Assembly: GCA_011390365.1 (NCBI GenBank)
Contig: JAABSM010000023.1
Location: 1 to 48,243 of the forward strand
DNA length: 48,243 nt
From: Gammaproteobacteria bacterium
GTDB taxonomy: Bacteria; Pseudomonadota; Gammaproteobacteria; Chromatiales; Chromatiaceae
Direction: 5' to 3'
The notes beneath the pieces are model-generated. The model did not search any database, was not told the DNA's origin, and worked only from the letters and a program-made list of their open reading frames with translations. Shown here in pieces: positions 1 through 48,243 of the stretch; the first letter of the stretch is position 1; each line of letters opens with the position of its first letter. A program made the translations under genes and the position numbers.

Positions 1-636
1 CATCCCCTCGATCAGAAGTTCCAGCAGATCGGCGCCAACCTGCTCGAATTCCGGGGGCGTGTCCAGCAATCGGCGCATGTCGATCACCTCCAGCCCGGCG
101 TAACCGCAGGGATTGATGCGCTGGAAGGGTTCCAGGTCCATGTCGACGTTGAGGGCGAGGCCGTGATAGGTGCGGCCTCGTTGTACCCGCAGGCCCAGGG
201 AGGCGATCTTGCGCCCCTCCACGTAGACGCCGGGGGCGTCCTTGCGGTTGCGGGCGTTTATGTCGTAATCGGCGAGCAGCTCGATGACCGACCGCTCCAG
301 GGACTCGACCCATTTTCGAATACCCAGATTGCGGCGCTTGAGATCAATCAGGGTATAGACGATGGCCTGGCCGGGGCCGTGATAGGTGACCTGGCCGCCG
401 CGGTCGGTACGCACCACCGGGATCTCACCGGGGGCGAGCAGGTGCTCCTCCCGCCCGGCGCGGCCCAGAGTGAAGACCGGCGGGTGCTCAAGCAGCCAGA
501 TTTCGTCCCGGGTATGCTCGTCGCGTGACTCGCTGAAGCGACGCATCGACTCGAAGGTAGCCTCGAAGGGTTGGAGGCCCAGGTGGCGCACCAGGGGTGT
601 TTCGGTTTTCTTCGTGTTGTTTGGAGCTGAAGGCAT
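1..636 (-). CDS. lipB: Octanoyltransferase LipB (3' end cut by window)
   Basis: LipB moves the octanoyl group from octanoyl-ACP to lipoyl domains of 2-oxoacid dehydrogenases and glycine cleavage H protein, the first step of endogenous lipoate synthesis in the cytoplasm. I translated the minus strand from the ATG at 634-636, since the gene runs off the left edge. About 212 residues are visible and include the family motifs: [13 protein letters not shown] (substrate loop), a [17 protein letters not shown] segment carrying the conserved region with the active lysine, and a conserved NPCGYAG with the catalytic cysteine near the C-terminus. The visible length is near the full family length (about 210), so little is missing. 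ybeD lies upstream on the same strand, the usual ybeD-lipB order; lipA would be expected beyond the edge but cannot be seen. Confidence 0.95.
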
Positions 637-742
637 CAGTTGGTTATCGATTAACGTGGACGTCCGAGCAGAGTGGTAACCGATCTGACGCAAAGGGACG
701 GTTGATTGCATTTCACATGTATTGCGCAAAATCGCCATGACT

Positions 743-862
743 ACTCCCGCTCCCGCCGGGAGGGGGCCGGGGGGAGGGTCTTTGGCATTGGCGGGAAGTT
801 CGAAGCATCCCGCCAACGCCAGCACCCCCTCCCTGACCCTCCCCCGGCGGGGGAGGGAACCC
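743..862. repeat. G/C-rich inverted repeat block between ybeD and lipB
   Basis: The gap 637-1161 has no credible gene. Its left part holds an imperfect inverted repeat: CCGGGGGGAGGGTC on the left pairs with GACCCTCCCCCGG on the right, and inside lies a hairpin TTGGCGGG (788-795) with CCCGCCAA (819-826). It resembles the 'CCCTCTCCCGCCGGGAGAGGG' type of intergenic repeat common in GC-rich proteobacteria. A related, decayed stretch occurs around 22760-22845. Weak ORFs across it are compositional artefacts. Confidence 0.6.
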
Positions 863-1020
863 TTCGATCGATGCTGGAAGTAAACCTCCAACCGTCACGG
901 TAGCCCCGAGCTGCTCGGTGTGGGCTTTTCTGGAAATCGCCTTAGGTCGCTCACAATTCCGTGGGGGTTGATAATTGCCATGGCTCGAATCTCCACCCCT
1001 GAAAATTAAGCGCCTCATCC

Positions 1021-1095
1021 TGTGGGAGCGGATTGCATCCGCGATAACCTGGCGCTGATCGTGCTCCGATGTCGCGGTTTCAAACCGCTCCCACA
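1021..1095. repeat. REP-like paired palindrome
   Basis: TGTGGGAGCGG at 1021-1031 is matched by CCGCTCCCACA at 1085-1095, with an internal GATTGCATCCGCGATAA / TGTCGCGGTTTCAAACC arrangement. This is the form of Pseudomonas-type REP doublets ('GTGGGAGCGG..ATCCGCGA'), two opposed REP units forming a cruciform-capable unit. It lies 67 bp downstream of the ybeD stop, the usual 3' intergenic location. Confidence 0.75.
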
Positions 1096-1161
1096 ACGTG
1101 CTTCGGAGGGATTTCGGGCAAGAAGCTGTGCGCGCCTGTGTTGGTCCATGGATCGCGGCAG

Positions 1162-1440
1162 TCACAAACTCATCAGCACCCGCGGGTGGTCGGTGAGGCT
1201 CTGGTAGATGGCGTCGAGCTGGAGCTTGCTGGTGGCGGTGAGGGTGACGGAGACGGCGAGGTACTTGCCGCCCCTGCTGGCGCGGGTGGAGACCGCGCCC
1301 TCGGCGATATCCTGACAGTGCTGCCGTACCAGTGACACCACCAGCGCGTCGAAGTCCTCTTCGGCGTAGCCCATCACTTTGACGGTGAATTCACAGGGGA
1401 ATTCCAGCAGGGTTTGCTGATCGGGGTCTTTCATTTCCAT
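1162..1440 (-). CDS. ybeD: YbeD family protein (DUF493)
   Basis: A small cytoplasmic protein of 92 residues starting MEMKDPDQQTLLEFP. It matches the YbeD/DUF493 family in length (about 87-95), in the opening FPCEFTVKVMG beta strand, and in the C-terminal LDAIYQSLTDHPRVLMSL helix and strand, the ACT-like fold of the family. The start at 1440 is preferred over 1434 because GAGACGAGAT lies just upstream; the longer reading frame to 1749 runs through repeat DNA and is not coding. YbeD lies upstream of lipB in many gammaproteobacteria and is thought to have a regulatory role linked to lipoate metabolism, but its activity is not established. Here the two genes are 525 bp apart, separated by repeats, so co-transcription is less certain. 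Confidence 0.9.
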   Translation of the reverse strand: MEMKDPDQQTLLEFPCEFTVKVMGYAEEDFDALVVSLVRQHCQDIAEGAVSTRASRGGKYLAVSVTLTATSKLQLDAIYQSLTDHPRVLMSL

Positions 1441-1677
1441 ATCTCGTCTCGGGCGATTGTTCGGGATAATAATAACCGCGGAGGTCACGGAGCGCACAGA
1501 GGTGTCGTCCGTATCCTTGCCAGTCCCGCCGCAGGGGAGTGCCAACCCGGAATAAGGTGCATTCAGGCGCTGGAGTGACAAACTGCGTTTGTCACGCCGG
1601 TACCGCCAAGCGTTCGGTTGGCTTGGCGAAACCCGAATCGTCGTCCCCCAACATCGCTGTTTCCCATGGTATGGATC

Positions 1678-1722
1678 CGGCATCTGTTTGGAGTACGGCC
1701 CTGGGGGTGTGCGATAGCCATT
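1678..1722 (+). repeat. Dispersed repeat unit R1, copy 1
   Basis: GGCATCTGTTTGGAGTAC followed by GGCCCTGGGGGTGTGCGATAGCC. The same unit is at 32011-32055 with a few substitutions (AGCCCTGGGCCTGTACGATAGCC). In both places it sits just left of a copy of the MITE-like element, and both have a GGCGGTA(T/C)(T/C)GCCAAGC-like segment further left, so the two loci share a composite of more than 250 bp. The rest of 1441-1961 has no gene. Confidence 0.65.
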
Positions 1723-1743
1723 TTCAAGTAAAGCCTTGGATGG

Positions 1744-1956
1744 CGCCATTAAGTTGACCTCGCGCCGTGTTCCCGTCCTTGATGCGCCTGACTCCGGAGC
1801 AGGCCGGAAATCGTCGGACCGGCATAGGATGTGCCGAATAAAAAGCCTTGTCGCTCGGTCGACGGCATATCCTATGCAGAACCAAAAACGGTCGGCTTAC
1901 CCGCGAAATGAGGCGCATCATCTCCGAACCGGGTCGCTATCTCCGTGGTGTAGCCT
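1744..1956 (+). repeat. MITE-like repeat, copy 1 (decayed right end)
   Basis: Same family as the intact copy at 24293-24511. It keeps a left end GCCATTAAGTTGACC, the subterminal GATGCGCC / GGCGCATC pair, and an inner inverted repeat GGCATAGGATGTGCCG against CGGCATATCCTATGC. The right terminal repeat is not recognisable and no target duplication is seen, so this is an old copy. It fills most of the gap between ybeD and the VOC-UPF0158 gene. Confidence 0.75.
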
Positions 1957-1961
1957 TGCTC

Positions 1962-2798
1962 CTAATCCTTGAGCGGAATCTCGTTCCACTCGCACCAGGC
2001 GCGCAGGGCGGCTTCCTGGGCGCTGTTTTCGTAGTCGTACCAGCGTTCGAGGATGTCCCTCTCCTCCAGATAGGCCTTGAAGCGGCGATAGGCGCCGCGG
2101 CGGCTGAACATGCGCTCTACCTTGTTGAGGTCTTCGGCCATGAACTCCTGCATGAAGCTGAAGACCAGGCGCTTGCCCAGGTCGAGTTCGTTCTTGTGGG
2201 GCAGGGGGATGCAGCCGTCGCAATCCATCTCTTCCTCGTTGTCGTCGACGCAGCCGCCGTATTCGCTGCTGCAATAGACGATCCTGTTCTCCTCTAGGCA
2301 GACGAAGGCGGTCGGCTCGCCATAGGGCGCCCATTCGCTGAAGAAGAAGGCGTTGACGATTTCGTCCATGAAAAAGCCCTTGCGCGGCGTTTCGGATTCC
2401 GCTTGTTCCTGGCTGGCCGGCGAACCCTCGCCGGGGCGCTGAACCAGTTCCACGCCGTTGCCATCCGGGTCGCGGCAGAACAGCGCCGCGCGGCCGGAGC
2501 GGCTGCGGGTGAAGGGGATATCGCGGGCCTTCAGGCGCTCTTCGTAGGCATCAATGGCATCCACCAGCAGGGCGATGTGACGATCCCGGCCGCCATGCTC
2601 CGGGCGTCCGCTGACCGGGTCGGGGTTGGCCAGCTCCAGCAGGTGGAGCTGCTGCTCGCCGATCCCCAGCCAGGCCCCGGGGAAGCCCAGCGCCGGTCGC
2701 TCGATCACCGCCAGCCCCAGCAGCCCGTTGTAGAAATCCAGCGCGTTCCGGGTGTCGGAGACGATCAGGCTGACGTGGTGGAGCTGGACTTCGGCCAT
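1962..2798 (-). CDS. VOC (glyoxalase-like) domain fused to UPF0158 domain
   Basis: The 278-residue protein has two parts. Residues 1-122 are a VOC/glyoxalase domain: opening LHHVSLIVSD, HLLEL near 52-56, HIALLVD near 74-80 and FCRDPDGNGVELVQ at 107-120, with His and Glu at the usual metal positions. After a polar linker (122-142), residues 144-278 match UPF0158: a MDEIVNAFF start, an RRGAYRRFKAYL helix and an end with ARAWCEWNEI-type residues. A cysteine set at 176, 183, 193 and 196 lies in an acidic loop. The start has GGAAAG seven bases upstream. Met144 has AAGGG about eight bases upstream, so a free UPF0158 product is possible. Substrate and role are unknown; the domain calls are firm, the function is not. 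Confidence 0.85.
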   Translation of the reverse strand: MAEVQLHHVSLIVSDTRNALDFYNGLLGLAVIERPALGFPGAWLGIGEQQLHLLELANPDPVSGRPEHGGRDRHIALLVDAIDAYEERLKARDIPFTRSRSGRAALFCRDPDGNGVELVQRPGEGSPASQEQAESETPRKGFFMDEIVNAFFFSEWAPYGEPTAFVCLEENRIVYCSSEYGGCVDDNEEEMDCDGCIPLPHKNELDLGKRLVFSFMQEFMAEDLNKVERMFSRRGAYRRFKAYLEERDILERWYDYENSAQEAALRAWCEWNEIPLKD

Positions 2799-2952
2799 GT
2801 CTTTCCATGCGGTGGCGGAAACGGGGGGCTTGCCTGCGCTTCGGCGGCGCGTGATATTCTACGACAATCGTCCTTGAGATTGGGCGAAATCCCGGGAAAT
2901 CAATCGAAGATCGGGGCCTTCCCTGTTGAAGTTGCCGCCATGGGGGGGGAAA

Positions 2953-3630
2953 ATGGGATTTTGGATTATTTCGGACTCGCCTGACGTGGCTTCTTCCCCC
3001 AATTCGTTATCCCCTGTTGATGCCGCCGATGAGTGGCTGGCCTGCCCCCAATGCGATCAGCTCTATCGCCGGGTTCCACTGGCGTCGGGCAAGAAGGCGG
3101 TGTGCGTGCGTTGCGGGGCGGTGCTCTACCGCTGTCGCAAGCGCGGGGTGGAGTTCGCGCTGGCGTTGTGTGTCTCCGGGTTGATCCTGTTTGGGGTCGC
3201 CAACTTCGCGCCGTTGCTGGCGTTGGAGAAGGGCGGATTGATCCAGGAGACTACCTTGTGGAGCGGTATCGGGGTGTTCCTGGTGCGGGGCGAGTGGCTG
3301 CTGGCGCTGCTGGTGCTGGTTACCCTGATCCTGTTCCCGCTGCTGCGCCTGGCCGGATTGACCTATGTCCTCTATCCGTTTTTCAGAGGCCGCGCCACCG
3401 CCGCCGGCGCGGCGCGGGTCTTTCGTCTGATCCACGCCGCCTCGCCCTGGAGCATGCTGGAGATCTTTCTGCTCGGCGCGCTGGTGGCGGTGGTCAAGCT
3501 GGGGGACATGGCGACGGTGATGCCGGGGATCGCCGCCTACGCCTTCGTCGGTCTGATTCTGGTGAGCGCCTGGGCGGAGTATGTGATTGAACCGCGGGAT
3601 ATCTGGAGACGCATTGACAACCATGGTTAG
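2953..3630 (+). CDS. pqiA: PqiA-like inner-membrane protein, first half
   Basis: About 225 residues. Near residue 30 is a zinc-ribbon: CPQCDQLYRR, then CVRCGAVLYR. Four hydrophobic segments follow (around 52-75, 92-120, 150-185 and 195-215), with the family pattern SPWSMLEIFLLGALVAVVKLG. E. coli PqiA (about 417 residues) carries two such units in one chain; here each unit is its own gene, and this is the first. PqiA is the inner-membrane partner of the PqiB MCE tunnel that spans the periplasm for lipid transport. The ATG at 2953 follows a purine-rich GGGGGGGA sequence and is preferred over a TTG at 2926. Its last codons overlap the next gene by 8 bp, starting a pqiA-pqiA-pqiB-pqiC operon. Confidence 0.92.
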   Translation: MGFWIISDSPDVASSPNSLSPVDAADEWLACPQCDQLYRRVPLASGKKAVCVRCGAVLYRCRKRGVEFALALCVSGLILFGVANFAPLLALEKGGLIQETTLWSGIGVFLVRGEWLLALLVLVTLILFPLLRLAGLTYVLYPFFRGRATAAGAARVFRLIHAASPWSMLEIFLLGALVAVVKLGDMATVMPGIAAYAFVGLILVSAWAEYVIEPRDIWRRIDNHG

Positions 3631-4267
3631 CAACGCCCTTACCGCCGATCGCCTGGGATTGATGGCCTGCCACGTCTGCGGCCTGCTGTGCCGCCGCGGC
3701 GAGGGCGCGGCGCGCTGTCCGCGCTGCGGCGCGTCGATTCACCGCCGTCTGCCCGATTCGCTGGCCCGCACCGGCGCCTTGCTCATCGCCGCGACCCTGC
3801 TCTATCTGCCCGCCAACATGCTGCCGGTGATGTCGGTCACCTCGCTGGGCCGGGAGCAGGCGGATACCATCCTCAGCGGCGTGGTGCATCTGCTGCATGG
3901 CGGCATGTGGCCGCTGGCGCTGCTGGTCTTTGTCGCCAGCATCCTGGTACCGGTGCTCAAGCTGCTGGTGTTGGGCTATCTGGTCCTGTCGGTGGCGCGC
4001 CGATCCGCCTGGCGGCCCCGGGATCGCAGCCGGCTGTTTCGCCTGGTGGAGGCGGTGGGGCGCTGGTCGATGGTGGATATCTTTGTCGTCACCCTGCTGG
4101 CGGCGCTGGTGCAGCTGGGCGATCTGGCGACCATCCAGGCGGGGCCGGGGGCCACCGCCTTCGGTGCGGTGGTGGTGCTCACCATGTTCGCCGCGCATAC
4201 CTTCGATCCGCGCCTGATCTGGGACGAGCGGGGCGCGGGCCATGATTCCGGCGGTGATCCGCGATGA
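3623..4267 (+). CDS. pqiA: PqiA-like inner-membrane protein, second half
   Basis: About 214 residues, homologous to the preceding gene. It has its own zinc-ribbon (CHVCGLLCRR, then CPRCGASIHR) and four membrane segments, with the repeated signature GRWSMVDIFVVTLLAALVQLG. It corresponds to the C-terminal half of E. coli PqiA. The ATG at 3623 gives MVSNALTADRLGLMAC; a TTG at 3587 would add 12 residues inside the previous gene and is less likely. The stop overlaps the pqiB start (ATGA at 4264-4267), so translation is coupled. Two separate halves would be expected to assemble as a heterodimer equivalent to the fused protein; that is inference. Confidence 0.92.
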   Translation: MVSNALTADRLGLMACHVCGLLCRRGEGAARCPRCGASIHRRLPDSLARTGALLIAATLLYLPANMLPVMSVTSLGREQADTILSGVVHLLHGGMWPLALLVFVASILVPVLKLLVLGYLVLSVARRSAWRPRDRSRLFRLVEAVGRWSMVDIFVVTLLAALVQLGDLATIQAGPGATAFGAVVVLTMFAAHTFDPRLIWDERGAGHDSGGDPR

Positions 4268-5946
4268 GCCAGGCGACCGAATCGCTGCCCGATTCCGAGG
4301 ATTTCCCCGAGCCGCTGCCGAAGACCGAGAAGGGCATGTCGCTGGTCTGGCTGGTGCCGCTGCTGGCGGCGCTGATCGCCGGCTGGATCGGCTGGAAGGC
4401 CTGGACCGAACAGGGACCGGAGATCCGCGTCACCTTCAACAACGCCGATGGCATCGAGGCGGGCAAGACCCGTATCCGCTACCGCAACGTGGAGCTGGGG
4501 CGGGTGGTGCGGCTGTCGCTGGGGGAAAATAGCCGCGAGGTGGTGGTCACTGCGCGCATGAACCGGGAGGCGGAGCGTTTTCTCACCTCCGGCGCTCGCT
4601 TCTGGGTGGTGCGCCCGCGCATCGATCCGGGCGGCATCTCCGGCCTCAACACCCTCATCTCCGGGGCTTACATCGAGCTGGATCCGGGCAATACCGGCAA
4701 GCAGGGGGCGCGCATCTTCATGGGCCTCGACGAGCCGCCGGTGATCGCCACCGGCGCGCCCGGGCGCTACGTGCGGCTGCTCGCCCAGCAGCTCGGCTCG
4801 CTGGGGGCCAAGTCGCCGGTCTACTATCGCCGCATCCAGGTCGGCGAGGTGGTGAGTTATCGGCTGCTCAAGGACGGTTCGGGGGTCGAGGTGCAGCTCT
4901 TCATCGACGCCCCCTACGATGCCATGGTGTTCGAGAACACCCGCTTCTGGCATGCCGGCGGCATCGAGGCCTCAGTGGACGCCGAGGGCTTTCAGTTGCG
5001 CACCGAGTCGATGCGCGCGCTGCTCGCCGGCGGCGTCGGCTTCGGCCTGCCGAGCTGGGAAGCGCCGGGCGCCCCGGCGGGCGAGGACCAGGTCTTCCCG
5101 CTGCACGACAGCCGCGCCGTCGCCGAGGAGCGACGCTACGCCAAGCGCGAGAAGTATCTGCTCCATTTCGATTCGTCGGTGCGCGGTCTCAAGGAGGGTG
5201 CGCCGGTGGAGTTTCTCGGGATCAGCGTGGGTCAGGTCCACTCCTTCGACCTGGAGGTCTCCAGCGAGCCCCTCTCCTGGCGCATTCCGGTGGTGATCGA
5301 GATCGAACCTCAGCGCCTCAACAGCGGCGCGGAGTCTTCGCTGGAGGTGGTCGGCAAGCTGGTGGAGCGGGGGTTGCGGGCGCGTCTGAAGACCGGCAAC
5401 CTGCTCACCGGACAGCTCTATGTGGAGCTGGAGATGGCCCGCGACGAGCCCCCCGGCAGCCTGGCCATGGACGGCCCCCACCCCGCCATCCCCACCCTGC
5501 CGGGCAACGTCGAGGAGGTGACCCAGCGCCTGGAGGACTTTCTGGCGCGGCTGGAGTCCCTGCCCATCGAAAGGATCGCCGCCAACCTCGATCGTCTCCT
5601 CCGGCAGGCCGGCGATACCCTTTCCGCACCGGAGGTGATGGAGAGCCTGCGCCTGGCGCGCCAGAGCATGGCGAGTCTGGATGGATTGCTGGGGGATGCG
5701 CGGCGGCAGGTGGACGGGGTCGGTGGCGAGCTGCACGCCTCGCTGAAGCACCTGAACCGCCTGCTGAGTCAGGCCGAGGAGACCCTCCAGGCGCTGGATA
5801 ACAAGGTCATCGATGAGGATTCGGAGATGCAGTATCAGTTGTCCGACACCCTCGGCGAGATCGACCGCGCGGCGCGGGCGATCCGTTCGGTGGCCGAATC
5901 CATCGAACGCAACCCCACTTCACTGATCATGGGTAAACAGGAATGA
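4264..5946 (+). CDS. pqiB: PqiB, MCE-domain lipid transport protein
   Basis: 560 residues. A short cytoplasmic tail precedes one membrane helix (about 29-50, SLVWLVPLLAALIAGWIGW), then three MCE domains (about 55-145, 165-225 and 285-400), each opening with the pattern I-x-V-x-F-x-x-A-x-G-(I/L)-x-x-G-x-(T/S). A C-terminal helical region (about 415-550) matches the part that builds the long coiled channel in PqiB. In E. coli it forms a hexameric periplasmic tube linking the inner-membrane PqiA to the outer-membrane lipoprotein PqiC. Length matches E. coli PqiB (546). The start overlaps the upstream stop and the end overlaps pqiC by four bases. Confidence 0.95.
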   Translation: MSQATESLPDSEDFPEPLPKTEKGMSLVWLVPLLAALIAGWIGWKAWTEQGPEIRVTFNNADGIEAGKTRIRYRNVELGRVVRLSLGENSREVVVTARMNREAERFLTSGARFWVVRPRIDPGGISGLNTLISGAYIELDPGNTGKQGARIFMGLDEPPVIATGAPGRYVRLLAQQLGSLGAKSPVYYRRIQVGEVVSYRLLKDGSGVEVQLFIDAPYDAMVFENTRFWHAGGIEASVDAEGFQLRTESMRALLAGGVGFGLPSWEAPGAPAGEDQVFPLHDSRAVAEERRYAKREKYLLHFDSSVRGLKEGAPVEFLGISVGQVHSFDLEVSSEPLSWRIPVVIEIEPQRLNSGAESSLEVVGKLVERGLRARLKTGNLLTGQLYVELEMARDEPPGSLAMDGPHPAIPTLPGNVEEVTQRLEDFLARLESLPIERIAANLDRLLRQAGDTLSAPEVMESLRLARQSMASLDGLLGDARRQVDGVGGELHASLKHLNRLLSQAEETLQALDNKVIDEDSEMQYQLSDTLGEIDRAARAIRSVAESIERNPTSLIMGKQE

Positions 5947-6530
5947 GATTCTACGCCACGCTGGCTGGACTGGTGACCCTGCTGCTGCTCAGCGGCTGCA
6001 TCAACGTCCGTCCCGAGACCCGCTACTACACCCTGCCGATCGCGGTGGCGGATGGGGATGGCAAGCCTGCGACCGGTCTGGTGCTGGGGCTGGGGCCGCT
6101 GGAGGTCCCGGAGCTGATCGACCGCCGTGAGATCGTGGTGCGCAAGGACGACAGCGAGGTGGAGTTGCTGCTCTTCGATCTGTGGGGCGGTTCCGCCAAA
6201 CAGGAGATTCGCAATACCCTTGCCAAGAACCTCGCCGCCCGCATCGGCAGCGACCAGCTGGTCTTCTTCCCGTTTCGCGGCAAGGCGGTGGAGGTTCAGC
6301 TGCGTCTCGAATTCCTGGAGATGATCGGGGAACGGGGCGGCGCCGCCGAACTCGACGTGCTCTGGTCCATCTCCCCGCCGGGCAAGCGCGCTGAGCTTGA
6401 ACGCGGGCGCTATCAGGTCGCGGTGGCGGGCGATTCGGTGAAGGCCGTCGTCGAGGCCTACGCCCGGCTGCTCGGCCTGCTCGCCGACGATATCGCCGCC
6501 CGTCTGCGCGCCGGGGCGGGAGAAAAATAA
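5943..6530 (+). CDS. pqiC: PqiC, outer-membrane lipoprotein
   Basis: 195 residues with a lipoprotein signal: a hydrophobic stretch TLAGLVTLLLL and lipobox LLSGC, giving a lipidated Cys19. The mature part opens with PETRYYTLP, the hallmark of the PqiC/YmbA (DUF330, ABC-type transport auxiliary) family, and continues with LGPLEVPELIDRREIVVRK. PqiC caps the PqiB tube at the outer membrane. The ATG overlaps the pqiB stop (ATGA), so all four pqi genes form one coupled unit. No terminator is evident before the next gene 75 bp on. Confidence 0.95.
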   Translation: MRFYATLAGLVTLLLLSGCINVRPETRYYTLPIAVADGDGKPATGLVLGLGPLEVPELIDRREIVVRKDDSEVELLLFDLWGGSAKQEIRNTLAKNLAARIGSDQLVFFPFRGKAVEVQLRLEFLEMIGERGGAAELDVLWSISPPGKRAELERGRYQVAVAGDSVKAVVEAYARLLGLLADDIAARLRAGAGEK

Positions 6531-6605
6531 AAAACGGACTAGCGGTTATGACGGTTTTTGGTACTATTACTGCTCTTGAGTTCAGTGATGTCTGGGGAGT
6601 TGGGA

Positions 6606-6974
6606 ATGAGTGAGCAGGATAATCGCAACAAACACCGGTTTCCGCGCAATGAGTCGGTCTCTCTGGAGCTATTGCTGCCCGGGGAAAAGGGCGAGCGCAA
6701 GACCATCCATACCCAGACCCTGGACTTCTCGGAAGAGGGGCTGAAGATACGCATGGCCGAGGAGATCCCCATCGTCGGCGAAGTCGCGCTGGTGATCGAG
6801 CCCCTGGAGCGGGACATCCAGTTCCGTCTTACCGGACAGGTGCGCTGGTGCCGACGCCTGCTCGACAGTCTGTTCGAGGCGGGCATCCAGATCGATGAAG
6901 ACAGCGAGGACTTTCGTCGCTGGCTCGACTATATCGACGAACATCCGTCTCCGCGCGAGACAAATCACCCTTAA
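6606..6974 (+). CDS. PilZ-domain protein
   Basis: 122 residues, consisting almost entirely of a PilZ domain, the common c-di-GMP receptor fold. The N-terminus RNKHRFPRNES carries the Arg-rich binding segment, and TLDFSEEGLKIRM carries the D-x-S-x-x-G loop. The family often uses RRxxxR; here one Arg appears to be replaced (KHRFPR), so binding strength is uncertain. GGGGAGTTGGGA just upstream fixes the start at 6606. It is cytoplasmic with no effector domain, like single-domain PilZ adaptors. It lies 75 bp after pqiC and 11 bp before a secreted cupin gene; a functional link is not evident. Confidence 0.88.
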   Translation: MSEQDNRNKHRFPRNESVSLELLLPGEKGERKTIHTQTLDFSEEGLKIRMAEEIPIVGEVALVIEPLERDIQFRLTGQVRWCRRLLDSLFEAGIQIDEDSEDFRRWLDYIDEHPSPRETNHP

Positions 6975-6985
6975 GCGGGACCCGC

Positions 6986-7405
6986 ATGACGATTCGTATC
7001 CCCCTCCTGCTGATCCTGGCCTTCCTTGTTGACGGCGTCGCCGCCGAGCCGCGTGCCTACAAGCGAGTCGAACCCCTGCTGGCCAGCGACCAGACGGTCA
7101 TCGGCGAGACTCTCGCCTACCCGGCAGGCAACGCCAAGGCGACCTCCTCCATCGTTACCATTCTACCCGGCGAGGAGACCGCCTGGCACAAGCATGGTGC
7201 CCCGCTCTACGCCTACATCCTCTCCGGCGAAGTCACCGTGGATTATGGCGACAAGGGGACGAAACGCTTCTCCGCCGGCAGCGCCTTCATGGAAGCCATG
7301 GACCATTGGCATCGCGGCATGAATCTGGGTGACGAGCCGGTGCGCATCCTTGCCGTATATCTTGGCTCCGATCAAGTCGAGAATGTTATTCGAAAGCCGG
7401 AATAG
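6986..7405 (+). CDS. Secreted cupin-domain protein
   Basis: 139 residues. An N-terminal signal peptide (IPLLLILAFLVDGVAA, cleavage near 20) sends it to the periplasm. The remainder is one small cupin barrel: first motif GEETAWHKHGAPLYAYILSG with metal ligands His68, His70 and probably Glu82, second motif around DHWHRGMN with His107 or His109. The family binds a metal ion and includes enzymes and binding proteins; nothing identifies a substrate here. The start at 6986 is 11 bp after the PilZ stop, so both may be on one transcript. It converges with the DUF5063 gene. Confidence 0.82.
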   Translation: MTIRIPLLLILAFLVDGVAAEPRAYKRVEPLLASDQTVIGETLAYPAGNAKATSSIVTILPGEETAWHKHGAPLYAYILSGEVTVDYGDKGTKRFSAGSAFMEAMDHWHRGMNLGDEPVRILAVYLGSDQVENVIRKPE

Positions 7406-7436
7406 CGCCCTTCCACGACAGCTGGAGCGGTAAGGG

Positions 7437-7928
7437 CTAGGCCCTTGATGCGGAGGCTTCCCGGGCGGGGAGCTGAAGACGCAACCGGTGCAGGTGGCGT
7501 ATCGCGTCCACCATGTGTTCTCCCCAGTGCAGGTGAAAGCCGTGCCGCCAGCTCTCCAGGGCGCGGCGGGGCTCCTCTTCGAGCAGATTCAGCCCGGGTT
7601 TCAGTTCGCAATAGATGTCGGTAAGGTCGTCCGCCAGACTGCCGCTCATCTGCTCGCGGGGGCCATGGGCATCGAACTCCATCCAGTAGCGGTCGTAGTC
7701 GCCGAGCAGCGCGTGGAGATGAGAGAAGAGTTCGAAGCGGGCATCCAGATCGACGGCGGAGAGCCGGGCCTCTTCGGGGCTCGCCTTGCCCAGGGTCCCT
7801 ACCTCGGCGTGCAGCCTGCCGAGGAGATGGGCGAGCTGTTCCAACTCCCGCTCGCCGACTCGTTCGATCGACTCGATCAGGCGGCAGTAGGATTCGACCA
7901 GTTCGATGATGTGTTTGGATCTTTCCAT
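7437..7928 (-). CDS. DUF5063-family protein
   Basis: 163 residues, soluble and all-helical. The C-terminal part carries the DUF5063 signature: SLADDLTDIYCELKPGL, then ESWRHGFHLHWGEHMVDAIRHLHRL. The family occurs in many bacteria and has no assigned function. Start choice: the ATG at 7928 gives MERSKHIIELVESYC, which lines up with typical family starts but has a poor ribosome site; an ATG at 7985 would add 19 residues and begin just after the fumarase stop. It is downstream of the fumarase gene on the same strand and may be its operon partner. Confidence 0.75.
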   Translation of the reverse strand: MERSKHIIELVESYCRLIESIERVGERELEQLAHLLGRLHAEVGTLGKASPEEARLSAVDLDARFELFSHLHALLGDYDRYWMEFDAHGPREQMSGSLADDLTDIYCELKPGLNLLEEEPRRALESWRHGFHLHWGEHMVDAIRHLHRLRLQLPAREASASRA

Positions 7929-7992
7929 GGTTGGGACAGCTTCGACGCTTGAGACGAGTGTAGACCAGAATTCGCCGGACGACATGAAAAGG

Positions 7993-9507
7993 TTATCTCT
8001 TGCCCTGTTCGATGCGAATGCGCCACTCCCGCGGGCCGCTTTCATGCACCGAGTCGCCGCGGCTGTCCACCGCCACCGTAACCGGCATATCCTCTACTTC
8101 GAACTCCCGGATTGCCTCCATTCCCAGCTCCTCGAAGGCGACCATGCGCGAGGCGCGAATCGCCTTCGCCACCAGATAGGCCGCGCCGCCCACCGCCATC
8201 AGATAGACCGCCTTGTGCTTGCGGATCGCCTCGATCGCCGTTGGCCCCCGTTCCGCCTTGCCGACCATGCCGATCAGCCCCAGCTCACCGAGCATCATCT
8301 CGCTGAACTTGTCCATGCGGGTGGCGGTGGTGGGGCCGGCGGGGCCGACCACCTCGTCGCGTACCGGATCCACCGGGCCGACGTAGTAGATGAAGCGATC
8401 GCGAAAATCGACCCCCTCGGGCAGGGGTTCGCCGCGGGCGAGCAGCTCCTGAATGCGCTTGTGGGCGGCGTCGCGCCCGGTCAGCAGCTTGCCCGACAGC
8501 AACACCTGTTCGCCAGGCTTGAGGGATTCGATCTCTTCGCGGGTGACGGTGTCGAGGTTGATGCGGCGGGCATCGTCGCTCTGTTCCAGCACCACATCCG
8601 GCCAATCCTCCAGCCGCGGCGCTTCCAGCACGGCCGGTCCGCTGCCGTCGAGGGTGAACTCGATATGCCGGGTGGCGGCGCAGTTGGGGATCAGCGCCAC
8701 CGGCAGGGAGGCGGCGTGGGTGGGGTAGTCGTGAATCTTGACATCCAGCACCGAGGTGAGCCCGCCCATGCCCTGGGCGCCGATGCCGAGGGCGTTGATC
8801 TTCTCGAACAGCTCCAGGCGTAGCTCCTCGATACGACTGGCGGGGCCGCGCTGGCGCAATTCATGGATGTCGATAGGCTCCATCAGCGACTCCTTGGCCA
8901 TCACCATCGCCTTCTCCGCCGAGCCGCCGATGCCGATGCCGATCATCCCCGGCGGACACCAGCCCGCGCCGAGACCTTCCATGGTCTGCACTACCCACTC
9001 GACCAGGCTGGCGCTGGGGTTGAGGATGGCGAAGCGGGACTTGTTCTCGGAGCCGCCGCCCTTGGCCGCCAGCTTGATCTCCACCTTGTCGCCGGGGACC
9101 AGCTCATAGTGGACGATGGCCGGGGTATTGTCGCCGGTATTGGCGCGCTTGCCGGCGGGGTCGGCCACCATCGAGGCGCGCAGCACATTGTCGGGATGGT
9201 TGTAGGCGCGGCGCACCCCTTCGTCGACCATCTCCTGAATCGACCTGTCGCACTCCCAGCGCACCCCCATGCCGACCTTGACGAAGACCACCACCATGCC
9301 GGTATCCTGGCAGATGGGGCGGCGACCCTCGGCGCACATCTTCGAATTGACCAGGATCTGGGCCATGGCGTCGCGGGCCGCGGGCGACTCCTCCCTGCGC
9401 CAGGCCTCGCCCAGGGCGCGCACATAGTCCGCGGGATGGTAGTAGGAGATGAATTGCAGGGCATCGGCAATGCTCTGAGTGAAGTCGTTCTGACGAATGG
9501 TGGTCAT
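7993..9507 (-). CDS. Class I fumarate hydratase (4Fe-4S)
   Basis: 504 residues. It catalyses fumarate to malate hydration in the TCA cycle using an oxygen-sensitive 4Fe-4S cluster. The N-terminal alpha region has PICQDTG (Cys66), GWCPPG (Cys184) and PNCAATRH (Cys276), with spacing very close to the three cluster cysteines of E. coli FumA. The C-terminal beta region (from about 330) has GPTTATRMDKF and GKAERGPTAIEAIRKHKAVYLMAVGGAAYL. It is one fused chain as in E. coli FumA/FumB. AAGGAG lies seven bases before the ATG, and a good -10 lies about 50 bp upstream. I leave the symbol blank because FumA, FumB and FumD subtypes cannot be separated here. Confidence 0.95.
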   Translation of the reverse strand: MTTIRQNDFTQSIADALQFISYYHPADYVRALGEAWRREESPAARDAMAQILVNSKMCAEGRRPICQDTGMVVVFVKVGMGVRWECDRSIQEMVDEGVRRAYNHPDNVLRASMVADPAGKRANTGDNTPAIVHYELVPGDKVEIKLAAKGGGSENKSRFAILNPSASLVEWVVQTMEGLGAGWCPPGMIGIGIGGSAEKAMVMAKESLMEPIDIHELRQRGPASRIEELRLELFEKINALGIGAQGMGGLTSVLDVKIHDYPTHAASLPVALIPNCAATRHIEFTLDGSGPAVLEAPRLEDWPDVVLEQSDDARRINLDTVTREEIESLKPGEQVLLSGKLLTGRDAAHKRIQELLARGEPLPEGVDFRDRFIYYVGPVDPVRDEVVGPAGPTTATRMDKFSEMMLGELGLIGMVGKAERGPTAIEAIRKHKAVYLMAVGGAAYLVAKAIRASRMVAFEELGMEAIREFEVEDMPVTVAVDSRGDSVHESGPREWRIRIEQGKR

Positions 9508-9560
9508 GGGAGGCTCCTTGATCGGGTGGTCATGGCCCGCGACAGTGAAGGGGACCGAAC

Positions 9561-9566
9561 ATTATA
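9561..9566 (-). promoter_or_regulatory. Candidate -10 element for the fumarase gene
   Basis: On the minus strand the hexamer reads TATAAT, a perfect sigma-70 -10. It would give a transcript leader of roughly 45 bases before the fumarase ATG at 9507. The -35 is poor: no TTGACA-like hexamer at 16-18 bp spacing (the best is GTTTCC-like). This is the only consensus-like site in the 260-bp gap, which has no gene. Confidence 0.5.
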
Positions 9567-9767
9567 GGCAAACAAGGAGTTTGGAAACACGGATGATTCC
9601 AGCGCGAACGTCTCTCGCTTGCCGGGATCAGGCGTCTGCCGCGCCGGGTCGCTCAATTTCGGTTGTCGCTACTTGCGCCCCCCTGTATCCTTGATTCTCA
9701 TGCCTTTTGGCAAGCGCGCCGCCGCGGCAGGGGCGTCGGGAATGATTCACAACCGGATTCAGGGTGA

Positions 9768-10625
9768 ATGGGCGAAGGAAACTCAAAGCGCAGCAAGCCG
9801 TCGGCGTGGTCATTGCCGAGCAGCAGCAAGCTGGAAGCGGATATCGCCTACTTCGAAGCCCGTCTTTCGATGCTCGACGAAAAGCCCGCGACCTGCTATC
9901 AGAATGCCCAACGCCGCGCCTACTCGGCGCTGGAGAGTTCCCTTTCCGAGACCCTGGAGCGGCTGCGCGCGCAGCAGCGCAAACGGCGCAAGATCAGGGC
10001 GAGCAGCGAGGTGCCGCTGGCCGACCAGCTGGATCAGACCGATATCCAGTCGTTGCTGGCGGAAGAGGCGATGCAGAGCCTGAAGCAGGGGGCGGAGGGA
10101 GGGGGCGACGCCAGGCCTCCGGAGAACCCGGCGCGGGCCGGTGTGGCATCCCCCGCCTTGGGTGATCCGCTGGCGCAGGGGTTGGATGAGGCGAGGCTCG
10201 GGCCGGGCGAAGCGGAGTCGGCGGGGCGCTCCGCTACCGCTGAACCCGAGCCCGCGGCCCCCGAGTTCGCGGCCCCGGAAGTCGACGAAGAAGAAGAGAT
10301 GGAACCGGAGGCCTTGGGTCAGTTCGATTCCGACAACCTCTACCTGCGTACCGCGCTCTTTTCCGAGCACCTCTCCTTCCTCCAGGAGCCCGAAGAGGTG
10401 GAGGAGGAGTGGGAGGATGTGGAGGAGGCGGAGATTCGCGAAAACCTGGGTCAGCTGGATCTGGCGGAGGAGCCGGATCTGGTCGATGCCGGGGAGTCCA
10501 TGCCGCTGGAGGCGTCGCAACCGCCGGAAGTGGAAGGGCGACCGTCGGAGCAGGGGCGTAACGGCGAGAGTGATGACAACGAAGACTATTCGGACAGCTT
10601 CTTCGACTCCTGGCTGAAGGAGTGA
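9768..10625 (+). CDS. Acidic protein of unknown function
   Basis: 285 residues; I do not recognise the family. Residues 20-80 form a basic helical section (SSSKLEADIAYFEARLSML, then ETLERLRAQQRKRRKIR). Residues 105-170 are low-complexity, rich in Ala, Pro, Glu and Gly. Residues 175-285 are very acidic, with runs of Asp/Glu (VDEEEEMEPEA, EEVEEEWEDVEEAEI), ending in SDSFFDSWLKE. No signal peptide or membrane helix is seen. AGGGTGA just before the ATG supports the start. A basic head and acidic tail suggest an adaptor or an RNA- or protein-binding role, but that is a guess. It converges with rng; no operon partner. Confidence 0.7.
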   Translation: MGEGNSKRSKPSAWSLPSSSKLEADIAYFEARLSMLDEKPATCYQNAQRRAYSALESSLSETLERLRAQQRKRRKIRASSEVPLADQLDQTDIQSLLAEEAMQSLKQGAEGGGDARPPENPARAGVASPALGDPLAQGLDEARLGPGEAESAGRSATAEPEPAAPEFAAPEVDEEEEMEPEALGQFDSDNLYLRTALFSEHLSFLQEPEEVEEEWEDVEEAEIRENLGQLDLAEEPDLVDAGESMPLEASQPPEVEGRPSEQGRNGESDDNEDYSDSFFDSWLKE

Positions 10626-10659
10626 GCCGCCGGCTCCAGATCAGTCCCCAGATCCGCCC

Positions 10660-12120
10660 TCAGATCAGTACCACGTCGAAGTGCTCCTGGGTATAGAGGC
10701 TCTCCACCTGGAGCTGAATCGGCTTGCCGATGAAGGACTCCAGCTCCGCCAGATAGTCCGACTCCTCGTCCAGCAGCCGATCCACCACCTCTTGCGAAGC
10801 GAGCACCAGCAGCGATTCCACGTCGAACTGGCGGGATTCGCGCAGGATCTCGCGAAAGATCTCGTAGCAAGTGGTCTCGGCGGTGCGCAGCGAGCCGCGC
10901 CCGCCGCAGCAGGCGCAGGGCTCGCACAGGATGTGCTCCAGCGACTCGCGGGTGCGCTTGCGGGTCATCTCCACCAGCCCCAGCGACGACACCTCGGTGA
11001 TATGGGTCTTGGCGTGATCCTTGGCCAGACACTTCTCCAGCGCCCGCAACACCTGGCGCTTGTGGTCATCCTCGCTCATGTCGATGAAGTCGATGATGAT
11101 GATGCCGCCGAGGTTGCGCAGCCGCAGTTGCCGGCAGATCGCCTGGGCCGCTTCAAGGTTGGTCTTGAAGATGGTCTCTTCCAGGTTGCGATGGCCGACG
11201 AAGGCGCCGGTATTGACGTCGATGGTGGTCATCGCCTCGGTCTGATCGATGATCAGGTAGCCGCCGGACTTGAGCTCCACCTTGCGTTCCAGGGCGCGCT
11301 GGATCTCGTACTCCACCCCGTAGAGGTCGAAGATCGGGCGACCGCCCGGGTAGTACTCGATCTGTACCGGCGCGTCGGGGATGAACTTGCGGGCGAAGCT
11401 GCAGGACTTCTGCCAGGTCTCCCGGGAGTCGATGCGCACCCGCTCTACCACCGGGCTGATCAGGTCGCGCAGGGCGCGCAGTGCCAGCGGCAGGTCTTCG
11501 TGGATCAGGCTTGGCGCCGTCGCCTCGCCGATGCGCTCGCCGATGGAGGCCCACAACCGGGTCAGGAACAGCATATCGGCGCCCAGCGTCGACTCCTCCG
11601 CCCCCTCCGCCGCGGTGCGCGCGATGAAGCCGCCCGGCGGTTCGATCTCCCGGTGGATGCGTTCGATCGCCTCGCGCAGGCGACCGCGCTCCTCCTCGCC
11701 CTCGATCTTCTGGGAGATGCCGACGGTGTCGATGAAGGGGATGAAGACCAGGAAGCGGGAGGGGATGGAGATCTGGGTGGTGAGCCGTGCGCCCTTGCTG
11801 CCCAGCGGGTCCTTGACCACCTGCACCACGATCTCGCCGCCCTCCTGCAACAGCTCGGTGATGCCGCCGTGGCTGGCGCGGTCGCCGCCATTGGGGGAGT
11901 GAATGTCCGAGGCGTGGAGAAACGCGGCGCGATCCAGACCGATCTCGATGAAGGCCGCCTGCATCCCCGGCAACACCCGCACCACCCGCCCCTTGTAGAT
12001 ATTGCCCACCAGTCCGAGGCGATTGGTGCGCTCGACGATGATCTCCTGGACCACGCCGTTTTCGATGACCGCGACCCGGGTCTCGGGAGGGGTTACGTTG
12101 ATCAGGATCTCTTCGCTCAT
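10660..12120 (-). CDS. rng: Ribonuclease G
   Basis: 486 residues against 489 in E. coli RNase G. It is an endoribonuclease that matures the 5' end of 16S rRNA and decays some mRNAs in the cytoplasm. An S1-like domain follows ILINVTPPETRVAVIENG (residues 3-20), with GNIYKGRVVRVLPGMQAAFIEIG. The catalytic core has DQTEAMTTIDVNTGAFVG, with Asp residues that bind magnesium, and IIIIDFIDM. The zinc-link CxxC region is CEPCACCGGRG. The long RNase E tail is absent, so it is RNase G. The start at 12120 matches family starts; an ATG nine codons upstream is possible. It follows yhdE after 115 bp, the common yhdE-rng order. Confidence 0.95.
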   Translation of the reverse strand: MSEEILINVTPPETRVAVIENGVVQEIIVERTNRLGLVGNIYKGRVVRVLPGMQAAFIEIGLDRAAFLHASDIHSPNGGDRASHGGITELLQEGGEIVVQVVKDPLGSKGARLTTQISIPSRFLVFIPFIDTVGISQKIEGEEERGRLREAIERIHREIEPPGGFIARTAAEGAEESTLGADMLFLTRLWASIGERIGEATAPSLIHEDLPLALRALRDLISPVVERVRIDSRETWQKSCSFARKFIPDAPVQIEYYPGGRPIFDLYGVEYEIQRALERKVELKSGGYLIIDQTEAMTTIDVNTGAFVGHRNLEETIFKTNLEAAQAICRQLRLRNLGGIIIIDFIDMSEDDHKRQVLRALEKCLAKDHAKTHITEVSSLGLVEMTRKRTRESLEHILCEPCACCGGRGSLRTAETTCYEIFREILRESRQFDVESLLVLASQEVVDRLLDEESDYLAELESFIGKPIQLQVESLYTQEHFDVVLI

Positions 12121-12235
12121 GCTCGGCTCGTTGGTTGGGTTTGACATGTCATTCCCGGGCCGGCGCGGGTCCTGCTGCGGGTGTGGAGTTGGGTGAAAAA
12201 TTAGGGCTAGGCGGCTCGCGAATCAAGTTTCGGGT

Positions 12236-12826
12236 TCATGTAGTCGGGGCAAGTAACGAGAAACCGGCCAGCTCCAGCAGTTGCGCGGTCTCGAACAGGG
12301 GCAGCCCCATCACCCCGGAATAGCTGCCGCGCAGGTGGCGCACCAACAGCGCGCCGCGGCCCTGAATGCCGTAGCCGCCGGCCTTGTCCAGGGGCTCGCC
12401 GGTGGCCACGTAGGCGCGCGCCGTCGCCTCGTCGAAGTGATCGAACTCGACGTTGCTGACGCTCAGGCGGGCCTCGGGCTTCTCGCCGAACAGCAGCGCC
12501 ACCCCGCTCATCACCTGGTGCTCGCGCCCGGAGAGGCGCATCAGCATCGCCACCGCCCCCTCCCGATCCATCGGCTTGCCGAGGATCTCGTCGTCCAGCA
12601 CCACCGCGGTGTCGGCGCCGAGCACCGGGATGGCGTCTTCGCGTACCTGCCGTCCCGCCTCCGCCTTGGCGATGGCGAGTCGAATCACGTACTCCGCCGG
12701 GGCCTCGTTGGGCAAGGGGGTCTCGTCCATGCCCACGCGCACGACCTCGTAGGCGACGCCGATCTGGTCGAGGAGTTCGCGGCGGCGCGGCGAGCCGGAG
12801 GCGAGATGGAGGGTGGGATGTTTCAT
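12236..12826 (-). CDS. yhdE: Maf/YhdE nucleoside triphosphate pyrophosphatase
   Basis: 196 residues. The Maf fold hydrolyses non-canonical or excess NTPs; the YhdE group acts on dTTP and UTP. The substrate loop ASGSPRRREL is at residues 9-18, VLGADTAVV carries the catalytic aspartate (near 70), and EPLDKAGGYGIQGRG is the YhdE-type signature rather than the YceF type. Length agrees with E. coli YhdE (197). The ATG overlaps the rlmH stop by four bases (ATGA), so translation is coupled, and rng follows. This rlmH-maf-rng block fits RNA and nucleotide housekeeping. Confidence 0.93.
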   Translation of the reverse strand: MKHPTLHLASGSPRRRELLDQIGVAYEVVRVGMDETPLPNEAPAEYVIRLAIAKAEAGRQVREDAIPVLGADTAVVLDDEILGKPMDREGAVAMLMRLSGREHQVMSGVALLFGEKPEARLSVSNVEFDHFDEATARAYVATGEPLDKAGGYGIQGRGALLVRHLRGSYSGVMGLPLFETAQLLELAGFSLLAPTT

Positions 12827-13293
12827 GCTCGGTGATAGGGGTGGTGGTTAAGGATAGTCCAGGCGCGATACAACTGTTCCGCGACGATTACCCGCACCAG
12901 CGGGTGGGGGAAGGTCAGGGATGACAGCGACCAGCGCTCCTCGGCCCGTGCCAGGCAGCCCTCGGCCAGCCCCTCCGGGCCGCCGATGAGCAGCGCCAGG
13001 TCGCGCCCCGTCTGCTGCCAGGCGGCGCAACGCCCCGCCAGCGTCTCCGTGCTCCACGGCTTGCCGCGTACGTCCAGCGCCAAGGTCAGGCAGTTGCCGG
13101 GGATCGCCCGCAGCATCCGCTCTCCTTCGTCCGCCATCGCCACCCGCGGGCTGTCGCTCTTTTTGCCCTTGGCCTGGGGGATTTCATGCAGTAGCAGGGA
13201 ACAGCTCCCGGCGAGCCGCTTGGCGTACTCCCGGTACCCCTTCTCGACCCAGTCGGGCATGCGCGACCCCACGCTGATCAAATGAATCTTCAC
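12823..13293 (-). CDS. rlmH: RlmH, 23S rRNA pseudouridine-1915 N3-methyltransferase
   Basis: 156 residues, against 155 in E. coli. It methylates pseudouridine 1915 of 23S rRNA in the assembled 70S ribosome, using SAM through a trefoil-knot (SPOUT) fold. Visible motifs: MPDWVEKGYREYAKRL near the N-terminus, LDVRGKPWST, the SAM-binding LLIGGPEGL, and the terminal AEQLYRAWTILNHHPYHRA, nearly invariant in the family. I choose the GTG at 13293 (reading VKIHLISVG) because this places the start as in homologues; the frame extends upstream through repeat DNA. It overlaps the yhdE start. Confidence 0.95.
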   Translation of the reverse strand: MKIHLISVGSRMPDWVEKGYREYAKRLAGSCSLLLHEIPQAKGKKSDSPRVAMADEGERMLRAIPGNCLTLALDVRGKPWSTETLAGRCAAWQQTGRDLALLIGGPEGLAEGCLARAEERWSLSSLTFPHPLVRVIVAEQLYRAWTILNHHPYHRA

Positions 13294-13390
13294 GACGCTA
13301 GCGGTTTCCTTGCGATGCCCGCGGGGGTTTTTCTCGCCCCCTTGGAAGGGGGCGCAAAGGCAATTCCGTCGGTGGATGAAGCGCGCTATC

Positions 13391-13420
13391 GTAGGGTGGA
13401 CAAGCGCAGCGCATCCACCC
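13391..13420. repeat. Short palindromic intergenic repeat (GTAGGGTGGA type)
   Basis: GGGTGGA (13394-13400) pairs with TCCACCC (13414-13420) around an AGCGCAGC core. The form 'GTAGGGTGGACAAGCG' is a widespread proteobacterial intergenic repeat. It abuts the MITE-like copy that follows. The gap 13294-13644 has no gene beyond these repeats. Confidence 0.6.
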
Positions 13421-13424
13421 GTTT

Positions 13425-13562
13425 GCATCGGGTGTGCCGAATAAAGAGCAGCGTAGCTTGGTCATCGGCACATCCTATGCGGTAACGATGATGGGTGGAA
13501 GTCCCAACGAACCAAGGCGCATCATGCTGGGGTGTGCCACCATGGCTTGACTGAATGACATT
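13425..13562 (+). repeat. MITE-like repeat, partial copy
   Basis: It shares with the intact copy at 24293-24511 the inner GTGCCGAATAAA segment, CGGCACATCCTATGC, the subterminal GGCGCATC, and a right end CCACCATGGCTTGACTGAATGACATT. The left arm is missing or replaced. It lies in the divergent space between rlmH and the end of the ABC transporter gene. Confidence 0.65.
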
Positions 13563-13644
13563 GGGCGGCGGTCAGGGGACGGCTATGGGTCCATCCTAGC
13601 AATTTTCGCGAAAAAACGAAACGGGGTGGGGTGAATAAGGGCGA

Positions 13645-15432
13645 CTACAACGGCGTTCGGTCGTCCACTTGCGCCAGATATCCCCCGGGCTTCTCCCGCA
13701 GTTCCCGCCAACTGCCCTGCTCGACCACCCGGCCGCCATCCAGCACCACCAGCTGATCCGCCTTGCGCACCGTGGAGAGGCGGTGGGCGATGATGACGAT
13801 GGTGAGGTTGCCGTGGAGGGCCTCGATGGCCTGGCTGGTCCGTGCCTCGCTGATGGCGTCCAGGGCGCTGGTGGCCTCGTCCAGCACCAGTAGCGAGGGG
13901 CGGCGCAGCAGCGCCCGGGCCAGCGCCAGGCGCTGGCGTTCGCCGCCGGAGAGCTTGACGCCCCGTTCGCCGACAATGGTCTCCAGCCCCTCTGGCATGC
14001 GACGTACGAACTCCGCCGCCGCGGCCAGCTCCAGCGCCTGCCATAGCTCCGCGTCCGTTGCCTGGGGTTGCGCCCAGCGCAGATTCGCCGCCACCGTGTC
14101 ACTGAACAGGAAGGTCTCCTGGGGGACGTAGGCGGCGTCGGCGCGCCGGCTGAAGGGGGGCGGCGGCGTACCGTCGATGGTGATGCTTCCCTGGCTGGGG
14201 GCCAGCAGCCCGAGGATGAGGTCCGCCAGGGTGCTCTTGCCCGCCCCCGAGGGGCCGATCAGGGCTGTGGTGCGGCGGGCGGGGAGGGTCAGGGTGACGC
14301 CATGCAGGGCGTGGCGTTGGCCAGCCATGTCCGGGTAGTGGTAGTGGATGTCGCGCAGCTCGATGGCGTGCTCTAGGGGCGGTGACGCCGCGGCGGAGCG
14401 GGGCTCGCCGGCCTGCTGGCATTCGCGAATGGTGGCGTGGACCGCCTCGAAGGCGGGCAGCAGGTGCAGCAGGTGCTGGTAGTTCTGTTGCAGGCCGTTG
14501 ATCTGGGGCAGCAGGCGGGCAAAGGCGTAGATCATCACCAGCAGCTCGGCGGGGGGTAGTTTTGCGAAAGCGACCGCCAGCCAGATGCAGGCGCTGAGGA
14601 TGACGCCGCCGCCGACCCGTAACAACGCGTGGGTCATGCCGCTGGTGTGCTGATGGCGGAGTTGCTGCTGGCGCAGTTGATCCACGGCGGCGTGAAAGCG
14701 CTGGAACTGGCGCTCCTCGTTGTGGAAGCACTTGCTCAGTTTGATGCTGGCAAGGTGCTGCTGGATGGCGTGCATCAGATCCCGATGGGCCTCACCAAAA
14801 CCCTGACCCTGGCGATGGGCGCGGCGGTTAAAGGGGCGGATCGCCAGCGCCAGCAGCAGGCCGCCGGCCAGCACCAGCAGCGAGAAGAGCGGGGCGATGA
14901 GCAGCGCCACGCCGATGTAGGCCAACCCCATCACCAGGCCGGTGGTCAACTGGGAGAGGTTGTGGATGCCCTGGGCGACCCGCGAGGCGTCGGTGGTGAG
15001 GATATGGGTCAGATCGCTGGCGCGCTGGGCGGTGTAGGCGTCCCAGCGCATTCTGGTGATCGCCCGATAGAGCTCCAGCCGCAGCGACTCCACATAGTCG
15101 ATGCGCAGCGACATGGCGAAGCGGTCGCGCAGATAGGCGACCGTCGCTTGCAGTGTGAGAAAGCCGACGAACAGCCCCAGCACCCCGCCCAGGGTGAGGG
15201 GCACGCCAATGCCGCTGAGCAGCCCCTCCAGCTCATCGGCGACGGAGGCTTGGGCCCCGCCCATGGCGTCGCCGGCCAGCTCGGGGTAAAAGAGGGCGAG
15301 CAGGGGGATCACCAGCATCAGCCCGAAGCCGGTGGTCAGCGCCCCCGCCAGCCCCATCACCACCACCCCCGCGACCCGGGCCGGGGCGAAGGCGATCACA
15401 TGGCGAAGGGGGGAGAGGGTTCGGGCGAGCAT
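13645..15432 (-). CDS. ABC exporter, fused permease and ATPase
   Basis: 595 residues. The N-terminal half (about 10-330) has several hydrophobic helices typical of type-I exporter membrane domains. The C-terminal half is a complete ATPase: Walker A GPSGAGKST (393-401), Q-loop YVPQETF, signature LSGGERQR (494-501), Walker B LLVLDEATSALD (about 514) and H-loop IIAHRL (about 550). It should work as a homodimer at the inner membrane. It resembles the MsbA/lipid- or drug-exporter group, but no substrate can be read from the sequence. The ATG at 15432 (MLARTLSPLRHV) is preferred; a longer frame to 15669 crosses the dnaX promoter region. It is divergent from dnaX. Confidence 0.88.
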   Translation of the reverse strand: MLARTLSPLRHVIAFAPARVAGVVVMGLAGALTTGFGLMLVIPLLALFYPELAGDAMGGAQASVADELEGLLSGIGVPLTLGGVLGLFVGFLTLQATVAYLRDRFAMSLRIDYVESLRLELYRAITRMRWDAYTAQRASDLTHILTTDASRVAQGIHNLSQLTTGLVMGLAYIGVALLIAPLFSLLVLAGGLLLALAIRPFNRRAHRQGQGFGEAHRDLMHAIQQHLASIKLSKCFHNEERQFQRFHAAVDQLRQQQLRHQHTSGMTHALLRVGGGVILSACIWLAVAFAKLPPAELLVMIYAFARLLPQINGLQQNYQHLLHLLPAFEAVHATIRECQQAGEPRSAAASPPLEHAIELRDIHYHYPDMAGQRHALHGVTLTLPARRTTALIGPSGAGKSTLADLILGLLAPSQGSITIDGTPPPPFSRRADAAYVPQETFLFSDTVAANLRWAQPQATDAELWQALELAAAAEFVRRMPEGLETIVGERGVKLSGGERQRLALARALLRRPSLLVLDEATSALDAISEARTSQAIEALHGNLTIVIIAHRLSTVRKADQLVVLDGGRVVEQGSWRELREKPGGYLAQVDDRTPL

Positions 15433-15667
15433 GACCTTGGCGCGGTGGAAAGGGGAGGCTATTTTGGCATATCCGGGGTTTGCGCGCCTGATCGGGAAAG
15501 AAACTGCGAAATGCGCGAAACACGCGAAAGAGCCATATGGGCGGAGCGCGCGGCTTGACGCGCCAATGTGCCACCTCGTTGGCGAGTCAAGCATCGCGCA
15601 TCGTGAATTCGCGCCCTCTTTCCGGTAAACTCTCGCTTTTCGGATTCCCTGAGGCTCAGGCTGCCCC

Positions 15668-17476
15668 ATGTCTTACCAGGTTCTGGCGCGCAAATGGCGT
15701 CCTCGCATCTTCTCCGAGCTGGTTGGCCAGGAGCATGTGGTGCGGGCGTTGACCAATGCCCTGGACAACGACCGCCTGCACCACGCCTATCTCTTCACCG
15801 GCACCCGCGGCGTCGGCAAGACCACCCTGGCGCGCATCTTCGCCAAGTCCCTCAACTGCACCGAGGGGGTGGGCTCCCACCCCTGCGGCGTGTGTTCGGT
15901 GTGCAAGGAGATCGACGAGGGGCGCTTCGCCGATCTGCTGGAGGTGGACGCCGCCTCCCGCACCAAGGTGGATCAGACCCGGGAACTGCTGGAGAACGTG
16001 CCCTACGCGCCGGTCCATGGCCGCTACAAGGTCTACCTGATCGACGAGGTGCACATGTTCTCCAGCGGCAGTTTCAACGCGCTGCTCAAGACCCTGGAGG
16101 AGCCGCCGCCCCACGTCAAGTTCCTGCTCGCCACCACCGACCCCCAGAAGGTGCCGGTGACGGTGCTCTCCCGCTGCCTGCAATTCAACCTGAAACGCTT
16201 GCCGCTGGAGCAGATTCGCGGTTATCTTGAGCATGTGCTGGGCGAAGAGGCGATCCCGTTCGAGGTGGCGGGGCTGCAACTGCTGGCCCGCGCCGCCGAC
16301 GGCAGCATGCGCGACGCCCTCAGTTTGCTCGACCAGGCCATCGCCTTTGGCGCGGGAGAGGTGAAAGAGGCGGACGTGCGCGCCATGCTCGGCGCGATGG
16401 ATGGCGAACAGCTGTTCCGGCTGCTCGACGCCCTGGCGGATGGCGACGCCGCGCTGACCATGCAGCGGGTGGCGGAGCTGGCGGAGCGCGCCCCGGACTT
16501 TGCCGGCGCCTTGCAGGAGCTGCTTTACCTGTTACATCGGGTCGCCCTCTACCAGGCGGTGCCCGAGACCCTGGATCGTGGCGTCGGCGACGAGGACTGG
16601 GTCGCCAGCCTTGCCGGCAAGCTCGCCCCCGAGGACGCCCAGCTCTATTACCAGATCGGCATGATCGGTCGCCGCGACCTGCCCCTCGCGCCGGACCCCC
16701 GCAGCGGCTTCGAGATGGTGATGCTGCGCATGCTCACCTTCCGTCCCGCCTCGTTGGAAGGCGGTGGAGGCGGCGCGCCGGTTGCCGCCAGGCCGCCCGC
16801 GTCCCGGCCCGCGCCCTCGCAAGCCCGGCCCCCCGAAGCGAGGCGGGCAGAGAGCCCGCCGCCAGGATCCGGGCAACCTGAGCAGGCCGTCGCGGCGGCG
16901 CGCCAGGTGTTGCAATCGGCGACGGCATCGCCCCAGCCAGCGCCCCGCGCTGATACTCCGCCGCCCGAGGAGAGACCCAGCCCCGCGCCGGCCCCCAACG
17001 CCGTCGCCGAGCCCGCGGCTGCCGCGCCGCAGCCGGAGAGTCCCGCGCCAGCGGCGCCCGGTTGCGCAAGCCCCCCCGCCGACGCCGGCGAATGGCGGGA
17101 ACTGATCGGCGGCCTGCGCCTGGGCGGCGTTACCCGGCAACTGGCCAATAACTGTATCTTCGAGGGGCTGGACGGCGAGCGGATTCGACTCAAGATCGAC
17201 CCCGCCCACGCCAACATCAACACCGACACCACCCGTGAGCGGCTGGAGCAGGCCCTCGCCGCCCGCTTCGGCGACCAGATCCGGCTCGACCTCAGCGTCG
17301 CCGACGGCGACGCCCAGGCCCAGACCCCGGCGCAACTGGAGGCCATCGACCGTTCCCGGATGCAGGAGCGGGCCGAGCGGGCGATGGCGGAGGACCCCCT
17401 GGTCAAGGCCTTCGCAAGCGAATTCGATGCGCGGGTGGTGGAGGGGTCGATTCGGCCGCGGGATGGTTTGCAGTGA
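15668..17476 (+). CDS. dnaX: DNA polymerase III subunit tau/gamma
   Basis: 602 residues. It is the clamp-loader ATPase of the replicative polymerase. The start MSYQVLARKWRP is diagnostic. Walker A GTRGVGKTT is near 45-53, a zinc module has four Cys (CTEGVGSHPCGVCSVC), Walker B is LIDEVHMF and the SRC arginine-finger motif is VLSRCLQF. Residues 370-475 are a Pro/Ala-rich linker; the C-terminal tau domain that binds the polymerase alpha subunit follows. I see no A-AAA-AAG slippery heptamer like the one that makes gamma in E. coli, so a gamma form is not supported by sequence. It leads the dnaX-ybaB-recR group. Confidence 0.96.
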   Translation: MSYQVLARKWRPRIFSELVGQEHVVRALTNALDNDRLHHAYLFTGTRGVGKTTLARIFAKSLNCTEGVGSHPCGVCSVCKEIDEGRFADLLEVDAASRTKVDQTRELLENVPYAPVHGRYKVYLIDEVHMFSSGSFNALLKTLEEPPPHVKFLLATTDPQKVPVTVLSRCLQFNLKRLPLEQIRGYLEHVLGEEAIPFEVAGLQLLARAADGSMRDALSLLDQAIAFGAGEVKEADVRAMLGAMDGEQLFRLLDALADGDAALTMQRVAELAERAPDFAGALQELLYLLHRVALYQAVPETLDRGVGDEDWVASLAGKLAPEDAQLYYQIGMIGRRDLPLAPDPRSGFEMVMLRMLTFRPASLEGGGGGAPVAARPPASRPAPSQARPPEARRAESPPPGSGQPEQAVAAARQVLQSATASPQPAPRADTPPPEERPSPAPAPNAVAEPAAAAPQPESPAPAAPGCASPPADAGEWRELIGGLRLGGVTRQLANNCIFEGLDGERIRLKIDPAHANINTDTTRERLEQALAARFGDQIRLDLSVADGDAQAQTPAQLEAIDRSRMQERAERAMAEDPLVKAFASEFDARVVEGSIRPRDGLQ

Positions 17477-17885
17477 TAGGTTTGAACCGCGGATTCAGCA
17501 CCAGGTCGCGGACGAAGAAATAGACAGGATTTTCAGGATGGGACAGGATTTTTCTGACCTGAAATCCGTCAATCTTTGAGCTGGCACCTACGCGCCGCGT
17601 GGGTGCCTCTTCCCGGCGCGCTGCGCCATGTCGCGAGCTGTGGTAAGTCGGATAAGTGAAACGCATTCGGAAAATTCCTGAAATCCGGCGGATGCTTTTC
17701 GCTTATCCGTCCTGCACACTGCTAATAAAAAAGACCTCTCACGGAGGCGCAGAGCACACGGAGAAGCCCCTCCGTGATCTCCGCGCCTCGGTGAGATCAT
17801 CCACAAACAGCAAGTTGCCAAATCCGCGAGAATCAGCGTTAATCCGCGGTTAAACAAACAATTCAGGTCAAAACAAGGAGCCCCC
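17477..17885. repeat. Intergenic repeat cluster between dnaX and ybaB
   Basis: No gene here. Contents in order: GACAGGATTTTCAGGATGGG (17523 on), a member of the dispersed GACAGGATTAACAGGATT family; a hairpin GGCACC (17583-17588) with GGGTGCC (17601-17607), which may end dnaX transcripts although no long T tract follows; an inverted 'CACGGAG...CTCCGTG' repeat (about 17740-17800); and a repeat ending GTTAATCCGCGGTT. AAGGAG at 17875 is the ybaB ribosome site. Confidence 0.6.
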
Positions 17886-18206
17886 ATGAAAGGTCTCGGT
17901 AACATGATGAAACAGGTCCAGAAGATGCAAGAGGACCTGCAAAAGCAACAGGAACAGCTCGCCCGGGAGGAGATCACCGGCGAGGCCGGCGGCGGTCTGG
18001 TCAAGGTGGTGCTCAACGGCAAGCACGAGGCGTGCCGCGTCTCCATCGACGACAGCCTGATGGGCGATGACAAGGAGATGCTGGAGGATCTGATCGCGGC
18101 GGCGATCAACGACGCCAGCCACAAGATCGATGAAAAGACCAAGGACACCATGTCGGGTCTGATGGGGGGGCTGAACCTGCCCCCCGGCATGAAGATGCCT
18201 TTCTGA
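17886..18206 (+). CDS. ybaB: YbaB/EbfC nucleoid-associated protein
   Basis: 106 residues, matching the YbaB family (about 105-110). These small dimeric proteins bind DNA and are usually encoded between dnaX and recR, as here. The N-terminal helix is Gln/Lys-rich ([19 protein letters not shown]); the core [20 protein letters not shown] forms the sheet; the end is [13 protein letters not shown], typical of the family. AAGGAG lies six bases before the ATG. recR starts ten bases after the stop, so the two are surely co-transcribed. Confidence 0.96.
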
Positions 18207-18216
18207 GCACGCACCC

Positions 18217-18813
18217 ATGGCCGAACGTCCCCTGCTTGGACAACTGATCGACGCCCTCAAGTGCCTCCCCGGCGTGGGTCCCAAATCGGCCCAGCGCATG
18301 GCCTTCCATCTGCTGGAGCGGGACCGGGAAGGGGGCAGGAAGCTGGCGCGGGTGCTCGATGAGGCGATGGAAAGGGTCGGCCACTGCAACATGTGCCGCA
18401 CCCTCACCGAGGCGGAGCTGTGCCGGCTCTGCTCCAACCCCAAGCGCGACCCTGCCACCCTGTGCGTGGTGGAGACGCCGGCGGACGTGATGGCGGTGGA
18501 ACAGGCGGCGGGTTACCGCGGGCTCTATTTCGTGCTGAATGGCCGCCTCTCCCCCATCGACGGCGTCGGCCCCAGGGAGCTGGGGCTGGATCTGCTGGAG
18601 CGGCGACTCGCCGACGGCAAGGTCGAGGAGGTGATCCTCGCCACCAACACCACCGTCGAGGGCGAGGCCACCGCCCACTACATCAGCGAGATGGCCCACG
18701 CCAGCAAGGTACGCGTGACCCGCATCGCCTATGGCATCCCCCTTGGCGGCGAACTGGGTTACGTGGATGGCGGTACGCTATCCCACGCCATCGCCGGTCG
18801 CCGGGAAATGTAA
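18217..18813 (+). CDS. recR: Recombination mediator RecR
   Basis: 198 residues, the family length (201 in E. coli). RecR acts with RecF and RecO to load RecA on gapped single-stranded DNA. A helix-hairpin-helix region ([20 protein letters not shown]) is followed by a C4 zinc finger ([16 protein letters not shown]) and a Toprim domain ([14 protein letters not shown], then [15 protein letters not shown]), with the terminal [20 protein letters not shown] motif. It belongs to the dnaX-ybaB-recR operon and is 4 bp from the following membrane protein gene. Confidence 0.97.
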
Positions 18814-18817
18814 TCTC

Positions 18818-19903
18818 ATGAACATCATCACGGAATGGTACAAGCGCTACCTCTCCAACCCGGAAGTGCTCTTCTTCGGCATCTTCCTGGTGGCCTGCTT
18901 CGCGGTGATCATCACCATGGGCGACATGCTCGTCCCGCTGCTCTCGGCGGTGGTCATCGCCTACCTGCTGGAGGGGCTGGTGACGGTGATGGAGCGAAGG
19001 GTGCCGCGCATGGTGGCGGTGGTGGTGGTCTTCACCGGTTTCATGGTGCTGGTACTGGCGATCCTGCTCGGCGTGGTGCCGCTGATCTCGCAACAGGTCA
19101 CCCAGATGGTGCAGACCGAGCTGCCGCGCATGATCGGCCAGGGCCAGCATGAGTTGATGCGCCTGCCCGAGGCCTATCCGGAGGTCATCACCGAACAGCA
19201 GGTGCAGGACCTGATCGCCACCCTTCGCAACGAATTCACCGCCTTCGGCCAGGCGGTGCTCTCCATGTCCCTGGCCTCGGTGGTGGGGTTGTTGACGGTG
19301 CTCGTCTACCTGATCCTGATCCCGCTGCTGGTGTTCTTCTTTCTGAAGGACAAGCGGGTCATCGTCGACTGGTTCGTCGGCTTCCTGCCCAAGGAGCGCC
19401 GCTTCGCCGACATGGTGTGGTATGACGTGGACCGTCAGATCGGCAACTACGTGCGCGGCAAGTTCATCGAGATCATCGTCATCTGGTCCGCCAGTTTCGT
19501 CACCTTCTCCCTGTTTGGCCTCAACTACGCCATGCTGCTGGGCATGCTGGTCGGGTTGTCGGTGATCATCCCCTACATCGGCGCCGCGGTAGTCACCTTC
19601 CCGGTGCTGCTGGTGGCCTGGTTTCAATGGGGCTGGGGGGCGGACTTCGCCTGGCTGGCGGTGGCCTATTTCGTGATCCAGGCCCTCGACGGCAACGTAC
19701 TGGTACCGCTGCTCTTCTCCGAGGTGGTCAACCTCCACCCGGTGGCGATCATCGTCGCCATCCTGGTGTTCGGCGGCTTCTGGGGCTTCTGGGGCGTCTT
19801 CTTCGCCATCCCCCTGGCGACCCTGGTGCAGGCGATCATCTCCGCCTGGCCGGACCCCCATGATTCCCACGGCACACCGGCGGAAGAGCGCATCGCCGCG
19901 TGA
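18818..19903 (+). CDS. AI-2E/PerM family membrane protein
   Basis: 361 residues. Eight or so hydrophobic segments in the arrangement of the AI-2E exporter (TqsA/PerM/YdiK) superfamily: an N-terminal set (about 15-95), an amphipathic middle (95-160), a pair around 165-190, and a C-terminal set with the conserved LSVIIPYIGAAV and LDGNVLVPLLFSE motifs. Members are proposed exporters of small molecules or sodium-proton antiporters; the substrate here is unknown. The ATG at 18818 (MNIITEWYKRYL) is chosen over an upstream in-frame start inside recR. It lies between recR and ruvB, 4 bp and 15 bp away, which suggests one long transcript. Confidence 0.9.
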   Translation: MNIITEWYKRYLSNPEVLFFGIFLVACFAVIITMGDMLVPLLSAVVIAYLLEGLVTVMERRVPRMVAVVVVFTGFMVLVLAILLGVVPLISQQVTQMVQTELPRMIGQGQHELMRLPEAYPEVITEQQVQDLIATLRNEFTAFGQAVLSMSLASVVGLLTVLVYLILIPLLVFFFLKDKRVIVDWFVGFLPKERRFADMVWYDVDRQIGNYVRGKFIEIIVIWSASFVTFSLFGLNYAMLLGMLVGLSVIIPYIGAAVVTFPVLLVAWFQWGWGADFAWLAVAYFVIQALDGNVLVPLLFSEVVNLHPVAIIVAILVFGGFWGFWGVFFAIPLATLVQAIISAWPDPHDSHGTPAEERIAA

Positions 19904-19918
19904 TGGGCGAACGAAGCC

Positions 19919-20959
19919 ATGGGTGAAAGGGATCCCCTCATCGACCCCAACCGAGACAACGACGAAGCGGCGCTGGACCGCGCCATCCGTCCCCGCCGCC
20001 TCGCCGACTACGTGGGCCAGCCGGTGGTGCGCGAGCAGATGGAGATCTTCATCCCCGCGGCCCGCGGCCGCGGCGAGGCCCTCGACCACGTCCTCATCTT
20101 CGGCCCCCCCGGCCTCGGCAAGACCACCCTCGCCCACATCGTCGCCAACGAGATGGAGGTCAACATGCGCCAGACCTCCGGCCCGGTGCTCGAAAAGGCC
20201 GGCGACCTGGCCGCCATCCTCACCAACCTCGAACCCCACGACGTCCTCTTCGTCGACGAGATCCACCGCCTCAGCCCGGTGGTCGAAGAGGTCCTTTACC
20301 CGGCGATGGAGGACTTCCAGCTTGACATCATGATCGGCGAAGGCCCCGCCGCCCGCTCCATCAAGATCGACCTCCCCCCCTTCACCCTGATCGGCGCCAC
20401 CACCCGCGCCGGCCTCCTCACCTCCCCCCTGCGCGACCGCTTCGGCATCGTCCAGCGGCTGGAGTTCTACTCCGTCGAAGACTTGCGCGGCATCGTTCAG
20501 CGCTCCGCCCGCATCCTCAACATCGAAACCGACACCGACGGCGCGCACGAGATCGCCCGCCGCGCCCGCGGCACCCCACGCATCGCCAACCGCCTGCTCA
20601 GAAGGGTGCGTGACTACGCCCAGATCAAGGGTGACGGCCGCATTACCCACGACATCGCCGACAAGGCCCTCACCATGCTCCAGGTCGACGCCAACGGCTT
20701 CGACCTCATGGACCGCAAACTCCTCGCCGCCGTCATCCAGAAGTTCGACGGCGGCCCCGTCGGCGTCGACAGCCTCTCCGCCGCTATTGGCGAAGAGCGG
20801 GGGACCATTGAGGATGTGCTTGAACCCTACCTGATCCAGCAGGGCTTCCTCATGCGCACCCCGCGCGGGCGGGTGGCGACCAAGACCGCCTATTTGTTGT
20901 TTGGGCTGGAGCCGAGGCAGAGCGCGGTTCAGGAGAATCTGGACCTGTTTGGGGGATAA
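19919..20959 (+). CDS. ruvB: Holliday junction helicase RuvB
   Basis: 346 residues, the RuvB length. It is the hexameric AAA+ motor that drives branch migration with RuvA. Motifs: Walker [10 protein letters not shown] (about 63), Walker [10 protein letters not shown], sensor 1 [20 protein letters not shown], and a C-terminal winged helix with [13 protein letters not shown]. The upstream gene is not ruvA, as is usual, but an AI-2E family protein; ruvA and ruvC must lie elsewhere. A 137-bp stretch of this gene (20511-20648) reappears, about 90 percent identical, at 22139-22275. The gene itself is intact. Confidence 0.97.
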
Positions 20960-20968
20960 GAATTTTTA

Positions 20969-20998
20969 GACAGGATTAACGGGATTTGCGGGATGGAC
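20969..20998 (+). repeat. GACAGGATTAACGGGATT-type dispersed repeat
   Basis: GACAGGATTAACGGGATTTG starts ten bases after the ruvB stop. Related copies are at 17523-17551, 36132-36180 (opposite orientation) and 46493-46530. This short repeat is very common between genes in many Gram-negative bacteria. Confidence 0.7.
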
Positions 20999-21065
20999 GG
21001 GGCGGTTGAGTAGTATAAAATGGTAGCATGCGTGGAACATAACGGCGTACATATGTGACTGAAAC

Positions 21066-21539
21066 ATGAAAAAGGTCTACATCGAAACATCGATCCCAAG
21101 CTATCTTACAGCCCGGCCAAGCAGAGACGTGAGGGCCGCAGCATGGCAGCAGATCACGGGGGAATGGTGGGACGAAGCGCGTGTCGGGTTTCAACTGTTT
21201 GTATCTGAGTTAACGCTGGTCGAAGCGGCAGCGGGAAGCCCGGAAGCAGCAAAGAAGAGACTCGAAGCCATCGAAGGTCTTCCAGAGCTCCGGATTGACG
21301 CCGAAGTTCAGGAACTTGCGGAGCGGCTGATAGCCGAGGGTGGCATCCCGGCAAAAGCGGAAGCCGATGCCCTGCATGTTGCCATCGCTGCCGTCCACAA
21401 TATTGACTATCTGCTCACATGGAATTGCAGGCATATCGACAACGCGACAAAGAAGCCCGTCATTCGATCAATATGTGAACGCGCGGGGTATCGTTACCCA
21501 GAAATCTGTACACCACTGGAGTTGTTGTCAGAGGAATAA
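21066..21539 (+). CDS. PIN-domain protein, VapC-like toxin
   Basis: 157 residues with a PIN nuclease fold. It opens MKKVYIETSIPSYL (acidic Glu7 where many PIN proteins have Asp); Glu53 is in SELTLVEAA, Asp101 in EADALHVA, and LLTWNCRHI matches the T-W-N-x-x-H end of the site. These are the metal-binding positions of PIN ribonucleases. The sequence belongs to a group annotated as VapC-family toxins. Its stop is four bases before a small gene with the form of its usual partner. It sits at the edge of an accessory region next to ruvB. Toxicity is inferred from family and arrangement, not shown. Confidence 0.85.
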   Translation: MKKVYIETSIPSYLTARPSRDVRAAAWQQITGEWWDEARVGFQLFVSELTLVEAAAGSPEAAKKRLEAIEGLPELRIDAEVQELAERLIAEGGIPAKAEADALHVAIAAVHNIDYLLTWNCRHIDNATKKPVIRSICERAGYRYPEICTPLELLSEE

Positions 21540-21543
21540 GCTT

Positions 21544-21765
21544 ATGTATAAAGATGAGATAATTTCAGAAGTGTGGAGAAACCGAGACGATTATGCCAGA
21601 AAGCACCATAATTGTTTGGCGGAAATGGTTGCGGATCTGCAAGGCCGCCAAGAGGATCGGGGAGACAAGGTGGTCGATAACAGGAAAACGGCAACTGATG
21701 CGAACAGGCTGAACACTACGCAGCCAACACCAAGCATTAGCCGTTACAACAGAGATATCGAATGA
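21544..21765 (+). CDS. Small partner protein of the PIN toxin (putative antitoxin)
   Basis: 73 residues; the first 50 match the small proteins that follow this type of PIN gene: MYKDEIISEVWRNRDDYA, then CLAEMVADLQGRQ and KVVDNRK. Such genes commonly encode about 50-70 residue helical proteins beginning 'DEIVEEVR..RD.YA'. The last 20 or so residues (TATDANRLNTTQPTPSISR) look like a run-on into unrelated DNA, so the original stop may have been lost. Translation is probably coupled with the toxin gene. Antitoxin function is inference; no DNA-binding motif is recognisable. Confidence 0.65.
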   Translation: MYKDEIISEVWRNRDDYARKHHNCLAEMVADLQGRQEDRGDKVVDNRKTATDANRLNTTQPTPSISRYNRDIE

Positions 21766-21884
21766 AGCCTCCACTTGTGCTGATGCCTGAGATCAGCCCC
21801 GCTACCCCGTCTTGTCGGCTCCGCCATCAATACTCACCCGTTCGGGCTTCCGTCGCGGGGGCGGTAAAAAGCATTGTCAGACCT

Positions 21885-22031
21885 GATTAGTAAGATGCTC
21901 CAGTTGAACGATGCCCACCGGGCTTTCTCGTTTTCTCGTTCCCATGCGCCGCATGGGAATGCCGTCTTGACCGCGTCGCGGTCCGAGTCGGGGTACGGCG
22001 CATCCAAGACAACTGAGATATCTTGCTAATC
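21885..22031. repeat. Inverted-repeat-bounded element
   Basis: GATTAGTAAGATGCTCCAGTTG (21885-21906) is inverted at 22010-22031 (CAACTGAGATATCTTGCTAATC): 18 of 22 positions pair. Weaker similarity extends outward (CATTGTCAG on the left against CTGACAA on the right). The interior holds a copy of the CTCGTTCCC palindromic repeat (21934-21983), so one repeat is nested in another. No ORF is present. It looks like a decayed non-autonomous transposable element. Confidence 0.6.
21934..21983 (+). repeat. CTCGTTCCC palindromic repeat, copy A
   Basis: TCTCGTT then stem 1 TTCCCATGC / GCATGGGAA (21939-21959), a spacer GTCTT, then stem 2 GACCGC / GCGGTC (21969-21983). Related copies are at 22691-22740, 46546-46658 and, on the minus strand, 24839-24951. 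The framework is shared but the stem arms differ and still pair. Confidence 0.7.
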
Positions 22032-22119
22032 AAGTTGTCAGATGATGAAGAACACAGTGATGGTTGAGAAGGGAGAAATCTAGTTTTACCATCCGCAGAC
22101 TGCGATTTATTGCAATATT

Positions 22120-22303
22120 GGACACCCATATACTTCCCGCATACTCAACATAGAAATCGACACCGACGGCGCGCAAGAGATCGCCCGCCGCGCCCGCAGA
22201 ACTCCCGCATCGCCAACCGCCTGCTCAGAAGGGTGCGCGAGTACGCCCAGATCAAGGGCGACGGCCGCATCACCAGAGCAATAAAGGACACCCATATATT
22301 TCC
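22120..22303. repeat. 18-bp direct repeats bracketing a ruvB fragment
   Basis: GGACACCCATATACTTCC at 22120-22137 and GGACACCCATATATTTCC at 22286-22303 differ by one base. They enclose exactly 148 bp that are mostly ruvB-derived. The arrangement suggests the fragment arrived between duplicated sites, or that a repeat-driven recombination captured it. The remainder of 21766-22497 has no gene. Confidence 0.75.
22139..22275 (+). pseudogene. Duplicated internal fragment of ruvB
   Basis: This segment matches ruvB 20511-20648 with roughly 90 percent identity over 137 bp, by base-by-base reading. It corresponds to ruvB codons about 198-243 ([20 protein letters not shown] onwards). One base is deleted, which shifts the frame, and substitutions change Arg and Thr codons, so it is non-coding debris. 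The source gene is 1.5 kb upstream in the same orientation, which makes a local duplication or capture of a close relative's ruvB equally possible. Confidence 0.8.
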
Positions 22304-22497
22304 AGAATGGTGGGTGTTACCAACCGCTCCACATCTGGTTGACGCAGTCACCAACGAGCTGACGGGCGAGGGTGGTGTTGGTCATGTTTTCACCAAGACC
22401 CACCCCAGACGCCCCGCTTGGCTGCCTCCCGGGTCGGGAGGATGGCAGGCCTGTTTCGGGCATGGGCTTCGGCGATGGCTCGGGGCGGGTGCGGGGG

Positions 22498-22692
22498 TTA
22501 AGACTGGGTCAGGGTCTTGGAGAACGTGTTGAGAACCACGACGCCCGCGACGATGAGCAGCAGGCCGATGACGGCGGGGAGGTCCAGGGTTTGGCCGAGG
22601 AAGAGCCATGCGATGAGGGTGACTAGGGCCACGCCCGCGCCGGACCAGATGGCATAGGCTACGCCGATGGGGATGGTCCTGAGGGTTGTCTC
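22498..22692 (-). pseudogene. SMR (EmrE/SugE-type) transporter, C-terminal remnant
   Basis: About 64 residues matching the second half of small multidrug resistance proteins: [42 protein letters not shown] and [10 protein letters not shown] full protein has about 105-110 residues and four helices; helices 1 and 2, with the essential membrane Glu14, are missing. The break at about 22692 coincides with a CTCGTT palindromic repeat (copy B), so insertion or rearrangement at the repeat removed the 5' half. The frame remains open upstream through the repeat, but those residues are not SMR-like. It is non-functional as a transporter. Confidence 0.85.
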
Positions 22693-22740
22693 GTTACCAA
22701 GCTCTGCTTGGTAATGCCTGTCCTGCAAGCTCTGCTTGCT
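22691..22740 (+). repeat. CTCGTTCCC palindromic repeat, copy B
   Basis: TCTCGTT, then stem 1 TTACCAAGC / GCTTGGTAA (22694-22714), spacer TGCCTGTCC, then stem 2 GCAAGC / GCTTGC (22725-22739). Same framework as copies A, C and D with different but complementary arms. It lies exactly at the break of the SMR gene. The following 22741-23234 holds only a decayed 'CCCTCTCC...GGGTGAGGG' type repeat and no gene that I can support. Confidence 0.7.
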
Positions 22741-23234
22741 TATCCGTCGTTTACACCCCGACCAAAGACTCCCTCTCCCCTTCGGAGGATGTCGCAAATG
22801 CCGCCCTATCGGCGCGGGAAGGGTTGGGGTGAGGGCGCAAATGCGTGAAAAAGCGGGATAGTCAAAATCAGCGAACGCGGCTTTATCGACTTTTACGACA
22901 CCCTCCTTTGGAGATGGCTGGGGTGAGGGCTCAAAATAGTTAGGGGGCGTGAACGGTTACGCCGGGTTGCGTGGCGGTAGCCGAATCCAGAGGAGATACG
23001 TAGAAATTGTTCAGTAGACCCATGGAATTTGACCTGGAGGTTTTGATAGAATCAGGGAAGAGAGTTCCCGCACCTCACTAGGATGTTGCCGGAGTGGATG
23101 TGAATGTCGCTTGACGTCGCTTAGGGTTGCTAGAAAATATGGTATAGGTCTTTGATGCATAATGAAAGACTCGGGTAACTTGGCAACGTTGCCAATTGGA
23201 AGACGACAAGGACTATAAACAAAGTGAGTAGCTT

Positions 23235-24233
23235 GTGAAATGTGCAATTTGCAATAAAGTCAAGGGGAAGCGTATTTGTCTCTTACAGGAGAAACAAGCG
23301 ATTTGTTCTCGCTGTTGCGCGGAGGTTAGGGGAGACGCTTGCGAGGGCTGCAGCTATTACGCTCAGGCTGAAGCATACGCCATTGATAAAGCGGCGAAAG
23401 GTGATCGGAAGCACTTCACGATTGAGATCAATCCTGAGGTTGAAAATGCGGTTCATGAAATCTTGCAAGAGGTTTCGCGCGGTAGAACCAAAAAGGCCGA
23501 AGCCGATCTGCAATCCCTCCATGCAGAGTACCCAGACAACCACATGATTTATTTTGGCTTGGGGACTTGCCTCGCTGTCGACGGGCGTTTGGATGCGGCT
23601 ATAGAGTGTTTCGACCGAGCTCTGGAGATATTTCCCTATTTTGTTGACTGCTGGGTCAATAAAGGCATGGCCCATTCAAAGAAGGTTGAGTTCTTGCAGA
23701 TGATCAATGCCTACGGGCATGCGGTCGAATATGGACCAGCGGATGACGAAGGGGTAGCATACGCCCGAAAAATTCTGGAAGCAATGGACGCCCATGAGCG
23801 CGAGAACGGATCTTCGCTGGAGAGATATGTAAAAGGGCTGGAGGCGTTTGACAAGGGCTACAACCAGCTTAGAGAAGGAAAATATGATGACGCAATTGTA
23901 AACTTGCAACGTGCCGCTGACATTTCGCCGCATCTCCCGCAGCCCTACGGCAACATGGGGCTATGTTACGGCTTTTTAGGTCAAAAGAAGAACGCTATTG
24001 CGTCGTTGGAAAAGGCCCTTGAGATTGATCCGAAGTATGAGTTGGCGTTGGCAAACAAGGTAATGATCGAGAATGGAATGGACGAAGGCGTGCCCCTGAA
24101 GCAGAATAAGCTGGAATTCGTGAAATACTATGCGGAATATGGGGAAAGCGCCGGACGTTCGTATATTAGGGAGCTGATTGAAAAAGAAAAGCAATTATTA
24201 ACGAAATCGGGCAATCACCATTTTTCTGCCTGA
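23235..24233 (+). CDS. Zinc-ribbon and TPR protein
   Basis: 332 residues. The N-terminal 40 residues carry eight Cys (3, 6, 15, 24, 27, 28, 36, 39) in CxxC pairs, a zinc-ribbon form (MKCAICNKVKGKRIC, then CSRCCAEVRGDACEGC). After a linker come TPR units: about 98-135 (YFGLGTCLAVDGRLDAAIEC), 205-240 (FDKGYNQLREGKYDDAIVNL) and 240-275 (YGNMGLCYGFLGQKKNAIAS), a protein-binding scaffold. No signal peptide or membrane helix. Base composition is clearly lower in GC than the flanking genes, and codon use is unlike them, which suggests recent transfer. The start codon is GTG with a weak ribosome site. The role is unknown; proteins of this design are widespread. Confidence 0.82.
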   Translation: MKCAICNKVKGKRICLLQEKQAICSRCCAEVRGDACEGCSYYAQAEAYAIDKAAKGDRKHFTIEINPEVENAVHEILQEVSRGRTKKAEADLQSLHAEYPDNHMIYFGLGTCLAVDGRLDAAIECFDRALEIFPYFVDCWVNKGMAHSKKVEFLQMINAYGHAVEYGPADDEGVAYARKILEAMDAHERENGSSLERYVKGLEAFDKGYNQLREGKYDDAIVNLQRAADISPHLPQPYGNMGLCYGFLGQKKNAIASLEKALEIDPKYELALANKVMIENGMDEGVPLKQNKLEFVKYYAEYGESAGRSYIRELIEKEKQLLTKSGNHHFSA

Positions 24234-24292
24234 AAAAAGAAGAGGGGGAAGCGAAGGAAACCCAATGGTTCAAAACCAAAGGGTGCGGACTC

Positions 24293-24511
24293 AATGCCAT
24301 TAACTTAAGCGCCATGCCAGGTTCCCGCCCTTGATGCGCCTTACTCCGGGGCAGCCCGGAAATCGCCGGGCCGGCATAGGATGTGCCGAATAAAAAGCCT
24401 TGTCGTTCGGTCGACGGCACATCCTATGCAGAACCAAAAACGCTCGGCGCACCCACGAAATGAGGCGCATCGCTCCCGGAGAATGCCATGGTGGCTTAAG
24501 TTAATGACATT
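24293..24511 (+). mobile_element. 219-bp MITE with 12-bp target duplication
   Basis: Ends AATGCCATTAACTTAAGC (24293-24310) and GCTTAAGTTAATGACATT (24494-24511) are inverted repeats with one mismatch. Weaker pairing continues inward to GATGCGCC / GGCGCATC. Inside, GCATAGGATGTGCCG (24374-24388) and CGGCACATCCTATGC (24415-24429) pair perfectly. GGGTGCGGACTC occurs immediately outside both ends (24281-24292 and 24512-24523), a 12-bp target duplication. No ORF lies within. Related copies: 1744-1956, 13425-13562 and 32076-32291. It needs a transposase in trans, not seen in the window; 12 bp is in the range of some IS4-family elements. Confidence 0.88.
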
Positions 24512-24838
24512 GGGTGCGGACTCGTTAGGTTTCAGTGAGACATGACTTTTGAAATCAATTTAACCTGAAATGCCTTTTGCTTAGGAAAACAGCGCAGACG
24601 AGGGGTGATGTTTATGCAAGAGGGAAGACCATTCTGTGGATGAATATCCGTGATGGCTAATGCGGGTCGGTTACTGGGAAAGGTAGGATTCTTGTCTGGC
24701 TGTAAGGTTTGAGGTGGCTTGGATACCTGCGAGGCTTTCCGTTTTTCCGTACGTTCCAGAGGTAACAAAGCGAGAGCTGGCCCCATTCGCTCTTTGAGCC
24801 ATCCCTGCGATTGCTCGATTTTCAGAATACTTGCACAG

Positions 24839-24951
24839 CCACTCCCCTCCAGCTTGGGAACCCAAGTCTGGGCAGCTCTAGCTGCCTGATCGTGAACCAG
24901 CAAGCAAGAGCTTGCAAGACGCTCGCACCCAAGGGGACCTTGGGTGCGAGC
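24839..24951 (-). repeat. CTCGTTCCC palindromic repeat, copy D
   Basis: Read on the minus strand: stem GCTCGCACCCAAGG / CCTTGGGTGCGAGC (24921-24951, a perfect 14-bp stem), spacer GTCTT, stem GCAAGC / GCTTGC, then GGCAGCTAGAGCTGCC and CTTGGGTTCCCAAGCTGGAG. This follows the same order as copy C at 46546-46658. The rest of 24524-25089 shows no credible gene; a 155-residue frame on the minus strand spans this repeat and resembles nothing known. Confidence 0.7.
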
Positions 24952-25089
24952 ACAAAAACCAAAATCACGGGGTAACCAAACGCTGGAAAATACCCGCAAG
25001 ACTTGTGCGCGGCGGTATTAGCTGATCCCATGGCACGGACAAGCCCGGCGGGGAGGGGGATGGGCGGAGTCGATCGATTTTGCGGGGGG

Positions 25090-25617
25090 TTATGGCGCGC
25101 CGGGCACCCGCAAGGTCAGCGTTCCGTCGCGCTGGGTAAGCTCCAGATGCTTGAGGAAGCTCATGCCCAGCAGGATTTCGTCTCCCTCCATGCGATCCAC
25201 TATGCTGGCGGAGATGTCTTCGATGCGGATGTCGCCGAGGCGGACGTGGTCGAGATGAGTTCTGGCGACGCGGACGTCGCCGGCTGCGGTGCGGCTGACG
25301 GCGTAGCCGAGCAGGGGGAGGTCGAGGCGGCGGGCGGCATCGCCGGGGATGGCGACGTTGGTGGCGCCGGTGTCGACCAGGAAGGTGACCGGGCGGCCGT
25401 TGATCTCGCCGTTGGCGACGTAGTGGCCGGCGCGGTTCTGGTGCAGGGTGACGCTGGCCGAGCCGTCTTCGCCAACCACGCTGATCGGGTTTTGATTGGG
25501 GTTTTCCCGATCGTCAAGAATGTCCTGAAAGAACAGGGTCATGAGGCCGATGGCCAAGACCCATGCCCCCAGGATCATCCCCTTGCCGATCTGCTTCTGT
25601 TCGTTTTCAGGGTGCAT
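25090..25617 (-). CDS. Membrane-anchored retropepsin-like aspartic protease
   Basis: 175 residues. One membrane helix (about 14-31, MILGAWVLAIGLMTLFF) anchors a periplasmic domain. FLVDTGATNVAIP (79-91) carries the catalytic DTGA of clan AA proteases, and ILLGMSFLKHLEL is the second conserved element. It fits the TIGR02281-type group of proteobacterial clan AA aspartic proteases, which act as dimers like retroviral proteases. Its substrate is unknown. The ATG overlaps the comM stop by one base (TGATG), so translation is likely coupled with the upstream gene. Confidence 0.88.
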   Translation of the reverse strand: MHPENEQKQIGKGMILGAWVLAIGLMTLFFQDILDDRENPNQNPISVVGEDGSASVTLHQNRAGHYVANGEINGRPVTFLVDTGATNVAIPGDAARRLDLPLLGYAVSRTAAGDVRVARTHLDHVRLGDIRIEDISASIVDRMEGDEILLGMSFLKHLELTQRDGTLTLRVPGAP

Positions 25618-27125
25618 CAGCGGTTGTCGCGGTCGAGTTGGCGGTAGTTGATCGCCTCGGCGAGATGGGTGGGGGCGATGGCGGGCTGTTGTTGCAGGTC
25701 GGCGATGGTGCGGGCCAGACGCAGGATGCGGTGATAGGCGCGGGCCGAGAGATGCAGCTGGTTCATGGCGCGGGCGAGCAGTTGCGCGCCGGTTTCGTCG
25801 AGCCGACAGTGTTCGTCCAGCGCCTCGCCGGCGAGCTGGCTGTTGGCGCAGCCGTTGCGCGCCAGTTGCCGCTGGCGACAGGCCTCCACTCGTTCCCTCA
25901 CCCGTTCGCTGGATTCGCCGCGCGGGGCGTTTTGCAACTGGTCAGGAGGCACCCGCGGCACCTCCACATGCATGTCGATGCGATCGAGCAGGGGGCCGGA
26001 GATGCGCGCCCGGTAACGGGCGACCTGCTCCTCGGTGCAGCGGCAGGTGCGGCCGCCGCTGTCGCCGAGGTAGCCGCAGGGGCAGGGGTTCATCGCCGTG
26101 ATCAGCTGAAAACGGGCGGGAAACTCGGCCTGGCGGGCGGCGCGGGAGATGGTGATGCGTCCCGATTCGATGGGTTCCCGCAGCACCTCCAGCACCTTGC
26201 GGTCGAATTCCGGTAGCTCGTCCAGGAACATTACGCCATTCATGGCCAAGGAGATCTCGCCGGGGCGCGGGTTGCCGCCGCCGCCCACCAGCGCCACGCC
26301 GGAGGCGGTGTGGTGGGGGGTGCGAAAGGGGCGGCGTTTCCATTCCTTGATGGAGAAGCCCCGTTCGCTGATCGACAGCACCGATGCCGTCTCCAGCGCC
26401 TCGTCCTCGTTCATCGAGGGGAGGATGCCGGGCAGGCGGCTGGCGAGCATGGACTTGCCGGTGCCGGGCGGGCCGATCATCATCATCGAGTGGCCGCCGG
26501 CGGCGGCGATCTCCAGCGCCCGCTTGGCGTGTTCCTGGCCCTTGACGTCGCCCAGGTCGGGATAGGGGAGGGCGGCCCCCGCCGCGACATCCTGGTCGAA
26601 GGGGGTGATGCCGTCCGAGCCGATCAGGTGCTGGCTGACCTGCAACAGGTTGCGCGCGGGAAGAATGGTGAGGTCTCTGACCAGGGCCGCCTCGGTGGCG
26701 TTCTCTTCGGGCAGGATCAGGGCGCGACCGGCGTCGCGGGCGGTCAGCGCCACCGGCAACACGCCGCGAATGGGGCGCAGCTCGCCGGAGAGGGCCAGTT
26801 CGCCGATCAGTTCATAGCCCTTGCACGCCTCCAGCGGTACCTGGCCGGAGGCGGCGAGGATGCCGACGGCGATGGGCAGGTCGAAGCGGCCGCCCTCCTT
26901 GGGCAGGTCGGCGGGGGCGAGGTTGATGGTGATGCGCCGTTTGGGGAATTCGAAGTGGCCGTTGAGCAGGGCGCCGCGCACCCGGTCCTTGCTCTCGCGC
27001 ACCGCCGCCTCGGGCAGGCCGACGATATTCAGCGCCGGCAGGCCTCCGGAGAGATGCACCTCGACGGTCACCAGCGGGGCCTCTATGCCCTCGCGGGCGC
27101 GGCTGTACAGCACCGCCAGCGACAT
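25617..27125 (-). CDS. comM: YifB/ComM AAA+ ATPase (Mg-chelatase-like)
   Basis: 502 residues. The N-terminal ChlI/Lon-type fold includes LPALNIVGLPEAAVRES and RITINLAPADLPKEG. The AAA+ core has Walker A GPPGTGKS (218-225), then FLDELPEF (Walker B), and a zinc-type motif NPCPCGYLGDSGGRTCRC near 345-362. ComM is a hexameric helicase that extends branch migration during integration of transformed DNA, and is wide-spread in bacteria whether or not they are known to be competent. E. coli YifB has 506 residues. It lies 16 bp after ubiK, the usual ubiK-comM neighbourhood. Confidence 0.95.
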   Translation of the reverse strand: MSLAVLYSRAREGIEAPLVTVEVHLSGGLPALNIVGLPEAAVRESKDRVRGALLNGHFEFPKRRITINLAPADLPKEGGRFDLPIAVGILAASGQVPLEACKGYELIGELALSGELRPIRGVLPVALTARDAGRALILPEENATEAALVRDLTILPARNLLQVSQHLIGSDGITPFDQDVAAGAALPYPDLGDVKGQEHAKRALEIAAAGGHSMMMIGPPGTGKSMLASRLPGILPSMNEDEALETASVLSISERGFSIKEWKRRPFRTPHHTASGVALVGGGGNPRPGEISLAMNGVMFLDELPEFDRKVLEVLREPIESGRITISRAARQAEFPARFQLITAMNPCPCGYLGDSGGRTCRCTEEQVARYRARISGPLLDRIDMHVEVPRVPPDQLQNAPRGESSERVRERVEACRQRQLARNGCANSQLAGEALDEHCRLDETGAQLLARAMNQLHLSARAYHRILRLARTIADLQQQPAIAPTHLAEAINYRQLDRDNR

Positions 27126-27141
27126 GGTTCAAGAGACTGGG

Positions 27142-27405
27142 CTAGCGCCCGCCTCCGCTCTTTTCCAGCAGGGCTTCCAGCTCCTTGACCCGCTGTTCCA
27201 TCTGTTCGATTTTCTCGCGGGTGCGGGCGAGCACCGCGCTCTGGGCGTCGAACTCGGCGCGGGTGACCAGCTCCAGGCGGGCGAGGTTCGACTCCAGCAC
27301 CGCGCGAATGTTTTTGCGCAAATCGTCCTGCATGGCGCGTACCCCGCTGGGCACGCTGTCCGCCAGGCGTTTCGCCAGGTCATCAAGTATCTTCGGGTCC
27401 ATCAT
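27142..27405 (-). CDS. ubiK: Ubiquinone biosynthesis accessory factor UbiK (YqiC)
   Basis: 87 residues of the BMFP/YqiC family. Opening MMDPKILDDLAKRLADSVP; middle helix RKNIRAVLESNLARLELVTR; C-terminal coiled coil EFDAQSAVLARTREKIEQ, ending VKELEALLEKS. UbiK forms a trimeric coiled coil and aids the ubiquinone synthesis complex with UbiJ. AAGGTGA before the ATG at 27405 decides the start over a GTG three codons upstream. It is the first gene of a minus-strand unit with comM and the aspartic protease. Confidence 0.93.
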   Translation of the reverse strand: MMDPKILDDLAKRLADSVPSGVRAMQDDLRKNIRAVLESNLARLELVTRAEFDAQSAVLARTREKIEQMEQRVKELEALLEKSGGGR

Positions 27406-27729
27406 GGGAGTCACCTTATATAGATGGTGAGGAGTTGTCCAGTGTTCGCCGGGGAGATTATAGCGCGGATCGCCGCTCAGTAGCGTGGCGGATAAGGTTT
27501 CGCGGCAAGTTCATGGGGAGTTCGAGGCGGTGAATCAATCGAGGAGTGGCAGTCCTTGGTGGACATCCACTCCTTGGATCGATTCATTTTCCAGGGTGGC
27601 CAACCACTCCATGGCCGTTGGTCGGGCCGATTCCCTTCACGGCCCGCCTGAGCGATCGACCGACCCATGCGCGCAATACGCGGATGTGGCGGCGGTCTGG
27701 ATCCGAATCAGGCGCCGATTCTGGACGAT

Positions 27730-27746
27730 TGCACCAAAGGGGTGCA
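27730..27746 (+). promoter_or_regulatory. NtrC-type operator palindrome
   Basis: TGCACCAAAGGGGTGCA is a perfect 6-5-6 palindrome and equals the NtrC consensus TGCACC-N5-GGTGCA. Further GGTGC half-sites lie just downstream (27753, 27772, 27799). It is about 160 bp upstream of the predicted sigma-54 start site, the distance range for enhancer-type activation. Downstream are porin, glnK and amtB genes, classic NtrC targets. The rest of 27406-27968 holds an imperfect palindrome near 27536-27586 and no gene. Confidence 0.85.
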
Positions 27747-27873
27747 TTATTGCGGTGCAGTGTCCGTTGAGGGTGCCTCCTGCGTCTCATTGCGGTGCGC
27801 CGGCGGCGCGCCGATCCCCGTGAAGCGGGCTTTACGACTGTCTTTAATTTGTCACAGTGAGCGATTTCGCACT

Positions 27874-27889
27874 TTGGCACGCCGCATGC
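27874..27889 (+). promoter_or_regulatory. Sigma-54 (RpoN) promoter
   Basis: TTGGCACGCCGCATGC keeps the invariant GG (27876-27877) and GC (27888-27889) with exactly ten bases between, and TGGCAC is a full match to the -24 element. The -12 is ATGC rather than TTGC. A transcript would begin near 27901, 68 bases before the first ATG. Combined with the upstream NtrC site it predicts induction on nitrogen limitation. Confidence 0.85.
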
Positions 27890-27968
27890 TATCAATCTTT
27901 TAACCGGTCGACTCGACCGATTGTCAAACAGAAGCACAAAACCTCTGATAAATGGGAGAAATAGTGAA

Positions 27969-28640
27969 ATGAAGAAAACCTCGCTTTCCATCGCCTGCGG
28001 TCTGGCTCTGGCGGCGGTTGCCGCCCCCAGCGTTGCCGAAGTTTCCCTGAGCGCCAATGTCGCCCTTACCACCGATTACGTCTGGCGCGGCATTAGCCAG
28101 AACGATGAGGACCCCGCGATCCAGGGTGGTTTTGATCTGGGTCTGGAGAACGGGCTCTACGCCGGTATCTGGGGATCGAACGTCAATGCGGTCAATACCG
28201 ACGCTTTCGATAACGTCGTGGATACCGGCAGCATCGAGCTCGACTACTACGTCGGCTGGGCGACCGAATTCGATAACGGTGTCGGGTTGGATCTCGGCTT
28301 CATCTACTACGATTTTCCTGGCATCAAGGACTGGGATACCGAAGAGTATTACATCGGCGCCAGTTACAGCTACTTCGGCCTGATGGCTTCCTACAACAAC
28401 GATTTCGATTATGTGTATTGGGATGCCAGCTTCGACTACGAGCTGCCGGAAGGCTTTGGTCTGGGTCTGCATTACGGTTACACCGATGCCGACGAGGGTG
28501 AAGACATGGCGGATTGGAAGGTCGCGATTACCAAGAGCATGTTCGATGTCGACTTCGAGCTGGCCTATACCGATACCGATGTGGATAGCCCGATGACGGA
28601 TAGCCGCGTCTTCCTGACCGTTTCCAAGTCTTGGGAATAA
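27969..28640 (+). CDS. TorF-family putative porin (TIGR02001)
   Basis: 223 residues. A signal peptide (MKKTSLSIACGLALAAVAAPSVA) precedes a mature part rich in aromatic, alternating beta strands: LSANVALTTDYVWRGISQN is the family opening, and the C-terminus VFLTVSKSWE is that of an outer-membrane barrel. Its strongly acidic loops have many Asp and Glu. Members of this group often sit next to glnK-amtB and are thought to be outer-membrane channels for nitrogen compounds; transport is not proven. The ATG at 27969 starts the exported chain; GGGAG lies about 12 bases upstream. First gene of the NtrC/RpoN unit. Confidence 0.88.
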   Translation: MKKTSLSIACGLALAAVAAPSVAEVSLSANVALTTDYVWRGISQNDEDPAIQGGFDLGLENGLYAGIWGSNVNAVNTDAFDNVVDTGSIELDYYVGWATEFDNGVGLDLGFIYYDFPGIKDWDTEEYYIGASYSYFGLMASYNNDFDYVYWDASFDYELPEGFGLGLHYGYTDADEGEDMADWKVAITKSMFDVDFELAYTDTDVDSPMTDSRVFLTVSKSWE

Positions 28641-29036
<396 letters not shown>

Positions 29037-29069
29037 CCCCATTCCCAACGAATCCTGGAGGATCCGACA

Positions 29070-30344
29070 ATGGAAGATATTCTCAACCTACGCTATGCGC
29101 TCGACACCTTCTACTTTCTGGTGTCCGGCGCCCTGGTGATGTGGATGGCCGCCGGCTTCGCGATGCTTGAAGCCGGTCTGGTGCGTTCCAAGAACACCGC
29201 TGAAATCCTCACCAAGAACGTCGCCCTGTTCGCCATCGCCTGCATCATGTACATGCTGATGGGCTACAACATCATGTATCCCGCCGACGGCAACGGCTAC
29301 TTCCCCTCGCTCGATCTGAGCTTCATGTTCGGCGGCGACAATGATCCCGCCGAGGTGCTGGCCCAGGATCCCGCCGCCTGGTATGACGGCAGCTACTACT
29401 CCGGCATGTCCGACTTCTTCTTTCAGGTCGTGTTCGTGGCCACCGCCATGTCGATCGTCTCCGGCTCCGTGGCCGAGCGCATGAAGCTGTGGTCCTTCCT
29501 GGTCTTCGCCGTGGTCATGACCGGCTTCATCTACCCCATGCAGGGCTACTGGAAGTGGGGCGGCGGTTTCCTCGACGAGCTCGGCTTCAGTGACTTCGCC
29601 GGCTCCGGCGTGGTGCATCTGTGCGGCGCCTCCGCGGCGCTGGCCGGCGTACTGCTGCTCGGCGCTCGCAAGGGCAAGTACGGCAAGAACGGTGAGATTC
29701 GCGCCATCCCCGGCGCCAATCTGCCGCTGGCCACCCTCGGTACCTTCATCCTGTGGCTGGGCTGGTTCGGTTTCAACGGCGGTTCCGAGCTGATTGTCTC
29801 CAACGTGGGTGAGGCCAATGCGGTCGCCGCGGTCTTCGTCAACACCAACATGGCCGCCGCCGGTGGCGTCATCGCCGCACTGCTTACCGCTCGCGCGGTC
29901 TTCGGCAAGGCGGATCTGACCATGGCCCTCAACGGCGCCCTCGCCGGGCTGGTGGCGATTACCGCGGAACCCCTAGCCCCGAGTCCGATCTGGGCGACCC
30001 TGGTCGGCGTCATCGGCGGCGTGATCGTGGTCTTCTCCATCATCACCATGGACAAGCTGCGCGTGGATGACCCGGTTGGCGCCATCTCGGTGCACGGCGT
30101 GGTCGGCATGTGGGGCCTGCTGGCGGTACCCCTCTCCAACGGCGACGCCACCTTCGGCGCCCAGTTGGCCGGTCTCTTCACCATCCTCATCTGGACCTTC
30201 GTCGTCAGCTTCATCGTCTGGCTGATCCTGAAGGTAACCATGGGCATCCGCGTCTCCGAAGAAGAGGAGTACGAAGGCGTGGATATCGGCGAGTGCGGGC
30301 TGGAGGCCTACCCCGAGTTCGTGGGCTCCCGCGGGGCCGCATAA
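29070..30344 (+). CDS. amtB: Ammonium transporter AmtB
   Basis: 424 residues with eleven hydrophobic helices, the Amt/Mep/Rh fold, in the inner membrane. GSGVVHLCGASAAL contains the first pore His and the conserved Asp lies just before it (DFAGSGVVH); ISVHGVVGMWGLLAVPL contains the second pore His. No signal peptide is seen at the N-terminus, unlike E. coli AmtB. The C-terminal tail (about 390-424) is acidic (EEEEYEGVDIGECGLEAYPEF) and is the GlnK-binding region. It is co-transcribed with glnK. A strong terminator follows 57 bp downstream. Confidence 0.96.
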   Translation: MEDILNLRYALDTFYFLVSGALVMWMAAGFAMLEAGLVRSKNTAEILTKNVALFAIACIMYMLMGYNIMYPADGNGYFPSLDLSFMFGGDNDPAEVLAQDPAAWYDGSYYSGMSDFFFQVVFVATAMSIVSGSVAERMKLWSFLVFAVVMTGFIYPMQGYWKWGGGFLDELGFSDFAGSGVVHLCGASAALAGVLLLGARKGKYGKNGEIRAIPGANLPLATLGTFILWLGWFGFNGGSELIVSNVGEANAVAAVFVNTNMAAAGGVIAALLTARAVFGKADLTMALNGALAGLVAITAEPLAPSPIWATLVGVIGGVIVVFSIITMDKLRVDDPVGAISVHGVVGMWGLLAVPLSNGDATFGAQLAGLFTILIWTFVVSFIVWLILKVTMGIRVSEEEEYEGVDIGECGLEAYPEFVGSRGAA

Positions 30345-30401
30345 CGCCATGTAACGGTTTCAGGGATGACCGAACATCATGGATGAACCCCCTCTCTGTT
30401 T

Positions 30402-30427
30402 GGGGCGCTACGGCGCCCCTTTTTTTT
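30402..30427 (+). terminator. Rho-independent terminator after amtB
   Basis: GGGGCGC (30402-30408), loop TACG, GCGCCCC (30413-30419), followed by eight T. A GC-rich 7-bp stem with a stable tetraloop and a full T tract; it closes the porin-glnK-amtB unit. Confidence 0.92.
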
Positions 30428-30496
30428 GCCCGCGATTTTTTGTCTCAGGAACTTTTCCTCCGTTCAAGGTCCAATTAGACACTTTCAAAAAATCGC

Positions 30497-30525
30497 TTGG
30501 CAATATCCGAGCGTAGTGCTAGGAT
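30497..30525 (+). promoter_or_regulatory. Strong sigma-70 promoter of rpoH
   Basis: -35 TTGGCA (30497-30502), a 17-bp spacer, -10 TAGGAT (30520-30525), with an extended -10 TGC just before it. This is close to consensus, with optimal spacing. The transcript would start near 30532, giving a 32-base leader. I see no heat-shock (sigma-32) or sigma-E element overlapping. Confidence 0.75.
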
Positions 30526-30563
30526 AAAGACCAAGTAAACAACTCAAGTATAGGATGCAGACC

Positions 30564-31412
30564 ATGGGTAAAGAACTCGCACTTTCAATGACGCTTCCTA
30601 CCGGGGATATCGAGTCCTACATCAGCGCGGCCTATCAGTTGCCGATGTTGACCCTCGAACAGGAAAAGAGCCTGGCCACCCGCCTGCGCGACGATAACGA
30701 CCTGGAGGCCGCCCGCGGCCTGGTCATGGCGCATCTGCGCTTCGTCATCCGCATCGCCCGGGGTTACTCCGGTTACGGCCTGCCGCTGCCGGACCTGATC
30801 CAGGAAGGCACCGTCGGACTGATGAAGGCGGTGCGCCGTTTCGACCCCGACATGGGCGTGCGTCTGGTCTCCTTCGCCGTACACTGGATCAAGGCCGAAA
30901 TCCACGAATATGTGCTGCGCAACTGGCGCATCGTCAAGGTGGCCACCACCAAGGCCCAGCGCAAGCTGTTCTTCAACCTGCGCAGCTCCAAGAAGCGCCT
31001 CGGCTGGTTCACCCACGAAGAGGTCCAGGGCGTCGCCAGAGACCTTGGGGTCAAGCCAGAGACGGTGCTGGAGATGGAGTCGCGGCTGAACAATTCCGAT
31101 GTCGCCTTCGACGGCTACACCGATGACGACGACCGGGTGTCCGTCGCCCCCTCCGCCTACCTCGCCGACACCCGCATGGAGCCGGCGGCCAACCTGGAGC
31201 GCGAGGACGGTGAACAGAACGACAAGGACAACCTGTTCCTGGCCATGGACGAACTCGACGCGCGCAGCCGCGACATCATCGAGTGCCGCTGGCTCTCGGA
31301 GAAGAAACTGACCCTGCACGAACTGGCCGATCGCTACGGCGTCTCCGCCGAGCGTATCCGTCAGATCGAGAAGCGGGCGATGCAGAAGATCAAGGCCCAC
31401 CTGGAGGCCTGA
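30564..31412 (+). CDS. rpoH: RNA polymerase sigma-32 (heat shock) factor
   Basis: 282 residues, near the 284 of E. coli RpoH. Region 2 has [39 protein letters not shown] and the -10 recognition stretch [19 protein letters not shown]. The RpoH box QRKLFFNLR is present, which separates this factor from RpoD and RpoS. Region 4.2 has [28 protein letters not shown]. It directs transcription of chaperone and protease genes. AGGA eight bases upstream supports the ATG at 30564; one three codons earlier is also possible. Confidence 0.96.
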
Positions 31413-31548
31413 CCGGCATCGGATCGCCATTGCGCGATATCAATGCCAGAACGTCGTCACGGTGGTGCAATGACGCCGTAACTTGGCAACGGCCAAGGCG
31501 GGCATTTTGCCCCGCCTTACCGGGTTCATCTCCTCCCTTGGTTTAAGG

Positions 31549-31573
31549 CCGCGATCCCCTCGCGGTCTTTTTT
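31549..31573 (+). terminator. Rho-independent terminator after rpoH
   Basis: CCGCGA (31549-31554) pairs with TCGCGG (31560-31565) and is followed by TCTTTTTT. A second hairpin, AAGGCGGGC with GCCCCGCCTT (about 31495-31518), precedes it without a T tract. Confidence 0.8.
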
Positions 31574-31591
31574 GTTATGCTGCTTTCCACC

Positions 31592-31915
31592 ATGAGTCGA
31601 CGTACCGAACCCATCTCCCCCGAAACCCGTCAGCAGGCGGACGCCATCGCCCGCGCCAACCAGCGCCCGGGTCAGACCAAGGCCCAGACCCGCCTCATCG
31701 CCCAGGGTATCGAAAAGGGCATCAATCAATACAAGAAACAGCAGAAGGCCAAGGCGCGCGAACAGGACAAGCAGCGCAAGCGACGAGAGAATCAGACACA
31801 GGGTGATCAAGGGGAGGTCGTCGAGGTGGTCCGCTACCGTATCCCTTGGCTGCCCTGGCTGCTGTTGGGCCTGAGCTGGGCCGGTTTTATCGGCTATTGG
31901 CTCATGCAGTTGTGA
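31592..31915 (+). CDS. DUF2956-family small protein
   Basis: 107 residues. The N-terminal two-thirds is a charged helix (ISPETRQQADAIARANQRPG, QTRLIAQGIEKGINQYKKQQ, then KAREQDKQRKR), matching DUF2956. The C-terminus has one membrane helix (WLPWLLLGLSWAGFIGYWLMQL region), so it is a tail-anchored inner-membrane protein facing the cytoplasm. The family is found in gammaproteobacteria and has no known function. It starts 19 bases after the rpoH terminator, with a short leader in the T-rich run. Confidence 0.83.
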   Translation: MSRRTEPISPETRQQADAIARANQRPGQTKAQTRLIAQGIEKGINQYKKQQKAKAREQDKQRKRRENQTQGDQGEVVEVVRYRIPWLPWLLLGLSWAGFIGYWLMQL

Positions 31916-32010
31916 TGGGTACCGCCGCGCGTATGTCCAGGCGGTATTGCCAAGCCCGCAATCCCCACTTGCCGGATGGGGCTTGCAGCCCCGTCCGCAC
32001 CGTTATAGAG

Positions 32011-32055
32011 GCGGCATCTGTTTGGAGTACAGCCCTGGGCCTGTACGATAGCCCT
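32011..32055 (+). repeat. Dispersed repeat unit R1, copy 2
   Basis: GGCATCTGTTTGGAGTAC followed by AGCCCTGGGCCTGTACGATAGCC. It matches 1678-1722 and, as there, lies left of a MITE-like copy, so the pair probably spread as a single unit. A GGCGGTATTGCCAAGC segment at 31940-31955 also has a counterpart near 1598. Confidence 0.65.
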
Positions 32056-32075
32056 TCACACGCCAAGGCGTATAC

Positions 32076-32291
32076 CCTGTCATTCCGTTAGCGGCACGTC
32101 AGGTTCCCACTCTTGATGCGCCTGACTCCGGAGCAGGTCGGAAATCGTTGGGCCGGCATAGGATGCGCCGAATCAAAAGCCTTGTCGCTCGGTCGACGGC
32201 ACATCTATGCGGAACCAAAAACGGTCGGTGTACCCCGAAATGAGGCGCATCATTCCCGGAAAATGCCACGATGGCTTATCTCGATGATATT
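32076..32291 (+). repeat. MITE-like repeat, copy 3 (decayed)
   Basis: 216 bp aligned with the intact copy at 24293-24511. It keeps GTTCCC, the subterminal GATGCGCC / GGCGCATC, GGCATAGGATGCGCCGAAT, and a right end GATGGCTTATCTCGATGATATT. Both terminal repeats carry substitutions, the inner hairpin is damaged, and no target duplication is visible. The segment 32292-32363 holds a 'CCTCGGTGATCTCCGTGCC' repeat. Confidence 0.75.
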
Positions 32292-32363
32292 CAAGGCCGA
32301 AATCCGCCTCGGTGATCTCCGTGCCTTGGTGAAAGATCTGGTGAAAACCCTGGCGCGGCTGTA

Positions 32364-32738
32364 TTAGATATCCGCCAGAATCTGCTCCAATTTCTCGCCA
32401 TCGATGGGAAAGGTCAGCACCTCGTGGATGGGGTAGCGGGCCTTGACCCCCTCCAGCCGCGGCAGGTGTTCCTTTTCGATCAACACCACCACCCGCGCCT
32501 CGGGGTTGCTTTTGTGCAGGCTGGCGAGCAGGGATTCGAGGTTGCTCATGCGGTCGCGAAAGCCGGGGTCGAAGCTGAATTCGGCGACGACCACCGCCGG
32601 CTGATGACGCTTCAGCCAGGATTGGGCCTTGCGCACCGACGGCATCAACTCGACGCTGAAGCCGAGTTTGCGGTAGATGGGGACGAGGTGGGCGTAGCCG
32701 CCGGTCTCGATGACGCTGAGAAGTGGTGGCGATGACAT
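32364..32738 (-). CDS. Small protein coupled to recC, receiver-like
   Basis: 124 residues; I do not recognise a family. The alternating pattern (LLSVIETGG, then AVVVAEFSFDP, ARVVVLIEKEHLP, VLTFPIDGEKLEQIL) has the spacing of a CheY-like alpha/beta receiver fold, but the usual Asp phosphorylation site and Lys are not clearly placed. The ATG is 3 bp after the recC stop, with a GGAG site inside the recC end, so it is translated with recC. recB, normally found near recC, is absent. Confidence 0.6.
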   Translation of the reverse strand: MSSPPLLSVIETGGYAHLVPIYRKLGFSVELMPSVRKAQSWLKRHQPAVVVAEFSFDPGFRDRMSNLESLLASLHKSNPEARVVVLIEKEHLPRLEGVKARYPIHEVLTFPIDGEKLEQILADI

Positions 32739-32741
32739 CTG

Positions 32742-35700
32742 CTACTCCATGACGTGTCGGTAGAGGGCGCCCCATACCTGGTCGGCGACCTCCATGAAGG
32801 TCTCGTCGAAGAAGGCCTCATCCCGGGCAAGGTCGGGGGGATAGAGCTGGCCGAAACAGGGCTTCTGAAAGTACTCGCCGGGATAGAAGTCGTTGCCGAG
32901 CCAGCTCTGGCGGGCGGCGGCCAGGCATGTCTCCAGCGGCTTTCCCTGCCGCTGCTTCAGAATATAGGCGCGGGCGCTCTTGGGCGGAAAGGGGGGCGGG
33001 GCATTGAGGGCCTGGCGGTAGAGGGCGAGCAGTTGGTTCAGGTGTTCATCCGGTCTTTCGACCGGGGTCAGGGAGAAAACGCCCTCGGGGTGGATGATGC
33101 GGCTGCCCTTGTCCAACATCGCCGGGCCGAAGCGGTTGAGGATCAGATGGCGCAGCCATAGCTCCAGCTCCTGGTTGTACCAGGGGGCGTTGATGGCGAT
33201 CTCGGTGATGCCGTGTTGGCCGAAGCCGTGCAATGTGTCGGTCAGGTGGACCTCGCCATGGCGGAAATCGAAGGGCAGCGGGGGCAGGGTGTCGTCCAAC
33301 GCCTCGCCCTCCAGCTCGGCGACGAAGCGCTCGGCCTGTTGCGCGGACTCCTCCAGCAGCATTCGGCCCCAGGTGCCGTGGGGGAGGGTCTGGGCCGCCT
33401 CTTCGGCGGCGGCGATCCGCGCCATGGGCCAGCCCTGGAGGTGTTTGGTCACCAGCCGTCGGTCCAGATCCAGGGCGTCGAAGCGGTCGAGCTGGATCGG
33501 TTCCCGCGACTCCAGTTGCCCCTGGGCGCCCGGGCTGGCCAGGCCCAGGCGGCGGGTGACGAACCAGCGCGCCGGGTTGGCGATGAACCAGGCGAGTTCT
33601 CTCAGGTCGATGCGCAGCCAGTCATCGATGGGTTCCGGGTCGGGTAACGGCTGGCTGAAGAGCGGTTTCGGCGGCTCGCCCCGACTATGGGCGGCGGCCT
33701 GGCGCAGGCTCGGGGAGTAGCTGAAGAGGCCCGCTTCATCGTTGAAATAACGGACTGAGAAGGGTTGCAGGGGGTGTTGGATGACCAGCCGATCCCGCGC
33801 CTTGTGCTTGTCGTCGACGAGGTAACAGCCGTCCAGGTAATCCAGTAGTTCGCTGATGACCACCGAGGGCGGGCGCGAGGTGTTGTCGCGGATATCCTGA
33901 CCGGTGTAGGTGATCAGCAGGCCGCGACGGGCCGAGATCAGGGTCTCCAGAAAGAGGTAGCGATCCTCCAGCCGCGCCGAGCGGTCGCCGAAGCGCCAAT
34001 GTCTGGTCAGCAGGTCGAAGCCGGGCGGGTGTTCGTCGCGGGGGAAGCGGTCGTCGTTCATGCCGAGCAGGCCGATCACCTCCGCCGGCAACATGCGGTT
34101 CGGGGTGAGGGCGCAAAAGGTGACGCCGCCGGCGAGAAAACGGCGATTACCGGGGTTGCCCTCGATCTGGCCGCGCAGATGGGGCAGCAGCATCTCCAGC
34201 GCGCAGGGGCGGTGATAGCCGGCGAGCCGGGTCTGGTCGCGCCAGCTCTCGAGGGCGTCGCGCAGGGCTTGAAGCTGTTGCGTCTCGTTGTCGTCGCTGG
34301 GGTCGGGGGCGAAGAATCGGTCGATGCGCTGGAGCAGGATGGCGAGCCAGCGCTCGGGCGTCGTTTCCGTTTCGGTGAGCGTCTCCAGTTCGAAGATCGC
34401 CTCGCTGAACGAGAGCAGGCCGCCGAGCAGCGCCCCGCTGGCGCCTTCCACCTCGTCATAGGGGCGAATCCCTGCGAACAGCCGCGGGCCGTCGTCGGCC
34501 ATGGCGTAGCCGAGCAGCATCCGTTCCAGCCCGGCGCGCCAGCTGTTGCGATGCTCGGGCGGCAGTCCCAGGCGGCGGCGGTGTTCGGCATCCCTGCCCC
34601 AGCGAATGCCGGCGTCATGGAGCCAGCGGATCGCCCGCGGCAGGCTCTCCTCGTCGAGCCCGAAACGGCGCGCCACCGCCGGCGTCTCCAGGATCTCGAC
34701 GGCCTTGTCCAGGGCGAAGCGTCGGCGGGGTAGCTCGAAGAGGCGGAAAAAGGTGTCGATCATCGCGGCGGACTGGTCCGGGGGGCGATCGGCGAGACTG
34801 TAGGGGATGGGCGGGCGATCGCCGGGTTCGTCGAAGACCGCCTCGATCAGCGGCGCGTAGCGATCCATGTCAGGGGTCATCACCATCACCTGGTCCGGTT
34901 GCAGCTCGGGGTGGCGCTCGAACAGATCGAGCAGCTGGTCGTAGAGCACCTCCACCTCGCGCATCGGGCCATGGCAGGAGTGGACCCGCAGCGAGTCGTC
35001 TCCTTCCGGGAAGGGGAGGGGCGGGTCGCGGCCATCCCGAAGGTGGAGGATGTCGTTCTGCAAGCGGCCCAGCAGGTCGCCGCGCGGATTGGGAATGAAG
35101 GAGTCCGCCCCGTCCGCCGGATTCATGGCGGCGGTGGCGGTCACGAGCTGTTGTCCCTGCTTGCCTAGCGAGGCGAGCAGGGGGTTGCCGGGCTCGGGAT
35201 AGGGGGCGTCTTCGTCGGCATCCGCGACCTCTTCGCGATGTTGCCCTGCCTTCGCGAGATCCCCCCAGTAGCCCTCGGACGGGTTAAGCAGGTAGAGGTG
35301 GATATCGGTCACCCGGGAGAGCAGCTCGACGATCTCCAGGTAACCGGGGGAGAGGTTGCTCACGCCGAACAGGGAGATGCGTCGCGGCAGGGCTGGCGGG
35401 TTGCCGGTCTCGACCGCCTGCTTGAGCCGCTCCCCCAGGCGCACCCAATGATGGGGCTCGGCGCCGGCGATGGCCCGCCATAGCTCCGCCTGCCAGGCGT
35501 CGCCGTCGGTGGCGGGACGCCCCGCCTCCCAGCGCTGGATCCAGTCGGGGCGATAGACCAGATAACGGTCCAGGACCCGCGCCAGGCGCTGGGCCAGCTG
35601 ATAGTGGTTGCGCGGCGAGCCCTGTTCGAGGTAATGGCCGACCTCGGCGAAGTCGGGATGGGTCGCGTAATCCGGCAGGTGGCGCAGGATCGACCAGATC

Positions 35701-35969
35701 AGGATATTCGGGTCGAAGCGGTTGTCCTCCGGGCGCGCCTCCACCAGGCCCCCGAGCACCCGCCAGATGAAGCCGGCGGGCAGGGCGAAATCCACATCGG
35801 CGCAGATCCCGTTCTCCTCCGCCAGTCGCAACGCCAGCCAACGCGCCATGCCCTGATGGGGCGCCACCAGCCGCTCCGCCACCAGCGGCGGCGGCGGTTC
35901 GCTGGCCAATTGCGCGGCGAGGATCTTCGCCAGTACTTCGAGTCGGTTGCTTTGGTAGAGGTAGAGCAT
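32742..35969 (-). CDS. recC: Exonuclease V subunit RecC
   Basis: 1075 residues, compared with 1122 in E. coli. RecC is the Chi-recognition and scaffold subunit of RecBCD, in double-strand break repair. The start MLYLYQSNRLEVLAKILA lines up with the E. coli start; PHQGMARWLALRLAEENGIC and ALPAGFIWRVLGGL match the helicase-like first domain. Later motifs include VMVMTPDMDRYAPLIEAVF, GMNDDRFPRDEHPPGFDLL and RYLFLETLISARRGLLITYTG. A GTG four codons upstream is possible but unsupported. recB and recD are not in the window; recC is followed by the small 124-residue gene. Confidence 0.95.
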   Translation of the reverse strand: MLYLYQSNRLEVLAKILAAQLASEPPPPLVAERLVAPHQGMARWLALRLAEENGICADVDFALPAGFIWRVLGGLVEARPEDNRFDPNILIWSILRHLPDYATHPDFAEVGHYLEQGSPRNHYQLAQRLARVLDRYLVYRPDWIQRWEAGRPATDGDAWQAELWRAIAGAEPHHWVRLGERLKQAVETGNPPALPRRISLFGVSNLSPGYLEIVELLSRVTDIHLYLLNPSEGYWGDLAKAGQHREEVADADEDAPYPEPGNPLLASLGKQGQQLVTATAAMNPADGADSFIPNPRGDLLGRLQNDILHLRDGRDPPLPFPEGDDSLRVHSCHGPMREVEVLYDQLLDLFERHPELQPDQVMVMTPDMDRYAPLIEAVFDEPGDRPPIPYSLADRPPDQSAAMIDTFFRLFELPRRRFALDKAVEILETPAVARRFGLDEESLPRAIRWLHDAGIRWGRDAEHRRRLGLPPEHRNSWRAGLERMLLGYAMADDGPRLFAGIRPYDEVEGASGALLGGLLSFSEAIFELETLTETETTPERWLAILLQRIDRFFAPDPSDDNETQQLQALRDALESWRDQTRLAGYHRPCALEMLLPHLRGQIEGNPGNRRFLAGGVTFCALTPNRMLPAEVIGLLGMNDDRFPRDEHPPGFDLLTRHWRFGDRSARLEDRYLFLETLISARRGLLITYTGQDIRDNTSRPPSVVISELLDYLDGCYLVDDKHKARDRLVIQHPLQPFSVRYFNDEAGLFSYSPSLRQAAAHSRGEPPKPLFSQPLPDPEPIDDWLRIDLRELAWFIANPARWFVTRRLGLASPGAQGQLESREPIQLDRFDALDLDRRLVTKHLQGWPMARIAAAEEAAQTLPHGTWGRMLLEESAQQAERFVAELEGEALDDTLPPLPFDFRHGEVHLTDTLHGFGQHGITEIAINAPWYNQELELWLRHLILNRFGPAMLDKGSRIIHPEGVFSLTPVERPDEHLNQLLALYRQALNAPPPFPPKSARAYILKQRQGKPLETCLAAARQSWLGNDFYPGEYFQKPCFGQLYPPDLARDEAFFDETFMEVADQVWGALYRHVME

Positions 35970-36050
35970 GGAGCGATTCACGGGATTGCGGATGGACGTT
36001 GCGGGGGTATTCTACCCTAACGGCCATGAAGGTCGACATTGCACGTTTTT

Positions 36051-36085
36051 GGGGTTAGGGGTTAGGGGTTAGGGGTTAGGGGTAA
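36051..36085 (+). repeat. (GGGGTTA) tandem repeat, G-quadruplex capable
   Basis: Four exact GGGGTTA units and a fifth GGGGTAA. Five runs of four G with three-base spacers match the pattern of an intramolecular G-quadruplex. It lies 82-116 bp upstream of the recC start, on the strand opposite to recC coding. Similar heptamer arrays are known between genes of other proteobacteria. The gap 35970-36356 otherwise holds one dispersed repeat and the hldE promoter region. Confidence 0.85.
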
Positions 36086-36131
36086 TGGGCCGCTTGGTAG
36101 TGCTGACTCTCTCTACGCTCCCCCACACAAG

Positions 36132-36180
36132 AAAATCCCGGCCATCCTGCAAATCCCGTTAATCCTGTCCATTTCTTGAT
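36132..36180 (-). repeat. GACAGGATTAACGGGATT-type repeat, inverted copy
   Basis: On the minus strand it reads ATCAAGAAATGGACAGGATTAACGGG in part, then GATTTGCAGGATGGCCGGGA. It is the same family as 20969-20998, 17523-17551 and 46493-46530, in the opposite orientation. Confidence 0.65.
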
Positions 36181-36259
36181 CAGGACGAAGCCGCGGAGCC
36201 TGAAATACGCCGGCTTTGTCCAGGGACAAGTCGTGTGCCGTATTTTCGCCATAATCGGT

Positions 36260-36265
36260 TATAAT
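36260..36265 (+). promoter_or_regulatory. Candidate -10 element of the hldE operon
   Basis: TATAAT is a perfect -10 hexamer, 92 bp upstream of the hldE ATG. The -35 region at 17-18 bp spacing (TGCCGT) is weak. There is no other consensus-like site in this gap, so this is the best candidate for the start of the four-gene unit. Confidence 0.45.
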
Positions 36266-36356
36266 TGGGCGTCCTGTGCGCCAGGTCTCTACAACGCGGG
36301 GCCTCCGCAGTCCATCCGTCGATTCACCCAAGCGAAAACCGGGGTCCCGCCTACCG

Positions 36357-37838
36357 ATGCTCTCCGAAATACCCGATTTCAGCAATGTTCGCATACTGGT
36401 GGCGGGGGACGTCATGCTCGATCGCTACTGGCACGGCGATGCATCGCGTATCTCGCCCGAGGCGCCGGTACCGGTGGTACGGGTGGAGAGCGAGGAGTAT
36501 CGCGCCGGCGGGGCCGGCAACGTCGCCCTCAACATCAGCGCCCTGGGCGGCTGCGCGGCGCTGTTCGGGGTAGTGGGCAAGGACGAGGCGGCGGCGGAGC
36601 TGGAGCGGATCTTCGCCGAAAATCGGGTCGAGCGCCACATCTCCGCCCTCTCCGAATGTACCACCATCACCAAGCTGCGGGTGGTCTCCCGCCATCAACA
36701 CTTGGTGCGCATCGACTTCGAGGACGGCTTTCCCGCCTATCCCGAGGGGGGCCGCCAGGGGGAGTTCGAGGGTCTGCTGGGGGATTGCGACCTGCTGATC
36801 CTCTCGGACTACGCCAAGGGTACCCTGCGCGACATTCGCAGCTATATCGATATCGCCCGCCGCCTTGGCAAGCCGGTGCTGGCGGACCCCAAGGGGACCG
36901 ATTTCGATCGTTACCGGGGCGCGACCCTGCTCACCCCCAATCTGGGCGAGTTCGAGGCGGTGGTGGGCCACTGCGCCAGTGACGGGGAGATCGTCGAGCG
37001 GGCGATGGGGCTGCTCGATCGTCTGGAGCTGGAGGCGTTGTTGGTGACCCGCGGGGAGAAGGGCATGACCCTGATCGAGCGGGGCAAGCCGCCCCGCCAC
37101 CTGCCCGCCCACGCCCGCGAGGTCTTCGACGTCACCGGCGCCGGCGATACGGTGATCTCGGTGCTCGCCACCGCGCTCGCCGGCGGCCTGCCGCTGGAGG
37201 CCGCCACCCATCTCGCCAACGTCGCCGCCGGCGTGGTGGTGGGCAAGCTGGGTACCGCCTCGGCGAGCCTGGAGGAGATCCGCAACGCGCTGCTCGAACA
37301 CGAGGCGATCCACCGCGGCCTGATCGACGAGGAGGAGCTGGTGTTCGCCCTGGAAGCGGCGCGGGCGCGGGGCGAGACCATCGTCTTCACCAACGGCTGT
37401 TTCGACATCCTCCATGCCGGCCATGTCGGCTACCTGGAACAGGCCTCGCGGCTGGGCGACCGGCTGGTGGTGGCGGTCAATAGCGACGACACGGTGCGAC
37501 GACTGAAGGGGCCGGATCGTCCCGTCAACACCCTGGAGAACCGCATGGCGGTGCTGGTCGCCCTCGGCTGCGTGGATTGGGTGGTGCCCTTCTCCGAGGC
37601 GACCCCCGAGCGGCTGATCTGTCGCCTGGCCCCCGATTTTCTGGTCAAGGGCGGTGACAATCACCCGGACCGCATCCCCGGCGGCGATTGCGTGCGCGCC
37701 GCTGGCGGCGAGGTGCGTGTAATGCGCTATGTGGATGGCTGCTCCACCAGCCGGATCGTCGCCGACATTCGCCGCGGCGAGAAAACAGGTGCACGGGATT
37801 CGCTTGAACCGCGGGCGGTAAAGTCAGGGGCGAATTGA
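36357..37838 (+). CDS. hldE: HldE, bifunctional heptose kinase/adenylyltransferase
   Basis: 493 residues (477 in E. coli). HldE phosphorylates D-glycero-D-manno-heptose 7-phosphate at C1 and later adenylylates the 1-phosphate, for ADP-heptose and the LPS inner core. Domain 1 (about 1-330) is a PfkB kinase: VAGDVMLDRYWHGD, GGAGNVALNISALGG, and the anion hole with catalytic Asp in DVTGAGDTVISVLA. Domain 2 (about 350-480) is a nucleotidyltransferase: FTNGCFDILHAGHVGYLEQA, with HxGH, and VDWVVPFSEATPERLI. The ATG at 36357 fits homologues. Stop and next start nearly touch (TGAGTG), the beginning of an overlapping operon ending with gmhA. Confidence 0.95.
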   Translation: MLSEIPDFSNVRILVAGDVMLDRYWHGDASRISPEAPVPVVRVESEEYRAGGAGNVALNISALGGCAALFGVVGKDEAAAELERIFAENRVERHISALSECTTITKLRVVSRHQHLVRIDFEDGFPAYPEGGRQGEFEGLLGDCDLLILSDYAKGTLRDIRSYIDIARRLGKPVLADPKGTDFDRYRGATLLTPNLGEFEAVVGHCASDGEIVERAMGLLDRLELEALLVTRGEKGMTLIERGKPPRHLPAHAREVFDVTGAGDTVISVLATALAGGLPLEAATHLANVAAGVVVGKLGTASASLEEIRNALLEHEAIHRGLIDEEELVFALEAARARGETIVFTNGCFDILHAGHVGYLEQASRLGDRLVVAVNSDDTVRRLKGPDRPVNTLENRMAVLVALGCVDWVVPFSEATPERLICRLAPDFLVKGGDNHPDRIPGGDCVRAAGGEVRVMRYVDGCSTSRIVADIRRGEKTGARDSLEPRAVKSGAN

Positions 37839-38999
37839 GTGCCGCGGGAGGAGCTGGATGTCGTCCTCTTCGGCGGCGGTATCGCGGGACTCTGGTTGCT
37901 GGCGCGCTTGCGCCGCCAGGGCTACACCTGTCGTCTGTTCGAGACCGGGGCGCTAGGCGGCGGCCAGACCCTGGCCGCCCAGGGGATCCTCCATGGCGGC
38001 GTGAAATACGCCCTCGACGGCATTGTCAACGGCGTCTCCCGCACCGTCGCCGCCATGCCAGGGCGCTGGCAACGCTGCCTTGAAGGCCGCGGTGAGCTGG
38101 ATTTGAGCGACGTGCGGCCCCTCGCCGATCACCAGTATCTGTGGACCAGCGGCCAGCTCGCCTCGCGCATCGCCGGCTTTTTCTCCAGCAAGGCCCTGCA
38201 TGGGGTGCTGGAGGCGCTGGCGCCCGGTCGGCGCCCAACCCCCTTCGATCATCCCGGCTTTCGCGGCAACCTCTACCGCCTCAACGAGACGGTGCTCGAC
38301 GTCCCCTCGCTGGTCGCCTCCCTCGCCCGCCAGGGCGACTCCTCGCTGGGGCGGCTGGAGGGTGATTGGCGCATCCGCCCGCATGGCGACGGCGTCGAGG
38401 TTGCGTCTTCGAGCGGCCCGTGGCGGGCGCGCCGCGCCATCTTCGCCGCCGGCGCCGGCAACCCCGAGCTGTTGAGCCGAATCGGCCTCGCCCAGCCACA
38501 AATGCAGCTTCGACCGCTGCACATGGTGGCGGTGGAGGGGGATCTGCCGCCCCTCTTCGGGCACTGTCTGGGTTCCGGACCATTGCCGCGCTTCACCCTC
38601 ACCAGTCACCCCGGTGAGCAGGGCCGGGTCTGGTATCTCGGCGGCGCCTTGGCGGAGAGCGGTGTACAGCGCTCGCCCCGGGAGCAGATCCGTTTCGCCG
38701 CCGCCGAGTTGGCCGATGCCCTGCCGTGGCGCCATCTGGACACCCGCGGCTGGCGCACCCACCGCATCGATCGCGCCGAGGCCGCCACCGCCGGCGGACG
38801 TCGACCGGACGGTATCGCGGTGCATGCCGCGGGGCCCGTGATCACGGTCTGGCCCACCAAGCTGGTATTGGCCCCGGCGCTGGGGGACGAGGTGCTGGAG
38901 TTGTTGCAACGGCAGGGCGTGCTGCCCGCCGGGCGGGCCATGCCGACCTGTGCCGATCATCCGCCGTCGCAGGGCGTCCCCTGGTGGGGCCGGCCATGA
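37839..38999 (+). CDS. FAD-dependent oxidoreductase (DAO family)
   Basis: 386 residues, GTG start right after the hldE stop. VVLFGGGIAGLWLLARL (residues 8-24) is an FAD-binding Rossmann start; HGGVKYA, near 52, resembles the DAO-family post-motif; RRAIFAAGAGNPELLSRIG near 198 is the second flavin-contact motif. DAO-type enzymes oxidise amines, amino acids or glycerol 3-phosphate; the substrate is not recognisable. No signal peptide, so cytoplasmic. It is bounded by hldE and an aldo/keto reductase with overlapping codons (ATGA at 38996), so it is made with heptose enzymes. A role in sugar or cell-surface chemistry is inferred only from place. Confidence 0.82.
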   Translation: MPREELDVVLFGGGIAGLWLLARLRRQGYTCRLFETGALGGGQTLAAQGILHGGVKYALDGIVNGVSRTVAAMPGRWQRCLEGRGELDLSDVRPLADHQYLWTSGQLASRIAGFFSSKALHGVLEALAPGRRPTPFDHPGFRGNLYRLNETVLDVPSLVASLARQGDSSLGRLEGDWRIRPHGDGVEVASSSGPWRARRAIFAAGAGNPELLSRIGLAQPQMQLRPLHMVAVEGDLPPLFGHCLGSGPLPRFTLTSHPGEQGRVWYLGGALAESGVQRSPREQIRFAAAELADALPWRHLDTRGWRTHRIDRAEAATAGGRRPDGIAVHAAGPVITVWPTKLVLAPALGDEVLELLQRQGVLPAGRAMPTCADHPPSQGVPWWGRP

Positions 39000-39796
39000 T
39001 CGATCCCCTCTTTCGGCGTCTCGGTGTCAACGGCCCCTGGGTCTCGGCGCTGGGGTTGGGTACCGTCAAGATCGGCCGCAACCAGGGGGTGAAATACCCC
39101 GCCGGTTTCAATCTGCCCGGCGATCGCGAGGTGGTACGGCTGCTGTCGCTGGCCCGCGAGCTGGGCGTCAACCTGCTCGATACCGCCCCCGCATACGGCG
39201 CCAGCCTGGAGCGACTGGGGCGACTCCTGCCCGGCCCCAGGCAGGATTGGGTTATCGTCAGCAAGACCGGCGAGTGGTTCGCCGACGGCCGCTCCCGTTT
39301 CGATTTCTCCTACCAGGGAACCCTGCGCGGGGTCGAGGAGAGTCTGCGCCTGTTGCGACGCGATTACCTCGATGCCGTGCTGATCCACAGCGATGGCGAC
39401 GATACCCGCATCCTGCGCCACGAAGGGGTGACGGACGCCCTGGAGCACCTCAAGCAACAGGGCAAGATCCGCGCCCATGGGCTGTCGGGCAAGACGGCGG
39501 AGGGGGGGCTGCTGGCCCTGGAGCGGCTGGATTTGGTGATGGTGACCTGCAATCTGGGGTATCACGAAGAATCCCCGGTGATGGCGCGGGCCGCCGAACG
39601 GGGCAAGGGGGTGTTGATCAAGAAGGCCCTTGACAGCGGTCACGCCGCCGTGGCTGGGGCCGAGCCATCTTTGCGCCACGTCTACGCCCAGCCCGGCGTT
39701 TCCAGTATCATTGTCGGAACCATCAACCCGGACCACCTGCGGGAGAACGTCCGCATCGCCCGCCAAATCCTGGAAGAAGAGGATCCGCCGTCTTGA
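38996..39796 (+). CDS. Aldo/keto reductase
   Basis: 266 residues, a TIM barrel of the aldo/keto reductase superfamily. It has WVSALGLGTVKIGRNQGVKY at the start, GVNLLDTAPAYGASLERLG with the conserved Asp and Tyr, WVIVSKTG with Lys, YLDAVLIHSDG with His, and the NADPH-binding end SSIIVGTINPDHLRENV. These are the four catalytic positions. The ATG overlaps the previous stop and the end overlaps gmhA (TTGA at 39793-39796). It should reduce a carbonyl or oxidise a hydroxyl on a sugar-like substrate using NADP(H), which fits beside heptose synthesis, but the substrate is unknown. Confidence 0.85.
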   Translation: MIDPLFRRLGVNGPWVSALGLGTVKIGRNQGVKYPAGFNLPGDREVVRLLSLARELGVNLLDTAPAYGASLERLGRLLPGPRQDWVIVSKTGEWFADGRSRFDFSYQGTLRGVEESLRLLRRDYLDAVLIHSDGDDTRILRHEGVTDALEHLKQQGKIRAHGLSGKTAEGGLLALERLDLVMVTCNLGYHEESPVMARAAERGKGVLIKKALDSGHAAVAGAEPSLRHVYAQPGVSSIIVGTINPDHLRENVRIARQILEEEDPPS

Positions 39797-40374
39797 AACA
39801 TGCTGAACTGTTGAAACGGGCCATGCTCGACGCCATCGCCGCCAAGCAGGCCTTCATCGAAGACGCCGCGCAGTCGCGCAACTTCGATGCCGCCGTCGAG
39901 CGGGTGCTGGCGGTCTACCGCGAGGGCGGGCGTCTCTACGTCGCCGGCAACGGCGGATCCGCCGCCGACGCCCAGCACCTGGCGGCGGAGCTGGTGTGTC
40001 GGCTGGAGCGGGAGCGCGGACCCCTGCCCGCCGAGGCGATGACCGTGGACACCTCGCTGCTCACCGCGGTGGCCAACGACTACGGCTTCGAGTGGATCTT
40101 TCATCGCCAGGTGATGGGGCGCATGGAGGCCCGCGACATGCTGGTCGCGATCTCCACCTCCGGCAGCTCCCCCAATATCCTGCGTGCGCTGGAGGCCTGC
40201 CGTGAACGGGGCATCCCCTCGCTGCTTCTTTCCGGGCGGGATGGCGGTCGCGCCGCCGCCCTCGCCGATTATGTGATCCTCGCCCCCGGCGACAGCGTCA
40301 ACACCATTCAGGAGCTGCATATCGTCTTCGTGCATGCCCTGTGCGCCTGTATCGAAAACGCCCTTTTTGACTGA
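39793..40374 (+). CDS. gmhA: Phosphoheptose isomerase GmhA
   Basis: 193 residues, against 192 in E. coli GmhA. It converts sedoheptulose 7-phosphate to heptose 7-phosphate, the first step to ADP-heptose. The SIS fold shows LYVAGNGGSAADAQHLAAELV, the Ser-rich ISTSGSSPNILRALE phosphosugar loop, and TIQELHIVFVHALCACIE with a conserved Glu and His. The start is TTG (TTGAAACATGCT), overlapping the AKR stop; an in-frame ATG ten codons on would remove part of helix 1, so TTG is preferred. The first and the middle steps of the pathway are thus at the two ends of this operon; GmhB and HldD are not in the window. Confidence 0.92.
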   Translation: MKHAELLKRAMLDAIAAKQAFIEDAAQSRNFDAAVERVLAVYREGGRLYVAGNGGSAADAQHLAAELVCRLERERGPLPAEAMTVDTSLLTAVANDYGFEWIFHRQVMGRMEARDMLVAISTSGSSPNILRALEACRERGIPSLLLSGRDGGRAAALADYVILAPGDSVNTIQELHIVFVHALCACIENALFD

Positions 40375-40410
40375 TCCCCCATTTTGCGGAAACCAGAGGT
40401 GATTGGAATC

Positions 40411-42144
40411 ATGAACCACCTGACGGACGCGACGACAAAACCCTTCGGCCCTGTTTTTTTACTGTCACTGGCGCTCTGGCTGCCATGCGCCGGTGTCGCC
40501 TTCGCCCAGGAGTCTAACGGCGCCGACCTGCTCAGCGCGGAAGACGAAACCGCCCAGGTGATCGCGCGCCTGACCGAGATTCGCGCCCTGGCGGCGGAGA
40601 AACGCGCCGAAGCCGAGTCCCTAAGGAAGCAGCTGAAGAGCAAGCTGGATGATGAAGAGCGTCAGGTCATCGATAAACAGTTGGCCGAGATCCCCAACAC
40701 CCTCCAAAAGCTCAATACCTCATTCGAGCAATTGGCGATCGGCGGCATAGATCTGAATGCCCTCTCCGACGCGCCCCCCGCCGAGTTCAACTGGAGGCAG
40801 GAGCTGGAACAGGTCACCCGGCCGTTACTGGCGGGATTGCGGGATCTCACGGAGAAGCCCCGCCGCATCGAGCAACTGCGTTCCGAATTGCAGCGTGAAC
40901 AGGGCAAGCTCAGGGTGATCGACAAGGCGCTGAATAACCTGAGCGAGCTGTTGGCCAGCGCGCCGCCGGAAGCGGTGAAGGAGCGGGTCAATCTGTTGCT
41001 CGGCGAGTGGCGGCAACGTCATAGCGACGTATCGGCGCGCATGGAGATCATCAATGTGCAGATCGCCAGCCTCCGGGGCGAGAACCTTTCCGCCTGGGAG
41101 AGCATCAAGCGCTCCTCCAGCGAGTTTTTCCAGGGCCGGGGATTGACGCTGCTGCTGGCCCTGAGCTCGGCGATCCTGGTGTGGATGCTGGGGCGGCTGA
41201 TCTACTCTCTATTGTTGCGCCTTTATACGCGGGGCAAGGAGGATCAGGAGCAGACCCGTTGGGAAAGGTTGCTCGCCTATGGCGTACGTTTCAGTAGCGT
41301 GGTGCTGATCGCCTTCTCCATCCTGGCGGTATTCTATCTGCGCGGTGATTTGCTGATGCTGGCGCTGGCGTTGCTGGTGTTGTTCGCGCTGCTGGTCGGG
41401 TTGCGCGGCGCCTTGCCCAAATACATCGACGAGATCCGCCTGCTTCTCGATCTGGGCGCGATCCGGGTCGGCGAGCGGGTGATCTACAACGGTGTGCCGA
41501 TGCTGGTGAGACGCATGCATGCCTATGTGACCCTGGACAACCCGGATCTCGAAGGGTCGATTCATCTGCCCATCGATCAGGTCGACGGGTTGATCTCTCG
41601 TTGCGCCCCCCAGGAGCCCTGGTTTCCTTGCCGCCCCGGAGAGTACCTGTTGCTGGAGGATGGCCGTCTGGCGCTGGTCAAGCGCCAGACCGTGGAGTTC
41701 GTCGACCTGCGCATCGCCGCCAGTATCCAGCGCGTCGCCACCGCCGACTTTCTCGCCATGGGCGTACGTAACCTGTCGCGCAAGCTGTTCGGCGTATCGG
41801 TGGTCTTCGGTATCGACTATCGTCACCAGGCGATCTGCCTCGATGAGGCGCCGGTGCGGCTGCGCGAGGGGATCGAGCGGGAGTTCGAGCGGCGCGGATT
41901 CCAGAAGCACCTGTTCGATCTGCTGCTGGAGTTTCGCGAGGCGGGGGCCAACTCTCTCGACTATCAGATCTTTGCTACCATGAGGGGGGCGGCGGCGGAA
42001 GATTACTTCGGTATCGCCCGCGCCATTCAACGGGGTTGCGTCGATGCCTGTAATCGCCAGGGTTGGGTGATCCCCTTCGCGCAACTGACCGTTCATCAGG
42101 GTGAGGGCTTCGGCGCCCTGCAACGACTGCCCGCGGAGACATGA
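40411..42144 (+). CDS. MscS-like membrane protein with periplasmic coiled coil
   Basis: 577 residues. A signal peptide (1-32, cleavage AFA-Q) leads to a 200-residue periplasmic coiled-coil region (45-235, rich in Glu, Arg and Leu). Three membrane helices follow (about 244-269, 287-310 and 313-333). Residues 335-395 (RGALPKYIDEIRLLLDLGAI, then GERVIYNGVPMLVRRMHAYV) look like the pore helix and beta domain of MscS-family channels, and the remaining C-terminal part is cytoplasmic. The usual Gly/Ala-rich pore pattern is weak (ALPKYIDE), so channel function is inferred, not certain. AGAGGTGA eight bases upstream supports the ATG. Its end overlaps the next gene by four bases. Confidence 0.72.
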   Translation: MNHLTDATTKPFGPVFLLSLALWLPCAGVAFAQESNGADLLSAEDETAQVIARLTEIRALAAEKRAEAESLRKQLKSKLDDEERQVIDKQLAEIPNTLQKLNTSFEQLAIGGIDLNALSDAPPAEFNWRQELEQVTRPLLAGLRDLTEKPRRIEQLRSELQREQGKLRVIDKALNNLSELLASAPPEAVKERVNLLLGEWRQRHSDVSARMEIINVQIASLRGENLSAWESIKRSSSEFFQGRGLTLLLALSSAILVWMLGRLIYSLLLRLYTRGKEDQEQTRWERLLAYGVRFSSVVLIAFSILAVFYLRGDLLMLALALLVLFALLVGLRGALPKYIDEIRLLLDLGAIRVGERVIYNGVPMLVRRMHAYVTLDNPDLEGSIHLPIDQVDGLISRCAPQEPWFPCRPGEYLLLEDGRLALVKRQTVEFVDLRIAASIQRVATADFLAMGVRNLSRKLFGVSVVFGIDYRHQAICLDEAPVRLREGIEREFERRGFQKHLFDLLLEFREAGANSLDYQIFATMRGAAAEDYFGIARAIQRGCVDACNRQGWVIPFAQLTVHQGEGFGALQRLPAET

Positions 42145-44039
42145 GCAGCAAGCAAGATGAGTACACCAGCGGGGCGCGTGACGCGCAGCCTTCGGCGGTA
42201 GGGCTGGAGCGTCGCGGCAACGAGTTCCTCGATCGGGTGACGGGGGCGGTGAATGCCGTGCCCTGGCACTTTACCCTGCTGGAGCTGGCCTGGACCGCCG
42301 GCCCGGCCACCCTTATCGCCGCCTGGCTCGGCTACTATCTGGGCTTCGGAAAGACCGCCCCCAGCGAAAGCCTCATCTTCTTCGTCGCCTATACCGTGAT
42401 CTTCGCGGTGATTGGCCTGGTGACGCGGGTGGTGACCCAGGCGACCTACGGCAAGCGCAAGAAGCAGGCGCGAGACCACCTGCTTCAGGCCACCGATCTG
42501 CTGCCGGATCTGATCGCCAGCTGTCGCGACCTCTACCTGGAGACCCTCGACCCGGTCGCTCGGCGCTACGAGGCGGGCGAGATGCTGCTGCGCCGGGTCG
42601 ATCTCGATAGCGCCTCGGTGTTGCTGGCGGTGGAGCAGCTCACCGGCGACGCCGAGCTGGCGCGGGCCGCGGCACGTATCGAGATGTTTCGCCGCAACGG
42701 CATGTTCAGCCGCGTGCGCGAAGAGGTCGCGGCGATCAGCGAGCGGGCGCGCGAGGCGGTGGCCGAGGTCCAGGAGTGCGCCCCCGTCGCCGCGGCGGCG
42801 CTCGCCGACCGGCTTGCGGGCCGCCTCCACGATCAGGAGCAGGGGGTGCCCAGGGACGACAACTTCGTCGAGCGCATCCTTGCCGCGGTGGAGCAGGACA
42901 ACGAAGACCTGATGACCCTGCTCGATGTCGAGGAGATGTTCATCCTGGTGTTCGAGCTTTTGGTCGGGCGGCGCATCACGGTGCTGAGTTTCACCTACCG
43001 CGGGCGCTGGGAGCTGGCCCGCGCCACCGACCAGCTGGAGGAGCGGCGCAACCGCTACCGCATCTCCAAGCTGACCGGCTACAGCCGCCTCAAGGCCCTG
43101 ATCGCCCTGCTCAACACCAGTGACGCGGTGAGCGTGTCCGGGCGCGGCTATCAGGGCGAGGATCTGCTGCAAGTCGCCTTGCGGGGGGTGCGTGCGGTGA
43201 ACGGCTACAGCGAGCGGTTGGCCCAGCAGGTAGCCGGCGGGGCGCTGGAGAAGCGTCGCGAACTCAGGCGCTGCGTGGCGCTGCTCCAATCGACCCTGCG
43301 CCTGGTGGCGGGCATGCGTCGTGCCTTCAACCACGCCGGCCAGCGCCACGCCCTGTTCCTGCGTACCATCGACAGGTGGAATCAGCTGATCGGGCCAGGC
43401 GAGCGCACCCTCGGCCAGGACGACGACACCGGCGGTCTGCGTATCGAGGACCATCAAATCAGCCTTGATGACGAGGCCAAGCTGAAGCTGGCCGACTGGC
43501 TTCACGAGTATGTCAGAAAGGAGGGCATCAACAGCGTCGAACAGCGGCTGGTGCGCGAGAATCGCGGCTACCGGGAACGCTTCACCGCCGACGACGCCAA
43601 GACCCTCACCATCGCCCTGGCCTCCGCCCTCAGCGAACATATCGACCTATCCCGTCCCGACATCCAGCGCGCCATCAACAACGCCAACGCCGCCAACCTG
43701 GCGGCCATCGAACCCACCCTCAGCGCCCATACCAAGGCCGGCTGGGGCGCGGCCATCGTCGCCGAGGTGCGCGAGGATCTGGGGCGCGCCGCCGAGCTGC
43801 TCGCCGCCACCCTGGTGGGCCGCTACGGCGTGCGCCTCAACGAGGCCTCGATCACCCTGCTGGAGCGGGAATACGGCGCCCGCCGCGAACGCCTCGCCAC
43901 CCTGCGCCCCTCGCGGGGCTCGGCGGTGCTGGGCGCGGTCACCTCCCTCGACGTAAGCCCGCCCCCCGCCATCGACGGCGATGCCGCCTGGCAACGGGAA
44001 CTGAATCGGGCGCGTCGGCTGATCGATCGCTATGCATGA
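42141..44039 (+). CDS. Membrane-anchored protein of unknown function
   Basis: 632 residues; I do not recognise a family. Two membrane helices near the N-terminus (about 44-69 and 76-99) are followed by a long soluble helical region (about 105-630) rich in Arg, Glu, Ala and Leu, without zinc, ATP or nuclease motifs that I can see. By the positive-inside rule (KRKKQAR right after helix 2) the bulk lies in the cytoplasm. Its ATG overlaps the stop of the MscS-like gene (ATGA), so the two are translated together and may form one complex. No paralogue is seen in the window. No terminator is evident in the first 100 bases after the stop. Confidence 0.8.
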   Translation: MSSKQDEYTSGARDAQPSAVGLERRGNEFLDRVTGAVNAVPWHFTLLELAWTAGPATLIAAWLGYYLGFGKTAPSESLIFFVAYTVIFAVIGLVTRVVTQATYGKRKKQARDHLLQATDLLPDLIASCRDLYLETLDPVARRYEAGEMLLRRVDLDSASVLLAVEQLTGDAELARAAARIEMFRRNGMFSRVREEVAAISERAREAVAEVQECAPVAAAALADRLAGRLHDQEQGVPRDDNFVERILAAVEQDNEDLMTLLDVEEMFILVFELLVGRRITVLSFTYRGRWELARATDQLEERRNRYRISKLTGYSRLKALIALLNTSDAVSVSGRGYQGEDLLQVALRGVRAVNGYSERLAQQVAGGALEKRRELRRCVALLQSTLRLVAGMRRAFNHAGQRHALFLRTIDRWNQLIGPGERTLGQDDDTGGLRIEDHQISLDDEAKLKLADWLHEYVRKEGINSVEQRLVRENRGYRERFTADDAKTLTIALASALSEHIDLSRPDIQRAINNANAANLAAIEPTLSAHTKAGWGAAIVAEVREDLGRAAELLAATLVGRYGVRLNEASITLLEREYGARRERLATLRPSRGSAVLGAVTSLDVSPPPAIDGDAAWQRELNRARRLIDRYA

Positions 44040-44164
44040 TCCGTTGGTAACATAAGTGGTGTAATATTGGAGAAATAAAGAGAATGTATTTCTCTTCTGT
44101 TGGCGCGTTCCCGAGAATCTCCACCAGCCCTTCAATAGCTTGCGGCGAAAGGGCCGGGAACTCA

Positions 44165-44210
44165 GTAACGCACCATTGCCCAGAATCCAGCTACGAAGAT
44201 GGTGCGTTAC
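44165..44210. repeat. GTAACGCACCAT inverted repeat
   Basis: GTAACGCACCAT (44165-44176) and ATGGTGCGTTAC (44199-44210) are perfect inverted repeats with a 22-base loop. The gap 44040-44469 has no gene; the right part (about 44290-44440) is GC-rich with small inverted repeats. The 'GGTGCGTTAC' motif is a frequent intergenic repeat in proteobacteria. No purine riboswitch core is recognisable ahead of the adenine deaminase gene. Confidence 0.7.
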
Positions 44211-44469
44211 GGTGCGCGGAAACATCGTTGGGAAATCCCTCCCAAATCGCCCCGTTCCGGTGGCGACAACCGGCCATCCTGGGGTAATGTAGCGGTAGCG
44301 GACGCCATACGCGTTCCAGGTGCAGGGCAAGGCCGCCGCTGGGCGCGGAGCCGCGGTCGCCACAACCGCGATAGCGGCTTGTTTGCCACGCCAGGCGGCC
44401 AACCCATCGCCAAAAAAGCGATTAGCGCCCCGCCGTACCCAAAAAGATGTCCAACCCCAGGTGATCTTC

Positions 44470-46125
44470 ATGAGCCAACACGGCAGTCACAACAGCGGCA
44501 ACCTGCAAGCCAACATCGTGCGTATCAAGGAACGGCGCATCGAGAGCGGCCAGCTCAACTGGAAGGATGGCGTGATTACGGGATTTTACGCCGAAGGGGG
44601 CGAGAACCCGGACCTGCCCTACCTCATCCCCGGCTTCGTCGACGCCCATGTCCATATCGAAAGCTCGATGCTGGTGCCAACCGAATTCGCACGCCTGGCG
44701 CTGCGTCACGGCACCCTGGGGTGCGTCTCCGACCCCCACGAGATCGCCAACGTGCTCGGCGTCGAAGGGGTCCGGTTCATGCTCGACAACGCCGCCCAGA
44801 CCCCCTTTCGCATCCAGTTCGGCGCCCCCTCCTGCGTACCCGCCACCCCTTTCGAAACCGCCGGCGCCCGGCTCGGGGTGGCCGAGGTCGAGGCGCTGCT
44901 CGACCATCCCCAGGTCGGCTATCTGTCAGAGATGATGAATTTCCCCGGCGTCCTCGCCGGCGACGAAGAGGTGATGGCCAAGCTCGCCGCCGCCAAGGCC
45001 CGCGGCCTGCCGGTGGACGGCCACGCCCCCGGTCTGCGCGGCGACCGGGCCTTCCGCTACGCCGAGGCCGGCATCGGCACGGACCACGAATGCTACCTGC
45101 TCGACGAGGCGCGGGAAAAGCTCTCCGCCGGCATGCAGATCCTCATTCGCGAGGGCTCGGCGGCGCGCAACTTCGACGCCCTGCAACCCCTGATCCGCGA
45201 ATACCCCGAGGCGGTGATGCTGTGCAGCGACGACAAACACCCCGACGACCTGGTCAAGGGCCACATCGACCGACTGGTGGCGCGGGCGCTGGAACTGGGC
45301 CACGACCTCTTCGATGCGCTGCGCTGCGCCTGCCTCAACCCGGTGGACTACTACGGCCTCGACCTGGGCCGGCTGGAGGTCGGCGACGCCATGGACGGGG
45401 TGCTGGTGCGGGACCTCAAGAACTTCCGGGTGCAACGGGCCTGGCTCGACGGTGTCAAGCTGGTCGATCATGGCCGGGTACTGCTCGAACCGGTGGCAAC
45501 CCAGCCGATCAACCGCTTCGAGGCCCGCCAGGTCAACGCCGACGACTTCTTCGTGCCCGCCGAGGGCGACTCGATTCGCGTCATCGAGGCCTATGACGGC
45601 GAACTCTACACCCGCGAAAAGATCCTCCCCGCCCGCGTCCAAGGGGGCCGGGTGATCCCCGACCCGGACAACGACGTACTGCCCATCTGCGTCCACAACC
45701 GCTACGCCATCGCCGACCCCGCCGTCGCCTTCGTACGCAACTTCGGTCTCCAGCGCGGGGCCATAGCATCGAGTGTAGCCCACGACTCCCACAACATCGT
45801 CGCCGTGGGGGCCGACTTCGACTCCCTCGCCGCCGCCGTCAACGCCGTGATCGACGCCAAGGGCGGCATCGCCGTCATCGACGGGGGCAAGGTGCGGGTG
45901 CTGCCCCTGCCGGTTGCCGGCATCATGACCAACGTCGACGGCGAGATCGCCGCCTCCCGCTACGCCACCCTCGACCGCCGCGCCAAGGAGCTCGGCTGCA
46001 AACTCCGCGCCCCCTTCATGACTCTCTCCTTCATGGCCCTGCTGGTCATCCCCGAGATCAAGCTCAGCGACAAGGGCCTCTTTGACGGCCGCAACTTCCA
46101 GTTCACCAACCTGATCCCACAATGA
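44470..46125 (+). CDS. ade: Adenine deaminase
   Basis: 551 residues. It converts adenine to hypoxanthine and ammonia in purine salvage. Family motifs in order: LIPGFVDAHVHIESSMLVP (metal-binding His pair), CVSDPHEIANVLG, DGHAPGLRG, GTDHECYLLDEAREKL, MLCSDDKHPDDLVKGH, and the C-terminal VAHDSHNIVAVGAD and MTNVDGEIA. This is the amidohydrolase form that uses manganese or iron, distinct from the ADA-type enzyme. AGGTGA five bases before ATG 44470 sets the start; the frame runs 50 codons further up through repeat-rich DNA. Length is a little below E. coli Ade (588). A small gene follows after 10 bp. Confidence 0.95.
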   Translation: MSQHGSHNSGNLQANIVRIKERRIESGQLNWKDGVITGFYAEGGENPDLPYLIPGFVDAHVHIESSMLVPTEFARLALRHGTLGCVSDPHEIANVLGVEGVRFMLDNAAQTPFRIQFGAPSCVPATPFETAGARLGVAEVEALLDHPQVGYLSEMMNFPGVLAGDEEVMAKLAAAKARGLPVDGHAPGLRGDRAFRYAEAGIGTDHECYLLDEAREKLSAGMQILIREGSAARNFDALQPLIREYPEAVMLCSDDKHPDDLVKGHIDRLVARALELGHDLFDALRCACLNPVDYYGLDLGRLEVGDAMDGVLVRDLKNFRVQRAWLDGVKLVDHGRVLLEPVATQPINRFEARQVNADDFFVPAEGDSIRVIEAYDGELYTREKILPARVQGGRVIPDPDNDVLPICVHNRYAIADPAVAFVRNFGLQRGAIASSVAHDSHNIVAVGADFDSLAAAVNAVIDAKGGIAVIDGGKVRVLPLPVAGIMTNVDGEIAASRYATLDRRAKELGCKLRAPFMTLSFMALLVIPEIKLSDKGLFDGRNFQFTNLIPQ

Positions 46126-46135
46126 GGCCCCACTC

Positions 46136-46471
46136 ATGACCGCCAGACAACCCCGCTTCCCCGCGCTACTCGTCCTCGACGGCCACGACGAACTCATCTA
46201 CCTCGCCGACCCCGCCAGCTGGCAGGCCGAGGCCGAAGGCATGCAACTCATGCCCGACCGCGACCGCCTGCTGGACGTCGACGGCCACCTCTACGCCCCC
46301 TCCATGGTCGGCGGCGGCGCGTTGCGAGCCTTGGACGAAACCATGACCTACGAGGATTTTACCGCCCGCGTCCGCCAACACCTCTTCGCCCAGGCTGACA
46401 CCTGCGTCAGCAAGGCCGGGTTTGATAGCTTTGCCGAGGGCATGGCGATTGTGGCCTCTCAGCAGGGGTAG
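46136..46471 (+). CDS. Small protein following ade, unknown function
   Basis: 111 residues, soluble, no signal peptide. The sequence has a beta-rich first half (FPALLVLDGHDELIYLADPA, then DRLLDVDGHLYAP) and a helical second half (TYEDFTARVRQHLFAQADTC, FDSFAEGMAIVASQQ). I do not recognise it with confidence; it may belong to one of the small conserved gammaproteobacterial DUF families. It starts 10 bp after the ade stop and has the same base composition, so it is probably co-transcribed and real. Confidence 0.7.
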   Translation: MTARQPRFPALLVLDGHDELIYLADPASWQAEAEGMQLMPDRDRLLDVDGHLYAPSMVGGGALRALDETMTYEDFTARVRQHLFAQADTCVSKAGFDSFAEGMAIVASQQG

Positions 46472-46492
46472 GAAACAGGGACTCGTTTAATA

Positions 46493-46530
46493 GACAGGAT
46501 TAACAGGATTTCTCAGGATTGACAGGATTT
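46493..46530 (+). repeat. GACAGGATTAACAGGATT-type repeat
   Basis: GACAGGATTAACAGGATT, then TCTCAGGATTGACAGGATTT. The clearest copy of this family in the window; others are at 17523, 20969 and 36132. It opens a run of unrelated repeats that fills 46472-46761. Confidence 0.7.
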
Positions 46531-46545
46531 GGGTTTGACGGTTTT

Positions 46546-46658
46546 CTCGTTCCCAAGGCCTCCTTGGGAATGCATGTCTTGCAAGCTCTCGCTTGCCGCC
46601 TGGATATGGGGGGCAGCCAGAGCCGCCAAGACCTGGGTTCCCAAGCTGGAGCTTGGAA
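46546..46658 (+). repeat. CTCGTTCCC palindromic repeat, copy C (longest)
   Basis: TCTCGTT, stem 1 TTCCCAAGG / CCTTGGGAA (46550-46570), spacer GCATGTCTT, stem 2 GCAAGC / GCTTGC (46581-46596), then a middle part with GGCAGC and GCCGCC, and a last stem TTCCCAAGC / GCTTGGAA (46638-46658). It matches copy D on the opposite strand and copies A and B at their first two stems. It touches the next element. Confidence 0.75.
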
Positions 46659-46659
46659 A

Positions 46660-46761
46660 CTAGTGCAGCACCCGCCAAGTGACTATAGAATAATGCGTGG
46701 CATAGGGCATTGATTTTTTTAATAAATAGTGTCATTGCTGATTTAGCGGGTGCTGCACTAG
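46660..46761. mobile_element. 102-bp MITE with perfect 16-bp terminal inverted repeats
   Basis: CTAGTGCAGCACCCGC (46660-46675) and GCGGGTGCTGCACTAG (46746-46761) are exact inverted repeats. The interior is AT-rich (TTGATTTTTTTAATAAATAG) and contains no ORF. The outermost CTAG may be the duplicated target; a four-base YTAR duplication is typical of IS5-type elements, which is an inference. It is directly next to repeat copy C, so an existing repeat may have been its target. Confidence 0.8.
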
Positions 46762-47255
46762 CCGCCACCGAACGGGACCTGGCCTAGCATGTCGCCCCCC
46801 GGAGACCCATGACGCGATACTGGCCGCGGCCCGGGCCGCCTGAGAAAACCTCGTACCAATAGGGGGGAGAGCTATTCGCGGGCGCTGTGGGCCGCTGAAG
46901 GTATCTGGGGCGAAGACGGTGGCCACCTGGGGCATCACCACTTCGCCCTGACAACTCGGAGCATCCCTTCGGCTCGCCAAGCCGCGCTCGGCCAAACCCG
47001 CTTTGGCGTAGCAGGGGCAGCCGAGCGCAGCTCGGCGCGCGATGGGGGACTGCCAAGATACGCGGGTAACGCCCCTCCACCGGAAAGGCTGGACACGCGC
47101 CCCTTTTCCTGATAAAAATGGGAAAAACAAGGTTGGAGTGCAAAAGGACGCCATTAGAGCTTCTCCTACCTGTCATCGAGAAAGGTGTCAGTGAGCATGA
47201 CAAAATTCGCCAGCGCCATATTGCACCGCACCGGCGATCACGCCAAGGGCATCTG
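46762..47255. other. GC-rich non-coding stretch before protease pair
   Basis: About 490 bp with no gene that I can support. A small hairpin GCCGAGC-GCA-GCTCGGC is at 47019-47035. The open frames on the minus strand (one reading RHARPGPVRW near its end) are Arg/Pro/Ser-rich and resemble nothing known. Composition is high in GC on the left and falls after 47100, at the approach to the protease genes. It could be the residue of an element or a structured RNA; I could not match it to a known one. Confidence 0.35.
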
Positions 47256-47636
47256 ATGGGACTTGTCTGTACAGATATTGTGCTGGAAAGTACGTTACGC
47301 AATCGAAAAATCGATGCGCGCGTAATGGTGGATACAGGTGCGGTGTCCATGGTGATCCCAGGGCATATCGCCCTCCAACTCGGTTTCGATATCGAAGAGT
47401 TCAGCACCCAAGAGGTCGTGCTGGCGGACGGGGCGAGAAAAAAGGTGCCGATGATCGGGCCGCTACGGGTCCATTTAGGTGATCGCTTCTGCGACCTCTC
47501 CGCGCTGGTGTTCGGAAACGAACCCCTGATGGGCGCGGTACCCATGGAGATGATGGACCTGGTGGTGAATCCCGCGTCCCAGACCCTTACCCTGAATCCA
47601 GGAAATCCCTACATATCAACGGGTTTAGTAAAGTAA
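47256..47636 (+). CDS. Clan AA aspartic protease-like protein
   Basis: 126 residues with no signal peptide or membrane helix. MGLVCTDIVLES is the usual opening of this small group; ARVMVDTGAVSMVIP (about 22-36) carries the DTGA catalytic motif; LADGARKKVPMIGPLRVHLG and EPLMGAVPMEMMDLVVNP complete the half-barrel. It should dimerise to form an active protease, as other one-domain clan AA proteins do. AAGGGC seven bases upstream marks the start. Its stop (TAA) overlaps the ATG of a second, homologous frame. GC content is below the window average. Role unknown; related genes are often scattered in accessory DNA. Confidence 0.82.
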   Translation: MGLVCTDIVLESTLRNRKIDARVMVDTGAVSMVIPGHIALQLGFDIEEFSTQEVVLADGARKKVPMIGPLRVHLGDRFCDLSALVFGNEPLMGAVPMEMMDLVVNPASQTLTLNPGNPYISTGLVK

Positions 47637-48056
47637 ATGGGATAGGTTACCGTACAGGCACAATTTCGGAAGATCGTGGACGTCGGTGCGACCCTGCGGG
47701 GGTAAATCACCAAAAATGAAATCCCGGTTTCCACGCGAACCTGTCTGGTTGACACTGGTGCGGTAATGGTCCTGTTACCCGAGGATGAAGCGGACAAGCT
47801 CAGCCTCATGCGGGGCGATAACGTGATCGTTACCTACGCCGATGAGCGCAAGGAGCGGTTACCGACGGGACTGGGGCTGGAAGTAACGATTGGGAAGCGC
47901 ACTGTGGTTACCGACTGCATGATTGGTCCGCCGCTTTGCGAACCTCAGATTGGCCGGTTGGTACTGGAAGAGATGGACATGGTTGTGGATTGCGCCGGAA
48001 GAACCTTGACGCTCAGGCCTGAATCGCCGAACCGGCCTTTGTTGAAGTTGAAATGA
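47637..48056 (+). pseudogene. Second clan AA aspartic protease frame with two in-frame stops
   Basis: From ATG at 47637 (TAAATG with the previous stop), one frame encodes a homologous protein through to 48056: VTVQAQFRKIVDVGATLRG, ITKNEIPVSTRTCLVDTGAV, and RLVLEEMDMVVDCAGRTLTL. It is broken only by TAG at 47643 and TAA at 47703. DTGA is intact at 47751-47762. The part after the second stop (from about 47706) is fully open, and the first ATG after it is at 47766, after the DTGA motif, so no initiation yields an intact catalytic site. Most likely a recent pseudogene; readthrough is possible but unsupported. Confidence 0.72.
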
Positions 48057-48243
48057 ATATTGATAGGGTGGTCCCTATTGTCTAAGCGAAGGCCGGCTCG
48101 AATTGTCTCTGATCATATTGGTCGAAAAATAATTCGAGCCTGGCCCTAATAGCGCTAGCGATCCTGTAACCATCTGAATTTAAAGAGCTAACACGGCTTC
48201 CTCTCGGGGTACAGTCAGCAGCGGATAGCCCTTAGGGCGTCGC
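48057..48243. other. Right-edge intergenic sequence
   Basis: 187 bp without a recognisable gene. TAGCGCTA at 48149-48156 is a small palindrome. Whether a gene begins beyond the edge cannot be seen. Confidence 0.5.

What the first reader, a model, noticed from the sequence alone, without database searches (positions are those of the whole stretch)
24281..24523. A 219-bp MITE with near-perfect ends and a 12-bp target duplication
GGGTGCGGACTC flanks both ends, the termini are 17/18 inverted repeats, and a perfect inner 15-bp inverted repeat plus subterminal GATGCGCC/GGCGCATC give a nested-palindrome design. An intact duplication implies recent transposition, while three other copies in the window are decayed. 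The transposase that moves it is not in the window.
Basis: partly seen in the sequence, partly recalled or inferred. Interest (0 to 1): 0.7.

Follow-up and report, generated by a model that had tools for sequence, protein, structure and literature searches.

The report
High-copy IS4-type MITE with REP-like arms
This is a real 221-base hitchhiking DNA element, present in about a hundred or more copies in one bacterial genome, that carries the end signals of an IS4-type jumping gene around a hairpin core resembling a different class of repeats; it is a new family of a known kind of element.

Summary
The element is 221 bp (24292-24512): of 27 full-length copies with flanks, 26 begin with C and 26 end with G. 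The target duplication is therefore 10 bp (GGTGCGGACT), not 12; 20 of the 27 copies keep it (at least 8/10; 10 perfect), against 6 of 702 mismatched flank pairs. The genome holds 120 recognisable places (a lower bound). Other genomes searched gave only a 30-bp match (G131) and two REP-array matches (G002). Its ends, CAATGTCATTAACTTAAGC, are those of complete IS4-family elements in related genomes and fit the published IS4-subgroup hallmarks. The home genome carries IS4-type end pieces, two of them cut off at contig ends, with 17/19 matching ends, so a helper is probably resident though not assembled. Paralogous empty sites exist for another copy. The mechanism, trans-mobilisation by an IS4-subgroup transposase, is ordinary. 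Less ordinary is the interior: its arms exactly match arms of REP repeats in two related genera, which in one locus flank a RAYT-like gene. Precedent: QMITE2 of Coxiella contains a REP.

The parts
24292..24512 (+). complete MITE, 221 bp
   Evidence: 218.7-bit full-length match to the 28-copy model, of which it is a member; borders from 27 copies with flanks
24282..24291 (+). left 10-bp target-site duplication GGTGCGGACT
24513..24522 (+). right 10-bp target-site duplication GGTGCGGACT
24292..24310 (+). left terminal inverted repeat CAATGCCATTAACTTAAGC (18/19 to the family end CAATGTCATTAACTTAAGC), IS4-subgroup type
24494..24512 (-). right terminal inverted repeat CAATGTCATTAACTTAAGC (19/19)
24331..24341 (+). 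subterminal arm TTGATGCGCCT, identical to an arm of REP repeats in related genera
24374..24389 (+). inner hairpin arm GCATAGGATGTGCCGA, identical to the other REP arm
24415..24429 (+). inner hairpin arm CGGCACATCCTATGC (complement of 24374-24388)
24462..24471 (+). subterminal arm GAGGCGCATC (partner of 24331-24341; the family consensus continues ATT, this copy does not)
1745..1929 (+). decayed copy of the family
   Evidence: 150.9 bits
13414..13563 (+). strongly decayed partial copy
   Evidence: 61 bits
32078..32291 (+). decayed near-full-length copy, older subfamily
   Evidence: 169.8 bits; alignment A2
754..887 (+). another dispersed repeat; uninterrupted paralogue of the site into which the C90:18155 copy inserted

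Best explanation
A non-autonomous miniature transposon (MITE), 221 bp, with terminal inverted repeats of the IS4 family, subgroup IS4. A DDE transposase made by an IS4-subgroup insertion sequence in the same cell recognises the CAATGTCATTAACTTAAGC ends, excises the element and inserts it at staggered cuts, giving a 10-bp target duplication in G+C-rich sites. The copies probably arose in more than one burst (an older group whose right end typically reads ATTAAGATAAGC and a younger one with ATTAACTTAAGC). Shown: ends, multicopy spread, 10-bp duplications, paralogous empty sites of another copy, IS with the same ends in relatives, IS4-type end pieces in the home genome. Inferred: that the resident IS4-type element is the helper, the cut-and-paste chemistry (from the family), and the bursts. 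The interior contains arms that equal those of REP repeats of related genera, so the element is probably a REP-derived or REP-containing core riding on IS4 ends (inferred).
For: Copies: 143 matches in the home genome at 120 distinct places, 115 if pieces within 300 bp are merged, 65 of the 120 at least 200 bp long; 150 of 2197 candidates scored, so a lower bound. End pattern (up to 3 mismatches) 47+44 matches against 2+1 for the reversed control. 10-bp duplication in 20 of 27 copies, 10 perfect; 6 of 702 mismatched pairs reach 8/10. The end with at most 1 mismatch in 18 is found in 15 of 211 genomes of the order, home genome included, against 3 control matches in the 211. Among them are complete IS of 1446 bp (L082; ends 18/19 on both sides) and 1425 bp (L072; ends 17/19 and 18/19), the latter with GGGTGACCGG on both sides (read). 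Both transposases pass the DDE_Tnp_1 and the NCBIfam NF033592 IS4 cut-offs. IS4-subgroup hallmarks (PMC2266710, passages seen): ends -AATR--------WTW----, repeats of 10-13 bp, 1400-1650 bp, YREK; met by the MITE ends, the 10-bp duplication, both IS sizes and P0002. Home genome: C97, C101 and C108 carry the end CAATGTCATTTAGTTAAGC (17/19) behind the end of an IS4-like frame. Empty sites: the joined flanks of the C90:18155 copy align across the junction to window 754-887 and two other places with one 10-mer.
Against: No complete IS4-type IS with the MITE's ends was seen in the home genome; the resident ends differ at 2 of 19 (C97, C101, C108) or 4 of 19 (C30). The resident transposase pieces are short and weak on their own: E 0.7 for C97 and C101, 0.06 for C108; the C30 piece passes the Pfam cut-off (23.4 against 23 bits) but, as a fragment, not the NCBIfam one. 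7 of 27 copies lack a recognisable duplication. L082 has no clear 10-bp duplication, and its transposase has H for R in the YREK motif. The C90:18155 copy of the empty-site test has only 8/10 in its own duplication, and a second copy (C90:21729) abuts the same repeat, so the two may not be independent. No empty site was found for the window copy.
Confidence: 0.88

Rival explanations
1. A REP/RAYT-type repeat (REPIN-like) moved by a Y1 tyrosine transposase, whose IS4-like ends are incidental.
For: All four internal arms of the consensus match REP arms of related genera exactly (10-16 nt); the longest match is 16 against at most 12 in 500 mononucleotide shuffles (the REP stretches had been chosen by one of the motifs). 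In L243 such repeats flank a Y1_Tnp gene on both sides.
Against: 10-bp target duplications and IS4-subgroup ends in most copies; as recalled, Y1 transposases leave no such duplications. The home genome has one sub-threshold, interrupted Y1_Tnp match, without the motif in its locus.
Confidence: 0.04
2. A conserved RNA or regulatory hairpin kept for a cellular function, spread by recombination.
For: Very stable fold on both strands (z -8.2 and -8.9).
Against: 1 of 58 predicted pairs shows a two-sided compensatory change in 27 copies; the only Rfam match scores 17.7 against a gathering score of 55; three of the four window copies are decayed; one copy interrupts a ShlB/FhaC-type transporter gene.
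Confidence: 0.04
3. A plain internally deleted IS4 element, the REP-like arms being a chance or convergent resemblance.
For: MITEs are thought to be IS that lost their transposase (abstract of PMC5896051 as listed); the resident IS end shares CAATGTCATT.A.TTAAGCGC with the MITE left end.
Against: In the 30-nt ends compared, similarity to the IS ends stops at about 19-21 nt. The second REP motif, which was not part of the search pattern, lies beside the first in all five stretches (four loci) examined.
Confidence: 0.25

Closest known systems
IS4 family, subgroup IS4 (PMC2266710, passages seen)
   Same: End consensus -AATR--------WTW----, 10-bp duplication within 10-13, related full-length IS of 1425-1446 bp, DDE and YREK transposase
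   Different: The window element encodes nothing and is 221 bp
QMITE2 of Coxiella burnetii (PMC5896051, abstract and passages seen)
   Same: Short MITE (150-190 bp) with 7-11 nt direct repeats, strong hairpin, contains a GTAG REP
   Different: No sequence comparison was made; here the REP-like core is tagged ATAG and the ends are assigned to a named IS subgroup
REP/RAYT repeats, GTAG superfamily (PMC3733652, abstract and passages seen)
   Same: Shares exact 10-16 nt arms with REP-like repeats found here in related genera
   Different: Has IS4 ends and 10-bp duplications; arms are spread apart in the order GATGCGCC, CATAGGATGTGCC, GGCACATCCTATG, GGCGCATC, unlike the REP pairs seen
ERIC and Correia elements (figures from review PMC10969869, passages seen)
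   Same: High-copy bacterial MITEs (Correia 204 bp, over 120 copies; ERIC up to 711 copies)
   Different: Different ends, as recalled; no sequence relation tested

Membership tests
MITE | short, non-coding, terminal inverted repeats | tested here: met
   221 bp, TIRs 18/19 and 19/19 to the family end; no ORF of 100 aa or more lies in it
MITE | multiple dispersed copies with target-site duplications | tested here: met
   120 places; 20 of 27 copies with a 10-bp duplication
MITE | ends shared with an autonomous IS | tested here: met
   two complete IS in relatives with 17-18 of 19 end bases, IS-end pieces in other relatives up to 19/19, resident IS ends 17/19; no complete IS in the home genome
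MITE of IS4 family, subgroup IS4 | end consensus -AATR--------WTW---- | tested here: met
   CAATGTCATTAACTTAAGC compared by eye with Table 1 of PMC2266710
MITE of IS4 family, subgroup IS4 | direct repeats 10-13 bp | tested here: met
   10 bp
MITE of IS4 family, subgroup IS4 | partner transposase with DDE and Y(2)R(3)E(6)K | tested here: inconclusive
   met in the relative's P0002 (YHRRWGAEESYKRQK); P0001 has H for R; the C30 piece of the home genome reads YHDRWGVEELYKVSK, but the partner of this MITE is not assembled
MITE of IS4 family, subgroup IS4 | mobilised in trans by that transposase | not testable with these tools
   needs a transposition assay
REP/RAYT (GTAG superfamily) | 20-40 nt palindrome with a terminal GTAG-type tag | tested here: not met
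   arms shared, but the element is 221 bp and the tag reads ATAG
REP/RAYT (GTAG superfamily) | RAYT gene flanked by the repeats in the same genome | tested here: not met
   home genome: one sub-threshold interrupted match without the motif; of 12 Y1_Tnp loci examined in it and relatives, 2 carry the motif

The most novel reading that the evidence does not exclude
A RAYT-class REP repeat lineage changed vehicles: REP arms that in a sister genus accompany a Y1 (RAYT) gene became enclosed by IS4-subgroup ends in this lineage and were amplified to over 100 copies by a DDE transposase, while the RAYT-type gene of this genome is interrupted.
Probability: 0.3. Interest if true: 0.55.

Novelty: new member of a known kind. 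Interest (0 to 1): 0.32.

Why it matters
It adds a high-copy MITE family with a measured 10-bp duplication to the IS4 family, and it offers a case in which a REP-like palindrome appears to be carried by a different class of transposase. That bears on how REP repeats spread and on how MITE interiors arise.

Tried and rejected
A 12-bp duplication was rejected by the 27-copy flank comparison. Rfam: one match, far below its gathering score. Plasmids: no match at E 1e-5. The named-genome scan with an exact 21-mer gave one chance coding match in a Myxococcales MAG; records of the home genome or of very near ones may be left out of that collection. The other DDE_Tnp_1 locus, C140 (L058), has no matching ends. 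An empty site for the window copy: no match across the junction in 56 genomes. RNA selection: almost no covariation.

Copies and rows left out: searches used 28 full-length copies, namely 25 of the 30 loci (L006, L023, L027, L029 and L030 lack an end or are cut by a contig end) and 3 older-type copies; L002 was dropped from the flank count for lack of flank. Copies without both ends are therefore not in the duplication count. One search used 27 sequences: L015, L020 and the insert-bearing L137 copy were left out, L132 and the window copy at 32077-32292 added. One search scored 4 candidates per genome. One search compared the consensus with five REP stretches from four loci that had been chosen because they carry the first motif, so only the second motif and the counts are independent of that choice; its control shuffled single bases, not dinucleotides. 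Against the REP reading: of 14 Y1_Tnp loci found I examined 12, and 2 carry the motif; the Y1 gene of REP-rich G002 (L237) does not, and REP-bearing G001 gave no Y1_Tnp match.

Full report
What is there. The window copy lies in a gap between a TPR-protein gene (23235-24233, +) and an aspartyl-protease gene (25090-25617, -), with a Mg_chelatase (ComM-like; that name is recalled) gene behind the latter. It starts 58 bp after the stop codon of the TPR gene.

Borders and duplication. I compared 27 full-length copies with both flanks. Mean flank identity is 80% at an offset of 10 bp and 27-39% at 8, 9, 11 and 12. Twenty of 27 copies have at least 8/10 matching bases and 10 are perfect; 6 of 702 deliberately mismatched flank pairs reach 8/10. 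The window copy has GGTGCGGACT twice. The C5 copy (L026) has the same 10-mer between different neighbours, with the element in the opposite orientation, so this target was used at least twice. Targets are G+C-rich; in the 40 duplication copies of the 20 good cases G is the commonest base at positions 2 (25) and 6 (31) and C at positions 5 and 9 (24 each).

Copy number and spread. A sequence-only model of 28 copies gives 143 matches in the home genome, with 150 of 2197 candidates scored. They fall in 120 non-overlapping places, 115 after merging pieces within 300 bp; 65 of the 120 are at least 200 bp. Of the six other genomes, five had none and one (G002) had two weak matches, which turned out to be REP arrays. 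A DNA search of 195 family genomes, the home genome included, found one other genome with a match, of 30 bp only. The window has three further copies, all decayed. Alignments A1 and A2 show a younger group ending ATTAACTTAAGC on both sides and an older one whose right end typically reads ATTAAGATAAGC.

Which transposase. The end pattern with at most one mismatch in 18 occurs in 15 of 211 genomes of the order (home genome included); the reversed control has 3 matches in all 211. Two loci hold a complete IS between such ends: L082 (1446 bp, transposase P0001) and L072 (1425 bp, P0002, flanked by GGGTGACCGG on both sides). Both transposases pass the NCBIfam IS4-family cut-off. The IS4-family review (PMC2266710, passages seen) gives for subgroup IS4 the ends -AATR--------WTW----, 10-13 bp repeats, 1400-1650 bp and YREK; these are met, except that P0001 has H for R and L082 shows no clear duplication. 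In the home genome three places (C97, C101, C108) carry the IS end CAATGTCATTTAGTTAAGC preceded by the end of a transposase-like frame; C97 and C101 are nearly identical over 160 bp, C108 is a little diverged. C97 and C101 are cut off by contig ends, as expected of a multicopy IS that short-read assembly collapses (inference). The match of these short frames to P0002 is weak (E 0.06-0.7). A fourth piece, on C30, has a clearer IS4 transposase end with 15/19 matching end bases. So the helper is probably resident but is not fully assembled. This is inference.

Empty sites. Joined flanks of the C90:18155 copy align across the junction, without the element and with one 10-mer, to window 754-887 (81% over 135), to C90 near 22145-22296 (93% over 153) and to C147 (79% over 135). 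These are paralogous empty sites. That copy's own duplication is 8/10, and the C90:21729 copy abuts the same repeat. A second, weaker case is the L135 copy, whose joined flanks align over 64 bp (81%) to L019. In all, 2 of 25 joined sites had such a match among the sequences held. For the window copy no genome of 56 matched across the junction.

The interior. The inner arm GCATAGGATGYGCCGA (at most 1 mismatch) occurs 175 times in the home genome, 98 times in G002 and 22, 15, 7 and 5 times in G001, G116, G094 and G134, and 0-3 times in each other genome of the order (control 0-2 per genome). In the stretches read from those relatives it is mostly one arm of palindromic repeats whose other arm is GAGGCGCATC or a close variant. 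In L243 (G094) two such pairs flank a Y1_Tnp gene above the Pfam cut-off. Of 12 Y1_Tnp loci examined, only L243 and L238 carry the motif, and G002's Y1 gene does not. The MITE consensus has both motifs exactly (10-16 nt), but further apart and in a different order. The first motif was the search pattern, so its match there is by construction; the second was not, and it is adjacent in all five stretches (four loci) examined. I read this as a REP-derived or REP-containing core. Convergence is not excluded. A MITE containing a REP has precedent in QMITE2 (PMC5896051, abstract and passages seen). In the listings of my paper searches I saw no title or abstract describing a REP core inside IS4 ends; the listings were ranked and truncated, so this is weak evidence of absence.

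Function. The fold is very stable on both strands, as for any long palindrome. Only 1 of 58 pairs shows compensatory change in 27 copies, which gives no support for selection on an RNA. One copy interrupts a ShlB/FhaC-type transporter gene (pieces searched apart).

Verdict. A new IS4-subgroup MITE family, high-copy and seen in no other genome searched beyond short or REP-type matches.

Noticed in passing
L137 489-842 (home genome C33, about 56888-57241): An older MITE copy carries a nested insertion of about 130 bp with ends GGCATCCTTCATA / TATGAAGGATGCC and a repeat GCATCATTC on both sides: apparently a second MITE type.
   Followed up: no
L172 619-1239 (home genome C22, about 50218-50838): A 239-bp tandem array (2.6 units) whose units include 81-88 bp of the MITE right end.
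   Followed up: partly
window 20508-20647 and 22136-22274: A partial duplicate of ruvB coding sequence (90-94% identical) about 1.6 kb further on.
   Followed up: no
window 24847-24950 and 46546-46651: Another dispersed repeat in inverted orientation; the part at about 24847-24951 recurs at several places in the home genome and in G002, and once in G001.
   Followed up: partly
L239 about 1460-2263 (home genome C124): A Y1/RAYT-type transposase frame interrupted by an insert with inverted repeats GTAACCGTTCACACCCCC / GGGGGTGTGAACGGTTAC; a similar uninterrupted frame exists in the congeneric genome (L236).
   Followed up: partly
L059 1-1132 (home genome C30, 6905-8036): An IS4-type element ends inside a frame that looks, from recall, like an N6-adenine DNA methylase gene.
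   Followed up: no
L014 and L020 flanks (home genome C102, C33): Two copies share the extended target CTAGGCGCGT(G/A)CC although the bases further out differ.
   Followed up: no
L147 1460-1800 and L149 120-370 (G002): Tandem arrays of inverted REP pairs of the CATAGGATG(C/T)GCCGAG...GAGGCGCATC type.
   Followed up: partly
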